Positions 1 through 64,000 of a stretch of 64,000 nucleotides of DNA are shown one piece after another. This stretch comes from Pelosinus propionicus DSM 13327 (lineage in GTDB: Bacteria; Bacillota; Negativicutes; DSM-13327): positions 1 through 64,000 of the forward strand of contig NZ_FOTS01000011.1 of the NCBI RefSeq assembly GCF_900114615.1, read 5' to 3'. Below the pieces are notes generated by a model. The model was not told the DNA's origin and made no database searches. It was given only the letters and a program-made list of their open reading frames with translations. How positions within the stretch are numbered: the first letter of the stretch is position 1; every line of letters begins with the position of its first letter. Position numbers and translations under genes: made by a program.

Positions 1-241
1 TGTAGAGATTATTCATATAACCATAAACGATAATTTTGAAAAGCATTTTAGGTGAGACTACTGATTTTCTGCCTTTACGAGAATACGCTTTGTATAACAG
101 CGAATAATCAAGTTGATCCATTATCTTACTTAACAGCCTGACCGAATCGTTTTCTGGTATGAGGATTTCGATAGGAAGCGGTAAAACTAGTTGATATGAA
201 TTTGTTTTTGTTGTAGGATTTATATGTGTAAAGTTTTTCAT
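1..241 (-). CDS. IS1182-like transposase, N-terminal part (runs off window)
   Basis: An open frame starts at ATG 241 and continues without a stop to the left edge, giving about 80 residues. The translation has the N-terminal layout of IS1182/IS5-type transposases: a stretch LPLPIEILIPENDSVRLL, then SRKGRKSVVSPKMLFKI followed by VYGYMNNLY, matching the family pattern GRxxxxPKMLLKxLxYGY. The catalytic DDE part lies outside the window, so I cannot tell whether the gene is intact. No clear Shine-Dalgarno sequence precedes the ATG; a strong hairpin lies 20-50 nt upstream. It is the only mobile-element gene seen here. Confidence 0.8.
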   Translation of the reverse strand, partial: MKNFTHINPTTKTNSYQLVLPLPIEILIPENDSVRLLSKIMDQLDYSLLYKAYSRKGRKSVVSPKMLFKIIVYGYMNNLY

Positions 242-260
242 AGCAGTTTAATTCTACACC

Positions 261-290
261 AAGAGGCAGGTTCTTCGGAACCTGCCTCTT
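261..290. other. Perfect 13-bp hairpin with TTCG loop upstream of the transposase
   Basis: Arms 261-273 and 278-290 are perfectly complementary around the loop TTCG (274-277). On the plus strand a short T run follows at 293-298, giving a terminator-like shape for transcripts entering the element against the transposase. On the minus strand it lies in the transposase leader. Insulation of the transposase gene from outside transcription is an inference from position only. Confidence 0.7.
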
Positions 291-309
291 GTATTTTTAA
301 TACATATAA

Positions 310-342
310 GGGACTATCTCAATTTCTTATTGAGACAGCCCC
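310..342 (-). terminator. Hairpin after porin gene 1, formed by the IS end
   Basis: In the minus-strand RNA, arms 330-342 and 310-322 pair over 13 positions if two G-U pairs are allowed, with loop UAAGAAA. The U tract after it is poor on the minus strand (UUAUAUG) but strong on the plus strand. It may end the porin transcript weakly, or may simply be the terminal repeat of the insertion sequence. Confidence 0.4.
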
Positions 343-356
343 TTTTTTATCTTTTT

Positions 357-1589
357 TTAGAAGAAGAATTCAGCTTGTGCTTGATAGAAATTAACTTTAT
401 CGGAGGATACAGTGTCAACTGTTGGTTGAATTTTAGCATACTTTACACGAAGTACAGTATTTAGTACTGGAGTATAGTTGAAACCTACTTCATAACCTTT
501 ACCACCATTTTTCTTTCCTAATGCAGTGTATACACCATTAAATGTAGTAGCAGGTGCTACAGCACCTTCGATGTTACGGTATTGAACCCATGCGCCATAA
601 GATCCAACTTTACTTTTGTTAGCACCTTTGTAGCCAATTTGAGCAAAGTATGCTGTATCTTCATCACTAGCATCGGAATCTCCATAAGAACCTGATAAAT
701 TGAAATTAGTTGCAAATTGAGTTTTGAAGCCTGCTTCCCAAATTTTACGAGTGTCCTCACCAACAGCAAAAGAATTAGCATTATCTTTATCTTCATATTG
801 ATAATAACCACCATTAAGAGTAGTAGCTTTTGACGCTGAATAGTTTAGACCTAGACCAGTTACGGTCAAATAATTAGAGGCACCCAAGACTTTGTTATTT
901 TCTTTGCCATAAAATACATTTGCTTTTAGCACATTACCTACTGCAACATTTACACCATTTAACGTGCTATCAATCAGCATACCATTACCTAAAAAATAAT
1001 CAAAACGACCGGCGGTAACAGTAGTGCCTGCGATTTGTCCTTTTACATAGGCATTATCCATAGTTACCTCAGTATCGCCTTCGCCCTTTAAATTATTAAC
1101 GGATTGCAAACGACCATAGTACTGCCATTGATCATTGATATTACCATTCAGATGTATCCGAGTACGTAATTTATAGCTTGCAATACTATCACTATAATCT
1201 TCATATCTCAAACGAGCTTCACCAGTTACTCTGATAGTGGAAGAATTTTTTTCTAATTTTGTTACACGAACATTTAAGCCTTCTAATTCTTCAGCAAATT
1301 CTACGGACAATTTGTCGATAGAAGCTTTTTGTTCAGCAGTTGCTTTGTCGGATTTTGCCATTGCTTTTGCAACGATTTGTGCCATTTCATAACGGCTGAT
1401 GGTTTTGTCGCCTTTGAAAGTTCCATCGCCATAACCGTCAACGATACCAGCGCTAGCTAGCTTTGTTACCGCGTCATAGGACCAATGTTTTGCAGGAACG
1501 TCTACGAAAGGATTGGATGCAGCGAATGATGTACCAGCTACGCCAAGTACCATTGCAGCTGCCAGGGAAGCTACTAATTTCTTTTTCAT
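357..1589 (-). CDS. SLH-domain outer-membrane porin (OmpM type), copy 1
   Basis: A 410-residue protein with a signal peptide (cut near TSFAA, about residue 24), one SLH domain (about 26-85, beginning NPFVDVPAKHWSYDAV), a short coiled coil (about 85-115), and a long region of alternating strands ending in EFFF, as expected for a beta-barrel with a C-terminal Phe. In Negativicutes, OmpM-type proteins are major porins that tether the outer membrane to modified peptidoglycan through the SLH domain. RBS AAGGAGA precedes the ATG. It is very similar to the copy at 3001-4242 and shares a conserved leader hairpin with the other two copies. Function as porin and tether is inferred from the family. Confidence 0.9.
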   Translation of the reverse strand: MKKKLVASLAAAMVLGVAGTSFAASNPFVDVPAKHWSYDAVTKLASAGIVDGYGDGTFKGDKTISRYEMAQIVAKAMAKSDKATAEQKASIDKLSVEFAEELEGLNVRVTKLEKNSSTIRVTGEARLRYEDYSDSIASYKLRTRIHLNGNINDQWQYYGRLQSVNNLKGEGDTEVTMDNAYVKGQIAGTTVTAGRFDYFLGNGMLIDSTLNGVNVAVGNVLKANVFYGKENNKVLGASNYLTVTGLGLNYSASKATTLNGGYYQYEDKDNANSFAVGEDTRKIWEAGFKTQFATNFNLSGSYGDSDASDEDTAYFAQIGYKGANKSKVGSYGAWVQYRNIEGAVAPATTFNGVYTALGKKNGGKGYEVGFNYTPVLNTVLRVKYAKIQPTVDTVSSDKVNFYQAQAEFFF

Positions 1590-1662
1590 GTTTGAATCTC
1601 TCCTTAGGTTTTTTTATTTTTGTTCGGTGATCTTACATGATAAGCCTAAGAAGGGTTCCTAA

Positions 1663-1684
1663 TTGAGTGTCCATGTTTCCTCAA
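1663..1684 (-). promoter_or_regulatory. Conserved porin leader hairpin, copy 1
   Basis: Minus strand: TTGAG, a 12-nt loop GAAACATGGACA, then CTCAA, 74 nt upstream of the porin start. The same 22-nt architecture occurs at 4304-4325 and 5785-5806. It lies downstream of the predicted promoter and so would be in the mRNA leader. It could act as an RNA hairpin or a protein-binding site. Confidence 0.6.
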
Positions 1685-1768
1685 TCTCTCCTACTTAGTA
1701 CTATTTTATGTAAGATCTTACCTTACTTTCTAGTATATTCTCCATAATATATTATTTTCCTTCTTACT

Positions 1769-1796
1769 ATTATGTATTTTTTTAAAAAAATGTTAA
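1769..1796 (-). promoter_or_regulatory. Sigma-A-like promoter of porin gene 1
   Basis: Minus strand: TTAACA (1791-1796), 16-nt spacer made almost entirely of a T run and an A run, CATAAT (1769-1774). Both hexamers match the consensus at 5 of 6 positions. Transcription would start near 1762, giving a leader of about 170 nt that contains the conserved hairpin. Confidence 0.6.
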
Positions 1797-1807
1797 CTTT
1801 TCGCTAA

Positions 1808-2230
1808 TTATTTGTTAACAATTTCCAGATAGCGTTCTGCCAGTATTACAGCAACATAGTCATCAACAGGCTGAGGCGGTGTTTGCATGGTCACAGGTAT
1901 CAGGCGCCAAAAGCCCTGAGGGGGATTTTCCTGCCAGTAGCGGCGGCGGCCATCGTCGGTCGTTCGGTATTCATCTACTAAAGTCACTTCAAGGGACTGT
2001 CCATTTATCAGGATTTTTTCTAACAGATTTTTGGCATCTTTGCTTGAAGTGCCATTTCCCATAATCACGGTTTTCGTATGGTACGTGTTAAGCCACTCTT
2101 GAATAATGAAAGGTAAGTCCTGGGTTGATATGATATTCTTTTGTAAAACCCCTTTCTCTTGATGGACTGCAGCAATGCCACATTTTTCTCGTCCTGGGTC
2201 GATGCTGATAATGGTTTGGTTAGTGGTCAC
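1808..2230 (-). CDS. RuvX/YqgF-like RNase H-fold protein
   Basis: A 140-residue protein opening with IISIDPGREKCGIA, matching the first acidic motif of the YqgF/RuvX resolvase-like fold (DPGxxxxG). A central VDEYRTTDDGRRRYW and a late PVDDYVAVILAERY supply further acidic residues where the fold needs them. Family members process the 5' end of pre-16S rRNA or resemble Holliday-junction resolvases; which applies here cannot be told, and a second canonical ruvX may exist elsewhere. The start is GTG at 2230, and its ribosome-binding sequence GGCGGGGTG is the edge of a dispersed repeat (2231-2300). It lies alone between two porin genes. Confidence 0.7.
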   Translation of the reverse strand: MTTNQTIISIDPGREKCGIAAVHQEKGVLQKNIISTQDLPFIIQEWLNTYHTKTVIMGNGTSSKDAKNLLEKILINGQSLEVTLVDEYRTTDDGRRRYWQENPPQGFWRLIPVTMQTPPQPVDDYVAVILAERYLEIVNK

Positions 2231-2300
2231 GACACACCCCGCCTTTCAGGCACCCCTCTCTAGAGGGGAATCTATTATGAGAGAGCCCTCCTCTAGAAGG
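2231..2300. repeat. GC-rich palindromic repeat with duplicated half, copy A
   Basis: Plus strand carries ACACACCCCGCC, a small hairpin GCCT-TTC-AGGC, then CCCCTCTCTAGAGGGG; a second, diverged hairpin (CCCTCCTCTAGAAGG) follows at 2286-2300. A related unit with the same ACACACCCCGCC core and a CCCTTC/GAAGGG hairpin is at 11701-11740. On the minus strand it ends immediately before the GTG of the RuvX-like gene and supplies its purine-rich ribosome-binding sequence. Confidence 0.65.
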
Positions 2301-2379
2301 AATTTTCTATAATAAGATTACTGTTCTATTTCTTTTGTTAGATTCCTTTGAAGCCTTTCGTATTTTTTGATTTGATGCC

Positions 2380-2395
2380 ATAGTTATATAACTAT
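2380..2395. promoter_or_regulatory. Perfect 16-bp palindrome, operator candidate
   Basis: ATAGTTATATAACTAT is perfectly self-complementary and lies about 150 nt upstream of the RuvX-like gene in a 267-bp non-coding gap (2231-2497). No convincing promoter was found next to it, so an operator role is only a possibility. AT-rich palindromes can also arise by chance. Confidence 0.3.
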
Positions 2396-2434
2396 AGTGA
2401 TTACAAGCTTCTACTTTATATACCCGCACCTGTA

Positions 2435-2471
2435 CAAAAAAGTCATCCACCTAATTAAAAGGTGGATGACT
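2435..2471 (-). terminator. Rho-independent terminator after the 98-residue gene
   Basis: Twelve-bp perfect stem (2460-2471 with 2441-2452), 7-nt loop, followed on the minus strand by T6. It lies about 27 nt past the stop of the gene at 2498-2794. Confidence 0.9.
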
Positions 2472-2497
2472 GCGAAAATTGAATTGATTTATGCAAA

Positions 2498-2794
2498 TTA
2501 GAATTTAGCTTCATAAACTAGGCCACCTGCCATAGTAGCGATCATGTCGTTTCGGTCAAATTTTGAATCTGCCCATTTTTCTTTTGCGTATGCTACTGTC
2601 CACACTGTTAAAAATCGCTCAACAGCTGTTAATTTCGTTTGCTTCTTTAACTGATCATTCATGATGTACCCCAAACCTAAATGAGCCCATTTATCCATCG
2701 CCATAGAGTCTTCAATTTCATGCACAGTATTTTCTGCACTACAAACCGGTATCATCAAAGTAACTATCAAAATGCATAGTATAACAATTCGCAT
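2498..2794 (-). CDS. Small exported protein of unknown function
   Basis: A 98-residue protein with a clear signal peptide (MRIVILCILIVTLMIPVCSA). The mature part contains MDKWAHLGLGYIMNDQL, an Asp-Lys-Trp-x-His-xGxGY pattern reminiscent of YfiM/DUF2279-type periplasmic proteins, but the resemblance is short and I do not assign a function. A cysteine sits just before the predicted cleavage site, not in a good lipobox. RBS GGGAG is well placed before the ATG, and a strong terminator follows, so it is probably a real monocistronic gene. Confidence 0.65.
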   Translation of the reverse strand: MRIVILCILIVTLMIPVCSAENTVHEIEDSMAMDKWAHLGLGYIMNDQLKKQTKLTAVERFLTVWTVAYAKEKWADSKFDRNDMIATMAGGLVYEAKF

Positions 2795-2954
2795 AAAGAA
2801 TTCTCCCTTTTCTACTTTAACTTATAAAGTTCATTATTTAATTCATCTCTTACCATCTATACTAATTGCAGCATCTATAAAAACTTAAAAGTTACTTTTA
2901 TATCTTAATAGAACACAATTTGAATTGCATTTGTATTTCCTCTATTGCGATCAA

Positions 2955-2987
2955 AACGTAAAGAACCGCTGGCATAAAGCCAGCGGT
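2955..2987 (-). terminator. Terminator-like hairpin after porin gene 2
   Basis: Nine-bp perfect GC-rich stem (2965-2973 with 2979-2987), followed on the minus strand by TCTTTACGTTTT, a weak U tract. It sits 14 nt past the stop codon of the porin gene at 3001. Confidence 0.65.
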
Positions 2988-3000
2988 ATAAGATATTTTT

Positions 3001-4242
3001 TTAGAAGAAGAATTCAGCTTGTGCTAGATAATACTTTGTCTTATCAGAAGAACTCCCATCAGTTGTTGCTTTCAAATCAGCATATTTGACGGTAAGAACA
3101 GTGTTCAAAACGGGAGTATAACTTAAACCAATCTCATACCCTTTGCCTCCGTCAGCTTGAGAATCAAATGCATATGGACCATCAAAGGTAGTTTTAGGAG
3201 CTGCATTTGCTTCTAAATGGCGATAGTTCACCCACGCACCATAGGAGCCAACTGCAGATTGTTCTGCACCTTTATAGGCAATTTCGCCATAGTAAGCAGT
3301 ATCATCTGTACTAGCATCAGACTTACCATAAGAGCCAGTTAATGAGAAATTAGATGATAGTTGTGTTTTAAATCCAGCTTCCCAAATTTTTCGTTTATCT
3401 CCATCACTACCAAAATAACTAGCATCATCTTTATTTTCGAATTGATAATAACCACCATTTACACTAGTCGCTTTAGAAGCTGCATAATCTAAGCCTATAC
3501 CAGCCACAGTCAAATGCGGACCATCACTAGCGCCAAACACATCATCATTATTATCTTTGCCATAGAAGAGATTACCTTTTACTACATTACCAACTTCAAC
3601 GTTAATACCATTTAGTGTACTATCAATCATTAATCCGTTATTCAAGAAGTAATCAAATCGTCCTATTGTAGCGGTAGTGCCTAAGATTGGCCCTTTAACG
3701 AAAGCATTATCCATGGTTACTTGTGTATCGCCTTCACCTTTTAAGTTATTCTCAGCTTGCAGGCGACCATAGTATGACCATTCATCATTAATTGCACCAT
3801 CAAGATTGATACGTGACCGCAAGTTAAACCCACTATCTGTTTTATCCGTATCTTCATATTTTAAACGAGCCTCTCCGCTCACTTTAATAGTCGAAGAATT
3901 TTTTTCTAATTTCGTTACGCGAACATTAAGTCCTTCTAATTCTTCAGCAAATTCTACAGATAATTTGTCGATAGAAGCCTTTTGCTCAGCCGTTGCTTTG
4001 TCAGAATGAGCCAGTGCCTTAGCAACGATTTGAGCCATTTCATAACGGCTGATGGTTTTATCGCCTCGGAAAGTACCATCGCCATAACCATCTACGATAC
4101 CAGCATTAGCTAATTTAGTTACCGCATCATAAGACCAATGTTTTGCAGGGACGTCTACGAAGGGATTGGATGCTGCAAATGATGTACCAGCTACTCCAAG
4201 TACCATTGCAGCTGCGAGGGAAGCTACCATTTTTTTGTTCAT
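3001..4242 (-). CDS. SLH-domain outer-membrane porin (OmpM type), copy 2
   Basis: A 413-residue protein starting at ATG 4242, preceded by CCTAAGGAGAAATCG. A longer in-frame extension to 4335 exists but would place 31 residues before the signal peptide and read through the conserved leader hairpin, so I reject it. Domains: signal peptide (to about residue 24), SLH (26-85), coiled coil (85-115), beta-barrel to the terminal EFFF. The first 115 residues are nearly identical to copy 1, while the barrel differs mostly in loop insertions, the pattern expected of a duplicated porin whose exposed loops diversify. An Fe-box-like site lies upstream at 4421-4439. Confidence 0.9.
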   Translation of the reverse strand: MNKKMVASLAAAMVLGVAGTSFAASNPFVDVPAKHWSYDAVTKLANAGIVDGYGDGTFRGDKTISRYEMAQIVAKALAHSDKATAEQKASIDKLSVEFAEELEGLNVRVTKLEKNSSTIKVSGEARLKYEDTDKTDSGFNLRSRINLDGAINDEWSYYGRLQAENNLKGEGDTQVTMDNAFVKGPILGTTATIGRFDYFLNNGLMIDSTLNGINVEVGNVVKGNLFYGKDNNDDVFGASDGPHLTVAGIGLDYAASKATSVNGGYYQFENKDDASYFGSDGDKRKIWEAGFKTQLSSNFSLTGSYGKSDASTDDTAYYGEIAYKGAEQSAVGSYGAWVNYRHLEANAAPKTTFDGPYAFDSQADGGKGYEIGLSYTPVLNTVLTVKYADLKATTDGSSSDKTKYYLAQAEFFF

Positions 4243-4303
4243 ATTCGATTTCTCCTTAGGTTTATTTTTTGTTTTACCTTGAGTGAAATCTAAAAGGCTG
4301 ATT

Positions 4304-4325
4304 TTGAGTTTCCAAGTTTCCTCAA
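4304..4325 (-). promoter_or_regulatory. Conserved porin leader hairpin, copy 2
   Basis: Minus strand: TTGAG, loop GAAACTTGGAAA, CTCAA, 62 nt upstream of the ATG at 4242. Same stem as copy 1 and the same loop core GAAACNTGGAAA as copy 3. Confidence 0.6.
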
Positions 4326-4420
4326 CTCCACACATTTTAGAAAGATCATCACTCTCGTCTATTTACTACGATCTAAAAGATATAGCAAATAGATTGTTAT
4401 CAAATACATTTTAATTATTT

Positions 4421-4439
4421 GATATTGATTATCATTCTA
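4421..4439. promoter_or_regulatory. Possible Fur-type box upstream of porin gene 2
   Basis: GATATTGATTATCATTCTA matches the 19-bp Fur consensus at 15 positions by eye. It lies in the 339-bp gap between porin genes 2 and 3, about 180 nt upstream of ATG 4242. A weak TAAAAT lies close by on the minus strand but no good -35, so promoter placement is uncertain. The region is AT-rich, which favours chance matches. Confidence 0.35.
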
Positions 4440-4535
4440 TATATTTTAAAAATATCCTGCTGCTGCTACTTATTTATTTCATTTTTCTTGAGATATTGAC
4501 GAAACGTAAGAAATGAAGAATACAATGGCCTAGGA

Positions 4536-4569
4536 ACAGGATAAAAAAAGCACCCCGAAGGGTGCTTTT
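4536..4569 (-). terminator. Strong rho-independent terminator after porin gene 3
   Basis: Ten-bp perfect stem (4560-4569 with 4546-4555), TTCG tetraloop on the minus strand, followed by a run of T. It lies 13 nt beyond the stop codon at 4582. Confidence 0.95.
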
Positions 4570-4581
4570 GTAAAGAGTATC

Positions 4582-5700
4582 TTAGAATTTTACGTTAACA
4601 GCTGCAGAAGTACGTGCATTCATGTTATCGAAATCTTGATATTTTACTTTTAAATCAGCGTTCTTAGTAAGAGATTTGTCAAATTGATATTCCATACCTT
4701 TAATTGCTTGATCGGTAGGAAGAGCAATTACATCTGCGCTAGAGTAAGCGTTGTAAACACCTGCATCCGCATCTCTGTGAAGTACTGTTAATCCAAGTTT
4801 ATTAAGCTTCACACCAAAAGCAGTAGCATCAGCATCATTGGAATCGTTTTTAACATAGTCAGCAAGAGCAGTTACACCACTAGTGATAGGAGCTGAACCA
4901 TTGATTCCGTATGCTTTGTTATCACCATTTTTCAGGTAATCAGCAGTGATTTTAGCACCAAAAATATTAGCGCCGTATTCAGCAGCATACATGCGTTCTG
5001 AATCTGCATCACTAGTACCAGTGTTATTACCAGCATACAATTTCAAGCCACCAGCTTGTAATCCAAGACCAGTCATTTTGTCGTCAAACATAATACCTGA
5101 ACCTAGAAGAACATCTTGACGACCCACTGTAGCATCAGCACCAAGAGCATTGAAAGATACGTTAGCAGTATCTAATTTAATTCCAACGTTTTGGTTGTTT
5201 TCATTAGGTTGGAAAGTTCCGCTTAAGCGAGCATTATACTTAACGTCATCATTGATGTTACCATCAAAGGAAACACGAGTACGAAGATCAGTTTTGTCGT
5301 TTTCATCTTCTACATTTGTATAACGTACGCGAGCATCACCAGAGATTTTTACCATTTTGTCAATTTGATCTTGCATACCTTCTACTTTTACGCCCAACGT
5401 GTTTAATTCAGTAGCAAATTCTTTGGATAATTGATCTACAGTTGCTTTTTGGTCTGCATTCAAAGATTTAGTCATAGCATTTGCTACGATTTGAGCCATT
5501 TCATAACGAGTAACGGTTTTGTCTCCTCTGAAAGTACCATCGCCGTAACCTTCAACTACACCAGCTTGAGCCAATTTGTTTACTGCATCGTAAGACCAGT
5601 GTTTTGCAGGTACATCGGAAAATGGGTTTGCGAATGCTGGTACTGCCATGCTAGCAGCTAGTGCAGTAGTCACTGCTACTTTTAAAAGTTTCTTGTTCAT
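4582..5700 (-). CDS. SLH-domain outer-membrane porin (OmpM type), copy 3
   Basis: A 372-residue protein with signal peptide (to about residue 24, VPAFA), SLH domain (25-85, NPFSDVPAKHWSYDAVNKLA), coiled coil (85-120) and a strand-rich barrel ending AAVNVKF. The N-terminal half is clearly homologous to copies 1 and 2, but the barrel is shorter and strongly diverged, so it is an older duplicate probably with different pore properties. RBS AAGGGGGA precedes the ATG. Its 388-bp upstream region holds the shared leader hairpin and a TGACTA-NN-TAGTCA palindrome also found before tolC. It has its own strong terminator. Confidence 0.9.
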   Translation of the reverse strand: MNKKLLKVAVTTALAASMAVPAFANPFSDVPAKHWSYDAVNKLAQAGVVEGYGDGTFRGDKTVTRYEMAQIVANAMTKSLNADQKATVDQLSKEFATELNTLGVKVEGMQDQIDKMVKISGDARVRYTNVEDENDKTDLRTRVSFDGNINDDVKYNARLSGTFQPNENNQNVGIKLDTANVSFNALGADATVGRQDVLLGSGIMFDDKMTGLGLQAGGLKLYAGNNTGTSDADSERMYAAEYGANIFGAKITADYLKNGDNKAYGINGSAPITSGVTALADYVKNDSNDADATAFGVKLNKLGLTVLHRDADAGVYNAYSSADVIALPTDQAIKGMEYQFDKSLTKNADLKVKYQDFDNMNARTSAAVNVKF

Positions 5701-5784
5701 TTGGAAAGATCCCCCTTAAAATGTTGTTTTTTTCGCGGGTGCTACCACCAACATGATAAGAGCTATTGAATTAAGGAGTGTTTC

Positions 5785-5806
5785 ATGAGTTTCCACGTTT
5801 CCTCAT
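5785..5806 (-). promoter_or_regulatory. Conserved porin leader hairpin, copy 3
   Basis: Minus strand: ATGAG, loop GAAACGTGGAAA, CTCAT, 85 nt upstream of ATG 5700. The outermost stem pair is A-T here against T-A in copies 1 and 2, so pairing is kept by a double change. The downstream CTTATCATGT is shared with copy 1. Confidence 0.6.
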
Positions 5807-5949
5807 AATAACAGTCATCCTTCATCATCTATCCCTTTCATGTCCCTGTCGCTTTTTACAGGTTCTAGTTTACATAATTCTATATATCTTTTTTTATTCC
5901 TGCTTAACATCTATGTGTAAATATTGGTAATTTCCTTTATTTACAATGC

Positions 5950-5965
5950 ATGACTATTTAGTCAT
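5950..5965. promoter_or_regulatory. Palindromic operator candidate upstream of porin gene 3
   Basis: ATGACTATTTAGTCAT has perfect 7-bp arms around TT. The same TGACTA-NN-TAGTCA core occurs at 42588-42601 in the leader of tolC. No strong promoter was seen beside it. The rest of this 388-bp gap (5701-6089) is AT-rich, with the leader hairpin at 5785 and a terminator at 6021. Confidence 0.45.
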
Positions 5966-6020
5966 CAAATATTAAAAAATATATATTGTTTACATAAACT
6001 TTATAACTATCTATTTCGCC

Positions 6021-6056
6021 AAAAGAAAAAAGAATCCTGCTTTAAAAGCAGAATTC
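6021..6056 (-). terminator. Terminator ending the LPS operon
   Basis: An 11-bp stem with one G-U pair (arms 6045-6055 and 6032-6042 on the minus strand), followed by TTTTTTC. It lies about 35 nt past the stop of the DUF3084 gene at 6090. Confidence 0.85.
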
Positions 6057-6089
6057 TCCTCTGGTACTTTCTGTAAAATGGCTCTAGCC

Positions 6090-7322
6090 TTATTTAGGAA
6101 CTTCTTGAATGTGCAATTCAATCTTTAAAGGACCAGCTGTGTATATATCATTTTTGGCCGTTGCTGTAATCGTTACTTTACCGCTATACCGTTTTACTTT
6201 ATTGACCGCATCATAAAAATCTGCCCCATTGATAGCGCCCACTGTCCCCTGAATAGGATCTGGCAATATCCCTTTTTCTACTGCTGAAGCATTCACTTTC
6301 TGTAAAAAAGCCATGACACTTTCCTCTGGGTGCGCTGCTTTAGAACCGCCTTCGATAGTAGCCATGTAAATGGTCTCCTCCTGGGCATAAATCAAACGAT
6401 TGGGGAATATCCCAATTTGACCAACAACAGGCTCTCCATATACCGTGTTGCCTCCTGCAGAGATTCGGACAATCACGTCTTCTGGATGATTCACTAAGGC
6501 AGCAACAATTTTATCAAAATCTTCCTGGGCAATCCATAAGATTCCCAGATTTTTATTTTCAATACCTAATTTGTTAATAATCCCTTGATTTGTTGTATAA
6601 ATAGCTTCCCTTAATGCTCGTTCTGTATCCGCTTTACTTTCACCACCGGGAAGGGTAAAGGTAGATAGAATTTCACCTGCGCGATAGATAATAGAACCTT
6701 CCCGAACAACCTGGATGCCTTCTCCTAGCTTGGTTGTTAATTGATTTAAGCGATCCACATCCTGTTCTAAGGTGAATTTAGATTGATTTAGTGATTGGAC
6801 ACGCAGATCCAGCTGATTTTTGGTCTCCTGCAAGGTCGTTAAAGCTTGCTTGGAAGTTTCTAAATCTCCTTTTGCTTGCTCTAATTCTAAGGCAGTGCGG
6901 TCACGCTGGGAAATTACCTCTGTTAGTTCACTGCTAATGGCTCGCAAACGCTCTGCTGTATCTTTTACTTTCAGCGACAAAGCAGCATATTCCGCATTCT
7001 TAGATTCAAGAGCAATACGGCTAGTATCCAATTCGACATTTTTACTGGCTACCTCCTGGGATAACGTAGACAGTTTTTGTGCTAAGGCTTCCATGCCAAA
7101 AAGAGCGGTACGCACATCCTTAGATACTAATGATAATACACCAATGGTAGACCCAGTAATCAGAATGCCAGTAATAATTGTAACAACAATAGAGGTGTGC
7201 TTGGGGCGCAGACCAAAAATACTCAATTTCTTCTTTCCAACTTTTGTACCCAATTTGTCACCAATATAGGCAATCGCTCCGCCTGTAATGGCTAAAACGG
7301 CAATGAGTGTAAAACCATACAT
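6090..7322 (-). CDS. DUF3084 family inner-membrane coiled-coil protein
   Basis: A 410-residue protein with two N-terminal membrane segments (about 4-20 and 44-66) separated by a basic loop GKKKLSIFGLRPKHTS, then a long coiled coil (about 75-205) and a C-terminal globular domain. The N-terminal pattern is that of DUF3084 proteins, whose function is not known to me. It is the last gene of the probable LPS operon, downstream of lptF/G with a palindromic repeat between them, suggesting an envelope role. RBS AGGAGG lies 10 nt before the ATG. Confidence 0.8.
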   Translation of the reverse strand: MYGFTLIAVLAITGGAIAYIGDKLGTKVGKKKLSIFGLRPKHTSIVVTIITGILITGSTIGVLSLVSKDVRTALFGMEALAQKLSTLSQEVASKNVELDTSRIALESKNAEYAALSLKVKDTAERLRAISSELTEVISQRDRTALELEQAKGDLETSKQALTTLQETKNQLDLRVQSLNQSKFTLEQDVDRLNQLTTKLGEGIQVVREGSIIYRAGEILSTFTLPGGESKADTERALREAIYTTNQGIINKLGIENKNLGILWIAQEDFDKIVAALVNHPEDVIVRISAGGNTVYGEPVVGQIGIFPNRLIYAQEETIYMATIEGGSKAAHPEESVMAFLQKVNASAVEKGILPDPIQGTVGAINGADFYDAVNKVKRYSGKVTITATAKNDIYTAGPLKIELHIQEVPK

Positions 7323-7377
7323 GATGTGTGTACCTCCTTTCTGAGAAAAACGATTTTAAAGCACGAAGGAATTTTTA

Positions 7378-7459
7378 AACCGCAGAGGCGCAGAGGGCGC
7401 TGAGGAGATTATAAATATACCTCACATCTTTTCTCAGTGATCTCTGTGCCTCTGCGGTT
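7378..7459. repeat. Dispersed CGCAGAGG-type inverted repeat, site 1
   Basis: Arms 7378-7406 and 7432-7459 form an imperfect inverted repeat built of 8-nt units (CGCAGAGG, CGCAGAGGG, CGCTGAGG). It occupies the gap between lptF/G and the DUF3084 gene. Seven similar sites occur elsewhere in the window. Confidence 0.8.
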
Positions 7460-7469
7460 CGTTACATCC

Positions 7470-8558
7470 TCACCGTGAGGCTTTGCGCACTAGAAGCGCA
7501 CCTGCAATGATACCAATGATGTTTGGTACCCAAGCAGCAAGAACCACAGGAAGGGCACCGCCTTGTCCCAATGCCGTGAAAACAGTCATAATTGCATAAT
7601 ATACAAAAATGATAATAATGCTAATTCCAAGACCGATGGAGGAACTAGAGCGATTAGGCTGCAGCCCTAATGGTGTGCCAATCAATGCAAAAACAAAGCT
7701 GGCTACGGGAATCGCTAATCGCTGCTGTAATTCCATCTCATATTTTTTGGCATTAACATATTCCCTTTGTAATATTTTTATATGCTGTTTTAATTCTTTA
7801 ATGGTCATTTCATCTGGTTTTTTCTGTTCCCTAGAAATAGCACTTGGTGCTTTTGCCATTGGCATGATCTGCTGTTCAAAGTGCATCGTACGCTCAAGAT
7901 TTCCTTCAGCCGTCAAATCATGAATAATCCCATTGATCATAGTCCAATGATTATCCTGCCATACAGCTTTTTCTGCATTTTCTACCCGCACTAAGGTGCC
8001 ATTCTCAAATTCTTGCATGGCTACCGCATACATCGTATTCGTCTCTTCTTCAAATTTACGAGCGTAGGTTAATCGTTCTAGCATGTCGCCTTTGACATCT
8101 TTAATGATGATATGTTCCTGAGATTTAGGAGCTGTATTTCTTTGGATTTCATAACGGACTACATAATTATAAGCTGAATTGGACTGAGGAACTACCATTT
8201 CAGAGAAAAAGACAGCAAAGATGCTAACAAAAAAGGCAATTACGAACACAGGGGCAGATAACCGATAGAAGCTAATCCCCCCAGAACGCATCGCAGTAAT
8301 TTCACTAGAACCAGATAATCGGCCAAAAGCTAACAATGCTGCAAGCAGCATCGACATAGGAAAAGTTAAAACGACAATTGGCGGCAAGCTATAAATGAAT
8401 AACTTGACTACAGAACTTAAAGAAGCACCATATTGAGTTACATATTGGGCAATTTTCATTAAAGTACTTGTACCAATAAAAACACTTGAAAAAGAAGCAA
8501 TACCAAATATAAACGGACCTAGTAGTTCTTTGACTATATATTTATCAAGTATACGCAT
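7470..8558 (-). CDS. LPS export permease, LptF/LptG family
   Basis: A 362-residue membrane protein with the LptF/G (YjgP/YjgQ) layout: N-terminal MRILDKYIVKELLGPF, three membrane segments in the first 130 residues, a periplasmic domain (about 130-275), then three C-terminal segments. In the Lpt system two such permeases with LptB2 extract LPS from the inner membrane. Only one gene is present here, so it may act as a homodimer or pair with a copy elsewhere. It lies 13 nt downstream of lptB, as expected for a functional pair. Confidence 0.9.
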   Translation of the reverse strand: MRILDKYIVKELLGPFIFGIASFSSVFIGTSTLMKIAQYVTQYGASLSSVVKLFIYSLPPIVVLTFPMSMLLAALLAFGRLSGSSEITAMRSGGISFYRLSAPVFVIAFFVSIFAVFFSEMVVPQSNSAYNYVVRYEIQRNTAPKSQEHIIIKDVKGDMLERLTYARKFEEETNTMYAVAMQEFENGTLVRVENAEKAVWQDNHWTMINGIIHDLTAEGNLERTMHFEQQIMPMAKAPSAISREQKKPDEMTIKELKQHIKILQREYVNAKKYEMELQQRLAIPVASFVFALIGTPLGLQPNRSSSSIGLGISIIIIFVYYAIMTVFTALGQGGALPVVLAAWVPNIIGIIAGALLVRKASR

Positions 8559-8571
8559 ACAATTCTCCCTA

Positions 8572-9294
8572 CTATTTTAAGCTGAAATTCTCTCCAAGGT
8601 AGAATTTCTTAGCGATTTCACTATTTGCTATGGTTATAGCATCACCATGAATCAAAATCTGCCCCTCGTTCAAAATATATGCACGATCTACAATGCTTAA
8701 TGTCTCCCGCACATTGTGATCTGTAATAAGCACACCAATTCCTCGTTGTTTTAGGTAGCTAATAATCTGCTGAATATCAGCTACAGCAATAGGATCAACT
8801 CCAGCAAAAGGTTCATCCAGCAAGATGAAGGCCGGATCCGTAGTTAAGCAGCGAGCAATCTCCACGCGGCGACGCTCTCCTCCAGAGAGCTGGGAACCTT
8901 TTCGTTTTGCAACATGATTGATATTAAATTCATCTAGTAGACTTTCTGCCTTTTCCTTACGCTGAGAAGCATTCAGTCTAGTAGTTTCTAGAATTGCCAT
9001 AATATTATCTTCTACTGTAAGTTTGCGAAATACAGATGCCTCTTGAGGAAGATATCCGACTCCAAAGCTGGAACGTCGGTACATGGGCATATCAGTTACA
9101 TCTTGGTCATTAATGACAATCATACCATCATTAGGGCGTTCTAGACCAACAATCATATAAAATGTAGTGGTTTTACCGGCACCATTTGGTCCCAATAAAC
9201 CAACAACCTCGCCCTGATTGACTCTAAGACTAACACCATCTACTACGTTGCGATCTTTATAGGTTTTTACTAAGTTAAATGTTTCAATATACAT
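8572..9294 (-). CDS. lptB: LPS export ABC ATPase LptB
   Basis: A 240-residue ATPase with Walker [10 protein letters not shown] (residues 35-43), signature [13 protein letters not shown], and Walker [16 protein letters not shown], all typical of LptB. It powers transfer of LPS from the inner membrane to the LptC/LptA bridge. Length agrees with the family (about 240). RBS AAGGAG precedes the ATG. Neighbours are lptA upstream, across a 190-bp repeat-bearing gap, and lptF/G downstream. Confidence 0.95.
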
Positions 9295-9333
9295 ATGAAA
9301 ACTCCTTGCTATAAGGATTAAATACTATTTGGG

Positions 9334-9466
9334 AACCGCAGAGGCGCAGAGTACACAGAAAAAAAGATAAATTAATCACTTTGAACCACAAAGACGCAAA
9401 GGAGAGTATTTATACTCTTCTGATCTACCCTCTGTGTTTTTTGCGGATCTCTGCGTCCTCTGCGTT
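9334..9466. repeat. Dispersed CGCAGAGG-type inverted repeat, site 2 (nested)
   Basis: Left arm 9334-9360 (AACCGCAGAGGCGCAGAG and following), a central CCACAAAGACGCAAAGG unit (9385-9401), and a right arm 9427-9466 complementary to the left. It fills most of the gap between lptA and lptB. It looks like one repeat copy inserted within another. Confidence 0.75.
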
Positions 9467-9484
9467 ACATTCTCCTACTACTTT

Positions 9485-10198
9485 CTACTGCGGAGTTATG
9501 ACTAATTTGCTACGGCCTTGGACATCTATGACTTTATTGTCCAGATATAGGGTCAAGGTGTTTCCAGTTAGTACATTACCATCTTGAACTGCTCTGGCAT
9601 TACCAGTTAAAACGGTTTTGCCCTGTTGCTCTTTACTGCCATAATATACAGCCTGATCTGCTACTGCATCTAGTTTGCGAGTGTCACTAACAATGTGTAC
9701 ATCACCCTGGGCGACGGCACGATCTTCACTAAAGAAAGATTCAATTTGATTGGCTGTCAAGATCGTATCTTCTGTTTTCAAACGTGCCCAACCCGTCACA
9801 ATAGCATACTGCTTGTCAGCATAATAATCAATTTTAGGACCATCCAATCGACTGCTCCCTTTGGTCAATATGGGGTTACCAATGGCAACGATGTGATTAT
9901 TATCATAGGAATTCACTTCTTCTGCCAACAAGGTGGCATCTTCTTGCACAACCTGGACACCACCGTATATATGAGCTTCTTTTGTTTTGCTGTTATATTC
10001 TGCATTCGTACCCGTCATTACAGCATTTTCCTGTACCATGCGAACATTTCCCTGGGCTACCATAACGCCTTTTACGGAATCATATTCGATCGTATCTGCC
10101 GCCAGTTCTACTGGTTTATTGGAAGCCGCATATCCGTATGAAATTACGCTAAGGGAGAGTATAAACCCGAGAGTTATATGCACTATTTTAGACTTCAT
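9485..10198 (-). CDS. lptA: LptA/OstA-like periplasmic LPS transport protein
   Basis: A 237-residue protein with signal peptide (to about residue 25, SYGYAA) and repeated OstA-type strands such as LAADTIEYDSVKGVMVAQGNV, seen several times along the sequence. LptA-type proteins form the periplasmic beta-jellyroll bridge carrying LPS. It is somewhat longer than E. coli LptA (185), suggesting extra strands. The start ATG overlaps the lptC stop by 4 nt, so the two are translationally coupled. Confidence 0.85.
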   Translation of the reverse strand: MKSKIVHITLGFILSLSVISYGYAASNKPVELAADTIEYDSVKGVMVAQGNVRMVQENAVMTGTNAEYNSKTKEAHIYGGVQVVQEDATLLAEEVNSYDNNHIVAIGNPILTKGSSRLDGPKIDYYADKQYAIVTGWARLKTEDTILTANQIESFFSEDRAVAQGDVHIVSDTRKLDAVADQAVYYGSKEQQGKTVLTGNARAVQDGNVLTGNTLTLYLDNKVIDVQGRSKLVITPQ

Positions 10199-10746
10199 CT
10201 AGCCACTCCTCCTTTTACTACCTTAGCATTGCCAAATACTTTTATTTTCTCCATATTGGAATCACTTTCTATTTTATCCCCAGTAAGCACTGCATCATCT
10301 TTTGTAAGAACAACATTGCCAGAACCATATATTTTTTGTTCTGAACTCGACCAACGAGCTTCAGTAGCTGTAAAAGTTGTGCCGTCACTTGCTGTCGCCT
10401 GGACTTTCACAGACATGATGATCTCTTTTGTCTGGCTATTCATAAACGCCTCTGGTGCTGTGATCTCGATTTTACCACCTTTTTCCTGATAAAAGGTTCC
10501 TACCAGATTTTTTAATTGCACATTTTTTGTATCCACATCAATTTCAATAAACTCAGCCTTTAATTCCCATAAAGGTTTTCCATCCTTTTGTTCCATGATG
10601 GAATTTCCCACATAGGCCAACTTTGAGGTTTGTTGATCCTTTGGTTGCACTGGAGGAGTTTGAGCAAGCGGTTCATCTTTTAAAAAGTAATATAAGCCAC
10701 TTACTATTATTATACAGGCAAGAATTATTCCTGCTTTCTTTTTCAT
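10195..10746 (-). CDS. lptC: LPS export protein LptC
   Basis: A 183-residue protein with an N-terminal membrane anchor (about 5-20) followed by an LptC/OstA jellyroll (KDAVLTGDKIESDSNMEKI is typical). It links the LptBFG complex to LptA. It overlaps both neighbours by 4 nt (lpxL stop and lptA start), as expected inside one operon. Confidence 0.85.
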   Translation of the reverse strand: MKKKAGIILACIIIVSGLYYFLKDEPLAQTPPVQPKDQQTSKLAYVGNSIMEQKDGKPLWELKAEFIEIDVDTKNVQLKNLVGTFYQEKGGKIEITAPEAFMNSQTKEIIMSVKVQATASDGTTFTATEARWSSSEQKIYGSGNVVLTKDDAVLTGDKIESDSNMEKIKVFGNAKVVKGGVAR

Positions 10747-11675
10747 GCCTGCTTACCTATCCTTTCGGAAGACATATTTTGTTTATACTCCACATCTGTC
10801 TCAGAATATGCTGTATTCCAGCGTCTTTGAAACCATAGCCATTCATCAGGATATTCTCGAATGGTATTTTCAATAATGTTCGTCATCTTGACTGTAATTT
10901 TATAGTTATCTTCTTCTTCATTACCTGTATCTTCATAATAAAATGGTTTATGAATGATAATTCGATGTCCGCCTTCGGGTTTACGAACCATAAAAACCGG
11001 TACAACGGGAGCCTTAAATTTTTTGGCAAATACTGTTGGTCCGGTTGGAGTAGAAGACATTTTACCTAGAAATTCAATGAATAAACCTGTAGTGCCTGCA
11101 TCCTGGTCCGCTAAAAACCCAAGAATCTTACCTTTTTTTAATGCTCTTGCCGCACTGACTAATTCTGTAGTACCTCGGGCAAAAATTTCAATCCCTGCCA
11201 TTTCACGGTATTCATTTAAAATCCTGGTATGCTGATCATTGGGCTGACGCTTAATCACAGCAGCCAGTGGAAATCCATCCATTGCCAAAGAGGCTCCCAG
11301 CCATTCCCAATTCCCTACATGAGCGGTAAGCAGCACCACACCTCGCCCTTGCTCAACTGCTTCAGTAAGAAAATGACGATTTTCTATCGTAATATATTGA
11401 TGCAACCTTTCTAACGTGAGAGCAGGCATATACAGCATCTCTACAAAAGTTTGTCCCAATTTCATAAACAAACTGTCAATATGCTTTTCTGCCGTTTCTA
11501 ACGAAATTCCCAGCGACTCTTGTATCTGCAGTAAGGCTCGTCGCCTCTGTCGTGCAGCAATACGATAATATAGTTTCCCCAGAATCTTCCCTAGCCATAA
11601 AACACCTTTATACGGTAATAAACAGATAAAAGAACTTAATATCTTTAGTAAATAGTACTGCCAAGCATTAGACAT
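10743..11675 (-). CDS. Lipid A acyltransferase, LpxL/HtrB family, copy 1
   Basis: A 310-residue protein starting at ATG 11675, which has a full ribosome-binding site (GAAAGGAGGTCGCCA); an 11-residue extension to 11708 lacks one and is rejected. It has an N-terminal hydrophobic segment, the acyltransferase motif VLLTAHVGNWEW (H-x4-[D/E], written HVGNWE here), GFLADQDAG, and IREYPDEWLWFQRRW near the end. These enzymes add secondary acyl chains to Kdo-lipid IVA. A second family member is at 27246-28115; which position each acylates cannot be told from sequence. Confidence 0.9.
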   Translation of the reverse strand: MSNAWQYYLLKILSSFICLLPYKGVLWLGKILGKLYYRIAARQRRRALLQIQESLGISLETAEKHIDSLFMKLGQTFVEMLYMPALTLERLHQYITIENRHFLTEAVEQGRGVVLLTAHVGNWEWLGASLAMDGFPLAAVIKRQPNDQHTRILNEYREMAGIEIFARGTTELVSAARALKKGKILGFLADQDAGTTGLFIEFLGKMSSTPTGPTVFAKKFKAPVVPVFMVRKPEGGHRIIIHKPFYYEDTGNEEEDNYKITVKMTNIIENTIREYPDEWLWFQRRWNTAYSETDVEYKQNMSSERIGKQA

Positions 11676-11700
11676 TGGCGACCTCCTTTCTGTAGGGGAT

Positions 11701-11740
11701 GAACACACCCCGCCTACGCCCCTTCAAAAGAAGGGAATTA
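11701..11740. repeat. GC-rich palindromic repeat, copy B
   Basis: Carries ACACACCCCGCC followed by a CCCTTC-AAAA-GAAGGG hairpin, matching the layout at 2231-2270. It fills the space between the kdsC stop and the leader of lpxL. Confidence 0.6.
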
Positions 11741-12286
11741 TTATTGTCTGCTTTCGATGTTGCCGCCTTGTAGGTAGGAATTGATGATATCGTTCCATTT
11801 CCCTTGGGTTTTTAGAATAAACTCAACCACTTCTCGCACGGCCCCTTGACCGCCCTGTTTAGTGGTTATGAAGTGGGCATGCTGCTTCACTTCCGGTACA
11901 GCATTGGCTACCGCGCAGGCCAATCCAACTTGACTCATAATTGACAAATCCAGCAAATCATCTCCCACATAAGCCACTTCATCCGAACACAAGCTGTATT
12001 TGTTTAGCAGAACAGAAAGCGTTTCTAACTTATCTCTAGCCCCCTGATGTACATCCATAATCTTTAGTTCAATGCTGCGTAAATGAACAATTTGGCTTTC
12101 GCGTCCCGTGATGATAGCCGTTTTCATGCCTGCTTGATGTGCAAGTGCAATGCCCAATCCATCATGAGAGTGAAAATTCTTCAGCAATTCTCCGGTAGTG
12201 CCAAAAATAATATGACCATCTGTCAATACGCCATCTACATCTAATACCAGAAGCTTAATATTTTTAACACAAGCTTCTATACCCAT
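11741..12286 (-). CDS. kdsC: Kdo-8-phosphate phosphatase KdsC
   Basis: A 181-residue HAD-family phosphatase with motif I LLVLDVDGVLTDGHI (catalytic Asp pair) and late KQGGQGAVREVVEFIL, a C-terminal signature of KdsC. It releases phosphate from Kdo-8-P in Kdo synthesis. The start ATG shares one base with the kdsD stop (TAATG), so the two are coupled; a ribosome-binding AAGGAG lies within the end of kdsD. Confidence 0.95.
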   Translation of the reverse strand: MGIEACVKNIKLLVLDVDGVLTDGHIIFGTTGELLKNFHSHDGLGIALAHQAGMKTAIITGRESQIVHLRSIELKIMDVHQGARDKLETLSVLLNKYSLCSDEVAYVGDDLLDLSIMSQVGLACAVANAVPEVKQHAHFITTKQGGQGAVREVVEFILKTQGKWNDIINSYLQGGNIESRQ

Positions 12287-13254
12287 TATACCACTCCTTG
12301 ACGTAATAAGTCAGTAAGGTGAATAATACCAATCGTTTTATTATTCACATCCACCACCGGGAGTACCGTAATGGGACGCGGATGATTCTTTTCCATGACG
12401 GAAAGAGCTTGAGCTGCTAACTTATTAGCAGTAATGGTGCGAGGATTTTTAGTCATGATACTATCTACCTTCTTATCTAAGAATTCATGACCATGCTCCA
12501 ATCCTCTGCGTATATCGCCATCGGTAATAATACCCACTAAATGACCGTCTTGATCTACAACATTTGTCGCACCAAGCCCTTTACCAGTAATAACAAATAA
12601 TGCTTCTTTCACAGTATTATCCAACGTAACCACCGGATTTTCTTCTCCTGCATGCATTACATTTTCCACTGTTAAGAGTAATTTACGGCCTAATGATCCC
12701 CCTGGATGAAATACTGCAAAGTCTTCTGGAGTAAATTTACGTTCCGATAATAAAGCGATGGCTAAGGCATCCCCCATAGCCAATGTTGCAATCGCACTAG
12801 CTGTTGGTGCCAGCCCTAGAGGGCATGCTTCTTTTTCTACAGCGGTATCTAAGAATATATCTGCATTTTTCCCCATTGTAGATTCTTCGCAGCCGCACAT
12901 AGCAATGATTCTGGCACCGATTCGCTTAATGGCAGGAAAGATGCTGACGACTTCTGCGGTTTCACCACTATTGGACAACGCTAGTACGATATCATTAGCT
13001 GTGACCATCCCTAAATCTCCATGGATGCCTTCTGCAGGATGAAGAAAATAAGCAGGAGTCCCAGTACTGGCAAATGTTGCAGCAATCTTTCTACCAATAT
13101 GACCTGATTTCCCCATCCCAGTAATAATCACTCTTCCCGAGCATTCTAAAATCATTGTCACCGCTGCCGTAAATTGACCATTAATTCGAGGAATTAAGCT
13201 CTCAATGGCTGCAGCTTCAATTGCCAATACTTCTTTTGCCTGTTCAATAATCAT
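12286..13254 (-). CDS. kdsD: Arabinose-5-phosphate isomerase KdsD
   Basis: A 322-residue protein: SIS domain (about 30-170, with VIITGMGKSGHIGRKIAATF) and two CBS motifs (about 200-320). It converts ribulose-5-P to arabinose-5-P, the first committed Kdo step. Full length and domain order match KdsD/KpsF. Its place between kdsA and kdsC supports the Kdo role over the related gut operon isomerase. Confidence 0.95.
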   Translation of the reverse strand: MIIEQAKEVLAIEAAAIESLIPRINGQFTAAVTMILECSGRVIITGMGKSGHIGRKIAATFASTGTPAYFLHPAEGIHGDLGMVTANDIVLALSNSGETAEVVSIFPAIKRIGARIIAMCGCEESTMGKNADIFLDTAVEKEACPLGLAPTASAIATLAMGDALAIALLSERKFTPEDFAVFHPGGSLGRKLLLTVENVMHAGEENPVVTLDNTVKEALFVITGKGLGATNVVDQDGHLVGIITDGDIRRGLEHGHEFLDKKVDSIMTKNPRTITANKLAAQALSVMEKNHPRPITVLPVVDVNNKTIGIIHLTDLLRQGVV

Positions 13255-13284
13255 AGTAATTACCTCCTTGAAATTTTAAAAATT

Positions 13285-13363
13285 GAAACACAAAGAGCAC
13301 AAAGTTAGCCATCCTCTTGTGCTATCTTGCACTGCGACAGCGTCTTAGTGTCCTTTGTGTTTC
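13285..13363. repeat. Dispersed CACAAAG-type inverted repeat, site 3
   Basis: Arms GAAACACAAAGAGCACAAAG (13285-13304) and its imperfect complement (13341-13363) flank a 36-nt loop in the kdsA-kdsD gap. Confidence 0.75.
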
Positions 13364-13386
13364 TAGATTCTTTGTTGTTTTTTCTA

Positions 13387-14211
13387 TTATTTGTGCTTCC
13401 TAACTACATGATCAAGAGCTTGGACATCTTTCAATAATTCTTCTAATTGCTCAATATATAACATGTTAGGCCCATCAGACAGAGCTTCAGCAGGATTATC
13501 ATGAACTTCCATGAATAAGGCATCAACTCCTACTGCTACAGCTGCTCGAGTCAAATAAGGCACAAATTCTCGCTGTCCACTGGAAGTCGTTCCTGCTCCT
13601 CCCGGCAATTGTACACTATGAGTCGCATCAAAAACAATCGGATAGCCAAAAGATCTCATAATGGGTAAGGAACGCATATCGGCAACTAGATTATTGTAGC
13701 CGAAACTTGCACCTCGCTCTGTAAGAAGAATATTTTCATTGCCTGCCTCACGAATTTTGGCAACAACATTTTTCATATCATTTGGTGCTAAGAATTGTCC
13801 TTTTTTCACATTAATGACTTTGCCAGTCTTTGCTGCATCGTTTAGTAAATCGGTCTGACGGCATAAAAAAGCCGGAATTTGTAAGATATCTAATACTTCG
13901 GCTGCCGGACTTACTTGCTCACTGGAATGAATATCACTTACGACAGGAACATCTAACTCTTTTTTAATGTGGCTAAGCATAGCTAAACCTTCTGTAAGGC
14001 CTGGCCCTCGAAAAGAGGAATAAGAGGAACGGTTGGCTTTATCAAAGGATGCTTTAAAGATATATGGTATTCCCAGTCTAGTGGTAATTTCTTTGATTGC
14101 CTTACCAATTTTTAACGTACGGTCCAATCCTTCAATCACACAAGGACCAGCAATCAAAACAATAGGATTTTTTGCTCCTACTGTTATAGAACCAATATTA
14201 ACTGTATTCAT
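13387..14211 (-). CDS. kdsA: Kdo-8-phosphate synthase KdsA
   Basis: A 274-residue TIM-barrel aldolase with [10 protein letters not shown] near the N-terminus, [12 protein letters not shown], and [19 protein letters not shown], all standard for KdsA. It condenses PEP with arabinose-5-P. RBS GCAGGAGG precedes the ATG. The family contains metal-dependent and metal-independent classes, distinguished by Cys or Asn at one early position. The Cys in GPCV is invariant in both, so I do not assign a class. Confidence 0.95.
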
Positions 14212-14353
14212 AGAAAAACCTCCTGCTTAATGTTAGTTAGCATATTTCAAATATATAAACCAGAAAAAGATTGACGATGCTTCAAATAAAATATTAAACC
14301 ATACCTTCACAGCCCAGCACTTTTTCTCCTAAGTTAGATTTTCCCCTATGATC

Positions 14354-15076
14354 CTAATTCTTCAGCATCAAATTTACTTTTTCTAGATCTTCTATGGTAT
14401 CTACGCCAATGGACTTGAAATTGGTTTCAATTACTTTTATGCGATAGCCATGCTCTAAGGCGCGTAATTGTTCTAATGATTCCGTCTTTTCCAAAGGAGT
14501 AGGAGCCAACTTGGCATATTTCAGCAAGAAATCTCGCCGATATGCATAAATTCCAATATGCTTAAAAACTGGCAAGCCAATCTCCACACGAGGATAAGGG
14601 ATCAGTGAACGAGAGAAATATAGGGCATAACCTTGTAAATCCGTTATTACTTTTACGGCGCTGGGAACCTGGTACTCACTTTTATCCATTTTCGTCATTA
14701 ACGTAGCCATGTTTAGATCCGGCTGATTATCAAAAGCACTAGCCAATTGATCAATCACCTCTGGCTCGATCATAGGCTCGTCCCCTTGGACATTTATAAT
14801 TAAATCCACATCGGGGCATTGCTCTGCCACCTCCGCCAGCCGATCAGTACCTGTAGGATGATCGGCAGATGTTAATAGAACTTCACCGCCAAATGCTTTA
14901 ACCGCTTCCAATACTAGAGGATGATCCGTTGCCACAATTACACGCTGGGGCGTTTTGGCCAAGGAAGCCCTTTCATACACATGTTGGATCATTGGCTTGC
15001 CAGCTATATCAGCTAAAGGCTTACCCGGAAGCCGAGTAGACGAATATCGTGCTGGAATGACACATACTACATTCAT
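14354..15076 (-). CDS. kdsB: CMP-Kdo synthetase KdsB
   Basis: A 240-residue cytidylyltransferase with VIPARYSSTRLPGKPLADI, the nucleotide-binding motif of the family, plus NVQGDEPMIEPEVID and YAYRRDFLL. It activates Kdo as CMP-Kdo for WaaA. RBS AAAGGAGG precedes the ATG at 15076. It lies between lpxK and kdsA; the 142-bp gap to kdsA shows no repeat or terminator. Confidence 0.95.
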   Translation of the reverse strand: MNVVCVIPARYSSTRLPGKPLADIAGKPMIQHVYERASLAKTPQRVIVATDHPLVLEAVKAFGGEVLLTSADHPTGTDRLAEVAEQCPDVDLIINVQGDEPMIEPEVIDQLASAFDNQPDLNMATLMTKMDKSEYQVPSAVKVITDLQGYALYFSRSLIPYPRVEIGLPVFKHIGIYAYRRDFLLKYAKLAPTPLEKTESLEQLRALEHGYRIKVIETNFKSIGVDTIEDLEKVNLMLKN

Positions 15077-15090
15077 ATAGAAAACCTCCT

Positions 15091-16254
15091 TTATTCTACA
15101 CCATCCTGCTTTTTTTCAACTTTCTTAATTAAACTCATAAGTTCCTCATAGCCTTCTGTAAAGAATACAGCAATACTTAGGACATATAAAGGCAATGGTC
15201 GATCAGAGTGAATAAATTCTGCTGGAATCTTTACCGCATCTTTTTCGGTAGTAACCAAGGCATATACCCCTTCATCTACAGCTTTTTGCATAATATACTG
15301 CATTTCTGCCATAGTATAGTCATGATGATCAGCATATCTAACACCGCATACGTCTGATACGCCAAGATCTAAAATGGTCTGCTCAAAAGAAGACGGATTG
15401 CCGATAGCTGAAAAAGCTAATACTTTATGATCGCGGACACTTTCCAATGGCACGTTCTTGCGCCCAAGTGTTCCTTTATACCACTCTTCAATTTCCACGA
15501 AACAACGAGGTTTATGAATACTTTCCACAACTAATGCCTTTTTGTTGTATTGATTCAAAGTATTATAAATCATTTCCCTTGCCTCAAGGCTTGACTGATC
15601 AATTTTTGTCAATAAAAAGATTTGCGCTCGAGATAAATTAGATAAAGGTTCTCGCAGCGTCCCCCTTGGCAGCATAAACTGATTGCCAAACATGTTTAGA
15701 GAATCAATGAGTACAAAATCTAAATCGCGTGCCAATTTCCAATGCTGAAATCCATCATCTAAGATTATGACATCTGCTTTTAGCTCATTCACAGCATATT
15801 CTCCTGTAACAATACGATTGCTCCCAATAACCACTGAAACCTTGGGCAAACTTTTCGCTAATAAATAAGCTTCATCGCCAGCTTCTGCTGCAGACATATA
15901 AATTTTTTCTCCATCTGAAACCAGACCAATTTGTCCTCTCCATCCTGCCCGATAGCCACGATTTAAAATGACGACTCGATATCCCATATCTCGAATAATC
16001 GTAGCCAATCGCTGAGCAGTAGGAGTCTTACCAGTTCCGCCCACTGTAATATTTCCTAGACTAATCACATGGCAATTCAGCTTGTGCTGCGTTAAAATTC
16101 CATACTTATATAAGGCTAGCTTACAAAGCACAGCCCAGCCATAAATAATAGAGAAAATGTGTAGTACACCTAACAGGAAATCAGTAAGAATGCCTGGTTC
16201 TTCACCATGTACTAATCGATATAAATAAAGTTGTATTTCTTCACGTTGGCGCAT
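15091..16254 (-). CDS. lpxK: Tetraacyldisaccharide 4'-kinase LpxK
   Basis: A 387-residue protein starting at ATG 16254, preceded by AAAGGCGG; a TTG seven codons upstream (16275) overlaps the waaA stop and has no better site. An N-terminal hydrophobic region (about 25-50) is followed by the P-loop GNITVGGTGKTPT and the LpxK motif DDGFQHWKLARDLDFVLID. It phosphorylates the 4' position of lipid A disaccharide. It lies in the expected order after waaA. Confidence 0.95.
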   Translation of the reverse strand: MRQREEIQLYLYRLVHGEEPGILTDFLLGVLHIFSIIYGWAVLCKLALYKYGILTQHKLNCHVISLGNITVGGTGKTPTAQRLATIIRDMGYRVVILNRGYRAGWRGQIGLVSDGEKIYMSAAEAGDEAYLLAKSLPKVSVVIGSNRIVTGEYAVNELKADVIILDDGFQHWKLARDLDFVLIDSLNMFGNQFMLPRGTLREPLSNLSRAQIFLLTKIDQSSLEAREMIYNTLNQYNKKALVVESIHKPRCFVEIEEWYKGTLGRKNVPLESVRDHKVLAFSAIGNPSSFEQTILDLGVSDVCGVRYADHHDYTMAEMQYIMQKAVDEGVYALVTTEKDAVKIPAEFIHSDRPLPLYVLSIAVFFTEGYEELMSLIKKVEKKQDGVE

Positions 16255-16271
16255 ACTTGTTCCGCCTTTGT

Positions 16272-17567
16272 TCAATTTATTCGTCCCAATAACTCTTTAA
16301 GATACATCACGCTTTTACGTGAAGCTCCACGATTTTCTTCAATAATCGTAAATGTTTCTTGAGACATCGTTAACCGTAATTCTTCATTATTTAAAAGCTC
16401 TAAAAACGTTGTACCTAACGTTTCAGCATCATATACCGTCACGCATGCCTGCCTACCAGAAAACAATGCATAGGTCTCCTTGAAATTAAACATATGTGGA
16501 CCAACCAGAATCGGTTTACCATGCGCTGCTGGTTCTAAAATATTGTGACCACCTTTTGGCACAAGACTGCCCCCTACGTAAATGGCAGCGCCAATACTGT
16601 ATACCTTCCCTAATTCTCCAATGGTGTCCAGCACAATAATGTCATGCTGTGCACAAAGTTGCTGAGAAAATTTAGTTCTAAGTATTCCTGTAAAGCCATA
16701 GGTTGCGGCCAAGTTAACAATTTCTTCGCTGCGTATAATATCTCGCGGTGCGATCAGCAGCTTGGCACTTGGGTAAGATTCTCGTATCTTTTGAAAGGCA
16801 ACAAGCAATATTTCTTCTTCTCCAGGATGAGTACTGCCGGCTACTATAACCGGAACAGAATCTTCAATTCCCATTCCTTGACGCAAGGCTTGCTGTTCCT
16901 CATGAGTAACATTCGTATAGGTTTGATCAAATTTAGTGTTACCCGTAACAACAACTCGTTGTACATCTGCTCCCAGACGAATGATGTACTGTGCATCAAT
17001 AGTGGATTGCATGCAAAATTTCTCCACAGTATTTAACATACTCTTTAGTATGCTGCGCATATAATGATATCGTTCTACACTCTTATCACTGATTCTGCCA
17101 TTCACCATCATAACGGGGATCGAAAAGTTCCTTGCAGCCTTTAAAAAGTTAGGCCACAATTCAGTTTCCACCAACAAAAATACACTGGGTCGAACCCTTT
17201 TTACCACACTATGACTAAGGTACGGCAAATCTAGAGGAAAAAAGATAATACTATCTGCATCTTTTATAATTCTTTTGGCCATATCATACCCGCTAGACGT
17301 CACTACAGATATTAGTATGGGCTTATCAGGAAGTTCATGACTGATTTCTTTTATAATAGGGCTTGCTGCAACAATCTCACCTACCGATGCGGCATGCAGC
17401 CAAATACAATCTTTTTGCAGCACCGGTGCTAACTCTTCTTCTGGTATAAAACCAAAGCTTTGTCGTAAGCGCCGGCCAAATCCTTCTTCCCGAATAAAGC
17501 GGAAGATGAACACCGGAGTTGCCAACACAACAAGCAATGTAACTAATAAATTGTAAAGAAAATGCAT
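16272..17567 (-). CDS. waaA: Kdo transferase WaaA
   Basis: A 431-residue GT30 enzyme with an N-terminal membrane segment (about 5-22), IWLHAASVGEIVAASPII, LVETELWPNFL, and VGGSLVPKGGHNILEPAAHGKP, all conserved in WaaA/KdtA. It transfers Kdo from CMP-Kdo to lipid IVA; how many residues it adds cannot be predicted. RBS AGAGG precedes the ATG. Neighbours are msbA and lpxK. Confidence 0.95.
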   Translation of the reverse strand: MHFLYNLLVTLLVVLATPVFIFRFIREEGFGRRLRQSFGFIPEEELAPVLQKDCIWLHAASVGEIVAASPIIKEISHELPDKPILISVVTSSGYDMAKRIIKDADSIIFFPLDLPYLSHSVVKRVRPSVFLLVETELWPNFLKAARNFSIPVMMVNGRISDKSVERYHYMRSILKSMLNTVEKFCMQSTIDAQYIIRLGADVQRVVVTGNTKFDQTYTNVTHEEQQALRQGMGIEDSVPVIVAGSTHPGEEEILLVAFQKIRESYPSAKLLIAPRDIIRSEEIVNLAATYGFTGILRTKFSQQLCAQHDIIVLDTIGELGKVYSIGAAIYVGGSLVPKGGHNILEPAAHGKPILVGPHMFNFKETYALFSGRQACVTVYDAETLGTTFLELLNNEELRLTMSQETFTIIEENRGASRKSVMYLKELLGRIN

Positions 17568-17595
17568 GTTAATACCTCTTTTTCATCGTTCCTCT

Positions 17596-19320
17596 TTACC
17601 GCTTTTCAAACTGAACTTGATATAACTTACTATATAAGCCATTTGCTGCCAAAAGTTCTGCATGCGTCCCCTGTTCTGCAATTCGTCCTTTTTCCATGAC
17701 TACAATTAAATCGGCACGCTGTACAGTAGACAAACGATGAGCAATTACAAAAGATGTCCGCGCTATCATTAATTTATCGATTGCTGCTTGTACTAACTTC
17801 TCACTTTCTGTATCTAATGCTGATGTAGCTTCATCCAAAATCAGTACGCGAGGATTCTTTAAAATTGCTCTAGCAATGGAAATACGCTGTCTTTGACCAC
17901 CCGATAATTTCGAGCCCCGCTCACCAATTTGCGTATCATAACCGTCAGGCATGTTCATAATAAAGTTATGTGCGTTAGCCGCTTTGGCAGCATTCATAAC
18001 CTCGTCATAATCAGCGTCTAACTTCCCGTATAAAATATTATCGTATACACTGCCATTAAACAAAATCGTCTCTTGGGGAACAATGCCAATTTGCTCTCGC
18101 AAGGATTGTAAGGTAACTGTCTTTATATCAATACCATCAATGGTAATATTGCCATTTGTCGTATCATAAAACCGTGGTATCAGATTTGCAATGGTAGTTT
18201 TGCCTGCACCGCTTGGTCCTACAATTGCCACTACCTGGCCAGGATTGATTTTGAGGTTCACCTGCTGCAAGGCAGGCTCACCTTTTTTATATTCAAAAGT
18301 CACATTATTTAATGCCACATATCCTTCTATGGTTGGCAATGCAATGGCACCTGGCATATCTTCGATTTCTGGCTTGGTATCAAGGACTTCAAATACTCGA
18401 TCCGCGGCAGATAAGGCCTTTTGAATATTGCCGTACACACGACTTAAACGTTTAATAGGATTGGATAAATTAACTGCATATATTAAAAAGGCAATCAGCG
18501 AACCAGCCGTCAAGTTATTATCAATAACTTCTTTTCCTCCATACCAGATAATCATGGTAACACCAATAGCAGCCAAAAATTCAATGACAGGAGTTAAAGT
18601 AGCCATAATTTGAGAATTTTTCATCTGTGCTCTAAAATTTTGGTTATTTTCCTTTTGGAAACGCTCTATTTCATACTCTTCCCTGGCAAAGGATTTTATA
18701 ACTCGCACAGAAGAGATACTTTCCTGCAGAACAGAGGTAATATCAGCCGTTCGTTCCTGAACTGCCATACTGGATATTCGTAATTTTTTACCAAAGATTT
18801 TAATTGCCTGCGCTACTAAAGGCAATGTTACCAGCGTTAATAATGATAACTTCCAATGAAGATAGAACATAGCTCCCAGTGAACCGATTAAGGTCATTCC
18901 TTCGGTGACCAGTTCAATCATACTGTCCACCAAAGCACCTTGTACTGCAGCTACATCATTGGTAATATAACTCATAATTTTACCTGTCTGGCGTTTTTCA
19001 AAATACGATAACGATAAACGCTGCATATGCCTGTATATTTCCTCACGAATGTCTATAATGACCTTCTGTCCAATATAAGACATGAGATAGGTTTGCCCAA
19101 AGAAAAAGATACCTCGCAGAAAATATACAATCACAATACCAATCGCAATCGTATTCAGCATTGTCATATTTTTTGTTGTTAACACCTCATCAATCACTTC
19201 TCGCAATATCCAAGGCACATACAGAGTGGCACTTGCCGCTAGGATGATACAAAAAACGGCTACGACCATTCGGAGTAAGTAAGGTCTTATATATTGTAAC
19301 AAACGTGTATAGGTTTTCAT
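17596..19320 (-). CDS. msbA: Lipid A-core flippase MsbA-like ABC exporter
   Basis: A 574-residue half-transporter: six membrane segments (about 15-300), then an ATPase domain with Walker A GPSGAGKTT, signature KLSGGQRQRISIARAI, and LILDEATSALDTESE. It overlaps the lpxB stop by 4 nt and precedes waaA, so MsbA, which flips core-lipid A across the inner membrane, is the likely identity rather than a multidrug exporter. Length (574) fits MsbA (about 580). Confidence 0.9.
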   Translation of the reverse strand: MKTYTRLLQYIRPYLLRMVVAVFCIILAASATLYVPWILREVIDEVLTTKNMTMLNTIAIGIVIVYFLRGIFFFGQTYLMSYIGQKVIIDIREEIYRHMQRLSLSYFEKRQTGKIMSYITNDVAAVQGALVDSMIELVTEGMTLIGSLGAMFYLHWKLSLLTLVTLPLVAQAIKIFGKKLRISSMAVQERTADITSVLQESISSVRVIKSFAREEYEIERFQKENNQNFRAQMKNSQIMATLTPVIEFLAAIGVTMIIWYGGKEVIDNNLTAGSLIAFLIYAVNLSNPIKRLSRVYGNIQKALSAADRVFEVLDTKPEIEDMPGAIALPTIEGYVALNNVTFEYKKGEPALQQVNLKINPGQVVAIVGPSGAGKTTIANLIPRFYDTTNGNITIDGIDIKTVTLQSLREQIGIVPQETILFNGSVYDNILYGKLDADYDEVMNAAKAANAHNFIMNMPDGYDTQIGERGSKLSGGQRQRISIARAILKNPRVLILDEATSALDTESEKLVQAAIDKLMIARTSFVIAHRLSTVQRADLIVVMEKGRIAEQGTHAELLAANGLYSKLYQVQFEKR

Positions 19321-20474
19321 TTTTGTCCTCCAAGTAAGCCTTGGCCTTTCCCTACAGCTAAGATTTCTCTTGCTACACGCTCAACAGCACCCACTTCACC
19401 TAGTTTATTTTTTACCTCTGCTAAGTCGTGCAGCATCGTTTTGTACAAGTGAGGATCCAATAAAATCGCAGTAGTTTCATTAGCAATATTATCAGCTGTT
19501 ACTGCATGTTGTAATAATTCAGGCACTACCTTACGCCCCGCAATAATGTTAGGCAGGCTAATATACGGAATTTTTACTAACAGTCTGCCTAAAAGGTAGG
19601 TAAAGGTTGCTAATTTGTATATAATTACAGTTGGCAGATTCAATAAGGATGCCTCTAGAGTAACTGTACCGGAAGCCGCAATTGCTACATTTCCAATATT
19701 CATCAAATCATACGTATTCTTTTCGGTTAAAACAACATTTATCTTATATTGTTTGATCATACTATGTAGCATTTCCCAGGAAATTGTCGATGCTACTGGT
19801 AAAAAAAATTGACATTCTGGTACTTTTTCGGCTATTTTCTCCCCTGCCGCAAGCATGACAGGTAACAAACTGGTAATTTCCTGCTGGCGGCTGCCTGGCA
19901 ATAACAGTACAATGGGTTTCTCTGAATCCGCTTCAAAATATTGATACGCCTCGTGTTTTGGCATGGTTGGTTTGACAATATCAAGCAAGGGATGCCCCAC
20001 AAAAGCAACGTTCGCTCCAGCTTCTTTATAAGCCTCCGCTTCAAAAGGAAAAATAGCCGCCACTTTTTCTACAATTTTGGCGACTTCTTTTGCTCTGCCT
20101 TTTCTCCATGCCCAGACGGAAGGACTAATATAAGATATTACAGGAATACCTTTTTGTTTTGCAATTTTAGCTAGGCGCATATTAAAGTCAGGGTAGTCAA
20201 TAACGACTAAAGCATCAGGTTTCTCACGCTCCATGAGTTCGGCTAGGTCATCGCGCAATTTAAATAATCTCGGCAGGTTTTTTATGACTTCTACAAAGCC
20301 AATAACACCTAGATCAGCAATGTCATATACAATTTCCACACCAGCCTCTGCCATGGCCTTGCCGCCCATGCCAAACAATTTGATGCTTGGTTGTATGGTT
20401 TTTAAAGCACGAGCAACACTAGCTCCATGCAAATCACCCGATGCTTCTCCTACTGAAATCATGATTTTACACAT
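19317..20474 (-). CDS. lpxB: Lipid A disaccharide synthase LpxB
   Basis: A 385-residue GT19 enzyme opening with MISVGEASGDLHGA, then VIDYPDFNMRLAK, SVWAWRKGRA, LLPGSRQQEI and AASGTVTLEASL, all family hallmarks. It joins lipid X and UDP-diacylglucosamine. RBS GGAGG precedes ATG 20474. It follows lpxI across a 143-bp gap holding a palindromic repeat and overlaps msbA by 4 nt. Confidence 0.97.
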   Translation of the reverse strand: MCKIMISVGEASGDLHGASVARALKTIQPSIKLFGMGGKAMAEAGVEIVYDIADLGVIGFVEVIKNLPRLFKLRDDLAELMEREKPDALVVIDYPDFNMRLAKIAKQKGIPVISYISPSVWAWRKGRAKEVAKIVEKVAAIFPFEAEAYKEAGANVAFVGHPLLDIVKPTMPKHEAYQYFEADSEKPIVLLLPGSRQQEITSLLPVMLAAGEKIAEKVPECQFFLPVASTISWEMLHSMIKQYKINVVLTEKNTYDLMNIGNVAIAASGTVTLEASLLNLPTVIIYKLATFTYLLGRLLVKIPYISLPNIIAGRKVVPELLQHAVTADNIANETTAILLDPHLYKTMLHDLAEVKNKLGEVGAVERVAREILAVGKGQGLLGGQK

Positions 20475-20508
20475 ACAAAGCCTCCAACAAATAGTAAATC
20501 AAAAGTTC

Positions 20509-20595
20509 TTTGAACCACAAAGACACAACAACGCTAACGCATTACCCAAAGAAAACATCCCCTAAATAATCCCCTTTGTATCTTTGTGGTTCAAA
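20509..20595. repeat. Dispersed CACAAAG-type inverted repeat, site 4
   Basis: The best-preserved copy: arms TTTGAACCACAAAGACACAA (20509-20528) and its complement (20575-20595) differ at about one position over 20 bp, enclosing a 46-nt loop. It lies between lpxI and lpxB. Confidence 0.85.
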
Positions 20596-20617
20596 AACCT
20601 AGGTATCTCTTATTTTA

Positions 20618-21421
20618 TCACATTACCAGAATTGTTATGCCATGATTGTTGGCTATTTTTAAAACAGCTTGCCGATCTACCAGCAGCGTTTTACCAGCTT
20701 CTATAGCGAGAGCTGTCGCTCCTGCTGCAACCATGGCTTCTATGGTATTCGGTCCCACAGTTGGCACATCAAAACGCATGTCCTGATTCGGCTTAGCGAC
20801 TTTTACGACTCGCACGCCACCTCGTCCTAATTCACCCCCGCGGCGAATACATACATCTGTACCCTCAATGGCTTCTACAGCCATAACAGCACAATTCTTT
20901 ACTACTACTGTCTGACCAATGTCCAATCTGCCTATTTCTTTGGCCATTGTAAAGCCAAAATCTAGATCTGCTTGCTCTTCTTTTGTCGGTTCCCGTTCCG
21001 TCAGTACACCAGCTCCAGGCATCAATGAACGAATCAAAGCCGTTTGATCCAAGATGCCCAACCCTTCCATTGCCAATTCACGAACAAAAGCTAACATAAT
21101 GGTATCATCATTATTATCAGTAAGACTTGCCAGCAGCTTCTGTATCCGACTATCAAGAGAAACTGCACCTGCAAACATTAATTCTTTAGTGACTTTGCCG
21201 ATCATAGTAACTTCCGTAACGCCTTCTTCTTTAAGGGTAGTAATAATTGCTTCTAATTGACCAACGCTAATATGATGGGTTTTATTTGCCACCCTACCTA
21301 ACTCTTCATCCGTATTAGGCACCACAGTGATAGCAATCACGGTAAAGCCCATGCCGCGAGCGGCACGGGCAAATTCTACTGGCAATCGTCCGACACCAGC
21401 TAATAAACCTATTATTTTCAT
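20618..21421 (-). CDS. lpxI: UDP-2,3-diacylglucosamine pyrophosphatase LpxI
   Basis: A 267-residue protein of the LpxI (DUF1009) family: GLLAGVGRLPVEFARAARGMG at the N-terminus, MIGKVTKELMF in the middle and PTVGPNTIEAMVAAGATALAIEAGKT near the end. LpxI replaces the metallophosphoesterase LpxH in many lineages and hydrolyses UDP-diacylglucosamine to lipid X. Its position between lpxA and lpxB is the usual one. RBS TAGGAG precedes the ATG. Confidence 0.95.
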   Translation of the reverse strand: MKIIGLLAGVGRLPVEFARAARGMGFTVIAITVVPNTDEELGRVANKTHHISVGQLEAIITTLKEEGVTEVTMIGKVTKELMFAGAVSLDSRIQKLLASLTDNNDDTIMLAFVRELAMEGLGILDQTALIRSLMPGAGVLTEREPTKEEQADLDFGFTMAKEIGRLDIGQTVVVKNCAVMAVEAIEGTDVCIRRGGELGRGGVRVVKVAKPNQDMRFDVPTVGPNTIEAMVAAGATALAIEAGKTLLVDRQAVLKIANNHGITILVM

Positions 21422-21432
21422 TTGTTAAACTC

Positions 21433-22251
21433 CTATTCTCCGTCCCGACGACCGCGACAGACCCCCCGCTCTACATTACGCAGAAAACGCAGGAAGTGCT
21501 CTACTTCAGGATAGGATTCTAATTCTTGTTCCATAACTTCAATCGCCTGTGCCAAAGGCAGACCGGAACGATATAATGTTTTATATGCTTTCTTGATATT
21601 GTTGCGAGCTTCGCGGCTTATACCAGAACGAGCCATCCCAACATTATTAAGCCCTGATACTCTGGCTGGATGTCCATCTGCAATCACAAAAGGAGGAATA
21701 TCCTGTACCACTTTAGACGCGCCACCAACCATTGCATTCATACCAATCTTTACAAATTGATGAACTCCGGTTAAACCACCAATAACAGCGCGGTCTTCTA
21801 CTACTACATGACCAGCTAACGTCGCTGCATTAGACATAATCACATGATTGCCTACAATACAGTTATGAGCTACATGAGTATAAGCCATTAGTAAACAATC
21901 ATGACCAATTCGGGTTTCTTCACCTTCACCAGTCGCACGATTTACCGTAGCAAATTCTCTGATTTTGGTATTATCACCAATAAAAACATAGCTTTTCTCA
22001 CCAGCAAATTTTAAATCTTGGGGATCTGAACCAATAGATGCGCTTGGGAATATTACACAATTCTTTCCAATACTGGTCCAGCCATCTATAATAGCATGGG
22101 CGCTAATTTTAGTCCCATCACCAATTACCACATTCTCACCAATCACTGCATATGGGCCAATTTCAACATCTTTGCCGATACGAGCATTGGGATGGACGAC
22201 TGCTGTCTCATGTATTTTACGCAGAGGTACGACAACCTTTTCTGGCTTCAT
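21433..22251 (-). CDS. lpxA: UDP-GlcNAc O-acyltransferase LpxA
   Basis: A 272-residue left-handed beta-helix protein with hexapeptide repeats from residue 13 (IHETAVVHPNARIG), the catalytic region YTHVAHNCIVGNH containing the general-base His, and HQFVKIGMNAMVGG. It catalyses the first lipid A step. Length is normal (about 262-272). The final 80 residues form the usual helical cap. Confidence 0.97.
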   Translation of the reverse strand: MKPEKVVVPLRKIHETAVVHPNARIGKDVEIGPYAVIGENVVIGDGTKISAHAIIDGWTSIGKNCVIFPSASIGSDPQDLKFAGEKSYVFIGDNTKIREFATVNRATGEGEETRIGHDCLLMAYTHVAHNCIVGNHVIMSNAATLAGHVVVEDRAVIGGLTGVHQFVKIGMNAMVGGASKVVQDIPPFVIADGHPARVSGLNNVGMARSGISREARNNIKKAYKTLYRSGLPLAQAIEVMEQELESYPEVEHFLRFLRNVERGVCRGRRDGE

Positions 22252-22315
22252 CTGCTCATCAACTCCTTACTAGACTAAATACATTTTCGTTACATGCTAC
22301 TATACTTAATAATCC

Positions 22316-22404
22316 GACTGAACAGTCTAAACATGGCAATCAATTTTAAGCCAATTTTTACCGTTTATAGCCTTTTTTCCTGAATTATCTCACTGATAAT
22401 TCAG
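22316..22404. other. Hairpin and small palindrome in the fabZ-lpxA gap
   Basis: The 180-bp gap between fabZ and lpxA holds a perfect 10-bp hairpin (arms 22380-22389 and 22395-22404) and a palindrome GACTG-AA-CAGTC (22316-22327). No U tract follows the hairpin on the minus strand, so it is not a classical terminator; an RNA stability or processing element is possible. Confidence 0.4.
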
Positions 22405-22431
22405 TTTATCACTATTTTACTTCTTTTTTCA

Positions 22432-22860
22432 TTATCTGGCAGATAATGCGAATAAGAACTCTCCTTCTGCCACTAATTGATCATCAACAAAAGCTTGGGC
22501 CCATATTTTCCCCATGCTGCTGCGTACTTTGATAATTTCTGCGACCATGCGTACTTGATCACCAGGAACCACCGGTTTTCTGAATTTGACGCGATCAATG
22601 CCAACAAAATATGCTAGATTGCCACGATATTCTTCCGAGTATAACATCGCCACGCCACCCACTTGTGCCATAGCCTCTAATAGTAGTACACCAGGCATAA
22701 TGGGTTTCCCTGGAAAATGTCCTTGGAAGAATTGTTCATTCATAGTGACATTCTTAATGCCAACTGCCCGTTTCATAGGATCAAGTTCAAGAATACGGTC
22801 CACCAATAAAAATGGATACCGATGAGGAATGATTTCTTGTATTTCAGTTGCAGACAACAT
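22432..22860 (-). CDS. fabZ: 3-hydroxyacyl-ACP dehydratase FabZ
   Basis: A 142-residue hotdog-fold enzyme with [14 protein letters not shown] (catalytic His at about residue 13) and [18 protein letters not shown] (catalytic Glu), as in FabZ. It dehydrates 3-hydroxyacyl-ACP, competing with LpxA/LpxD for the same substrate; co-transcription with lpxC and lpxA probably balances lipid A and phospholipid synthesis. It follows lpxC by 6 nt. Confidence 0.95.
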
Positions 22861-22866
22861 GTGTAT

Positions 22867-23697
22867 TCAGCTCCTTACTAAAATATGGTCCACTATTTTT
22901 TTTGCCAATGCAGTATTTAATGCATGACTTGACTTTACAGCAATAACATGACCTCTAATACGGCCTGCTAATGCCAAATCCCCAATAATATCTAAAATCT
23001 TATGACGAACCAGCTCATCTGGGAACCGCAGAGGCGTGAGAGCCTTTGTATCATCATATACCACTGCATTTTCCAAACTGCCGCCTAAAGCGAGACCTTG
23101 GGACTTAAGGTGTTCTACCTCATGCATAAAACCAATCGTCCGCGCTGATGCAATTTCATCAATAAAACTATCTCTTGTAATTTCATAATCACCAAATTGC
23201 ACACCTAACATGGGATGAGAATTAATGGAGGTAAAAGTGACTCTAAATCCATCATAAGGCAATATCGTAATAAACTTGTCATTCACTCTCACTATTTGGG
23301 TTTCTGTAACGGCTACAAGATGACGAGAAGCATTTTGCTCCAAAAGACCAGCCTCTTGAATCATCTGAACAAAAGGCAGAGAACTTCCATCGGCTACGGG
23401 AGGCTCTACCGCATTAATTTCTACTAAACAATTATCTACTTCCATGGCAAAAAAAGCTGCTAGCAGATGTTCCACCGTAAAAACCTTTGCCAAGCCTTTC
23501 TCTAATGTAGTAGCTCGCATGGCATTCGTAACATTGTCAGCTGTCGCTGCTACTTGTGGTGCTCCTGGCAAATCGATCCTTGCAAATACAATTCCCGTAT
23601 CAGGAGGCGCCGGTTTGATCGTAATCGTTACGTCTTGACCTGAGTGTAATCCGATACCTGTGTATGTTATAGCTTTTGCTATTGTTGTTTGCTGCAT
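22867..23697 (-). CDS. lpxC: UDP-3-O-acyl-GlcNAc deacetylase LpxC
   Basis: A 276-residue zinc deacetylase, the committed lipid A step. By alignment with the known enzyme, Glu76 and His77 (TVEHLLAAF), His232 and Asp236 (HKILDIIGDL), and His258 (SSHALN) correspond to the catalytic base, zinc ligands and catalytic His. It is shorter than E. coli LpxC (305), mainly at the C-terminus, which is usual outside Proteobacteria. RBS CAGGAGG is optimal. It is the first gene of the probable LPS operon. Confidence 0.97.
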   Translation of the reverse strand: MQQTTIAKAITYTGIGLHSGQDVTITIKPAPPDTGIVFARIDLPGAPQVAATADNVTNAMRATTLEKGLAKVFTVEHLLAAFFAMEVDNCLVEINAVEPPVADGSSLPFVQMIQEAGLLEQNASRHLVAVTETQIVRVNDKFITILPYDGFRVTFTSINSHPMLGVQFGDYEITRDSFIDEIASARTIGFMHEVEHLKSQGLALGGSLENAVVYDDTKALTPLRFPDELVRHKILDIIGDLALAGRIRGHVIAVKSSHALNTALAKKIVDHILVRS

Positions 23698-23727
23698 AAT
23701 GTCCTCCTGATATAATGACCTTTATAC

Positions 23728-23756
23728 ATTCTATAGAATAATTCTTCTCCCTGCAA
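23728..23756 (-). promoter_or_regulatory. Sigma-A-like promoter of the lpxC operon
   Basis: Minus strand: TTGCAG (23751-23756), 17-nt spacer, TAGAAT (23728-23733). The hexamers match at 4 and 5 of 6 positions with ideal spacing; the leader would be about 25 nt. Its position fits the start of an 18-gene unit ending at the terminator at 6021-6056. Confidence 0.6.
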
Positions 23757-23803
23757 GAAGTATTTTAAAAATTATTTTGTATTTGGCGAATAAAACGAAT
23801 CGG

Positions 23804-23832
23804 AACCACAAAGGCGCAAAGGACACAAAGGG
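23804..23832. repeat. Dispersed CACAAAG-type repeat, site 5 (single arm)
   Basis: AACCACAAAGGCGCAAAGG followed by ACACAAAGGG: three 8-9-nt units in tandem without a visible complementary arm. It lies between the ABC ATPase gene and the lpxC promoter. Confidence 0.7.
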
Positions 23833-23858
23833 AATAGGATCAAAAGTTCCAGAAATTT

Positions 23859-24632
23859 TTAAGCAATATTTTTGCTGTTTAGGGTGCGGGCGTTGGTTAT
23901 TTGCTGATACTCAATGAGTTCTTTATATTGCTGACCGATATGGGATGCGGGGTGGCCAAATACGTCTTCAGGCATTCCTTCTTCTACAATACTCCCCTTA
24001 TCCATCAATACGATCCGATCAGCAACGTGTATGGCAAAGGATATTTCATGTGTTACAACTAACATGCTGCTTGCTCGGTATTTTGCCAGATCTTCCATAA
24101 TGACTAGAACTTCTCTTACTAAAATAGGATCGAGAGAAGCTGTCGGTTCATCCCATAGCATAAGATCTGGTTCAAAAGCCAGCGCTCTTGCTATGCCTAC
24201 CCGCTGCTGCTGCCCTCCTGACATTTCAGCAGATTTGTGCTGGGCACGCTTTTCTAGTCCAACCTTTTCTAATGCCTTCATCGCTTTATCATATGCTGCA
24301 TCCCGCGGTATGCCATCCATTACTAATCCTAGCATAACATTTTCCACAGCAGTTAAACGTCCAACTAAATTAAATTGCTGAAAGACAAAACCGATACGTT
24401 TACGCACCCGGCGTAATCCTTCTAAATCGAGTTTCGTTACTTCTGTTCCAGAAACACAAATTGTCCCACTATCAGGTTCAATTAGACGATTAATCATACG
24501 AATCATCGTTGATTTTCCACAGCCAGAGGGTCCCATAAGAACGGCTGTTTCTCCTTCTTTGACATGCAAGTTGAAATCATTCACGGCTACCAGTTTTCCA
24601 AAGCTTTTATACAGATTTTCAATTGTAAGCAT
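23859..24632 (-). CDS. ABC transporter ATP-binding protein
   Basis: A 257-residue ATPase starting at ATG 24632, preceded by AAAGGGGGTGATTCT; a six-codon extension to 24650 is less likely. Walker A is GPSGCGKST, the signature MSGGQQQRVGIARAL, Walker B LMLWDEPTASLDP. Closest in style to GlnQ/PhnC-type amino-acid and phosphonate ATPases, but the upstream partner gene encodes a large permease and no binding protein is nearby. I therefore infer that it energises the permease at 24690-27041 in an envelope process. Substrate unknown. Confidence 0.85.
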   Translation of the reverse strand: MLTIENLYKSFGKLVAVNDFNLHVKEGETAVLMGPSGCGKSTMIRMINRLIEPDSGTICVSGTEVTKLDLEGLRRVRKRIGFVFQQFNLVGRLTAVENVMLGLVMDGIPRDAAYDKAMKALEKVGLEKRAQHKSAEMSGGQQQRVGIARALAFEPDLMLWDEPTASLDPILVREVLVIMEDLAKYRASSMLVVTHEISFAIHVADRIVLMDKGSIVEEGMPEDVFGHPASHIGQQYKELIEYQQITNARTLNSKNIA

Positions 24633-24689
24633 AGAATCACCCCCTTTCATTTTTAAAGCTAAAAGAGAAGAAGCTATAGAATTATGATT

Positions 24690-27041
24690 TTACTTGAATT
24701 TCATTTTACGCTGGTTTAGCTTCTGCAATAGACCAGGACGACCGCTGGGAATGACAATCTCTCGCATGATCTCATCAATAGACAATCCCAATGATTGCCC
24801 TGCCATCATCTCATCACCCGATATTGGACTTATTTTTTCTGTATAACAAGCAACAATTAGCCCAATGAGGGCACCTACCAAAGGCACAGCGGCCCATGGT
24901 AAATAAGGAATTCCGCTTTTCCCCAAAATAAATATACCCGTTAATAAAATAGCGCCGATTACCATCCCATAAATTCGTTCAGCACTTGTGAAAATAGCTG
25001 TAAATGAACGAAGTAACCCACGCCAGCCTCTTGCTGGTTGTCTTTTATTGATTCTGCTGCAGCGTATAACCGTCATAATTGCTGTATGGTCTAATGCCAA
25101 GAAGAGTATGGTGACAATAATTGCAGTCATCCCAGACAGAACTGCTCTAACTTCATTTAATACACTATACAGCTCACCGCGTGCATTCGGTTCAATAATC
25201 CCAAGATCAGTAGAGTATAAAGATACATTCTTATGACCCACCTGACTATATACAACAGGCGCTACTGCATCTGTGCTGATATTGCTGGTAGTGAGAATTT
25301 GAATTCGTTCTCCTGGAATCGCTTGTCCTGCAATGAATTTATCTAATACAGATACAGAACGAGTAATTTCCTCATCTTTGAGGTTCGGCACAGAAACTGC
25401 CAAATATTGCAATTGCTTACTTACTAGAGGCGTATCCAGCTGCCCAAGCTGATTTAATCGTGTATTGATGCTATTCATATTTTTCTTAGTACCTTCTACA
25501 TCAAATGCACGTAAAGTCCCAATGGTATTATTTCCATTAGCTACAATATTGTCAATCGATCCTTTGGCCTGGCGCGCATCAGCAGCAACGTTATCCAAGG
25601 CTGCTAATCCAGATTTTAAGGTGCTTAAGTTTTTTTGAGAGGCAACTAGATTGTCTACTGTCCCACCGACACTGCTATCTACCAACTTTAGCACCTGCAA
25701 GGTATTAATTAACCCTCCCATAGATCTAGAAGAACTATCGATCTGATCTTGTACAGATCTTGTATCAATATTGGCAAGACCGCTAGTAGCTGTTTGAATG
25801 GTCGTACCTGCTGTTTTCAGACTCGTTAGGGTTTGCTCCATGGCAGCAATGCTATTGCTGTAATTGTCCAGGGTGAGGGTAGCAATTTTATTTAAATTTT
25901 GACTATCCTGAGCAAATCCAGGGATCTGATCTACGATCTTAGTGGTTTCCGTTAATGCTGTCCCCAGCTGCTGTCTTGGATTCTGATACGCAGCTGTACC
26001 GACATAATCACTAATTACACCATTACTTGCCCGATATCCTTGATTATTCGTAAGAAGGGCTGCATCTCCTTGGGTAATCGTCCCTTCCCCTTTGCCATCT
26101 GTATGCACAGCTGTAATCTGCACGATTACATTTCCTTTATCTACAGGATTGCCAGGCGCCAAAGCCGTCCCAATACCTGCAAATGCAATGGTATCTCCTT
26201 TCACTAACTTTGTACTTCCATTTGGCGTGATCGTCACTTGAGAAGCATAGGCTGCTAGAAATCGCTTTAATTCCATCATTGTACTAACCATATAGGTCAT
26301 ATCATCATTTTTGCCGTCAATCGACACATTTTTAGCATATTCTAACTTCAATTGATTTTTCATAGCATCCCCAATAGACTCTCCCATACGAATCGGATTT
26401 TGGGGTTCACTGCCAACGGGGAAACTGATTTCAATTACTTGGTATTGTTTTAAGACCTTCTTAATTTCCTCTGTAACCATGGTAGATTTATCAAGGGATG
26501 ATAGTACAACACCAATAGATGAGCCATCACGAAAAGCAAAGCGTACACCGTCAATTTGCGTAATAACATCCATCATCATGGTTCTTGCTCCCTCTGGCAC
26601 ACCACGAATGGTCAGTCTTGGTTCCGTTAAAACACCAACTCCTGCACCACCAGGAATACCGCCAAAAATCTTCCCTAATTCTTCATAGGTTTGCTTGGTT
26701 TTATTTTCTTCAGGTATAGCAATAAAGAAAGACGTTTTACCTGTAATCGTCGGTCCCTCTTTCATTCTTGCTCCCGGAAAAACTTCTTCAATAATTTTTT
26801 GAATATGAGTTGCAGTATCTTCTTTCATTTCCTCCCGGGATTGAATGAGAATATCATATTCACCATAGTCACCTACTAAACTCGCTAAGGTTTTAGAAAA
26901 ATAGGAATTAGCTGCCGTAGAGATAGAAGTAGCAAGCAGTGAACCAATCACGATACTAACTACCATCAGGGTAATGATATCTCGATAAAATGAATCCTTT
27001 GTTAGATTCATGATCTTTCTTTTGGCTAGACTAGTAGACAT
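24690..27041 (-). CDS. ABC permease with very large extracytoplasmic domain, function unknown
   Basis: A 783-residue protein with one N-terminal membrane segment (about 22-44), an extracytoplasmic region of about 590 residues, then three C-terminal segments (about 634-657, 690-708, 712-733) and a cytoplasmic tail. This TM1-domain-TM2-4 order is that of MacB/LolC/FtsX (type VII) systems, although I see no direct sequence motif of those families. The middle (about 370-560) is rich in heptad-like helices (EQTLTSLKTAG, SQKNLSTLKSG). It precedes its ATPase by 57 nt and is flanked by LPS and Bam genes. A role in lipid or lipoprotein movement is a guess from location. Confidence 0.65.
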   Translation of the reverse strand: MSTSLAKRKIMNLTKDSFYRDIITLMVVSIVIGSLLATSISTAANSYFSKTLASLVGDYGEYDILIQSREEMKEDTATHIQKIIEEVFPGARMKEGPTITGKTSFFIAIPEENKTKQTYEELGKIFGGIPGGAGVGVLTEPRLTIRGVPEGARTMMMDVITQIDGVRFAFRDGSSIGVVLSSLDKSTMVTEEIKKVLKQYQVIEISFPVGSEPQNPIRMGESIGDAMKNQLKLEYAKNVSIDGKNDDMTYMVSTMMELKRFLAAYASQVTITPNGSTKLVKGDTIAFAGIGTALAPGNPVDKGNVIVQITAVHTDGKGEGTITQGDAALLTNNQGYRASNGVISDYVGTAAYQNPRQQLGTALTETTKIVDQIPGFAQDSQNLNKIATLTLDNYSNSIAAMEQTLTSLKTAGTTIQTATSGLANIDTRSVQDQIDSSSRSMGGLINTLQVLKLVDSSVGGTVDNLVASQKNLSTLKSGLAALDNVAADARQAKGSIDNIVANGNNTIGTLRAFDVEGTKKNMNSINTRLNQLGQLDTPLVSKQLQYLAVSVPNLKDEEITRSVSVLDKFIAGQAIPGERIQILTTSNISTDAVAPVVYSQVGHKNVSLYSTDLGIIEPNARGELYSVLNEVRAVLSGMTAIIVTILFLALDHTAIMTVIRCSRINKRQPARGWRGLLRSFTAIFTSAERIYGMVIGAILLTGIFILGKSGIPYLPWAAVPLVGALIGLIVACYTEKISPISGDEMMAGQSLGLSIDEIMREIVIPSGRPGLLQKLNQRKMKFK

Positions 27042-27071
27042 GACTTATTCACCCCTTTCCTTCAAGGATTA

Positions 27072-27100
27072 ATTATATCACGTATATCAAAAAAACTGAA
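27072..27100 (-). promoter_or_regulatory. Extended -10 promoter of the ABC permease-ATPase operon
   Basis: Minus strand: TGATATAAT (extended -10, hexamer at 27072-27077), 17-nt spacer, weak TTCAGT (27095-27100). It lies just upstream of RBS AAAGGGGTG and downstream of a strong terminator, so the two genes form a separate unit. Confidence 0.6.
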
Positions 27101-27165
27101 TACGTATATACTATTTTGCATAAATGTATATACTGGAAGTGAAAGAATGATAAAACATTTAAATC

Positions 27166-27232
27166 ACAAATAAAAAAACTTTGCTATGTTTCTGGTGACA
27201 CGAATGTCGAATACCAGGAACGAAGCAAAGTT
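27166..27232 (-). terminator. Strong terminator ending the tam/bam/lpxD transcript
   Basis: Outer 9-bp stem (27224-27232 with 27177-27185) enclosing a second imperfect stem (TTTCTGGT with ACCAGGAA) and an inner ACA-CGAA-TGT; T7 follows on the minus strand. It lies directly after the acyltransferase gene at 27246. Confidence 0.9.
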
Positions 27233-27245
27233 CACTTTTTTGTAT

Positions 27246-28115
27246 TTATTTACTTATTTTTGGTGTACTCTTCCACCGATTGTGCAGCCAGAACCATTCA
27301 TGAGAAATAGTTCGTATATGCTGCTCAATAATGTTTGTTAATTTTTGTGTCATGAGAAGAAGATCTTCTTCCCGGTTATTTGTTTTTTCTACCCACTCAG
27401 GAGGATGTAATATTACTTTATGAGTACCGTCCGGGTTTGCCGTAATGAAAGCCGGAATAATGGGAGCGCCTTTCATACGGGCTAAAGCTGCAGCCCCAGG
27501 AGGGGTTGAGGCTAAACGCCCAAAGAATTCAACAAAAACACCATCTCGATGCGCGTCCTGATCCATTAAGAGTCCAATAATCTGTCCTTCTCCTAGCATC
27601 TTAACCATTTCCCGCACACCGGTTTTATAGGTCACATGCATGCCCGCTTTTGTACGATTTTCATTTATAAATTTATCCATATCCCCATTGGTTTGTTTTT
27701 GTACCACAGCCACCAAAGGAAAACCATACATTGCTAAGGAAGCCCCCAATAGCTCCCAATTGCCACTGTGAGCTGTTGCCACAATTGCACCTTTTCCGTG
27801 TGATAATGCCTCTGCTAAATATTCAGGATGCTCAATTGCTACATATTGTTTTATATTATCTTTATTAATCTTGGGCATACGCAACACTTCCATAAACATC
27901 CTGCCAAATCGTGTCGTACTTTGTTTGGCGATCTGATGTGCCTGCCTTCGGTCAAGAGATAAACTGCACATAATATTTTCAATTGCCATGCTCTTTCGTT
28001 TACCAGGCAGTAATACCCAGCATACTTCCCCTAACATACTTCCGAAACTTTGCCATACAGCCCGAGGCAGCATACTAATAATACTACTCATCATTTTTAC
28101 AAATTTATATAGCAT
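27246..28115 (-). CDS. Lipid A acyltransferase, LpxL/HtrB family, copy 2
   Basis: A 289-residue paralogue of the enzyme at 10743-11675. It has an N-terminal hydrophobic segment, ATAHSGNWELLGASLAM (the H-x4-E motif), LLMDQDAHRDGVFVEFFG, and ISHEWFWLHNRW near the end. It should add a secondary acyl chain to lipid A, probably at a position different from copy 1. It belongs to the tam/bam/lpxD unit, not the main LPS operon, so the two acyltransferases are likely controlled separately. RBS GAGGAGGAGC precedes the ATG. Confidence 0.88.
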   Translation of the reverse strand: MLYKFVKMMSSIISMLPRAVWQSFGSMLGEVCWVLLPGKRKSMAIENIMCSLSLDRRQAHQIAKQSTTRFGRMFMEVLRMPKINKDNIKQYVAIEHPEYLAEALSHGKGAIVATAHSGNWELLGASLAMYGFPLVAVVQKQTNGDMDKFINENRTKAGMHVTYKTGVREMVKMLGEGQIIGLLMDQDAHRDGVFVEFFGRLASTPPGAAALARMKGAPIIPAFITANPDGTHKVILHPPEWVEKTNNREEDLLLMTQKLTNIIEQHIRTISHEWFWLHNRWKSTPKISK

Positions 28116-28150
28116 GTATGCTCCTCCTCAACAGACTTTTCTCAAAACGA

Positions 28151-28777
28151 CTAATAGGTATAACTCATACCAACATATCCATCGTGATTGCGCCAGCCTG
28201 CATCCAGTTTAAGACCAGGCACAATCGCCATACGCGCGCCATAATTCATATGCTTGCCATCATACTCAGCGATTAGTGTTGTCGCAGGAAAAACATTATT
28301 TCCTGTCAAAACACTAATGGGATTAATGATTTTTTCAATACCGGCAAATACACCATCAAATCGTCCATTACCTGCACCTACATGCATCCGAAATCCAAAA
28401 GGCAATGCTTTGCTTGCTACGGCATATGCCGAACGTTCACGAGTATTGGCTATATCTTCTATCCCTACTGCCACCCCCGGGCTTAATACGCTTTCTGATA
28501 AGATACTAAACTTGGCATTTATATAATTCTCATTATCTTGATGGTCATAACGAAACCCTGCCACACCAACTTCTAACTTAGGTAATATATTCGTATTAAA
28601 TATACCGACACCACCATCTTTCAGGTGATAATAACCTAAAGAAAATTCACCTTCCCGCAGTACATCTGCAGATGGGTTATTAATTAAACCTGTGGATCCA
28701 TTCACAGATGGTGCTGCCAAGGCAGACCCAGACGCTAATACTAGAGCACAGCTAATTCCAAATAAAACTTTTTTCAC
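28151..28777 (-). CDS. YjbH-like outer-membrane beta-barrel protein
   Basis: A 208-residue protein; I choose the GTG at 28777 because TAAGGAGGATCTC precedes it and the next residues form a signal peptide (to GSALAA). A 33-residue extension to 28876 is non-hydrophobic and lacks such a site. The mature start, GSTGLINNPSADVLREGEFSLGYY, matches the N-terminal pattern of YjbH-family proteins, and the rest is strand-rich ending MSYTY, as for a small barrel. YjbH proteins are linked to exopolysaccharide secretion in some bacteria; here the neighbourhood suggests a general envelope role. Confidence 0.65.
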   Translation of the reverse strand: MKKVLFGISCALVLASGSALAAPSVNGSTGLINNPSADVLREGEFSLGYYHLKDGGVGIFNTNILPKLEVGVAGFRYDHQDNENYINAKFSILSESVLSPGVAVGIEDIANTRERSAYAVASKALPFGFRMHVGAGNGRFDGVFAGIEKIINPISVLTGNNVFPATTLIAEYDGKHMNYGARMAIVPGLKLDAGWRNHDGYVGMSYTY

Positions 28778-28945
28778 GAGATCCTCCTTAAGAACAATTA
28801 CTTTTAGTCCAATATTTATATATTCTTCATAACTAGCTACAATCCTGCCAAAACTACTTAGGTAATAATTGCCCATTATAAAGATAGGGGAACCTAGTAA
28901 GAAAAAAGCTCCACATCCTAAAACATATTATGTACCGGAATTTTT

Positions 28946-29002
28946 GAATCACAGAGAACGCAGAGTACACTGTAGCGTGTTCTCTGCGTTCTCTTTTGAT
29001 TC
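28946..29002. repeat. Dispersed CGCAGAG-type inverted repeat, site 6
   Basis: Arms GAATCACAGAGAACGCAGAG (28946-28965) and its imperfect complement (28976-29002) make a long hairpin immediately downstream of lpxD. No U tract follows. Confidence 0.75.
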
Positions 29003-29010
29003 GACTCTTT

Positions 29011-30033
29011 TTATGATTTACTTTCTATAGCAGCTAAGCGCTTTTCCAAATCTTTAACTTTTTTAAGTAAATCAGGGACTTTATTGGAGCTCGCTTCTCC
29101 TCGCAACCATTCTTTGTGTGGTCTGGCTGGGAATCCAGAATAGAAGGATCCTGCAGGTACATTGCCAATGACTCCTGCTTTAGCTGCAAAGACAGAATTA
29201 TCTCCGATGGTTATATGACCAGCGCAGCCTGCTTGTCCTGCAAAGGTAACGTTATTGCCAATTTTAACACTGCCTGCAATACCTGCCTGCGCCACAAAAA
29301 AGCAGTTTTCCCCGACGACAACATTATGACCCAAATGCACTAGATTATCTATTTTAGTCCCTTGCTTAACAACTGTACTGCCTGTAGTCGCCCGATCAAT
29401 CGTCGTATTTGCTCCTATTTCTACATCCTCTTCAATGATTACATTGCCGATTTGAGGAACTTTTTGGTGGCGACCACCTATCGTAACAAAACCAAAACCA
29501 TCGCTGCCAACAACTGCACCACTGTGAAGTATGGATCGATTGCCAATGTGACAACGCTCTCGCACTGTCACATTGGAATATAGAATGCAGTCACTACCCA
29601 GAACAGCTTCTTTTCCAATATAAGTATGGGGATAAATAATTGTATTATTGCCGATTTCAACCTGATCATCAATTACTGCACAAGCCATAATCGCAACGTT
29701 TTCTCCAAGAGTAACATTCTGTCCTACGACAGCTGTAGGATGAACTCCGGGTTCAATCATGATTTTAGGTGCATATACTTTTAATAATTCTGTAAATGCT
29801 GCTCTTGGATTTTCCACCTGAATGGCAGGTTTACTAAATTCTGTAGTAGTCATCGGGATAATAACGGCAGCGGCACTAGATCGTGCCGCCTTCTCCAAAT
29901 GAGGTGGAACAGCAAAAGAAATATCTGCTGTACCAGCATCCTCCAGATTTGTTACCCCCGTTATTTCAATATCACCATCACCTAGTAACACACCTTCTAC
30001 CAAGTCAGCAATTTCTCTTAATGTCTTCTTCAA
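29011..30033 (-). CDS. lpxD: UDP-3-O-acylglucosamine N-acyltransferase LpxD
   Basis: A 340-residue enzyme. I set the start at TTG 30033, eight bases after AGGAGG, which gives the family-like N-terminus [21 protein letters not shown]; the longer reading from TTG 30060 adds nine residues without a ribosome-binding site. An N-terminal uridine-binding domain (to about 100) is followed by hexapeptide repeats and [12 protein letters not shown] (catalytic His region). A C-terminal helical tail follows. It transfers the N-linked acyl chain in lipid A synthesis. It is physically separate from the main lpx operon, next to skp and bamA, as in many Gram-negatives. Confidence 0.95.
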
Positions 30034-30063
30034 TGAGAAATCCTCCTGAATTGCTATCAATTC

Positions 30064-30480
30064 TTATTGTAATTTTTTAATCACATCATCTGTAATATCT
30101 GTACCACCTTGAGCTACGCCATTCTTATATAAAATCACACCCAATTTTTTCTCTTTCGCAATACCATCTAATGTTTCCTTAATACTGCTGTCAATTTGTC
30201 CTTCCATTTCTTGCTTGACTTTCATGAACTCTGCATAAAGCGTCTCTTGTTTTTTTTGAAAATCAGCGGCACTTAACGATGTTTTATCTTTTTCTAACTG
30301 GTCACTAAGTTCTTTGCCTTTGACATTCAATTGTTCTTGAAATTGCTTCACCTTCGGACTTTCTGTCATCACCTTATTTACATCAATTACACCCACATTA
30401 CCACTCGAATTACAACCGCCTAAAAGTGCAGCTGTAAATACTAATAAGAACAGTAATGCTAATTTTCTTCCTTGTTTCAT
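30064..30480 (-). CDS. Skp/OmpH-family lipoprotein, small
   Basis: A 138-residue protein with lipoprotein signal (lipobox LLGGC, Cys at about 23), then GVIDVNKVMTESPKVKQFQEQL, a long helical stretch, and a C-terminal KLGVILYKNGVAQGGTDITDDV, the standard OmpH/Skp ends. Skp proteins are periplasmic chaperones for outer-membrane proteins; a lipid anchor would hold this one at a membrane. It lies last of three tandem Skp genes, 31 nt before lpxD. Confidence 0.85.
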   Translation of the reverse strand: MKQGRKLALLFLLVFTAALLGGCNSSGNVGVIDVNKVMTESPKVKQFQEQLNVKGKELSDQLEKDKTSLSAADFQKKQETLYAEFMKVKQEMEGQIDSSIKETLDGIAKEKKLGVILYKNGVAQGGTDITDDVIKKLQ

Positions 30481-30579
30481 TGTAAGTCCTCCTATTCCTT
30501 TGCTTCATTTTTTGCGAAGTTAATATTGTTTAAGAAATACTTTACTATTTCTTAAACAATATTATTATATACAACTTTA

Positions 30580-31521
30580 CTATTTATTACACTCTGCAAT
30601 AACAGCAGCGGTTATATCTACACCACTCACATTCACAGTCACATTGGTCAACACTGCTTCAAGACCTGAGTCAATTGCAACCTTACCAATTTTATCATTG
30701 ATATCTTGAATAATTGAGTCCTGTAATACTTTCAGTTCTTGCTGCTTCATCATTGCCTGCTGCTGGATATTATCAGCCTCTGTTGTCGTACTTCCCGGCA
30801 AAGACAAGCTTTGCGTACTCCGTGCTGCTATTTCCTCTTGTTTTGCAGCAGCTTTTTGAGAAAGTTCCTGGTTAACTTGTTTACTATAAGTTTCTAATTC
30901 ACGCTGGGCAGCTTCTTTATCAGGGGCTATCTTTTCAGTCATTTGTTCAGACAACTGTTTTTGCTTCTCAGCGATTTTTTCAGTACGCTGTGTTTGCAGT
31001 GTTTCTAATTGTTCTTCTAATGAGGCAGCCTCTTCTTTCGTTAGCTGCACGGTTTTCAATTTCAGCTGTAAATTAAAAATTTGTGGCTGATATTCCTTAT
31101 CAATTTCATCCGTATACACTTTAAATTCATCGGAAAAAGTCTGATGAATAGAATTTTCTTTTGTAGCAAGCTTCGTATTAACTTCTTTTTCTTTTAAAGA
31201 CATCTTTTCTGTAAACTCTTGCTGAAAAGCCTTGTTTAATTCCGCCAAATCTCCTTGAGATGCTTCTGGTAGATTTAACGTTCTCTGGGCATTTTGCGCC
31301 ATAGCAGCCTGCTGGGCCTGAGCCTGAGCTGATATGCTTCGCACTTCTTGCTCTAAAGACAATACTTGTTTATATTTAGGATGTGATTGTACTGCTTTTT
31401 TCATATCAACAATACCTATCAAGGGCTGAGGTTCCTTAGCGTCTTGCACCTTTTTCGTACTACATCCGGCAACAAGCAACATGAAAGCCAGTATCATGAT
31501 CAGAAACTTATGATTATACAC
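30580..31521 (-). CDS. Skp/OmpH-family lipoprotein, long
   Basis: A 313-residue protein from GTG 31521 (RBS GAGGGTG), with lipobox LVAGC (Cys about 20), GIVDMKKAVQSHPKYKQVL, a very long Gln/Glu/Lys-rich helical region (about 50-260), and C-terminal GLEAVLTNVTVNVSGVDITAAV. The two Skp-type ends are intact but the helical part is roughly twice normal, so the tentacles would be unusually long. It lies in the middle of the tandem Skp set. Confidence 0.8.
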   Translation of the reverse strand: MYNHKFLIMILAFMLLVAGCSTKKVQDAKEPQPLIGIVDMKKAVQSHPKYKQVLSLEQEVRSISAQAQAQQAAMAQNAQRTLNLPEASQGDLAELNKAFQQEFTEKMSLKEKEVNTKLATKENSIHQTFSDEFKVYTDEIDKEYQPQIFNLQLKLKTVQLTKEEAASLEEQLETLQTQRTEKIAEKQKQLSEQMTEKIAPDKEAAQRELETYSKQVNQELSQKAAAKQEEIAARSTQSLSLPGSTTTEADNIQQQAMMKQQELKVLQDSIIQDINDKIGKVAIDSGLEAVLTNVTVNVSGVDITAAVIAECNK

Positions 31522-31589
31522 CCCATCACCCTCTTTCTAATAAAGGACCGAGCTGGTGAAACCTGCTCGGCCATGCTACAATTTTTAAA

Positions 31590-32063
31590 TTACTTGCCGC
31601 TTATTTTTTTGCCAACCTCAGCTGTAATGTCCTGACCGCCATAAACAACATTGCCTTTATCCATAACCACAGATAATCCTTTAGCATCTGCAACCGCTTT
31701 GATCGCTGCATCTACTTTTTCGAATACCGGATTAATTAATTCTTGTTCTTTCAAGGTCAAGCGCTGTTGAACTTGCGCATAATAATCTTGCTTTTCTTTA
31801 TCATTCATTGTCGCTGATTTTTCTTCAAAATCTTTTTTGGCCTGTTCTACTTCAGCTTGCATTGTTTGTTGCGCTTTCTCCATATCTGGATGCTGAGAAA
31901 CTAACAGCTGATGATTTACAACACCAATCTTAGAGGAGTTATTGGACTCTGCCGCATAAGATGTACTACTTTGTGATACAGCCAATCCAACTATACCTAG
32001 CAGAAACATCACTGCTATTGCCAGGGATACAAATTTCACTTGTTTTTTCTGTAATTTCAGCAT
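31590..32063 (-). CDS. Skp/OmpH-family periplasmic chaperone
   Basis: A 157-residue protein with a cleavable signal peptide (to about SYAA, residue 38), GVVNHQLLVSQHPDMEKAQQTM, a helical hairpin, and KGLSVVMDKGNVVYGGQDITAEV at the end. It is the soluble, standard-sized member of the three paralogues and so the closest counterpart of classical Skp. It follows the outer-membrane protein gene at 32168 and bamA. Confidence 0.88.
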   Translation of the reverse strand: MLKLQKKQVKFVSLAIAVMFLLGIVGLAVSQSSTSYAAESNNSSKIGVVNHQLLVSQHPDMEKAQQTMQAEVEQAKKDFEEKSATMNDKEKQDYYAQVQQRLTLKEQELINPVFEKVDAAIKAVADAKGLSVVMDKGNVVYGGQDITAEVGKKISGK

Positions 32064-32167
32064 AAAAAACCTTCTCTCTGCCTATTGGCATCAAATTTTT
32101 ACCTCTCCATTATAACAGGGTATATCCACATATTCAAGATATTGCTGCTAAAAGGTGTTCCTAATTT

Positions 32168-33442
32168 TTACAAATGACCAACCAGTCGCAGCCATTGATC
32201 ATCCTTTGTAATAATATATTCAGCACTTAAAAAATCATGGAGCTTGTAACGAAGTCCTAGTTCATTATTGCGATTTTTAGTATTCCGCTCTAATCGCATT
32301 GTCCAGCTTGGATTAAGCTCTTTTTGCAGCCACAGCCCATTTTGTGAATTTGATGTATTATATTTGATCCCAGCTATTGTATTAGCTCCCAGTCTATGCC
32401 CCCACCCAGGCACAAACTCCCAGGAAACAGAGCTGGGAATAAAATTCACTTCTAGAAAGACCTCATCACGCTTACTGACAATCTTTCCTGCATGCAATCT
32501 AGCAAAAGCATTGTCTTCATCGTGACCCATATCCAAATAAGCTTCCAGCGTGATGTTATATTTATCGGTTTCAACATCTAAAGCAATTTCAGTATCTGCC
32601 CCAGCATTAAGCAAGGGATTTACTGTAATTCCATATTTTTTAGTCAAAGGCTGTTCTGCAAGCAATTTCGCTGTAAAATACTCACGGTGCCGTTCCACAA
32701 AGGCTACAGGCAGGCCAATTAGTATTTTACTGGTCTCATTCATCGTCGGTCGCACTGCCGCTAACACGACATTAGGGATGGTCGTAGAACGAAGGGAGAC
32801 ATGAACATCCTGTACAGTCGTTCCCAATGGTGATAAGGAGAACTTTATTACTGTGTATTCTCCCGGAATAATATCCATATTAGCATGAAATTCAGGCAGC
32901 AGATTTGCCAATGATTCACGTATTGCGACTTTCGACAACCCTCCTGCCCAGTCTACTGCATCAATAGGTAGTCCAATTAGTACATCATTTAATTTTTCTT
33001 CTACATTTCCCATATCATTCTTTATCAGATTTATGATATCCGGGGAAAGAGTACCAAAGTCATATGCTATAGAGACCTGACGCACCACATCTCCCCAGGG
33101 TACTATCTCAATCGTAAGAGCAGTGTTCAAACCAGGTCTAAGATCAACAGACTGAACAGAATATCCTACTAATACGCGATCAAAAATTTCCTTAATCAGT
33201 TTTTCATAAGTAATCTGATTTTCTTTTACTTCAGTCACCTTACGGCCTACAATCATTTGCTCACCTACAGTATTCACACTGGCCATCATGCGTTTTTCAA
33301 TTTTAGAAGGAGGCATATGACTAGAAACGATAGTGACATCGATTGTTTCTACTAAGTCATCAGAAGCATAAACCACCCCTGAAAACAATAGTAAACTGAG
33401 TAACGTGCTTGTGAGAATAAGACGAAAATGATATAGAGGAAT
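32168..33442 (-). CDS. Outer-membrane protein of unknown function, apparent AUU start
   Basis: About 424 residues. The first ATG/GTG/TTG in frame (TTG 33388) would begin inside a hydrophobic stretch and has no ribosome-binding site. Upstream, in frame, GGGAGG is followed by three ATT codons (33448, 33445, 33442) and a perfect signal peptide, IPLYHFRLILTSTLLSLLLF then SGVVYA. I therefore infer an AUU start, best spaced at 33442. The mature protein has an alpha/beta N-terminal part of POTRA-like periodicity (unproven) and a strand-rich C-terminal half (about 250-424). It sits between bamA and skp, so an outer-membrane assembly role is likely but not shown. Confidence 0.6.
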   Translation of the reverse strand: MPLYHFRLILTSTLLSLLLFSGVVYASDDLVETIDVTIVSSHMPPSKIEKRMMASVNTVGEQMIVGRKVTEVKENQITYEKLIKEIFDRVLVGYSVQSVDLRPGLNTALTIEIVPWGDVVRQVSIAYDFGTLSPDIINLIKNDMGNVEEKLNDVLIGLPIDAVDWAGGLSKVAIRESLANLLPEFHANMDIIPGEYTVIKFSLSPLGTTVQDVHVSLRSTTIPNVVLAAVRPTMNETSKILIGLPVAFVERHREYFTAKLLAEQPLTKKYGITVNPLLNAGADTEIALDVETDKYNITLEAYLDMGHDEDNAFARLHAGKIVSKRDEVFLEVNFIPSSVSWEFVPGWGHRLGANTIAGIKYNTSNSQNGLWLQKELNPSWTMRLERNTKNRNNELGLRYKLHDFLSAEYIITKDDQWLRLVGHL

Positions 33443-33547
33443 AATAATACACCTCCCGCTAAAAATGCTCTATGTCCCAGTATGACTTAATCGCAATATA
33501 TAGATATCAGAGTCAGGCCAATGACCTGACTCTGATAAACATTTGGA

Positions 33548-35275
33548 TTAGAATTGTCCGCCAAAACTAAAGTGACTTCTACCACCTTGACTGCCTTGGG
33601 CGTAGTCAAGACGAATCGGACCGATTGGCGTAGAAACACGAATCCCCACACCTACACTGGCCTCTAGATCATTCAGCTTATATCCTTCACCTGTCCACGC
33701 TTTACCAACATCAGTAAAAGCTACACCCTCTACTTTTTTGGCAATCGGGAAGCGATATTCTGCTGTAGCGGCCAGCATTTTATTACCCTTAAATTGATCA
33801 TCACGGTAACCACGCAGAGTGTCAGAACCACCTACGGCAAAACGTCCGCTGTCTGGCATTTTGCCATCAGCATAACCAACAGTTCCCCGCAGTGCTACTA
33901 CTTGTGCATGTCCTACCTTCAGATAGTTCCGAGTCTCAGCAGTGTATTTATTATAGTTAAAATCACCGCCTAAAGCTTTTCCGGCAAATTCTGCTGTTAG
34001 AGCCACACGATTCCCTTCTGTAGGGCTAAATACATTATCACGGGAATCATAAACACGCATTAAGCTAATACTGCGAGTTGTACCAAAATTATCTTTAAGA
34101 TACTCGGGATCTTTTGTATAATCTTCTCCTGATATCCATTCTACATAGTCATCTTTTCTTTGTTTCAAAGTAATATAGTTTTGTACATACTCACCTTGAG
34201 GACGACCAAGGGTGATATCAAAGCCTTTACGTCTTTTGTCGTAAGTAGCTTTCTTATCTCCATCATCATCATAATCATTATATTCGTTGGTCATGTCATA
34301 AAAGCTAAATCCAAGAGATGTTTGCTTGTCATCCAGCCATGGGCGAGTGTAACTCACTTCATAGTTCTTGTTGCTGGCACTGCCGCCAAACTCCCAATGC
34401 AACTTCACTTTATCTCCCGTACCACGGAAGTTGTCATCACCAAGCTCAATAATCCCAATCATACCATCGCTTTTGCTGTAGCCGCCCCCAATGGAGAAAC
34501 GACCTGTCTTTTGTTCTACAACTGTAGTCTCGAGAACAATGGCATTCGGTTCTTTTCCTGGGTTCAGTTTCATATTTACATCTTCAAAATAACCAAGGTT
34601 GTACACTTTTTGCATACTGCGCTTCGCATCTTTTACGTTAAATGGCTGATTCGGCTTTAATTTCATTTCACGAGTAATAACATGGGTCTTTGTCTTTTCA
34701 TTGCCTTTGACTTCAATGCCTTCCAGCATACCTTCATTAATGGTAATTGTCAGCACACCGCCAGTTCCCATTGCAACATCGCTTACTTTGGTCAAGATAT
34801 AACCCTTATCATGATAATACTCTTCAATGGATCTTACATTTTCATTTAACGCTTTCGAATTTAAAATACTGCCTGTTTTAACTGTCAGCATACTGCTTAG
34901 CTTATCGGATGACACCTTGGTATTGCCTTTTATAATAATTTCCTGCAATACTGGATTTTCCATCACGGTATAGACTACTTGTACCCCTTCAGGAACTTCA
35001 TTGAAGTTGGATACTACATCAAAAAAAGTACCTAATTCGTAGATCGCTTGCATATCTTGTTTCACCTTGTCCGCTGTCAGCGCTTCACCAGGCTTCAACT
35101 TTACTGCACCCATGATCGTCGCTTCTGGTACTGTTGTATTGCCAGTGACAGTTATGGAAGTTACAGTTTTACCTGTAGGATCAGCAGCATAAGCTGGAGC
35201 TAAAATAGAAAATACAAGACTGATACTAAAGATAGCTGCAAGCAGAATATGCTTATAGTTTTTTTGAATTTTCAT
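33548..35275 (-). CDS. bamA: BamA/Omp85 outer-membrane assembly protein
   Basis: A 575-residue protein with signal peptide (to about 30, APAYAA), three POTRA domains (about 36-105, 106-183, 184-262) and a 16-strand-type barrel (about 270-575) with SDTLRGYRDDQFKGNKML, the conserved RGY region of Omp85, and a C-terminal Phe. E. coli BamA has five POTRAs; three is common in diderm Firmicutes as far as I know. It inserts barrel proteins into the outer membrane. RBS AAAAGGAGG precedes the ATG. Confidence 0.93.
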   Translation of the reverse strand: MKIQKNYKHILLAAIFSISLVFSILAPAYAADPTGKTVTSITVTGNTTVPEATIMGAVKLKPGEALTADKVKQDMQAIYELGTFFDVVSNFNEVPEGVQVVYTVMENPVLQEIIIKGNTKVSSDKLSSMLTVKTGSILNSKALNENVRSIEEYYHDKGYILTKVSDVAMGTGGVLTITINEGMLEGIEVKGNEKTKTHVITREMKLKPNQPFNVKDAKRSMQKVYNLGYFEDVNMKLNPGKEPNAIVLETTVVEQKTGRFSIGGGYSKSDGMIGIIELGDDNFRGTGDKVKLHWEFGGSASNKNYEVSYTRPWLDDKQTSLGFSFYDMTNEYNDYDDDGDKKATYDKRRKGFDITLGRPQGEYVQNYITLKQRKDDYVEWISGEDYTKDPEYLKDNFGTTRSISLMRVYDSRDNVFSPTEGNRVALTAEFAGKALGGDFNYNKYTAETRNYLKVGHAQVVALRGTVGYADGKMPDSGRFAVGGSDTLRGYRDDQFKGNKMLAATAEYRFPIAKKVEGVAFTDVGKAWTGEGYKLNDLEASVGVGIRVSTPIGPIRLDYAQGSQGGRSHFSFGGQF

Positions 35276-35293
35276 GCATTACCTCCTTTTGTC

Positions 35294-35848
35294 TTACTGG
35301 CCGCGTAATGTTTTTCCGGCGGCCCGCACCAATTTTTGCATTTCATCAGGTGAGATGGCCGCCGCTGGCTCCACCTGCTGAGAAGTTTCAGTTCTTTTTT
35401 CCTGACTCATTGAAGTTGGTGCTGCAACACGTTGTACTGGCGGAGCAGCATCTATTACTACTACTTTCTTTGTCTCCACAGAGACAGCTGGCAATTGCCC
35501 ACCATTACTGCTGCTTTGTATCTGAGATTCCACTGGTGCACTTACTTTTTTCACCAGAGGAACAGGTACAACATGATCTGGTTTAGACGTCCACCAATAG
35601 ACTCCCCCCAATCCTGCTGCCATTACTACGGCACAGGTCAAAGCGACTCCATGACGAACCACTGTATATTTGTGACGCCAATGTTTAGAACGGCTGACTT
35701 CTTTTACATGCTGAAGTTCAGCTTGAGCTAACATTAGATCAAGCTCACCACGAATATCTCGTTCTTTGTCAAAAGCTTCCTCTGCTCTTGTCAGCCACTT
35801 TTTCGCAGAAGACAAATGCTGGTATACATTTTTTCTAAAATGAGCCAT
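35294..35848 (-). CDS. Single-pass membrane protein downstream of a sigma factor
   Basis: A 184-residue protein from ATG 35848 (AGGGGTG before it; an 11-codon hydrophobic extension to 35881 is less likely). An N-terminal charged helical region (1-63) is followed by one membrane segment (about 66-83) and a Pro/Ala/Ser-rich tail of 95 residues outside. I recognise no family. The layout, cytoplasmic helical domain, one TM, low-complexity outer tail, is that of many anti-sigma factors, and the gene just upstream encodes a sigma factor. That link is an inference; bamA follows after 18 nt. Confidence 0.6.
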   Translation of the reverse strand: MAHFRKNVYQHLSSAKKWLTRAEEAFDKERDIRGELDLMLAQAELQHVKEVSRSKHWRHKYTVVRHGVALTCAVVMAAGLGGVYWWTSKPDHVVPVPLVKKVSAPVESQIQSSSNGGQLPAVSVETKKVVVIDAAPPVQRVAAPTSMSQEKRTETSQQVEPAAAISPDEMQKLVRAAGKTLRGQ

Positions 35849-35938
35849 ATACAACACCCCTATTATAAACAATATATACAATCCTGAAAAGAGGCCAGAT
35901 TATGGTCATTGATTTCCTTTGAAAAACCTTTGTTTTCG

Positions 35939-35950
35939 ATGATTAATCAT
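35939..35950. promoter_or_regulatory. Perfect 12-bp palindrome between sigma factor and membrane protein
   Basis: ATGATTAATCAT is self-complementary and lies in the 154-bp gap between the sigma gene and the membrane-protein gene. It may be an operator. No clear terminator was seen in the gap; a TATAAT at about 35856 is too close to the ATG to judge. Confidence 0.3.
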
Positions 35951-36002
35951 GTTTTCTATAACAATTCGTACTATATGTGCCTTTTTTCTCTCTTTTTCAT
36001 CA

Positions 36003-36641
36003 TTACCAGTGCTGCATAAATTTGGATAACATGCCTCGAATACGCCTGATACCTTGTTTTTGTAATTTGTAAATATGAGAGATGCTTAGATCTAAGTTTT
36101 CCGCCAATTGTTTGGGTTCACAATCTTCTAAGAATACGCCGCTCAGCACCGCCTGCTCCTTAACAGGCAGACGATCCATGGCATTTTTGACCTGGGCCAC
36201 TAGATAATTGTGCTCAGCTTGGCTGGAGACACCAGCTTTAGCATCAACTAACACATCTCTGAGAGTAAGGTCTTCTTGTGCTGATAAAGGACTATCCATA
36301 GAGGCAATGCTAAATTTACCTTCTTTTTCCATATAATTAATGATACGTCCTCGTATTCGCTGAGACGCAAATAGGCTAAAAGCCACGTTTCTTTGGTGAT
36401 CAAATCTCTCTACTGCCTCAATCAGTCCCACTGTCCCTTCTTGAATCAAATCCATGATCACCGTTTCATTCAAACGCCAGCCAGTAGCAATCTTAAATAC
36501 CAGCGGTTGATAATGCTCAATAATCTTGCTGCGGCAGTCCATATTATCATGTTCTTTATACTGGAGCCACAAGGCTTCTTCTTCTTCTCGTGACAGCATG
36601 CGTATTTTCTTAAGCTCTTTTACATATTGACTTAATATCAT
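36003..36641 (-). CDS. RNA polymerase sigma-70-family factor
   Basis: A 212-residue protein from ATG 36641 (three codons inside the longest frame; GAAGG is better spaced for it). Region 2 is clear (DLIQEGTVGLIEAVERFD, then AFSLFASQRIRGRIINYM, about 64-104), as is region 4 (LPVKEQAVLSGVFLEDCEPKQLAENLDLSISHIYKLQKQGI, about 155-196), with little room for region 3. This is a group 3 type sigma rather than ECF. It lies between tamB and bamA, so control of envelope genes is a plausible role. Its target promoters are unknown. Confidence 0.88.
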   Translation of the reverse strand: MILSQYVKELKKIRMLSREEEEALWLQYKEHDNMDCRSKIIEHYQPLVFKIATGWRLNETVIMDLIQEGTVGLIEAVERFDHQRNVAFSLFASQRIRGRIINYMEKEGKFSIASMDSPLSAQEDLTLRDVLVDAKAGVSSQAEHNYLVAQVKNAMDRLPVKEQAVLSGVFLEDCEPKQLAENLDLSISHIYKLQKQGIRRIRGMLSKFMQHW

Positions 36642-36658
36642 GTGGATCATCCTTCTTC

Positions 36659-39600
36659 TTAAAACCTATACCTAGCTTCTGCGCCAAGCCATGTCTCTTT
36701 TTCATCATCAATAGAGCCTGTTAAACTAATGTTACGATTTAAGCTATAACGAAACGATACTTCATTTTTACTGTGATCAACGCCCATAACATAGCTTATC
36801 AGTAATTTATCGGTCAAATATTTACTCATCTCCAAATTATATACTTCTTTATTGATGGTAGAGCTCTCATCACTTTTAGTAGTATTCTTTTTCACAATAC
36901 TAGAGCTAGTATCTCGAACAAAACGGAATTCATCCAAGCCCAAAGCACTACGGACATTTCCTTCAATTTCACTAATAAAACGCATTTGCAGACCAGCATC
37001 AAGGGCCCCCATGAGTTCATCCCGCCCAATCCCTGTATCTCCGCTGTTTTGCTTTTCAAAATAACGGCTGCGCAGCGTCAGAAGTGATAGAATTTCCTGC
37101 TGGTTCATAGCTGGCTCTGAAGTCAAATTAAATGCCATTTCTCCCACAGGACCATTGATATTTAAATATACCACCGTTTGCTGCAGGGTTGCTTTAGCAT
37201 GTAGTTTAATAATTGGTTCAAAAGACGCAAATTGCCGAAATTCTACACTTCCTTCTTCCACCTTAAATTGCGTTCTTAGATAACTTACAGTACCACGAAT
37301 TACGACAATGCGTCCCGAAACATCAGGTTCTGCAATACTGCCCCCTACTTTCACTCTACCAACAGCTAACATATCATACAGATAGGGATTATAAAAGCGA
37401 ACTTTCTTCCCAACCTGTATATCAACATCCAAATTCATGTCCAGATTGGATGGTTCCATATCCGGCAGAGCAGGAATGTCGATGATATTATTTTCAAAAA
37501 GCAACTTACCTGTTAATTTCGGTCGTATACTGCCTTGGCTAATAGTCAAATTTCCATCAACAGCACCAGTAAAATATTTGCTGCGAATCATAGGTTTATC
37601 CAAAATTAACGACATGCTATAATCCGCCAAGCGAAATCCATCTAACTTCACAGTGCCTGTCGCGCGATACGAACCAGTTCCCATATAACCATCAAATTGC
37701 TTTATATTAATTGTATCACCTTCAAAGGCAATAGCAACCCCCACTTTTTGGATGGGGTCTTTTAACGCTGACAATTTAAGCGTGCCATTACTAACCGTAA
37801 TATTTCCCTTAAGAGCTGGCTGCTTTAAGGTACCAGCTATAGTGATTTCACCTTGGGTCGCCCCCTCAGCCCATGCAACCTGTTTTGTTAATAGTGGCAA
37901 AATGCTTAAATTTGCTTTATCCAATTTCACATTGAGATTCATCTGCTCTCTGGAACTGGCTTGCTCTCTGCCTTCAGAACTAAGGGCTGCCACAGGAATA
38001 ACACCATAAGCACTGGCCTGATAAGGGCCTTTTTTCAGCAATACTTGATCCACATGAATTACATCCTTATCCAGGATCAATAACCCATATAAAGAGTCAA
38101 AAGTCGTATCACCTATTCCGCCATTCACAAGCTCTAACGATAAAGCAGTATGAGGATTATCCGATACCCCTGAAACTTGCGCGGCAAAATCCAGCTTGCC
38201 CGTAGGCTGAATGGAGGTATTAAAGAAGGCAGCGACTAAGCCGGCATCGATTCCCCTTCCGCCTACTTCCATGTTAAGAGGCCCATTGGCATTTAAATCT
38301 GCTCTTCCACGCGCCAGCATAACTCCCGTGCCCTGCTTGGCAGAAAAATCTGAGATAGTAAGAATATTATTTTCTAATGCAGCATCCACAGTGATGGACT
38401 CAACTGGATATTTTTTCACACTACCGGCTTTTAAATCGCCAATCAGTCGAACATTGGGCTTATCAAGACTGCCAGTTACCTTTATCTGACCGTTTAATGT
38501 ACCCAAAATCTCTTTATTACCTAACTTAGCTGCTGCTAGTATAGGCTGTAATTCGCCATTTTCTACATTTAAAGTACCATAAATTTCATTTGTTCCCCGA
38601 TCAAAACCGCCAAAGAAAGTAAATCTACCCTTTCCTTGAGCAAAAGAAAGGCTGGGAATCTCTACGTCATCACCTGTAACAGCAATGGTGCCAGTTACGC
38701 CTGTGACTTTCTGCTGATTCAGGCTAAGAGTCTCTGCAGATAATTGTCCTTTAAAAATAGGAATCGAAGGGCTGCCCGTCAACTTACCAACAAATTGCGC
38801 CTTGCCTGCAGCAGTGTAAGCACTATTACTTAAAGTTAATTTCTCCAAATCAATATTTTGGGCGGCAACATCAAAATTCAAATCATTATTGGGAGAAATT
38901 GTACCTGAAAGCTGAATCTGGGTACCGAGTGACTGGATAACAACATCATGGATGCTGGTTACTCCTTGTTCTCTTCTATAAGAGCCAGCTGCCTTTGCCA
39001 ACAACTGACCACGGAAACTGCCATCCGTCAAAGTGATTTTACCAGCGATCATAGGATTCTCCAAGGAACCCGTAATGACCATCTCATTATCTACATTACC
39101 TGTCAGCTTCTCTCCCGGCACCAATAGAGGCACTAACGTTTCTGCTCTAGCTCTTCTGGAAACAATAGAAATATCCACTTCATGCCCACCAGATAATCCA
39201 ATCTGACCTTGGGCTATATGTCTAGTTGGACCGTAAACCATTTCAGCATTTTGCAGTGTGGCTTGGTCAGGCGTTATATGAATATTGCCTGTTACTTGAG
39301 TAAAAGGCTGATATAATAGTTCCCCATTGATAGCTATAAAATCAGCAGTTATCTCAGGGGCTGTTAACGTACCACGAACCTCCCCATTAAATTGACCGAC
39401 TCCTGCAGTATTTCCTTCTATACTTTTGCCTAGCAGCTCTAATGGTATGCCTTGACCAGATATTTGCACAGCAATAGCTTGATCTTTCACCACCCCTTGA
39501 GCCGTTACCATACCTTGACCTATACCAATATTCAAATAGTCTATAGCAGCATTTCCCTTATGGTAGTAAAATCCGCTGGTCACGGAAGTAAAGGGAATAT

Positions 39601-40972
39601 TGTTAACTTCACCTGATCCGATTGTCACATTCCCCTGAATCTCAGCTCCTGCTAAATCTCCTGCCCCCTTAATCGCTAAAACCGCATCTGCATAACCGTT
39701 CATATCCGGCACTAATTCAGGGAATTTTTGAATATTAATATGCTGACCATTAAGGGAAAGCTGATAACTGCCTGTATCATGCTGAAATTGCCCTGAAACA
39801 GCAACATGTCCATCAAAAATATCCCCTTCCAATTGCTGAATTGTAATGATCTTATCCACCAGACTCATTTTCGCCTGTACATTAGCTGCCTGATACCCGG
39901 CTACTTCCCCTGTTGGCATTTCAAATCCCCCTGTAACAACAGGATTTGAGATAACGCCTGTAATGCCAGCCTTCAATGCTACTATTCCTTTAACAGGAAT
40001 ATCATAATTTGTTGCACTAGGATCAAAAGCAGCCGAAGCCACTGTTAGATCCACAATCATTTCACTGGCATCCGTATCCACACTGCCTCGTACATCAATA
40101 GGCTGCTCAAATATTTTTCCTGCCACAAACATATATATCTTCTTATTGGTAAATGCGATACCTCCATCGATTTGACGTAAAGGGATCTCATCAAGATTTA
40201 TATCGGTTTTTTCCAGGCGTGCTTCACCAGCCCACTCCATAGCCCCGTTTTCATAGGCAATGGTTGCTTCTATCTGCTTTACGCTGCCTCCCACCAACTG
40301 AATCGATCCGCTTTCAGGTATTAACCTTTGAAAACCAGCTAGCATGAGTTGATCTGCATGAAGAGCGAGAGTACTGCGCCCTTTACTATGAATCGTCCCC
40401 TTTGCTTTCACTGCTGTCCCATTGTGCAATCCTTCTAACTCCATCTTGATTCTAGGAGCATTAGCAAGATCTAAAATTCCATTTAACTCCTCCACTGTCC
40501 ATTGAGAATGATAAGCATTGACTATAGTTTTACCATTCACTACTTTTATTTTGGCCGATAAAGATGACTCTGATGAATCATCTTTAATCACAATATCTTG
40601 AATGTTCCACTGACCGCTTTCTCGCTGCGTAAGCCAAAGAGTAGGCTCCTCCACCCTTAGCTCAGAAATAGATTTTATCACATTCCATCCAGTCAAAATA
40701 CTCCAGGGACTATAGGAAATAATAATTTTGTCAGTAGCAGCTAGAATTTCCGATTGTTTATCATAAATAGTCACATTATGTATGGCTACTTGATTATAAG
40801 AGGTGACTTCAATGTCTCCCACGGTGACTAAGCTGCCGAATACATTGGCCAATTCTATGCTCAGCGCATTTTGTGCCCCCGTCATAACGGTTTGGCTTTT
40901 AGTTAGCCAATAGGCACTGCCAATTAAAAGGATCATACATACTGCCAATACTGCAATGACTCTTTCTTTCAT
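36659..40972 (-). CDS. tamB: TamB-like intermembrane lipid transport protein
   Basis: A 1437-residue protein with an N-terminal membrane anchor (about 4-20), then repeated beta-strands for almost its whole length (recurrent patterns such as VTGSLENPMIAGKITLTDGSF), ending in a DUF490/TamB C-terminal domain (LRTQFKVEEGSVEFRQFASFEPIIKL and a final EARYRF). TamB-type proteins form a hydrophobic groove that moves phospholipids between membranes. Length is like E. coli TamB (1259). No tamA is visible, so it may work with BamA, encoded three genes downstream. RBS CAGGAGG is optimal. Confidence 0.9.
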   Translation of the reverse strand: MKERVIAVLAVCMILLIGSAYWLTKSQTVMTGAQNALSIELANVFGSLVTVGDIEVTSYNQVAIHNVTIYDKQSEILAATDKIIISYSPWSILTGWNVIKSISELRVEEPTLWLTQRESGQWNIQDIVIKDDSSESSLSAKIKVVNGKTIVNAYHSQWTVEELNGILDLANAPRIKMELEGLHNGTAVKAKGTIHSKGRSTLALHADQLMLAGFQRLIPESGSIQLVGGSVKQIEATIAYENGAMEWAGEARLEKTDINLDEIPLRQIDGGIAFTNKKIYMFVAGKIFEQPIDVRGSVDTDASEMIVDLTVASAAFDPSATNYDIPVKGIVALKAGITGVISNPVVTGGFEMPTGEVAGYQAANVQAKMSLVDKIITIQQLEGDIFDGHVAVSGQFQHDTGSYQLSLNGQHINIQKFPELVPDMNGYADAVLAIKGAGDLAGAEIQGNVTIGSGEVNNIPFTSVTSGFYYHKGNAAIDYLNIGIGQGMVTAQGVVKDQAIAVQISGQGIPLELLGKSIEGNTAGVGQFNGEVRGTLTAPEITADFIAINGELLYQPFTQVTGNIHITPDQATLQNAEMVYGPTRHIAQGQIGLSGGHEVDISIVSRRARAETLVPLLVPGEKLTGNVDNEMVITGSLENPMIAGKITLTDGSFRGQLLAKAAGSYRREQGVTSIHDVVIQSLGTQIQLSGTISPNNDLNFDVAAQNIDLEKLTLSNSAYTAAGKAQFVGKLTGSPSIPIFKGQLSAETLSLNQQKVTGVTGTIAVTGDDVEIPSLSFAQGKGRFTFFGGFDRGTNEIYGTLNVENGELQPILAAAKLGNKEILGTLNGQIKVTGSLDKPNVRLIGDLKAGSVKKYPVESITVDAALENNILTISDFSAKQGTGVMLARGRADLNANGPLNMEVGGRGIDAGLVAAFFNTSIQPTGKLDFAAQVSGVSDNPHTALSLELVNGGIGDTTFDSLYGLLILDKDVIHVDQVLLKKGPYQASAYGVIPVAALSSEGREQASSREQMNLNVKLDKANLSILPLLTKQVAWAEGATQGEITIAGTLKQPALKGNITVSNGTLKLSALKDPIQKVGVAIAFEGDTINIKQFDGYMGTGSYRATGTVKLDGFRLADYSMSLILDKPMIRSKYFTGAVDGNLTISQGSIRPKLTGKLLFENNIIDIPALPDMEPSNLDMNLDVDIQVGKKVRFYNPYLYDMLAVGRVKVGGSIAEPDVSGRIVVIRGTVSYLRTQFKVEEGSVEFRQFASFEPIIKLHAKATLQQTVVYLNINGPVGEMAFNLTSEPAMNQQEILSLLTLRSRYFEKQNSGDTGIGRDELMGALDAGLQMRFISEIEGNVRSALGLDEFRFVRDTSSSIVKKNTTKSDESSTINKEVYNLEMSKYLTDKLLISYVMGVDHSKNEVSFRYSLNRNISLTGSIDDEKETWLGAEARYRF

Positions 40973-41125
40973 TCTTAGCCTCCTGATTCCACCTCATAAG
41001 GCGTTCATAACAGCATATACTTCTACATAGCAGTGCCAGCTTCCTTTATCTTTTAGCTGAAATTATTTTATCCCTGGTACAGTAATTTATTCCAATGCTT
41101 CAAAAAGCACTTAATCTTCTATACA

Positions 41126-41172
41126 TAAAAGTATCCCTACCAATAGGTTTATTGTACCACATTGGCAGGGAT
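41126..41172 (-). terminator. Terminator after tolC
   Basis: Twelve-bp stem with one G-U pair (arms 41161-41172 and 41133-41144), 16-nt loop, followed on the minus strand by ACTTTTATG. It lies 68 nt past the tolC stop. The rest of the 266-bp gap to tamB shows no strong promoter. Confidence 0.75.
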
Positions 41173-41239
41173 GCTAACTTTGTCTACAACCTGAGAACCG
41201 AAATTCTCTCGATTCTCTTCAAATTATCTTTTCAACTTA

Positions 41240-42553
41240 CTATAATTTATCACTAACATTTACACCCATTGCTTTAATCAAGCTAGCTTTATTGGTGTTA
41301 AAATCATACATTGCTTGAATATAATTTGTTTTAGCCTTCGTTAATGCCACTTGAGCATCAATCACTTCTGTATTGGTGCCAACTCCAGCACTGTAACGAA
41401 CTTCAGCAATTTTTAGATTTTCTTCCGCTTGTTCCACTGTCACTTGAGAAGTATCAATACGTTTTTCAGCTTCTATCATATTTAAATACGCTTCTCTTAC
41501 TGCTAATTGAATAGAATCCTTTTTTTGTTTTGCTTGTTGTTCAGCTTTTACCACCGCTGAATCAGACTGTCTAATTTTAGCTTTGGTTACGCCTGAATCA
41601 AAAGGAGTCCAAGTACTTGTCAAGCCAACTGTCCATGTATCTTTATCCTGATCTACTCCTGGGAACGTTGTATCACCCCAGAATGCACTGGCACTAGCAG
41701 TAACCGTAGGCAGCTTGCCGCTTTTTGCCGTTTTCACTGCCTCTTTAGCAATTTTAATATTATGATCCGCCTGAATTGCTTCCGGACGATGCTCTAAAGC
41801 ATAATTGATGCTATCTTCTAAGGATAAATTATACTTCTCATGAGTAAGTTCATCTTTTACTTTGATTTCAGACTGTAATGGTAAACCCACTACATTATTA
41901 AAAGTAGCAACTGCTACATTATAAACATTTTGTGCTTTCGTTAGCGTTTGTTGATTATCAGCCAACGCTACTTGCGAAGCCAATACATCGGTTTTGGCTA
42001 CCGTACCTACATCAAATTGACTCTGGACATTTTTCAAATGAGCTATCATCTGATCAACGGTTTCTTGATCTGCTTTCACGGTGTTCTTTGCTTGTAAAAT
42101 AGTAAAATATGCAACGGTAGCATCCAACTTGATTTGCTGTTTACTTTCTTCTACACTCAAGTCAGCCACTTTTAAATTTAGCTTGGCTGTTCTTATAGCA
42201 CTTTCGACCTTACCACCAGTATACAAATTCATGCTTAACGTACCTGTATTCGTAAAATAATTCGATCGGTAAGGAATCCCAGTAGTAGTAGAATACTTCT
42301 TATAACGCTCATCAACATGAGTGTATGTAAAAGATGGACCTTTACCACCTTTTGCTTCACTGATCCCCCATTCTGCGCTCTTTCGTTCTGCATCAGCCAT
42401 CTTAATTGCTGGATTACTATTTAAAGCCATCTCAATGCTCTCATCTAAAGACAACTCTATAGGAGCTGCCAAGGCAATCGCTGCATTGAATATTAAAAAT
42501 CCACCCGTTAGTGCTGCTATTAATTGTTTCTTCCAATGAGTTTGTTTCAGCAT
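41240..42553 (-). CDS. tolC: TolC-type outer-membrane efflux channel
   Basis: A 437-residue protein with signal peptide (to about 30, AIALAA) and two outer-membrane efflux repeats (about 33-225 and 240-430), including the periodic Ala/Asn/Gln-rich helices of TolC. It would form the outer-membrane duct for tripartite efflux or type I secretion. No adaptor or pump gene is adjacent; it is monocistronic with its own promoter, operator candidate and terminator, consistent with a shared outlet used by several pumps. RBS TGAGGGGG precedes the ATG. Confidence 0.93.
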   Translation of the reverse strand: MLKQTHWKKQLIAALTGGFLIFNAAIALAAPIELSLDESIEMALNSNPAIKMADAERKSAEWGISEAKGGKGPSFTYTHVDERYKKYSTTTGIPYRSNYFTNTGTLSMNLYTGGKVESAIRTAKLNLKVADLSVEESKQQIKLDATVAYFTILQAKNTVKADQETVDQMIAHLKNVQSQFDVGTVAKTDVLASQVALADNQQTLTKAQNVYNVAVATFNNVVGLPLQSEIKVKDELTHEKYNLSLEDSINYALEHRPEAIQADHNIKIAKEAVKTAKSGKLPTVTASASAFWGDTTFPGVDQDKDTWTVGLTSTWTPFDSGVTKAKIRQSDSAVVKAEQQAKQKKDSIQLAVREAYLNMIEAEKRIDTSQVTVEQAEENLKIAEVRYSAGVGTNTEVIDAQVALTKAKTNYIQAMYDFNTNKASLIKAMGVNVSDKL

Positions 42554-42587
42554 GTAAAAAAATCCCCCTCAATTCATCAAAGAGATA

Positions 42588-42601
42588 TGACTAGTTAGTC
42601 A
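42588..42601. promoter_or_regulatory. Palindromic operator candidate in the tolC leader
   Basis: TGACTAGTTAGTCA: 6-bp arms around GT, 14-28 nt downstream of the predicted start of transcription, a typical place for a repressor. The same arms occur at 5950-5965 upstream of porin gene 3. Confidence 0.6.
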
Positions 42602-42621
42602 ACATCATTAATCTGTAATTA

Positions 42622-42650
42622 ATTATAGGATGAAGTCCAGTTATTGTCAA
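42622..42650 (-). promoter_or_regulatory. Consensus sigma-A promoter of tolC
   Basis: Minus strand: TTGACA (42645-42650), 17-nt spacer, TATAAT (42622-42627), a perfect match to the consensus. Transcription should start near 42615, leaving a leader of about 60 nt. So strong a promoter next to a palindrome suggests regulation by repression. Confidence 0.9.
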
Positions 42651-42682
42651 TCAAAGATCATTGCAAAGATCATTCAATTTCG

Positions 42683-43957
42683 TTAAAAATTTCTTCGTAC
42701 ACCAAAATACGTCTGCTCGTCCTCTTTATTGATTCCGTCACTCTGTCCCACAATAAATGTATCAGGAGCAACCTGATATAAAGAGCGCAATTTTACTCGT
42801 ACATCTTGAGGATCATAAACATCCAGTGATAAAGACATCTGTTTTCCAATTTTTGTATCTACTCCTACCCCCACTTTATTATCAATCACACCAGCTCTAC
42901 CAGCAAACTCTTCATTGCCTTTGCCAACCTGAAAATTTCCTTTGCTACCGTCACCAATATGACTTACTCCAATCACAGCAAAATCTGTAGGAGAAGTATT
43001 GATCTTCAAATCTGCATTACTGCTATATTTTCCAGTATCATGGTTATATAATGTCTCAAATCCCACCTTTGTTTCGATGGAAGATACCTTGGTTAACATC
43101 TTATTCGCTCTTTCACTCGCCATACGAGCGTTTTTTAATGTCTCTTTAATGTCCTGTGCAGTGGTAGGATCTGTTACTACCCCTTCCAAAGCTGCTGCCA
43201 TTTTTTCTACACGGCTGCTGGTGTTTTTAATATTGATAAGCGTTTCTCGCAGATCTTTTGCCGTCTGTCCATTATTGTCTACTGCCTGCATCATAATTTC
43301 TGCCCTTGCCGCAGCTTCCCGCAAGCTTTTCGACATCGCACTTAAATTTTTGACTGTAGTATCAATGTCACCATTTTCTTGTGTCATGCGTGCAAGATTT
43401 CCCATCATGATATTCATATTATCTGTGATTTCCTGCGCATTTAAAATAGTATTTTTCATAGCAGCCTTAACTTTTTCATCCCCTACGATCTCATTTAGAG
43501 ATTTTACTAAATCATGCACCTCTGCTAATACTCGATCTGACGAGGCTATGAGCTCATCCAATCCTTGGATCTCTTCGCCTTTTACCTTGGCATTTGGCAG
43601 TAAATAACTGGAACTATGTTCCGCAGGAATAATATTAATATATTTTTCTCCCATTAATCCATCAGCACCAATAAGAAATTTCGATCCTTCAGGGATCTTA
43701 ACACCAGGATCCATTAACATCGTCACTTGTACACCTTCTTGCGGCAAAACACGTACTTCTTTAATCCGCCCAACATCCACACCTGCATATCGTACTATAT
43801 TTCCTTCTTTAATTCCATTTACTTGCCTAAATACAGCCTGGACCGGATACCCTTTATCGCCAAAACTAAAGCCACTCAAATGAATTATAATATATACCAA
43901 TAACACACAGGCGATCAGGCTAATCGAGCCGACTTTTGCTTCTGTGCTTATATTCAT
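42683..43957 (-). CDS. mlaD: MCE-domain lipid transport protein MlaD, long form
   Basis: A 424-residue protein: membrane anchor (about 10-28), one MCE domain (about 37-115), a long helical region (about 120-290), and a strand-rich tail (about 295-424) ending in RRNF. E. coli MlaD is about 183 residues; the extra helix and beta tail resemble the long MlaD described for Veillonella, proposed to span the periplasm and enter the outer membrane. It overlaps mlaF by 4 nt. No mlaB, mlaC or mlaA is nearby. Confidence 0.9.
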   Translation of the reverse strand: MNISTEAKVGSISLIACVLLVYIIIHLSGFSFGDKGYPVQAVFRQVNGIKEGNIVRYAGVDVGRIKEVRVLPQEGVQVTMLMDPGVKIPEGSKFLIGADGLMGEKYINIIPAEHSSSYLLPNAKVKGEEIQGLDELIASSDRVLAEVHDLVKSLNEIVGDEKVKAAMKNTILNAQEITDNMNIMMGNLARMTQENGDIDTTVKNLSAMSKSLREAAARAEIMMQAVDNNGQTAKDLRETLINIKNTSSRVEKMAAALEGVVTDPTTAQDIKETLKNARMASERANKMLTKVSSIETKVGFETLYNHDTGKYSSNADLKINTSPTDFAVIGVSHIGDGSKGNFQVGKGNEEFAGRAGVIDNKVGVGVDTKIGKQMSLSLDVYDPQDVRVKLRSLYQVAPDTFIVGQSDGINKEDEQTYFGVRRNF

Positions 43958-44718
43958 TTCATTTCAGACCTCCTTCTTATATACGCACTCGGTGATTTTA
44001 GACCAAGAATGAATTGTTGTACCACTGCATTTTCTGATTGCTTGATTTGTTCTACCGTACCCACCTCAATAATTCGTCCTCCATGGATCATAGCAACCCG
44101 GTCAGCAATTTTAAAGGCACTGGACATATGGTGGGTAACGACTACAGAGGTAACACCTAATACACGCTTAGCATTCATAATCAGCCGATCAATCGTTCCT
44201 GACATAATTGGGTCTAACCCTGCTGTTGGTTCATCATATAACATAATTTCTGGCCTGATCGCAATAGCCCTGGCTAAGCTTACACGTTTCTTCATACCGC
44301 CTGATAACTCATTGGGCATAACATCTTGCTGCCCTGCAAGCCCCACCATGCGAAGATTGCGAGTGACAATCTTATGAATCTCAGCCTCAGTCATAGCAGT
44401 ATGTTCACGGAGTCCAAAGGCCACATTGTCCCCAACTGTCATGGAGTCAAATAAGGCAGAGTACTGAAAAACCATCCCCATTCCAATACGAATTGTATTT
44501 AAATGATCCTCCGATAAACGAGAAATCTCTTGCCCCTTAATCCATACTTCTCCCTGAGTAGGCCTTAACAGTCCTACCATTAAACGCAGCAGTGTACTTT
44601 TTCCCGAACCGCTGGGACCGATTACGACTAACGTTTCTCCTTTTTTCACTTCCAAATCAATACCTTGCAATATATGTTTTCCATGAAAACTCATGCTAAT
44701 ATTTTCTAATTTTATCAT
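43954..44718 (-). CDS. mlaF: Phospholipid transport ATPase MlaF
   Basis: A 254-residue ATPase with Walker A GPSGSGKST, signature ELSGGMKKRVSLARAI (the GGMKKR form typical of MlaF), and MLYDEPTAGLDPIMS. It energises MlaE/MlaD lipid movement between the membranes. It lies 22 nt after mlaE, and its end overlaps the mlaD start. Confidence 0.95.
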   Translation of the reverse strand: MIKLENISMSFHGKHILQGIDLEVKKGETLVVIGPSGSGKSTLLRLMVGLLRPTQGEVWIKGQEISRLSEDHLNTIRIGMGMVFQYSALFDSMTVGDNVAFGLREHTAMTEAEIHKIVTRNLRMVGLAGQQDVMPNELSGGMKKRVSLARAIAIRPEIMLYDEPTAGLDPIMSGTIDRLIMNAKRVLGVTSVVVTHHMSSAFKIADRVAMIHGGRIIEVGTVEQIKQSENAVVQQFILGLKSPSAYIRRRSEMK

Positions 44719-44740
44719 TCATCCACCATCCTTTCGCCTC

Positions 44741-45514
44741 TTAGCGATACAGTACTAAAGACAAAAAATAATTGCTAATAAAAATTAGAATAATTGAGCT
44801 AACTACAGATGCTGTTGTAGCTCGACCCACACCTTCGGCACCCTCACCTGTTGTTAAACCTTTATAGCAGCCGATAATTGCAATAATACCTCCAAAAAAC
44901 ATAGCCTTAATCAAACCGCCCATGATGTCATTGACTACAGTAAAAATTGTTATGGAATTGATATAGGTAAAAGAGCTGATGCCAGCATATAAGGTTGCTA
45001 CCAAATACCCACCAATTGTACCAATGACGTCAGCAAAGATCACCAATATAGGCACCATAATTACACAAGCTAACAACCTGGGTACTACTAAATATTTAAT
45101 GGGATTGATGGCCATCACCCTTAGCGCATCAATTTGTTCTGTGACCTTCATCGAACCAATTTCTGCTGTAATGGCTGCCCCTACACGTCCTGCAACTACC
45201 ACCCCTGTTAAAACAGGGGCTAATTCCCTTGCCATTGCAATTGCCACAACCCCCCCCACGGATGATTGAGCACCATATTTAATAAATTCGGTGGCAGTTT
45301 GCAATGTAATAACCATGCCTGTAAATAATATCGTGAGTAATACGATCGGCAAGGAATCTACACCTAGATGCGCCATCTGATGCAATACATGATTTATTCT
45401 GGGTTTTTCCCGCAAATGAAACAGGGTATTGCCTAGCAAGATAACAATCCGACCGCTATTTTCCATCCAAAGTATCACTTGCCGTCCAATACTTTCTACT
45501 ATAGCTAACAACAT
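44741..45514 (-). CDS. mlaE: Phospholipid transport permease MlaE
   Basis: A 257-residue membrane protein of the MlaE/YrbE family, with five to six hydrophobic segments and the conserved GxVGAAITAEIGSMKVTEQIDALRVM region (here beginning GVVVAGRVG). It is the inner-membrane channel of the Mla system. RBS GAGGG precedes the ATG. The 236-bp gap upstream (45515-45751) contains a terminator hairpin but no promoter I trust. Confidence 0.95.
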   Translation of the reverse strand: MLLAIVESIGRQVILWMENSGRIVILLGNTLFHLREKPRINHVLHQMAHLGVDSLPIVLLTILFTGMVITLQTATEFIKYGAQSSVGGVVAIAMARELAPVLTGVVVAGRVGAAITAEIGSMKVTEQIDALRVMAINPIKYLVVPRLLACVIMVPILVIFADVIGTIGGYLVATLYAGISSFTYINSITIFTVVNDIMGGLIKAMFFGGIIAIIGCYKGLTTGEGAEGVGRATTASVVSSIILIFISNYFLSLVLYR

Positions 45515-45683
45515 TATAATCCCTCACATTGACATTTAAACTTTATTATTATCTTTCATTAAAAATTATCCTATAATGAAGTATTCCATAAAAAACGTGA
45601 GTTCCCTGCACCTCTTAAAGGGGAAATTGATGGAATAGTGAAACATGGATCGAAAAAGTAAAACACTTGAAACGCGAAGACTC

Positions 45684-45748
45684 GAAAAACACAAAGAAGA
45701 CTCCGCTTAGGAGAAGGTTTGAATCCCCTCCGCAATCAGAGTCTTCTT
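45684..45748 (-). terminator. Hairpin after the S55 peptidase gene, part of the dispersed repeat family
   Basis: Arms AAGAAGACTC (minus strand, 45748-45739) and GAGTCTTCTT (45703-45694) form a 10-bp stem, with additional inner pairing, followed by TGTGTTTTTC. The surrounding CGAAGACTCG and CACAAAG units extend from about 45668 to 45772 and resemble the other intergenic repeats; the last codons of the S55 gene lie within the repeat. Confidence 0.6.
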
Positions 45749-45751
45749 TAT

Positions 45752-47566
45752 CTATTTCTTCGTTGAGTCTTTTACCACGTTGACTACAACTTGTGTATCG
45801 CCGTCAATAATATAATCTGTGGTAATGCTATTCTTTACTTTTCCTTGCTTTTTCTTATCTTTAGAATTTATCGCTTTAATATCAGTTTTTAGAGAAACTG
45901 TATTTTCTACTATACCTTTCTCTTGATTCTTACTATTTGTTTTTTCTTTGCCTAAAGTAGCGTTACCAAATAATTCATTCATTCCCATGTCCAAAACTTC
46001 TACAACAATTTCATTGTTGCGGTCACGTTCCATAAATTCTTTAATGACATCAGCAAATTCCTGATTTCTGGGTTTTGCCTTGCCAAGCAGCAATAATCCT
46101 TCATCCCCTCCTTGATTCTTAGCTAATAGCTGTATCAAAGGTACCATGCCGCCCCCGCGCACTTCTAAGGTAAGAGGCCCTTCTGGCTGATCTTTAGGGA
46201 CCGTAAAGGAAACGATGCGCTGAATTGGCTCGCCGCGGAAAGGCTTTATTTTCACGCCAACTTCAACATTTTCACCAGGTTTTACACTAGGAGTTTTGGC
46301 CTGTGCTTCCACAATGGTAGCTGTACGACGCTCTTCACTAACAGAAACGTTGATCTTAACATCCATCAGGTCAACTTGATTATAAGGATTACCTGTAAGC
46401 ATCGCCATAGCATCTAAAAATTCACCTACTGCAGCTTCACCAATGCTAACAGGACTATAAAACATATTTTCTCTGGTAATAACTCCCACTGGCATATTCC
46501 GTCCAGAAATTTCAAAACTCACCTTAGCTGTTCCCGGTCCTACCCGATCCATCGTTTTATCAATCACATTAAACATGGTAGTAGCCGATAAAATAGAGGA
46601 GAGTTGTTCATCTTTTACTACTTGTACCGCTGCATCCTGAGTTTGTCCTGTATCATTATCTTTCACGATGATGCGTATCGGAATAATCGTTGGGTACCTG
46701 CTTAGATATCCAGCAATTCCTGCTCCTCGATCCTGATTGATAATACCGACAGGTTCTCCCATTGTACCAACTTTAAATGAGTTTTCTAAGCCACTAACAG
46801 TAGAAAACACATATGCATTGGTCATAAAATATCCAATATTCCCCTTTTTAAGAAATGGATGACCAAATGCCAAGACCTTATTATCTTCCACGTAAGTAAC
46901 AGTCCCCAAAGCACCCACACTTACATCACCACGGACTAACTCAACACCAACAGCACTCCCAGGTTCTAAAGGAGCAAACACCACATCTGAAGGAGTCTCT
47001 CCTACTTCTTGGGGAACTAAATTAAATGGCTTAAGTTTGTCTTGCAGCATCGTTAGAGCATGTTCACTAAAACCAGATACCATCAAGGGTGTGGTCATTG
47101 GCTCAAAATCTGGTATCTCCTTTACAAATTGCATTGTAGCATTATAGTTGTCTGGCATATTCCATAATTTCAACATATCCCCAATAGGAGTAACCATGCC
47201 AACTTTATGATCCGTCAAAGACCAGCCGTAGGCAACAGCTCCTACCAGCTTACCATCAATATATACAGGACTGCCGCTCATTCCTTGTGCAATTCCTCCA
47301 GTTCGGTCAATAACATCTCCAGAAGTTCGCACTAAAATCAAATCTCCTGCTGGTCCTTTGTTTTTCATGATCCCTAATACTTCTACACCAAATTCTTCTA
47401 ATTTAGTACCGGAGACTACCGTCTTGCCAACGCCCTGCATACCTACCTTTATATCCTCTACTGGCATGATTTCGGGTGCAGCCCATACTAAAGACATGGG
47501 CAGCATTAATAAAAAAATAAGCAGTGCCAGACGACACTGCCTGCATAATCTTACCAAATATATCAT
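45752..47566 (-). CDS. S55-type (SpoIVB-like) serine peptidase, exported
   Basis: A 604-residue protein from ATG 47566 (a TTG at 47557 is better spaced from AGAAAGG and is an alternative). Signal peptide or anchor to about residue 29 (SLVWA). The S55 peptidase signature GMSGSPVYIDGKLVGAVAYGW gives a nucleophile at about Ser97, and AFGHPFLKKG a candidate His at about 236. In SpoIVB the His precedes the Ser, so the order here looks permuted, and the PDZ domain of SpoIVB is not evident. The last 80 residues are Lys/Asn-rich. It starts 7 nt after a small membrane-protein gene, which could encode a partner or substrate. Confidence 0.8.
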   Translation of the reverse strand: MIYLVRLCRQCRLALLIFLLMLPMSLVWAAPEIMPVEDIKVGMQGVGKTVVSGTKLEEFGVEVLGIMKNKGPAGDLILVRTSGDVIDRTGGIAQGMSGSPVYIDGKLVGAVAYGWSLTDHKVGMVTPIGDMLKLWNMPDNYNATMQFVKEIPDFEPMTTPLMVSGFSEHALTMLQDKLKPFNLVPQEVGETPSDVVFAPLEPGSAVGVELVRGDVSVGALGTVTYVEDNKVLAFGHPFLKKGNIGYFMTNAYVFSTVSGLENSFKVGTMGEPVGIINQDRGAGIAGYLSRYPTIIPIRIIVKDNDTGQTQDAAVQVVKDEQLSSILSATTMFNVIDKTMDRVGPGTAKVSFEISGRNMPVGVITRENMFYSPVSIGEAAVGEFLDAMAMLTGNPYNQVDLMDVKINVSVSEERRTATIVEAQAKTPSVKPGENVEVGVKIKPFRGEPIQRIVSFTVPKDQPEGPLTLEVRGGGMVPLIQLLAKNQGGDEGLLLLGKAKPRNQEFADVIKEFMERDRNNEIVVEVLDMGMNELFGNATLGKEKTNSKNQEKGIVENTVSLKTDIKAINSKDKKKQGKVKNSITTDYIIDGDTQVVVNVVKDSTKK

Positions 47567-47573
47567 CCTTTCT

Positions 47574-47882
47574 TTATTTACCGATTTCAATACGAGCAAC
47601 TACATCGCCAACAGCCACTGAGACTCCTGGTGAAACTAAAACCTCTTTTACAACGCCGTTAGCTGTGGCTCTTGATGCTGGTATGGCTCCTGTTATTGTG
47701 TCAATTTTCACTAAAACATCACCTTCACGGACAGTATCCCCAGGTTTAACCAAGCCATTACTTGTAATGGTTCCAGCCAGAGATGCCTTTTGTTCTACAA
47801 CACTATTTGCAGTAACTAATAAGCTGCCAACAATTAGCACAAAACCGATTACCAAAACTGCTATGCTTTTTCTATGAAGCAT
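47574..47882 (-). CDS. Small membrane protein with lipoyl/barrel-sandwich fold
   Basis: A 102-residue protein with an N-terminal membrane segment (about 6-27) and two quasi-repeats, NGLVKPGDTVREGDVLVKI and NGVVKEVLVSPGVSVAVGD, which make a biotinyl/lipoyl-type sandwich as found in HlyD adaptors. There is no modifiable Lys at the hairpin (SRATANG), so it is not a carrier. It is tightly coupled to the S55 peptidase gene (7 nt). Role unknown. Confidence 0.7.
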   Translation of the reverse strand: MLHRKSIAVLVIGFVLIVGSLLVTANSVVEQKASLAGTITSNGLVKPGDTVREGDVLVKIDTITGAIPASRATANGVVKEVLVSPGVSVAVGDVVARIEIGK

Positions 47883-47932
47883 GGTAAGCCACCTCCTTAC
47901 TTAGTTTCATTATACAACATTAATATGAATTA

Positions 47933-49342
47933 TCAATCCTTAGGGGCAATAATTAATGCGTCTCCCACTGATCTCTCACGCCCATCAGAGGGTTTATTCA
48001 TAATTTTACCTTTTACGACCATTTCACTAGAGCCTCCGCCATCTAAATTCATAGCATCCACAGCTCCAAATTCTTGCATCAATAAGGCTAATTCTAACAG
48101 CGTTACCCCTATGCTGTGCTGTTGCCTTCCATCCACTACCGCAAGCAGAATATGACCGTCTTTCGTTACGCCCACTGCAGTACGCGGTGCCCTTCCAACG
48201 GCTATATCCGGAGGGAATTCTTCCATTTTGCTCGTTAAGAATACACTATTATTTTTAACCAACCTAGGGCCTGCCCCAATGGCATATATTGTCTTATCCC
48301 AAATAGGGCCAAGCGTCTGATTCATTTTTACTGCATCCCCGATTTTTAAGCTAGACAATGCTTTTTCGTTGCTGCCATGAGCTGAAAGTACAATTGCACC
48401 AGGTGGAATAACCGCATTACCGTGCACGATTGCAGTAATAATATTTTGACTCACAATATAATCGGTACCATATTCATTTGTACCAGTCATATTGTCATAA
48501 TAATTATTATAAAGAATTAAATCATCCTGACCTCGCTCATGATTTACCCCCGTAATAGCGATGATGGCTCCATCGGGCAGGGTGACCGTCCCCTTATAGT
48601 CAATTTGGTCAAACAGCATTTTTCCATCAGGCAAAATTCCTAAAGCGGTCCGTCCAATCGTGGGAGAACTCACAATTTCTCCATCCATTTTCAGCAGCCC
48701 TATAATCTCCCCATTAAGTGCAAAATAAGAAGCATTAACAGCAACGATACCTTTACTGCGCTCTGCCATCGATTGTACTTTTTCTAAATCTACAATCGCA
48801 TTATTGGACAAAACTGGCTTTACAATATAGTTATTACCTGGTGCTAAATCCACCACATATGCAGAAATAGGTCCTGCCTTAGTACTGCGATATAAAGAAG
48901 TGTACTTTAAGCCGGTTCCAATTTGTTCCTCATACTTTCGGTCAAATTCTTTTACAATATCAATTACAACTCGTTTGGGATTTGATAACGTAAATAATTT
49001 ATAGGAGACAATTGGTTGTTTGAGAGTAATGACCACTCGTTGTTTGTCCGGCTGCACCTGAGTAACTTGTACATTACTGACTGTCGGATCATTTAATTGC
49101 AGCATTGGCAATTTACTGGTATCTGTATTTGTAAAATCAATAATAATCTGATCTTGCTTGGCAGTAAGCTGGGCTGTATATTCGGGCAATTCATTTACAT
49201 CAAATACAATACGTACTTGCTCTGCGCTTTGGCTGTAACGCAACTTTTGCAGCACCGACTTAGCTGGAGCTGCTGCCCATACGATCTGCGAACAAAATAT
49301 AAGCAGAATCATTACTATGTACACACGTTTAAACGTCTTCAT
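47933..49342 (-). CDS. AMIN-domain phosphodiester glycosidase family protein
   Basis: A 469-residue exported protein: signal peptide (to about 24, IVWAA), an AMIN domain (about 30-130, ending RVVIDIVKEF) that in other proteins binds wall or outer-membrane material, and a C-terminal NAGPA/phosphodiester glycosidase domain (about 180-469), with RTAVGVTKDGHILLAVVDG and AVDAMNLDGGGSSEMVV, the family signature. The domain hydrolyses GlcNAc-phosphodiesters in its animal homologue; the bacterial substrate may be a surface polymer. First gene of a three-gene cassette; RBS AGGGGG. Confidence 0.85.
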   Translation of the reverse strand: MKTFKRVYIVMILLIFCSQIVWAAAPAKSVLQKLRYSQSAEQVRIVFDVNELPEYTAQLTAKQDQIIIDFTNTDTSKLPMLQLNDPTVSNVQVTQVQPDKQRVVITLKQPIVSYKLFTLSNPKRVVIDIVKEFDRKYEEQIGTGLKYTSLYRSTKAGPISAYVVDLAPGNNYIVKPVLSNNAIVDLEKVQSMAERSKGIVAVNASYFALNGEIIGLLKMDGEIVSSPTIGRTALGILPDGKMLFDQIDYKGTVTLPDGAIIAITGVNHERGQDDLILYNNYYDNMTGTNEYGTDYIVSQNIITAIVHGNAVIPPGAIVLSAHGSNEKALSSLKIGDAVKMNQTLGPIWDKTIYAIGAGPRLVKNNSVFLTSKMEEFPPDIAVGRAPRTAVGVTKDGHILLAVVDGRQQHSIGVTLLELALLMQEFGAVDAMNLDGGGSSEMVVKGKIMNKPSDGRERSVGDALIIAPKD

Positions 49343-49383
49343 TATTATATTCCCCCTAAGAAAACCACTAGTGCATTTTATGA

Positions 49384-49414
49384 GAAAAACCCAGGCACTA
49401 TTTCGGTGCCTGGG
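49384..49414 (-). terminator. Terminator overlapping the end of flgJ
   Basis: Nine-bp perfect stem (49406-49414 with 49390-49398), 7-nt loop, followed by TTTTTC. The 5' arm lies inside the last codons of flgJ, whose stop codon is at 49398-49400. Confidence 0.9.
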
Positions 49415-49775
49415 ACTTATTGCTGACAGGATCCGGGGTACGTAATTGGCGGTACATCATATCCGCCAATCCAATACCTCCAGCCTTTGCCATATCTTTA
49501 GTCATTTCTGCGTCCAACATGGATGTCATTGTATCTTCTTGAGAAGTATCTACTAATTTTGATTTATCCACCGTTTTACGCATATTTGTCATCATAATAT
49601 TGAGAAACACAGCTTCTAAGTCCTGACAGGTCTTTTTTAATTTAATATCATCTTTTGTCTGCTGTGCTTTTTCTGTTTCCTGCGCTAAGTGCTCAGCAAA
49701 ATCACCTTTAGCCTTAGTTTGCACAGATTCTAAATTATTTATCATACTCGAGGAACTAATCCCTGATATCTGCAC
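49398..49775 (-). CDS. flgJ: Flagellar rod-binding protein, FlgJ N-terminal type
   Basis: A 125-residue protein from GTG 49775 with the rod-binding domain of FlgJ (about 45-100: CQDLEAVFLNIMMTNMRKTV, then GIGLADMMYRQL). The C-terminal glucosaminidase of proteobacterial FlgJ is absent, so wall opening must be done by another enzyme. It lies last in the flagellar group, 15 nt after flgI. Confidence 0.85.
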   Translation of the reverse strand: MQISGISSSSMINNLESVQTKAKGDFAEHLAQETEKAQQTKDDIKLKKTCQDLEAVFLNIMMTNMRKTVDKSKLVDTSQEDTMTSMLDAEMTKDMAKAGGIGLADMMYRQLRTPDPVSNKSQAPK

Positions 49776-49789
49776 TCATATCCACCTAC

Positions 49790-50902
49790 CTAAATAATCT
49801 GCAAGTCAGCATGTAAGGCTCCCGAGGCCTTCATAGCCTGCAATATAGAGATAATATCCCGCGGTGTTGCACCAATAGCATTTAATGCATTTACAACATC
49901 GCCTACACTTGCCGTAGAAGGCAATACCATAACATTTGCTTTATCTTCCTTCACATCAACAGAAGTATTATTTGTAACCACGGTAGATCCACCAGAGAAA
50001 GGCGGAGGCTGGGATACATCTGTCGTCCTGTCAATACGAACACTGAGTCCGCCTTGCGCTACTGCTACTTCATCAATCGTAACATTAGACCCCATCACAA
50101 TGGTACCTGTTCTTTCATTAATAATAATCTTGGCGATAGTGTCAGGATTAATATATAGTTCTTCTATAGACGCTACAAATCCTACCACATCACTATCATA
50201 AGCGCTAGGAACTGAAATCACGACAGTACCTGGATCACGTGTCGTAGAAATAGGGCCGAATCGATTGTTGATCGCTTCGCCAATTCGCGCAGCAGTGGTA
50301 AAATCAGGCTGGCTCAATGCTAGTGTAATCGAACCATTCGGCGATATCAACTGAGAGGGCACCTCACGTTCTACAATCGCACCATTGGGGGTAGTGCCAG
50401 TAGTCGGAAAGTTCTTTTGCTGACTGCTGCCGCCGCCACTTGCGCTATAGCCACCTGTAGAAACAGGTCCCTGACCTACGGCATATACTTGCCCATTAGC
50501 TGCCTTCAAGGGCGTTTGGAGTAAAATTCCCCCTTGAAGACTTTTGGCATCGCCCATAGAAGAAATGGTCATATCAATCGTATCACCGGGTTTTACAAAA
50601 GCCGGCAATTGAGCAGTAACCATTACTGCAGCTACGTTTTTTGATTTTAGCTGTGAATCACTTACTGTTAATCCAAAACTTTTTAACATATTAGCAATAG
50701 ACTGCCTCGTTTGAACAAGTGTATTCGAATCACCTGTACCTGCTAATCCTGTCACCAATCCATACCCTACTAATTGGTTGGCTCTAACACCTTGCACTTT
50801 TGCTACATCTTTTATCCGCGTGATTGAGCTGGCTGCTAGTGCTGTTGGCACAATAGCCATAGCACAAGATAAAATCGTTATCATGATGATTAACCTGCGC
50901 AT
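49790..50902 (-). CDS. flgI: Flagellar P-ring protein FlgI
   Basis: A 370-residue protein with signal peptide (to about 23, PTALAA), then ITRIKDVAKVQGVRANQLVGYGLVTGLAGTGD, the FlgI opening, and a C-terminal STASVGDVVNALNAIGATPRDIISILQAMKASGALHA. It forms the ring around the rod in the periplasm. Full length for the family. Presence with flgH means the flagellum crosses a true outer membrane. RBS GGAGGG. Confidence 0.96.
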   Translation of the reverse strand: MRRLIIMITILSCAMAIVPTALAASSITRIKDVAKVQGVRANQLVGYGLVTGLAGTGDSNTLVQTRQSIANMLKSFGLTVSDSQLKSKNVAAVMVTAQLPAFVKPGDTIDMTISSMGDAKSLQGGILLQTPLKAANGQVYAVGQGPVSTGGYSASGGGSSQQKNFPTTGTTPNGAIVEREVPSQLISPNGSITLALSQPDFTTAARIGEAINNRFGPISTTRDPGTVVISVPSAYDSDVVGFVASIEELYINPDTIAKIIINERTGTIVMGSNVTIDEVAVAQGGLSVRIDRTTDVSQPPPFSGGSTVVTNNTSVDVKEDKANVMVLPSTASVGDVVNALNAIGATPRDIISILQAMKASGALHADLQII

Positions 50903-50915
50903 AATACCCTCCGTT

Positions 50916-51515
50916 TTAAAACAAGAAGTTCAATAATTGGCTGACGATCCCTTGACGCTGCTTTCTTGCGATTGGACCATTGCCATCTATTTTAATTTGA
51001 GCATTTCCAATATAACTTGATAATATTGTATTATCAGCTGTAATATCGGCCTGGCGCACAATACCAGAAATAGTAATTTTTTGTTCTTCACCATTCTGTT
51101 TAATGCTTTGCGTACCAGAAATAATTAGATCTCCATTGGGCTTGACCTCAAGAACCTGAGCTGTCATTCTAGCGGTGACATTATTCGTATTTGCAATAGA
51201 ACCCTTTGCTTGAAAACTGTCAGAATTACCCGCTGTCGCAGATGCTATACCATGAAATATCCCCGTACCGGCGTTCATATTTAAACTAGTAGATTTAGAG
51301 TTAGCAGCATTTCCAACGCGATTTGCACTAGAACTTTCACTAATGATAATCGTAAGGGTATCGCCTACTGCACGAGCCCTATAATCACTATATAAACTGC
51401 TGCTCGCTCCAGTATCACTCCACAAAGACATAGCCGAAACCGAAGATGTTATTGAGAGCACCAAGCACAAGAAACCTAACAGCAAACAAGTACTAAATTT
51501 TGTTAGGTTAAACAT
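50916..51515 (-). CDS. flgH: Flagellar L-ring protein FlgH, no lipobox
   Basis: A 199-residue protein from ATG 51515 (GAGGGTG before it; GTG 51530 is less likely). A hydrophobic signal ends near SSVSAMSLW. The mature part carries YSDYRARAVGDTLTIIISESSSA and VLEVKPNGDLIISGTQSIKQNGEEQ, standard FlgH features. In Proteobacteria FlgH is a lipoprotein; here no cysteine sits at a cleavage site, so it seems not to be lipidated. It forms the ring in the outer membrane. Confidence 0.92.
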   Translation of the reverse strand: MFNLTKFSTCLLLGFLCLVLSITSSVSAMSLWSDTGASSSLYSDYRARAVGDTLTIIISESSSANRVGNAANSKSTSLNMNAGTGIFHGIASATAGNSDSFQAKGSIANTNNVTARMTAQVLEVKPNGDLIISGTQSIKQNGEEQKITISGIVRQADITADNTILSSYIGNAQIKIDGNGPIARKQRQGIVSQLLNFLF

Positions 51516-51574
51516 ATTCCACACCCTCACTTTCTACTCACTTTACAAAATCCCATATACCGTAACAACACATT

Positions 51575-52576
51575 CTAAGAGGCAGAAGCGCTCTTATACG
51601 TTAATACTTGCACCTTATTCTCATCGATAACCTTACCCAAAACAATTTTATTAGTGATGACGTTCTTAATGCGAATCAATTGACCTTCATACCCGTCCTG
51701 CATAGCCTGCCCCGAAGCTATTACTTGTATGTTGCCTACAAAAGCTACTAACGTTACCATGTTGCCCCGTTTAACAATTACAGGTTTATTTACCATAGAA
51801 TCGGTTATGACTGTACCCGGAGTTATTGCTCGTCTTGCCTCCAATCCGAGGACTTTGTTCTTGTCAGTAAAAAAGCCAGCTGCAATTTGTCCAGCGTCCA
51901 TCCGTTCATACCGCAAATTACCTTCGGTAAAGATTTCACGGGCATTTACTTGACTAGCCGCCACTGCCACCTGACGGTATAAATTCACCTTAAATCTCAG
52001 TCCCACTTTGGTAACGGCTTGTCCATCCACGCTTATAAAAATCATCACAGTCGTGGGAGCATTATAACGTATTCCATAAGGCAGCGAGGTGGATAGAATA
52101 ACATTCCCTACAGGCACTGTTACATCTTGTTCACGCCCAACATAAAATATATGTAAATCGTCATATTGCACATTAGGTCCAACTTGTTCCCTAATCGCAT
52201 TTATTCCTCGATCAATCAGCGTTTGTGCACTTATAACCTGAGAGTCACCAATCACAGTTATTCGATCAGGTATTAGCCATGTAACACTTGCTAAGTCAAT
52301 CCCCGTTGCTGCCAATCGCATATTGAGAACTTCTTTAGTTAACACAAAGCTGCTGCCCGGTACAGGTGCATCGCCGATTTTTAATTTACGAAGCTTTTGA
52401 TTGGCTGCCTCATCGTCCCCGCTGATCTTTGCAACTTGTCCAAGGCTGATAACCGCTCCATTCACTCTAACTTGCTCATCAATAATAACTACAGTGCTTT
52501 CAGCAAAAACTGAATTCATAAATAAGCAAAGTTGGACTAGAAGAAGCAGATATATTTTCTTACTCACTGCCTTCAC
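51575..52576 (-). CDS. flgA: Flagellar P-ring assembly chaperone FlgA
   Basis: A 333-residue exported protein, GTG start at 52576 or 52567 (AGGTG suits the second). After the signal peptide, a long N-terminal part precedes a C-terminal SAF/FlgA domain (about 195-325: AASQVNAREIFTEGNLRYERM, AGFFTDKNKVLGLEARRAITPG, IQVIASGQAMQDGYEGQLIRIKN). Longer than E. coli FlgA (219). It helps FlgI polymerise around the rod. It directly abuts the flgG stop. Confidence 0.92.
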   Translation of the reverse strand: MKAVSKKIYLLLLVQLCLFMNSVFAESTVVIIDEQVRVNGAVISLGQVAKISGDDEAANQKLRKLKIGDAPVPGSSFVLTKEVLNMRLAATGIDLASVTWLIPDRITVIGDSQVISAQTLIDRGINAIREQVGPNVQYDDLHIFYVGREQDVTVPVGNVILSTSLPYGIRYNAPTTVMIFISVDGQAVTKVGLRFKVNLYRQVAVAASQVNAREIFTEGNLRYERMDAGQIAAGFFTDKNKVLGLEARRAITPGTVITDSMVNKPVIVKRGNMVTLVAFVGNIQVIASGQAMQDGYEGQLIRIKNVITNKIVLGKVIDENKVQVLTYKSASAS

Positions 52577-53365
52577 CTAACGCTTCAGGTTAGCAACTTG
52601 TTCCAACATGTTATCAGATGTAGTAATAGCCTTTGAATTAATTTCATAAGCTCTCTGTGCTACAATCATATTCACCATTTCTTCGACAACTTGGACATTA
52701 GACATTTCTAGATACTTCTGCATAATCGTGCCCGTTCCATCCACTCCCGGGTCGCTGGCAACCGGAGTTCCTGAAGCTGCAGTCTCTTTTAGCAGGTTAT
52801 GTCCAACACTATCCAAACCTGCAGGATTTACAAATTTAACAAGCTGTATTTGTCCCAATTCCTGCGCTGCCGTCTGTCCCGCTAAGGTAGCGGAAACCCG
52901 TCCATCAGCCGAAATCGCAATATTAGAAGAACCCTCTGGAATCGTAATAGCTGGTTCTAGCGGATACCCTTCCGATGTCACAATTCTGCCTTGCTCATCG
53001 CGCTTGAATGCTCCATCACGAGTATAATTAATCGTTCCATCAGACATAGTGATTTGAAAGAAGCCATCTCCTTCTATCGTCATGTCAAGATCATTACCAG
53101 TTGATTGCGTCGGACCTTGGGTATAGATTTTTTGAGTAGCAACCTGACGAACACCGCTACCCAATTGAATCCCAGTAGGTAATTGAGTATCAGCACCAGT
53201 CGCCGTTCCTGACTGCCGCATAGTTTGATACATTAAATCTTCAAAATCTGAACGGCTTTTCTTAAACCCTGTCGTATTAACATTTGCCAAATTATTGGAA
53301 ACTACATCAATATTCGCCTGTTGGGCAACCATTCCTGATGCAGCAGTCCACAATGATCTCATCAT
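52577..53365 (-). CDS. flgG: Flagellar distal rod protein FlgG
   Basis: A 262-residue axial protein with MRSLWTAASGMVAQQANIDVVSNNLANVNTTGFKK at the N-terminus and MSNVQVVEEMVNMIVAQRAYEINSKAI at the C-terminus, the paired helices of rod/hook proteins; length fits FlgG (about 260). In Bacillus the syntenic gene is flhP. RBS GGGAGG. Preceded by a sigma-D-like promoter. Confidence 0.95.
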   Translation of the reverse strand: MMRSLWTAASGMVAQQANIDVVSNNLANVNTTGFKKSRSDFEDLMYQTMRQSGTATGADTQLPTGIQLGSGVRQVATQKIYTQGPTQSTGNDLDMTIEGDGFFQITMSDGTINYTRDGAFKRDEQGRIVTSEGYPLEPAITIPEGSSNIAISADGRVSATLAGQTAAQELGQIQLVKFVNPAGLDSVGHNLLKETAASGTPVASDPGVDGTGTIMQKYLEMSNVQVVEEMVNMIVAQRAYEINSKAITTSDNMLEQVANLKR

Positions 53366-53475
53366 AGTCTAAAAATCCTCCCTAAACACAAAAGTATATT
53401 GCTAAAGCTCCCACAAAGTAAAACACAAACATTAACTATATTATCCTAGTTAGACCATAACTGATCTCATTTATA

Positions 53476-53502
53476 ATATCGCTACAAATGAGAGAAATCT
53501 TA
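53476..53502 (-). promoter_or_regulatory. Sigma-D (FliA)-like promoter before flgG
   Basis: Minus strand: TAAG (53499-53502), exactly 15 nt, AGCGATAT (53476-53483), against the consensus TAAA-N15-GCCGATAT (9 of 12). Transcription would start in the flgF-flgG gap about 100 nt before flgG. A 7-bp inverted repeat (CTCATTT/AAATGAG) overlaps the -10. Confidence 0.45.
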
Positions 53503-53518
53503 AATAAAATATAAAGTT

Positions 53519-54262
53519 TTAAATTTTTGCGATATCATTGGCAGCTTTTCCCAATAGATCATCATGAGAACGTACTACTTTTGCATTTATTTCATAGGAA
53601 CGATAATTCGTAATCAAATTCACCATTTCTCCAACAACATTTACATTAGACATTTCTAAGGCACCTTGCACTACACTGCCAGTAGCTGGCTGCCCTTGAT
53701 CCCCCTGGGCTGCAGCAAATAGGCTCGCTCCTTCCTTAGAAAGCTGCTTTTCATCAGCAAATTCTGTCAACCTTAGCTGTCCCACTACCTCATTGTCAAC
53801 GACTACACGTCCGTTTGCGTCAACGGACATCTTATTGCCATTAATCATAATAGGACCATTATCTCCTAGCACCTGATATCCATCACTTGTTACTAATTGA
53901 TTTCGAATACTTTTTGCAAAAGTACCGTTGCGTGTATATCGTAATCCCTGGGGAGTCTGCACTGCAAAATAGCCTTTTCCTTCTATTGCTAAGTCAAAGG
54001 CATTCCCGGTCGTTCTAATAGAGCCGCCAGTATGCGTTGTTACCACTTCATCCACCATAACTCCCGTCCCCATACCGCCAATAACAGGAGCTTCTTCACC
54101 ATCATTAACACGAGAAATTAAAATGTTAGCAAAATCCTTAGTAACAGCTACATCTTTTTTAAATCCAGCAGTATTTGCATTTGCTAAATTATTGGAGGTA
54201 ACATCAATACGTTCTGCCTCTGCCAACATACCAGAAGCTGCTGTATACAAACCGCGAATCAT
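53519..54262 (-). CDS. flgF: Flagellar proximal rod protein FlgF
   Basis: A 247-residue rod protein with MIRGLYTAASGMLAEAERIDVTSNNLANANTAGFKKD and a C-terminal LEMSNVNVVGEMVNLITNYRSYEINAKVV. Slightly shorter than FlgG and next to mbl, it corresponds to flhO of Bacillus in the order spoIIID-mbl-flhO-flhP. RBS AAGGAG. Confidence 0.9.
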   Translation of the reverse strand: MIRGLYTAASGMLAEAERIDVTSNNLANANTAGFKKDVAVTKDFANILISRVNDGEEAPVIGGMGTGVMVDEVVTTHTGGSIRTTGNAFDLAIEGKGYFAVQTPQGLRYTRNGTFAKSIRNQLVTSDGYQVLGDNGPIMINGNKMSVDANGRVVVDNEVVGQLRLTEFADEKQLSKEGASLFAAAQGDQGQPATGSVVQGALEMSNVNVVGEMVNLITNYRSYEINAKVVRSHDDLLGKAANDIAKI

Positions 54263-54312
54263 GTAATCACTCCTTTTTTTTCATTTTCAAGATTTCTGCA
54301 AGTACCGCTTTA

Positions 54313-55341
54313 TCAAGCAATACTGCCTCTTTTTAATGTTGTCAGACTATCTTCTAAAGTCCCTAATGAATCCAAAGCTTTCCCTGTACCTAATGCCACA
54401 CAAGAAAGAGGGTCTTCTGCTAAATAAGTAGGAATACCAGTCTCTTGCTGAATCAACTTGTCCAGACCATAAAGCATCGAACCACCGCCAGTCATGACAA
54501 TGCCCCGATCCATAATGTCAGATGACAATTCAGGAGGAGTAATTTCCAGTACTGTTTTTACCCGCTGAACAATCAACGACACAGACTCATTTAATGCTTC
54601 AAAGGTTTCAGCTGAAGTAATACGTAATGTTTTCGGCAAGCCAGAAACTAAATCCCGCCCGCGAATTTCCATACTTTCATTACGACCTGAGACTAGCGCT
54701 GTACCAATGGTAACTTTGATCTGTTCTGCAGTACGTTCACCAATCATCACGTTATATTCTCGTTTCACATAACGTACTAAGGCCTCATCAAACTTATCTC
54801 CACCAACTCTTAGTGATTCGCTCACTACAATGCCACCCAAACTTAATACTGCTACATCAGTAGTTCCGCCGCCAATATCAACTACCATAGAACCAAACGG
54901 TTCTGAAATATCTAATCCTGCACCAAGAGCAGCAGCCAGCGGTTCTTCAATTAAGTAGGTTTTTTTAGCACCAGCCTGCACTGCAGCCTCTAGTACTGCC
55001 CGTTTTTCAACGGTTGTTACACCAGAAGGAATACAAACCATAATACGAGGTTTAAAAAAGAAGTTTTTGGGAACCACTTTGCTAATAAAATGACGCAGCA
55101 TAGTTTCCGTTGTATCATAATCAGCAATTACCCCTTCTCGTAGTGGCCGAATCGCAATAATGTTGCCGGGAGTCCGTCCAAGCATTCGACGCGCTTCTTC
55201 CCCTACAGCCAATACAGTATTGGAATCACGATCAATCGCTACTACTGACGGCTCTCGCAATACAATCCCTTTCCCTTTTATGTACACCAAAACGTTCGCA
55301 GTACCTAAATCTACACCAATGTCCATTGACATTCCAAACAT
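54313..55341 (-). CDS. mbl: MreB-family actin-like protein, Mbl type
   Basis: A 342-residue actin-fold protein: DIGVDLGTANVLVYIKGKG (phosphate 1), VVDIGGGTTDVAVLSLGG (phosphate 2), GIVMTGGGSMLYGL (adenosine). It organises side-wall synthesis in rod cells. Position after spoIIID and before flgF is that of mbl in Bacillus; I prefer Mbl over MreB for this reason alone. RBS GAGAGGGG. Confidence 0.9.
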   Translation of the reverse strand: MFGMSMDIGVDLGTANVLVYIKGKGIVLREPSVVAIDRDSNTVLAVGEEARRMLGRTPGNIIAIRPLREGVIADYDTTETMLRHFISKVVPKNFFFKPRIMVCIPSGVTTVEKRAVLEAAVQAGAKKTYLIEEPLAAALGAGLDISEPFGSMVVDIGGGTTDVAVLSLGGIVVSESLRVGGDKFDEALVRYVKREYNVMIGERTAEQIKVTIGTALVSGRNESMEIRGRDLVSGLPKTLRITSAETFEALNESVSLIVQRVKTVLEITPPELSSDIMDRGIVMTGGGSMLYGLDKLIQQETGIPTYLAEDPLSCVALGTGKALDSLGTLEDSLTTLKRGSIA

Positions 55342-55389
55342 GAATAATCCCCTCTCCTACTCCTACTTGTCCATTGTTTAGTTTTTATT

Positions 55390-55436
55390 TAAACCACAAA
55401 GACTGAGAAAACTACATCTATGCCTTTGTGGTTAAT
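55390..55436. repeat. Dispersed CACAAAG-type inverted repeat, site 8
   Basis: Arms TTAAACCACAAAGAC (55389-55404 region) and CCTTTGTGGTTAA (55423-55436) pair over about 10-12 bp around an 18-nt loop, between spoIIID and mbl. No U tract follows on the minus strand. Confidence 0.7.
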
Positions 55437-55493
55437 TAACGCCTTAAAAAATAGCTTCACTTGCTCCCATTCTACATGAATAAAAAAAATCCT

Positions 55494-55760
55494 TTATTTT
55501 TTGCTATATTCTCCCGCTTCCTTATATTTTTTTCGTGTAGCTTCTCCACCGCGAATATGGCGTTCCGCCTTATTTTGTTCTAATATTACTCTTACACGAT
55601 TTGCCATCTTCTTATTCACGAGCGGCAATCTTTCTATCATATCCTTATGCACCGTACTTTTACTTACCCCAAACACTATGGCTGATTGCCGCACCGTGTG
55701 CTTACTTTCCAAAATGTGCTGACAAATGTCCAATACCCTTTTACGGATATAATCCTTCAT
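55494..55760 (-). CDS. spoIIID: Sporulation transcription factor SpoIIID
   Basis: An 88-residue DNA-binding protein: MKDYIRKRVLDICQHILESKHTVRQSAIVFGVSKSTVHKDMIERLPL contains the SpoIIID helix-turn-helix (about 22-42), followed by a basic second helix. It tunes sigma-E and sigma-K genes in the mother cell. RBS GTGAGGGGG. A terminator for the preceding gene lies upstream; I found no convincing sigma-E site for this gene. Confidence 0.95.
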   Translation of the reverse strand: MKDYIRKRVLDICQHILESKHTVRQSAIVFGVSKSTVHKDMIERLPLVNKKMANRVRVILEQNKAERHIRGGEATRKKYKEAGEYSKK

Positions 55761-55810
55761 AACCTTTCTGCCCCCTCACCCTTGCTTTGCTAAGATATAT
55801 ATATGCGGAC

Positions 55811-55840
55811 AAAATAAAAAAAAGCACTACTGTGCTTTTT
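55811..55840 (-). terminator. Terminator between spoIIQ-like gene and spoIIID
   Basis: Nine-bp stem (55832-55840 with 55819-55827), AGTA loop on the minus strand, followed by a T-rich tract TTTTTATTTTG. It separates the forespore-type gene from spoIIID. Confidence 0.9.
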
Positions 55841-55917
55841 AAAGGATACTTTTTTATTAACTTACCATTTGGCAGCTGAAAGAACTAAGTCTGCCTCCCT
55901 ATACATCTATAAGAGTT

Positions 55918-56646
55918 TTAGTCTTTGTTGAGTATCAGCAAGGGATCTACATAGTCATCGTTTTCTTTAATTGCTAAGTGTAAATGATCATATGGCTCTG
56001 CATCGCAGCTTCCCATTTTGCCAATCTCTTGTTCCTCTCGAACAAAGTCTCCTTTCGCAACGGAAACCTTCAAAAGAGATCCATAATATACTTGATAATT
56101 ATTATGCTTTACCACTACTGTCAATCCACTATTTGCATCTTGGAATATTTCAGTTACCTGTCCATTATGTATTGCTGATACCGCCTGTCCTTTATGCCCC
56201 ATTATATCAACTCCTGTATGATAGCGCCAATCGTTATACAATGGATGCAAATGCCAGCCAAAGTTTACTCTTATCTCACCTTTTACTCTTAAAAACCGTC
56301 CTGAGTCTTCTTTAGAAAATTGGCTTTTTACTGCCACTGGCGCGGATGCTGAAGCAACTTCTTGAGGTAAAGCCGTTTTTTTGTCTACGATCAATACCCC
56401 AGTAGGAGCAGAAATTTCCTCTTTCTGAACCGGCTGGGGAATGACAGTGCTATTTTGTTCTTTTTTCTGTATGGTTACAAATACTGTTGTTACCAATACA
56501 CTTGCCAGCATTAACAAACAGGCACCTGTATACAGACTCTTGAAGGGAATCCGCTCTCGATAGAAACGTCGGTTGTATAAACTTGTATTTATTTTTTTTA
56601 AATGCAGCGTAATAAAAGATAATGCAGGAATTTTTAATTTTGACAT
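55918..56646 (-). CDS. spoIIQ: M23-domain membrane protein, SpoIIQ-like
   Basis: A 242-residue protein with one membrane segment (about 40-60) and an outer LytM/M23 domain (about 120-240). The zinc motifs HTGVD and HLHLA are both intact, as in clostridial SpoIIQ and unlike the degenerate B. subtilis protein, so it may bind zinc or cleave peptidoglycan. In sporulation SpoIIQ binds SpoIIIAH to link forespore and mother cell. Placement between spoIID and spoIIID and a sigma-F-like promoter support the assignment over a general M23 peptidase. Confidence 0.82.
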   Translation of the reverse strand: MSKLKIPALSFITLHLKKINTSLYNRRFYRERIPFKSLYTGACLLMLASVLVTTVFVTIQKKEQNSTVIPQPVQKEEISAPTGVLIVDKKTALPQEVASASAPVAVKSQFSKEDSGRFLRVKGEIRVNFGWHLHPLYNDWRYHTGVDIMGHKGQAVSAIHNGQVTEIFQDANSGLTVVVKHNNYQVYYGSLLKVSVAKGDFVREEQEIGKMGSCDAEPYDHLHLAIKENDDYVDPLLILNKD

Positions 56647-56663
56647 ACTATCACCTCATACTC

Positions 56664-56692
56664 AGTATGTCCGATAAGAACTGTTTTTAAAC
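56664..56692 (-). promoter_or_regulatory. Sigma-F/G-like promoter of the spoIIQ-like gene
   Basis: Minus strand: GTTTA (56688-56692), 15-nt spacer, GGACATACT (56664-56672). The -10 fits the consensus GG-NN-A-N-A-N-T fully; the -35 fits GYATA at 4 of 5. The ATG lies 18 nt after the -10, so the leader is very short. Confidence 0.55.
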
Positions 56693-56700
56693 GCCCCTAC

Positions 56701-57693
56701 TTAGTAGGCGTTTATATTCTTAAGAGCCACGCCAGTATAGTATTTCGTAATAATCTGCCGATAATCCATGCCTTCTTTTGCCATGCCATTGGCTCCATAT
56801 TGACACAAACCTACACCATGCCCATAACCGATTGTATTGACAATCATCTTATTGTCTTTTAGCTCTACATTAAAATTATTTGAACGCAGATCCAATTTTT
56901 CCCTTACCTCTGCCCCAGACAAGACTTTGCTGCCAATACGAATTTGACCGACTCGCCCAGACTCCGTGGTATTCAAAATAGCCATAGCTCCGCTGCTATC
57001 ATTTTGCATAGCGGCAACCACTTGCGTTTCTGGACCCAATAATTGTTCCACCTGAGCAAAAGAAAATTCTTTTTTATCATAATATCGGGGAGATTTTTGA
57101 TCCCATGTACAAGCTACACTTTGTAAGTAAGGATAATCAAATCCCCATACCTCTTTTGCACTTGCTGTTCTCTCCCCACTGGTAGAATGATATACAGCTT
57201 GAATAAATTCCCCATTATAAGTAGCTACTTCACCGCTTGTGTCCTCAACTGCCTGGCTAATTTTCCCCCAAAATTTAGTATAGTTACTCCCCCAGCGCTT
57301 CTTTAGCACTTCTTCATTCAGCCATGCCTGACTTTGTTTATAATCAGTACTCACATCAGCACCAGGCTGCTCTGCCAGGCCACTGCCGCCAAAGGCAGTC
57401 ATATTTTTTACCGCATAAGTACGTGCTGCTACTGCTTGAGCCTTCAAGGCCTCCAATTCAAATTCTGCAGGCATTTCTGCCGCTACTACACCTTTTAAAT
57501 ACTCTTCTAACTTCATTTCAACAATTTTCTGCTGTTCATGAAAATACACTTTGATGATGATATGATCGCCTTTTGCCATTTTAGCATTCCCACCCTGCCT
57601 TGGTTCTCCATGAAAACCGCCTATTACTAGAATCGGAATAACAATCACCAACACCAGCACCAACAAAACCGTCCATGCTAGTACCCTCTTCAC
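56701..57693 (-). CDS. spoIID: Stage II sporulation protein SpoIID
   Basis: A 330-residue protein from GTG 57693 (RBS GGAGGAGGGG), with an N-terminal membrane anchor (about 5-25) and the SpoIID/LytB domain: MKLEEYLKGVVAAEMPAEFELEALKAQAVAARTYAV, SQAWLNEEVLKKRWG, and a C-terminal GYGHGVGLCQYGANGMAKEG. SpoIID is a lytic transglycosylase that works with SpoIIP and SpoIIM in engulfment. Its end carries a small inverted repeat overlapping the next promoter. Confidence 0.96.
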   Translation of the reverse strand: MKRVLAWTVLLVLVLVIVIPILVIGGFHGEPRQGGNAKMAKGDHIIIKVYFHEQQKIVEMKLEEYLKGVVAAEMPAEFELEALKAQAVAARTYAVKNMTAFGGSGLAEQPGADVSTDYKQSQAWLNEEVLKKRWGSNYTKFWGKISQAVEDTSGEVATYNGEFIQAVYHSTSGERTASAKEVWGFDYPYLQSVACTWDQKSPRYYDKKEFSFAQVEQLLGPETQVVAAMQNDSSGAMAILNTTESGRVGQIRIGSKVLSGAEVREKLDLRSNNFNVELKDNKMIVNTIGYGHGVGLCQYGANGMAKEGMDYRQIITKYYTGVALKNINAY

Positions 57694-57727
57694 ACATGCC
57701 CCTCCTCCTGCTCTACATAAGTACTAC

Positions 57728-57757
57728 ATCCTATGCCAAGCTTGGAGTAAGTATGAC
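57728..57757 (-). promoter_or_regulatory. Sigma-E-like promoter of spoIID
   Basis: Minus strand: GTCATACT (57750-57757), 14-nt spacer, CATAGGAT (57728-57735), close to the mother-cell sigma-E pattern GTCATATT-N14-CATACAAT. In B. subtilis spoIID is under sigma-E, so this is an expected site. The leader would be about 30 nt. Confidence 0.6.
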
Positions 57758-57811
57758 TGGGAACCAAATCATCAACGCATTGGTGGGAACATACTTAAAG
57801 ATATTCAGCAT

Positions 57812-57845
57812 AAAAAAACTGGCAAGATTAACATCTCACCAGTTT
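57812..57845 (-). terminator. Terminator after murA
   Basis: About 13 paired positions including two G-U pairs, GTTA loop, then T7 on the minus strand. It lies 6 nt past the murA stop. Confidence 0.9.
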
Positions 57846-57850
57846 CAAAT

Positions 57851-59131
57851 TCATTTTTTTTTAGTTTCTGCTGTACCAACACGCTTGATATCGGCACCAA
57901 CACCGCATAATTTTTCTACTAGACCATCATAACCACGATCAATGTGATGAAGATACCCTACCTCGGTTTCGCCCTCTGCCACTAATCCCGCTAATACTAA
58001 AGCAGCTCCAGCCCTGAGATCTGTCGCTTTCACTGGACAGCCGGTTAATGTGGCTACCCCCTCAACAACTGCGCTTCGCCCATCAATTTTAATATTGGCT
58101 CCCATACGTTTTAGTTCATCTACATGCATAAAACGATTTTCAAATACCGTTTCACTCACTACGCTTGTCCCTTGAGAAATCGTCGTCATTGCCATAAATT
58201 GAGCTTGCATGTCGGTAGGAAAACCAGGATAAGGCAATGTTTTAATATCAATAGCTCTTAGTTTACCATCACTTTTAACACGTATTCCGTTTATATCCTC
58301 ATCAATGGTCGCACCGGCTTCCTTTAATTTGGCAATCACTGGTTTTAGATGTTCAGGCAAGGCATTTTCCACATATAAGTCGCCGCCTGCCATAGCCGCT
58401 GCCACCATATAGGTTCCAGCTTCTATTCGATCAGGGATCACTTCATATACTTTACCTTTCAATTCAGGTACACCTTCAATTTTGATTACATTTGTACCTG
58501 CGCCCCTAATGTTTGCTCCCATGGTATTTAAGTAATTCGCCAAGTCTACAATCTCCGGTTCATGAGCCGGATTTTCCAAAATTGTCTGTCCCTTGGCCAT
58601 ACTAGCTGCCATTATAATATTCTCGGTAGCACCTACACTAGGAAAATCCAAATAAATTCGCGCTCCCGTTAATCCATTGGGCGCTGTAGCTTCAATATAT
58701 CCATGACCAATATCAATTTTAGCACCTAATGCTTCAAAACCTTTTAAATGAAGATCAATAGGACGAGTGCCAATGGCACATCCTCCTGGCAGAGAAATCT
58801 TAGAATGACCATAACGAGCCAGCAAGGGTCCCATAATCAAAAAAGAAGCACGCATTTTGCGCACCAATTCATAAGGTGCTTCGCAACTGCTGATTACCGT
58901 GCTATCAACAAGCATCGTCTGCTCTTCTTTATTATACTCTACTGACACTCCTAAATGCTTGAGAACTTGGCTAAAGGTGCGTACATCTTCCAAATCAGGT
59001 ATGCCTTCAAGAGTGCTTTGTGATGTACCAAGTAACGTTGCCGCAATAAGAGGCAGCACCGCATTCTTAGCTCCACTAATTTTAATGGTTCCGTATAATT
59101 TGTTACCTCCGCGGATAACTAATTTCTCCAT
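57851..59131 (-). CDS. murA: UDP-GlcNAc enolpyruvyltransferase MurA
   Basis: A 426-residue enzyme from ATG 59131 (GGGAGG before it; an eight-codon extension to 59155 is rejected), opening [31 protein letters not shown]. The catalytic loop reads [24 protein letters not shown] with the usual Cys, the target of fosfomycin. First committed step of peptidoglycan synthesis. The order ywmB-murA-spoIID is the same as in Bacillus (murAA). Confidence 0.96.
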
Positions 59132-59185
59132 AAGATTATATCCTCCCAAAAACACTACTAAAATCGATTGTAGAAAAAGTTCAAA

Positions 59186-59941
59186 TTAATATTCCCGAGT
59201 AATAATCGGTGACCCGACAATTACATAGGTACGATTATCATATTGACTATAGCGAATTGCAATATTTATATTGATTTTTTTACCGCCAACTTGCAGGTAC
59301 TCATGAATTGCTGAAGAATATCCAGTAGCACTTACATACTGTTCTTGCTGGAGTTGATCAACAACAGTACCATCAATTGCTGAAAAGGCACTTTTTAACA
59401 TACCTTCTAACTCTCCATCCATTAGTTTACCATCAAGCCAGCCAATCAAGCAAGTGCTAATCCTTGGTGAATCACCAATTTTTTTAATAATCGTATGTAT
59501 TTTTTCTTGTAAGAGGACACTAGAGGTACCTTCATTTGTCAATGACTCAATATTGACCACCAGATATGCTTCTTCTTTTGCACTACTTTTCTGATTAGGA
59601 ACACTCTGAGCCATTACAACAACACGATCACCGGATCTAATTTGCTCTGCTTTTACAATTCGATTCTTATTTCTTTGCTGATGGATAATCTCATCATTTT
59701 TGAAGTCCATTGCTAATTGATCCGCAACTTGCATTACTACATCCTGCAGCTGCTCATCACTGTAATGATCTTCCGGCAATTTCACCCATGCATTGATACT
59801 GTATTCCTCCAAATTTGCACCAGTTGCTCTCATGACAGATGCCAACGGTTCTGAAGAGGCGGCCGGCACATATCCTATGGCAGCAGATAGAGCTAACAAT
59901 AAGCATCCGGTTATTACACCTAATCTAAGAATATGATTCAT
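59186..59941 (-). CDS. ywmB: YwmB-family exported protein
   Basis: A 251-residue protein; ATG 59941 is better spaced from AAAAGG than ATG 59950. Signal peptide to about residue 26 (YVPAAS). The mature protein has two similar alpha/beta halves; the YwmB family has a TATA-binding-protein-like fold. Function unknown, but its place between atpC and murA is conserved in Firmicutes. It starts after the ATP operon terminator and lies 54 nt before murA. Confidence 0.8.
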   Translation of the reverse strand: MNHILRLGVITGCLLLALSAAIGYVPAASSEPLASVMRATGANLEEYSINAWVKLPEDHYSDEQLQDVVMQVADQLAMDFKNDEIIHQQRNKNRIVKAEQIRSGDRVVVMAQSVPNQKSSAKEEAYLVVNIESLTNEGTSSVLLQEKIHTIIKKIGDSPRISTCLIGWLDGKLMDGELEGMLKSAFSAIDGTVVDQLQQEQYVSATGYSSAIHEYLQVGGKKININIAIRYSQYDNRTYVIVGSPIITREY

Positions 59942-60013
59942 ACTTCCCATCCTTTTAGAGCAGATTCTCTCTTACTCTATATGCCTATTCTTGCCATTTG
60001 TTCGATGGGATAT

Positions 60014-60051
60014 ACAAAAAGCAGACTGAGTACGTTCATTACTCAGTCTGC
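60014..60051 (-). terminator. Terminator of the ATP synthase operon
   Basis: Twelve-bp perfect stem (60040-60051 with 60021-60032), 7-nt loop, then TTTTTG. It lies 14 nt past the atpC stop. Confidence 0.93.
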
Positions 60052-60065
60052 CTCTTGTATTTACT

Positions 60066-60479
60066 TTACATCTTATGCTGCTTATTATGCTCTGCAACCT
60101 TTAAACGAACCATAGCCCTTTTAAGGGCGACTTCTGCTCTGGCAACGTCTGAATTGCTGTCACGCAGATGATTCTCCGCTCGTGCCTTGGCCGTTTCGGC
60201 TCGCTCAACATCAATATCCTCTGGAAGCTCAGCACAATTTGCCAATATTGTAATTTTTTCAGGCTGAACCTCAATAAATCCACCGCACATGGAAATGGGT
60301 ATCTCTTCACCATCTGTAATTACGCGAAGAGGCCAGATAGCCATTGCAGCAATCAAGGGAGCATGCCCTGGAAGAATACCAATGTCTCCAGCTGTCGTCC
60401 GAGCAATTACCATACTAACCTCAGCAGAAAAAGCCATTTTCTCTGGGGTAACAATATCCAGCCGAATTGTTTTCGCCAT
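60066..60479 (-). CDS. atpC: ATP synthase F1 epsilon subunit
   Basis: A 137-residue subunit: N-terminal beta-barrel (IRLDIVTPEKMAFSAEVSMV, GDIGILPGHAPLIAAM) and C-terminal two-helix regulatory domain (ERAETAKARAENHLRD). It transmits rotation and can inhibit hydrolysis. Last gene of the operon, 3 nt after atpD. Confidence 0.95.
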   Translation of the reverse strand: MAKTIRLDIVTPEKMAFSAEVSMVIARTTAGDIGILPGHAPLIAAMAIWPLRVITDGEEIPISMCGGFIEVQPEKITILANCAELPEDIDVERAETAKARAENHLRDSNSDVARAEVALKRAMVRLKVAEHNKQHKM

Positions 60480-60482
60480 TTA

Positions 60483-62763
<2,281 letters not shown>

Positions 62764-62768
62764 TTATA

Positions 62769-64000
62769 TCACCTCGCCGTTTTATCATCAGTCAGAAATG
62801 TTTCTTTAAACTCTTTAATTGCTTCTTTCAGCACATTTTCCGTATCGGCAGATAGTACTTTTGATTCTCTAATGGTTTCTCCAATAGCAGGATGGTTAGA
62901 TCGTAAAAATTTAATAAAATCACGTTCAAATTTAGCCACATCTGCTACAGGAACATCATCGATATAGCCATTAATTGCCGTATAAATAATCATGACTTGT
63001 TCTTCAACTACTACCGGAGAATATTGAGGTTGTTTTAAGACTTCAATAGTTCGCTGCCCTCTATCTAAAGAAGCTTTGGTATCTTTATCAAGATCAGAAC
63101 CAAATTGAGCAAAGGCTGCCAACTCTCGATACTGTGCTAAATCAAGGCGCAAACGTCCTGCAACCTGTTTCATTGCTTTAATCTGGGCAGATCCCCCTAC
63201 GCGGGATACTGACAAACCAGCATTAATCGCCGGTCTAACACCAGCGTAAAACATTTCACTTTCTAGAAAAATTTGACCATCTGTAATAGAAATTACATTC
63301 GTCGGAATATATGCTGATACGTCGCCTGCTAATGTCTCAATGATTGGCAATGCCGTAATAGAGCCGCCGCCTAATCCTTCCGATAACTTAGCTGCCCGTT
63401 CTAACAGGCGAGAATGTAAGTAGAAAACATCACCGGGATAGGCTTCACGTCCTGGAGGACGGCGCAGCAGCAGTGACATGGCACGATAGGCTACCGCATG
63501 TTTGGATAAATCATCATATACGCAAAGTACATGACCGCCTTTATACATAAAGTATTCACCAATAGCGACACCAGCGTAAGGAGCTATGTATTGTAACGGT
63601 GCGCTGTCAGAGGCCGAGGCCACAACAACAATTGAATAAGCCATAGCGCCACTTTCTTCTAGGGTATGTACGACACGGGCTACTGTAGATGCTTTTTGTC
63701 CGATTGCAACATAAATACAAATTACATCCTGCCCTTTTTGGTTCAGAATCGTATCTACAGCAATGGCTGTTTTTCCTGTGCCACGGTCCCCAATAATGAG
63801 TTCGCGCTGTCCGCGTCCAATGGGTACCATGGAGTCAATGGCCTTTATACCGGTTTGCAAAGGTTGTTTAACGGATTGACGATCTGCAATGCCGGGAGCC
63901 AAAAATTCAATGGGACGAAACTCTGTGGTCTGAATAGGGCCCTTTCCGTCAATCGGCTGACCGAGTGCATTCACGACCCGCCCCACCATTGCTTCACCAG
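62769..64000 (-). CDS. atpA: ATP synthase F1 alpha subunit, 5' part outside window
   Basis: The frame is open to the window edge; the first in-frame ATG (63989) is internal ([22 protein letters not shown]), so about 90 N-terminal residues are missing. P-loop [18 protein letters not shown], then [30 protein letters not shown] and [16 protein letters not shown] are all typical. Non-catalytic nucleotide-binding subunit, first F1 gene visible here. Confidence 0.97.

Follow-up and report, generated by a model that had tools for sequence, protein, structure and literature searches.

The window analysed here, a 64,000-nucleotide stretch of the Pelosinus propionicus DSM 13327 genome, carries a sigma factor gene and a gene for a small membrane protein between tamB and bamA, all four on the minus strand, as described in an earlier, sequence-only reading of this DNA. 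tamB (36659-40972), named from that reading and from the gene order described in PMC5007114, lies directly upstream of a sigma-70 family gene (36003-36650; referred to below as sigma), from which it is separated by 8 bp; sigma encodes 215 residues, or 212 from an alternative ATG at 36641. A gap of 154 bp leads to the membrane-protein gene (35294-35848), whose one-pass product of 184 residues belongs to no known family and is proposed here to be an anti-sigma factor, and 18 bp further downstream lies bamA (Omp85; 33548-35275), which is likely to form one operon with the membrane-protein gene. The pair occupies the same genomic locus as the TamB/BamA/Skp envelope cluster of diderm Firmicutes, described as conserved in Negativicutes and Halanaerobiales (PMC5007114, PMC5491611); the word 'sigma' is absent from the main text of PMC5007114, and a literature search that covered few subscription papers returned no description of the pair. 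As for the neighbouring genes, a 406-residue protein encoded directly after bamA (32168-33388, minus strand) and a 783-residue protein of the outer-membrane cluster (24690-27041, minus strand) match no Pfam family, and the same cluster holds a gene for a SpoIVB-type S55 peptidase (45752-47599, minus strand; Pfam E = 1.2e-12). By eye, proteins resembling this peptidase are also encoded just upstream of tamB or bamA in the pair-less diderms L227, L229, L234, L235 and L248.

Membership of sigma in the sigma-70 family is established by regions 2 and 4, which both score above the curated Pfam cut-offs (Sigma70_r2, E = 8.6e-16, 57.9 bits against a cut-off of 24; Sigma70_r4, E = 4.6e-7, 29.7 bits against 24.1). 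The Pfam match to region 1.2 is weak, and Sigma70_r3 gave no match at E ≤ 1. Since region 3 is absent, sigma falls short of a complete group 3 factor of the FliA/SigB/SigF type, and its scores lie far under the cut-offs of all equivalog models listed, FliA, SigB, SigF, SigG, SigE and SigK among them; the earlier designation 'group 3-type' thus fits only in part. Region 2 resembles those of group 2/3 sigma factors, and a structure search placed the sigma part near WhiG, among others. A sporulation sigma was considered as an explanation and set aside, because non-sporulating genera such as Selenomonas and Megasphaera keep the gene and because six of the eight other sigma-like proteins encoded in the genome stand apart from it in the sigma tree.

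The membrane protein has the layout that had been read from its sequence, namely a charged cytoplasmic part, a single membrane segment and a Pro/Ala-rich tail. It contains one hydrophobic segment (residues 67-85, encoded at 35594-35650, minus strand) and no second. Across 192 homologues, the 15 residues before the segment hold on average 4.36 Lys and Arg, against 1.07 in the 15 residues after it, with the excess lying before the segment in 188 homologues and equal counts in 4. The positive-inside rule therefore predicts an N-in orientation with the charged part in the cytoplasm; an outward-facing charged part, named earlier as an outcome that would speak against the proposal, was not predicted. 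Residues 1-62 (35663-35848, minus strand), the proposed sigma-binding part, form a helical hairpin with the family motif HLxSAxxWLxxAExSFDxxxDxRGELxLMLAQAELQH. The periplasmic tail, in which Pro and Ala average 27%, is predicted to be disordered and ends in a conserved helix at about residues 168-184 (35297-35347, minus strand; LxxxEMQxLxRxAGKSLRGQ), the proposed sensor end. The N-terminal motif, the single transmembrane segment, the Pro/Ala-rich tail and the conserved C-terminal end are common to the homologues, and relatives outside the class show, by eye, a similar L..L...A...L pattern at the C-terminal end. In an AlphaFold2 model of the membrane protein of the relative L018, a helical hairpin runs into the membrane segment and is followed by a disordered tail and a C-terminal helix (pLDDT about 94 for the hairpin and 93 for the C-terminal helix block).

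No relative of the query was found in Pfam, NCBIfam or the PDB, 67 homologues gave no consistent known family, and a search with the predicted fold returned generic helical hairpins only (best E = 0.62). The scattered family matches of the homologues were rejected, as they look like chance matches of Pro/Ala-rich or transmembrane stretches. In neither sequence nor predicted fold does the protein resemble known anti-sigma factors; what it shares with the functional class of one-pass membrane anti-sigma factors is its place next to a sigma gene, its single segment and its predicted cytoplasmic N-terminus.

Conservation of the pair was surveyed in 301 Negativicutes genomes. An ortholog of sigma was detected in 233 of them (E ≤ 1e-20) and the membrane protein in 237 (E ≤ 0.01); the two lists, compared by eye, differ in four genomes, for which profile searches showed that sigma is also present, cut at contig ends, in G027 and G213, and that neither gene is present in G110 and G257. 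The resulting distribution is 235 genomes with both genes, 66 with neither and none with one alone, so that the conservation check suggested by the sequence-only reading comes out in favour of the pair: the membrane protein never occurs without sigma in the same genome. Some absences may reflect incomplete genomes, yet G024, G058 and G063, among other pair-less genomes, are 99% complete; joint loss is repeated, and G063 lacks the pair inside a genus that otherwise carries it. In all 79 loci that were inspected first (some of which are the same genome twice), the four genes keep the order tamB-sigma-membrane protein-bamA; among the named hosts in which the sigma gene occurs are Sporomusa, Selenomonas, Megasphaera, Pectinatus, Mitsuokella, Anaerovibrio and Propionispira. 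The sole separation of the pair that was found occurs in a rumen Selenomonadaceae genome (G291), in which sigma is found on a different contig, among other genes, and the membrane-protein gene is still beside bamA; both genes are retained. The pair behaves as a functional unit that is gained or lost only together, and the repeated loss of both genes together points to a functional bond.

To look beyond the class, 300 genomes of the phylum were searched with a profile; the N-terminal domain of the membrane protein was detected in 11 genomes outside Negativicutes, which fall in eight families (f47, f60, f66, f114, f116, f129, f138 and f139). All 11 have an Omp85 (bamA-type) gene and the same gene order, with extra genes between sigma and the membrane-protein gene in L243. 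The pair was not found in the other Omp85 genomes inspected, where tamB is mostly followed directly by bamA, the rest having no recognised tamB just upstream. In the sigma tree the Negativicutes sequences group together (99/99) and the outside sequences branch below them; of the two remaining sigma-like proteins of the genome, one falls just outside the family and the other is drawn into it by an extremely long branch, a placement that we take as an artefact. Together, the tree and the distribution fit old vertical descent with repeated joint loss of the pair. Several loci outside the class (L217, L218, L221, L244, L246, L216 and L222) also share a conserved stretch, GGAAGGAtT...GGTCGAAC/GGTAGAACC, upstream of the sigma gene. 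The genome that contains the window has, besides its bamA, a second full Omp85/BamA-like gene strongly similar to it (L262; G000:C72, about 104188-105108), whereas one BamA homologue per Negativicutes genome has been reported (PMC5007114).

We interpret the pair, with a probability of roughly 60%, as a dedicated sigma/anti-sigma module for outer-membrane biogenesis that controls the operon of the membrane protein and bamA. An unlikely alternative makes the membrane protein a component of the TAM/BAM machinery, with a structural or assembly role as a tether from the inner membrane to BamA, and has sigma drive the operon without binding this protein. The long disordered Pro/Ala tail with its conserved terminal helix has the shape of a periplasm-spanning element, and the gene stays beside bamA even where sigma has moved away, as would suit a tether; the tails of single members also give weak matches, at the level of chance, to TonB and GspB models. 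However, many diderm Firmicutes lack the membrane protein, among them Veillonella-like genomes in which tamB adjoins bamA (Veillonella TamB, Vpar_0526, and BamA, Vpar_0527, are listed as adjacent genes in PMC5491611, and the pair is absent there). Furthermore, the protein is lost only jointly with sigma, and the cytoplasmic hairpin is one of the parts of it that are conserved best.

Contact between sigma and this hairpin, as would be expected of the sigma/anti-sigma module, was addressed by mean-field DCA on 191 sigma/membrane-protein pairs. The mean of the top 20 sigma-hairpin couplings (1.252) exceeded all 36 clade-preserving permutations (12 at each of three cluster cuts, with maxima of 1.218, 1.084 and 1.044), and the single best coupling was not above this null; the DCA result also exceeded a random re-pairing null, which ignores phylogeny. 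The coevolution signal between sigma and the hairpin is no more than suggestive. The L018 proteins were also modelled as a fused chain in which the stop codons between the genes were read as residues, a device that carries no claim about translation. In this model, which comes without a PAE map, pLDDT reached 96-97 in the hairpin and 86 in the C-terminal helix; as the hairpin is almost as confident when modelled alone (94), the models give no sign of sigma-hairpin contact. The facts of linkage and topology would fit equally well with a positive partner that recruits or activates sigma at the inner membrane, close to where the outer membrane is assembled, and were the gap promoter sigma-dependent, sigma would make more of that partner, such that feedback of either sign is possible. 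Nevertheless, where a sigma gene is directly followed by one for a one-pass N-in membrane protein, the latter is mostly an anti-sigma factor, and no result here points specifically to activation, making a positive role quite improbable.

The gap between the two genes is usually 140-170 bp long; in some genomes outside the class the genes almost touch, leaving no room for a promoter between them. In the window, it contains a conserved promoter-like element at 35875-35908. The -35-like part is held in an imperfect palindrome, GACCATAATCTGGCC (35893-35907, minus strand), which is the only exact copy in the genome, and the -10-like part, GATTGTA (35877-35883, minus strand; class consensus GATTATA), lies 35 nt before the start codon of the membrane-protein gene. 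The element takes the form GTsAAA-N17/18-GATTATA across the class and GACCAnAA...GGATTRTATA in the relatives of Pelosinus. Motif discovery in distant genomes returned a sequence resembling GGATTATA some 30-45 nt ahead of the start codon (LLR 67, against 20 for shuffled sequences), with a weak -35-like GTsAAA 17-18 nt upstream of the -10-like core, and in Pelosinus and Sporomusa relatives it returned a longer block, GACCAnAATCTGGCCTCTTCCCAGGATTATA (429 against 66 at width 18). The core GA[TC]TATA is present at -62 to -20 of the membrane-protein start in 77 of 177 class genomes, compared with 0/177 at -110 to -68 and 11/177 inside sigma; looser -10 forms bring the number of class genomes with a site to 121/177. 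A second convincing copy of the Pelosinus-type element was not found in its own genome, and the extra copies in 60 relatives are nearly all at three mismatches. As no second copy was found, no envelope-stress regulon is visible through this element in the genome, and the position and conservation of the one in the gap would fit autoregulation.

Other candidate sites in the gap fared less well. A palindrome at 35939-35950 (ATGATTAATCAT) had been put forward as an autoregulatory site; it is perfect, it is one of 21 perfect 12-nt palindromes in the window, and it is broken in genomes of the same genus, so it was discarded as an operator, and the conserved element lies elsewhere in the gap. A TATAAT at the start of the membrane-protein leader was rejected as a -10 because the transcript would then start inside the ribosome-binding site and because the sequence is not conserved class-wide. 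Separately, in L092 and L073 the gap carries long inverted repeats that may be terminators or operators and that precede the -10-like element. The least probable of the alternatives is that the housekeeping sigma reads the gap promoter while the neighbouring sigma acts elsewhere and the pair is kept by operon inheritance only: recognition of the element by sigma is our proposal, the -10-like part is A/T-rich and only one copy was found in the genome, but the class-wide core is GATTATA rather than TATAAT, the core is nearly absent before bamA in pair-less genomes (1 of 21 upstream regions) and the repeated joint losses speak for a functional bond.

Returning to the sigma/anti-sigma module, we infer the following course of events, from the binding of sigma, the signal and the release mechanism to the recognition of the gap promoter and the size of the regulon; topology and analogy are the grounds for proposing that the membrane protein inhibits sigma, senses through its C-terminal helix and lets sigma go. 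The membrane protein would sit in the inner membrane, with its short cytoplasmic hairpin likely keeping sigma inactive and its Pro/Ala-rich tail reaching into the periplasm, where the terminal helix probably reads the assembly machinery or another envelope component. A changed signal would free sigma, either through a conformational change or through proteolysis of the membrane protein, for which the SpoIVB-type S55 peptidase encoded in the cluster is, from its location alone, a possible protease. Freed sigma would then guide RNA polymerase to the gap promoter, directly in front of the membrane-protein gene, so that the membrane protein, BamA and the products of the genes behind would rise and the feedback loop would close. 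The idea of an independently evolved envelope sigma/anti-sigma switch, with which the sequence-only reading began, accordingly survives in part, retaining the inseparable pair and the predicted cytoplasmic charged part and losing the palindrome and the complete group 3 factor. A more specific version is doubtful and is offered tentatively: a single-operon homeostat, separate from RpoE and handed down vertically from an ancestor shared by several lineages of diderm Firmicutes, in which the membrane protein would be an anti-sigma factor of a new kind (two helices forming a cytoplasmic hairpin, joined to a periplasm-spanning tether), its terminal helix would read BAM directly and sigma would serve essentially one promoter, that of the sensor-BamA operon.

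Among known systems, RpoE/RseA of Proteobacteria is similar in that a sigma gene is followed by that of a one-pass N-in membrane protein, with a link to outer-membrane protein assembly and likely autoregulation. It differs in that sigma has a region 1.2-like start and a region 2 of group 2/3 type, and in that tamB and bamA flank the pair; Pfam and NCBIfam searches detected neither an RseA-like nor another known anti-sigma domain in the query, nor one found consistently among the 67 homologues, and no RseB-like gene was noticed next to the pair. RsgI of the SigI/RsgI system of Firmicutes crosses the membrane once, between a short N-terminal part in the cytoplasm and a long outer part that is rich in Pro in places, an architecture that matches the one-pass layout of the membrane protein; the RsgI N-terminal domain gave no match to that protein, and the SigI model is absent among the best 25 NCBIfam matches of sigma. 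As in FecI/FecR, the periplasmic end of the anti-sigma factor could, by analogy, contact an outer-membrane protein, but there is no FecR domain, the modelled tail is disordered with one helix, and the place of the TonB-dependent receptor would be taken by the BAM machinery. With RsiG/WhiG of Actinobacteria the likeness lies in the sigma part, structurally near WhiG among others, and in the anti-sigma factor RsiG being likewise built of helices; no RsiG chain is among the 50 matches listed for the membrane-protein model. RsiG is soluble and works with c-di-GMP (PMC8325347), whereas the protein here is membrane-bound.

The regulation of outer-membrane assembly in diderm Firmicutes is unreported as far as our literature search showed, and the pair, which most Negativicutes and genomes of eight further families carry between tamB and bamA, provides a concrete handle on it, with the promoter element making the proposed switch directly testable. 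The membrane protein would represent a family that currently has neither a name nor a model. The pair would probably adjust how much of the assembly machinery is made to the condition of the envelope, and it bears on how the outer membrane is kept or lost in Firmicutes.
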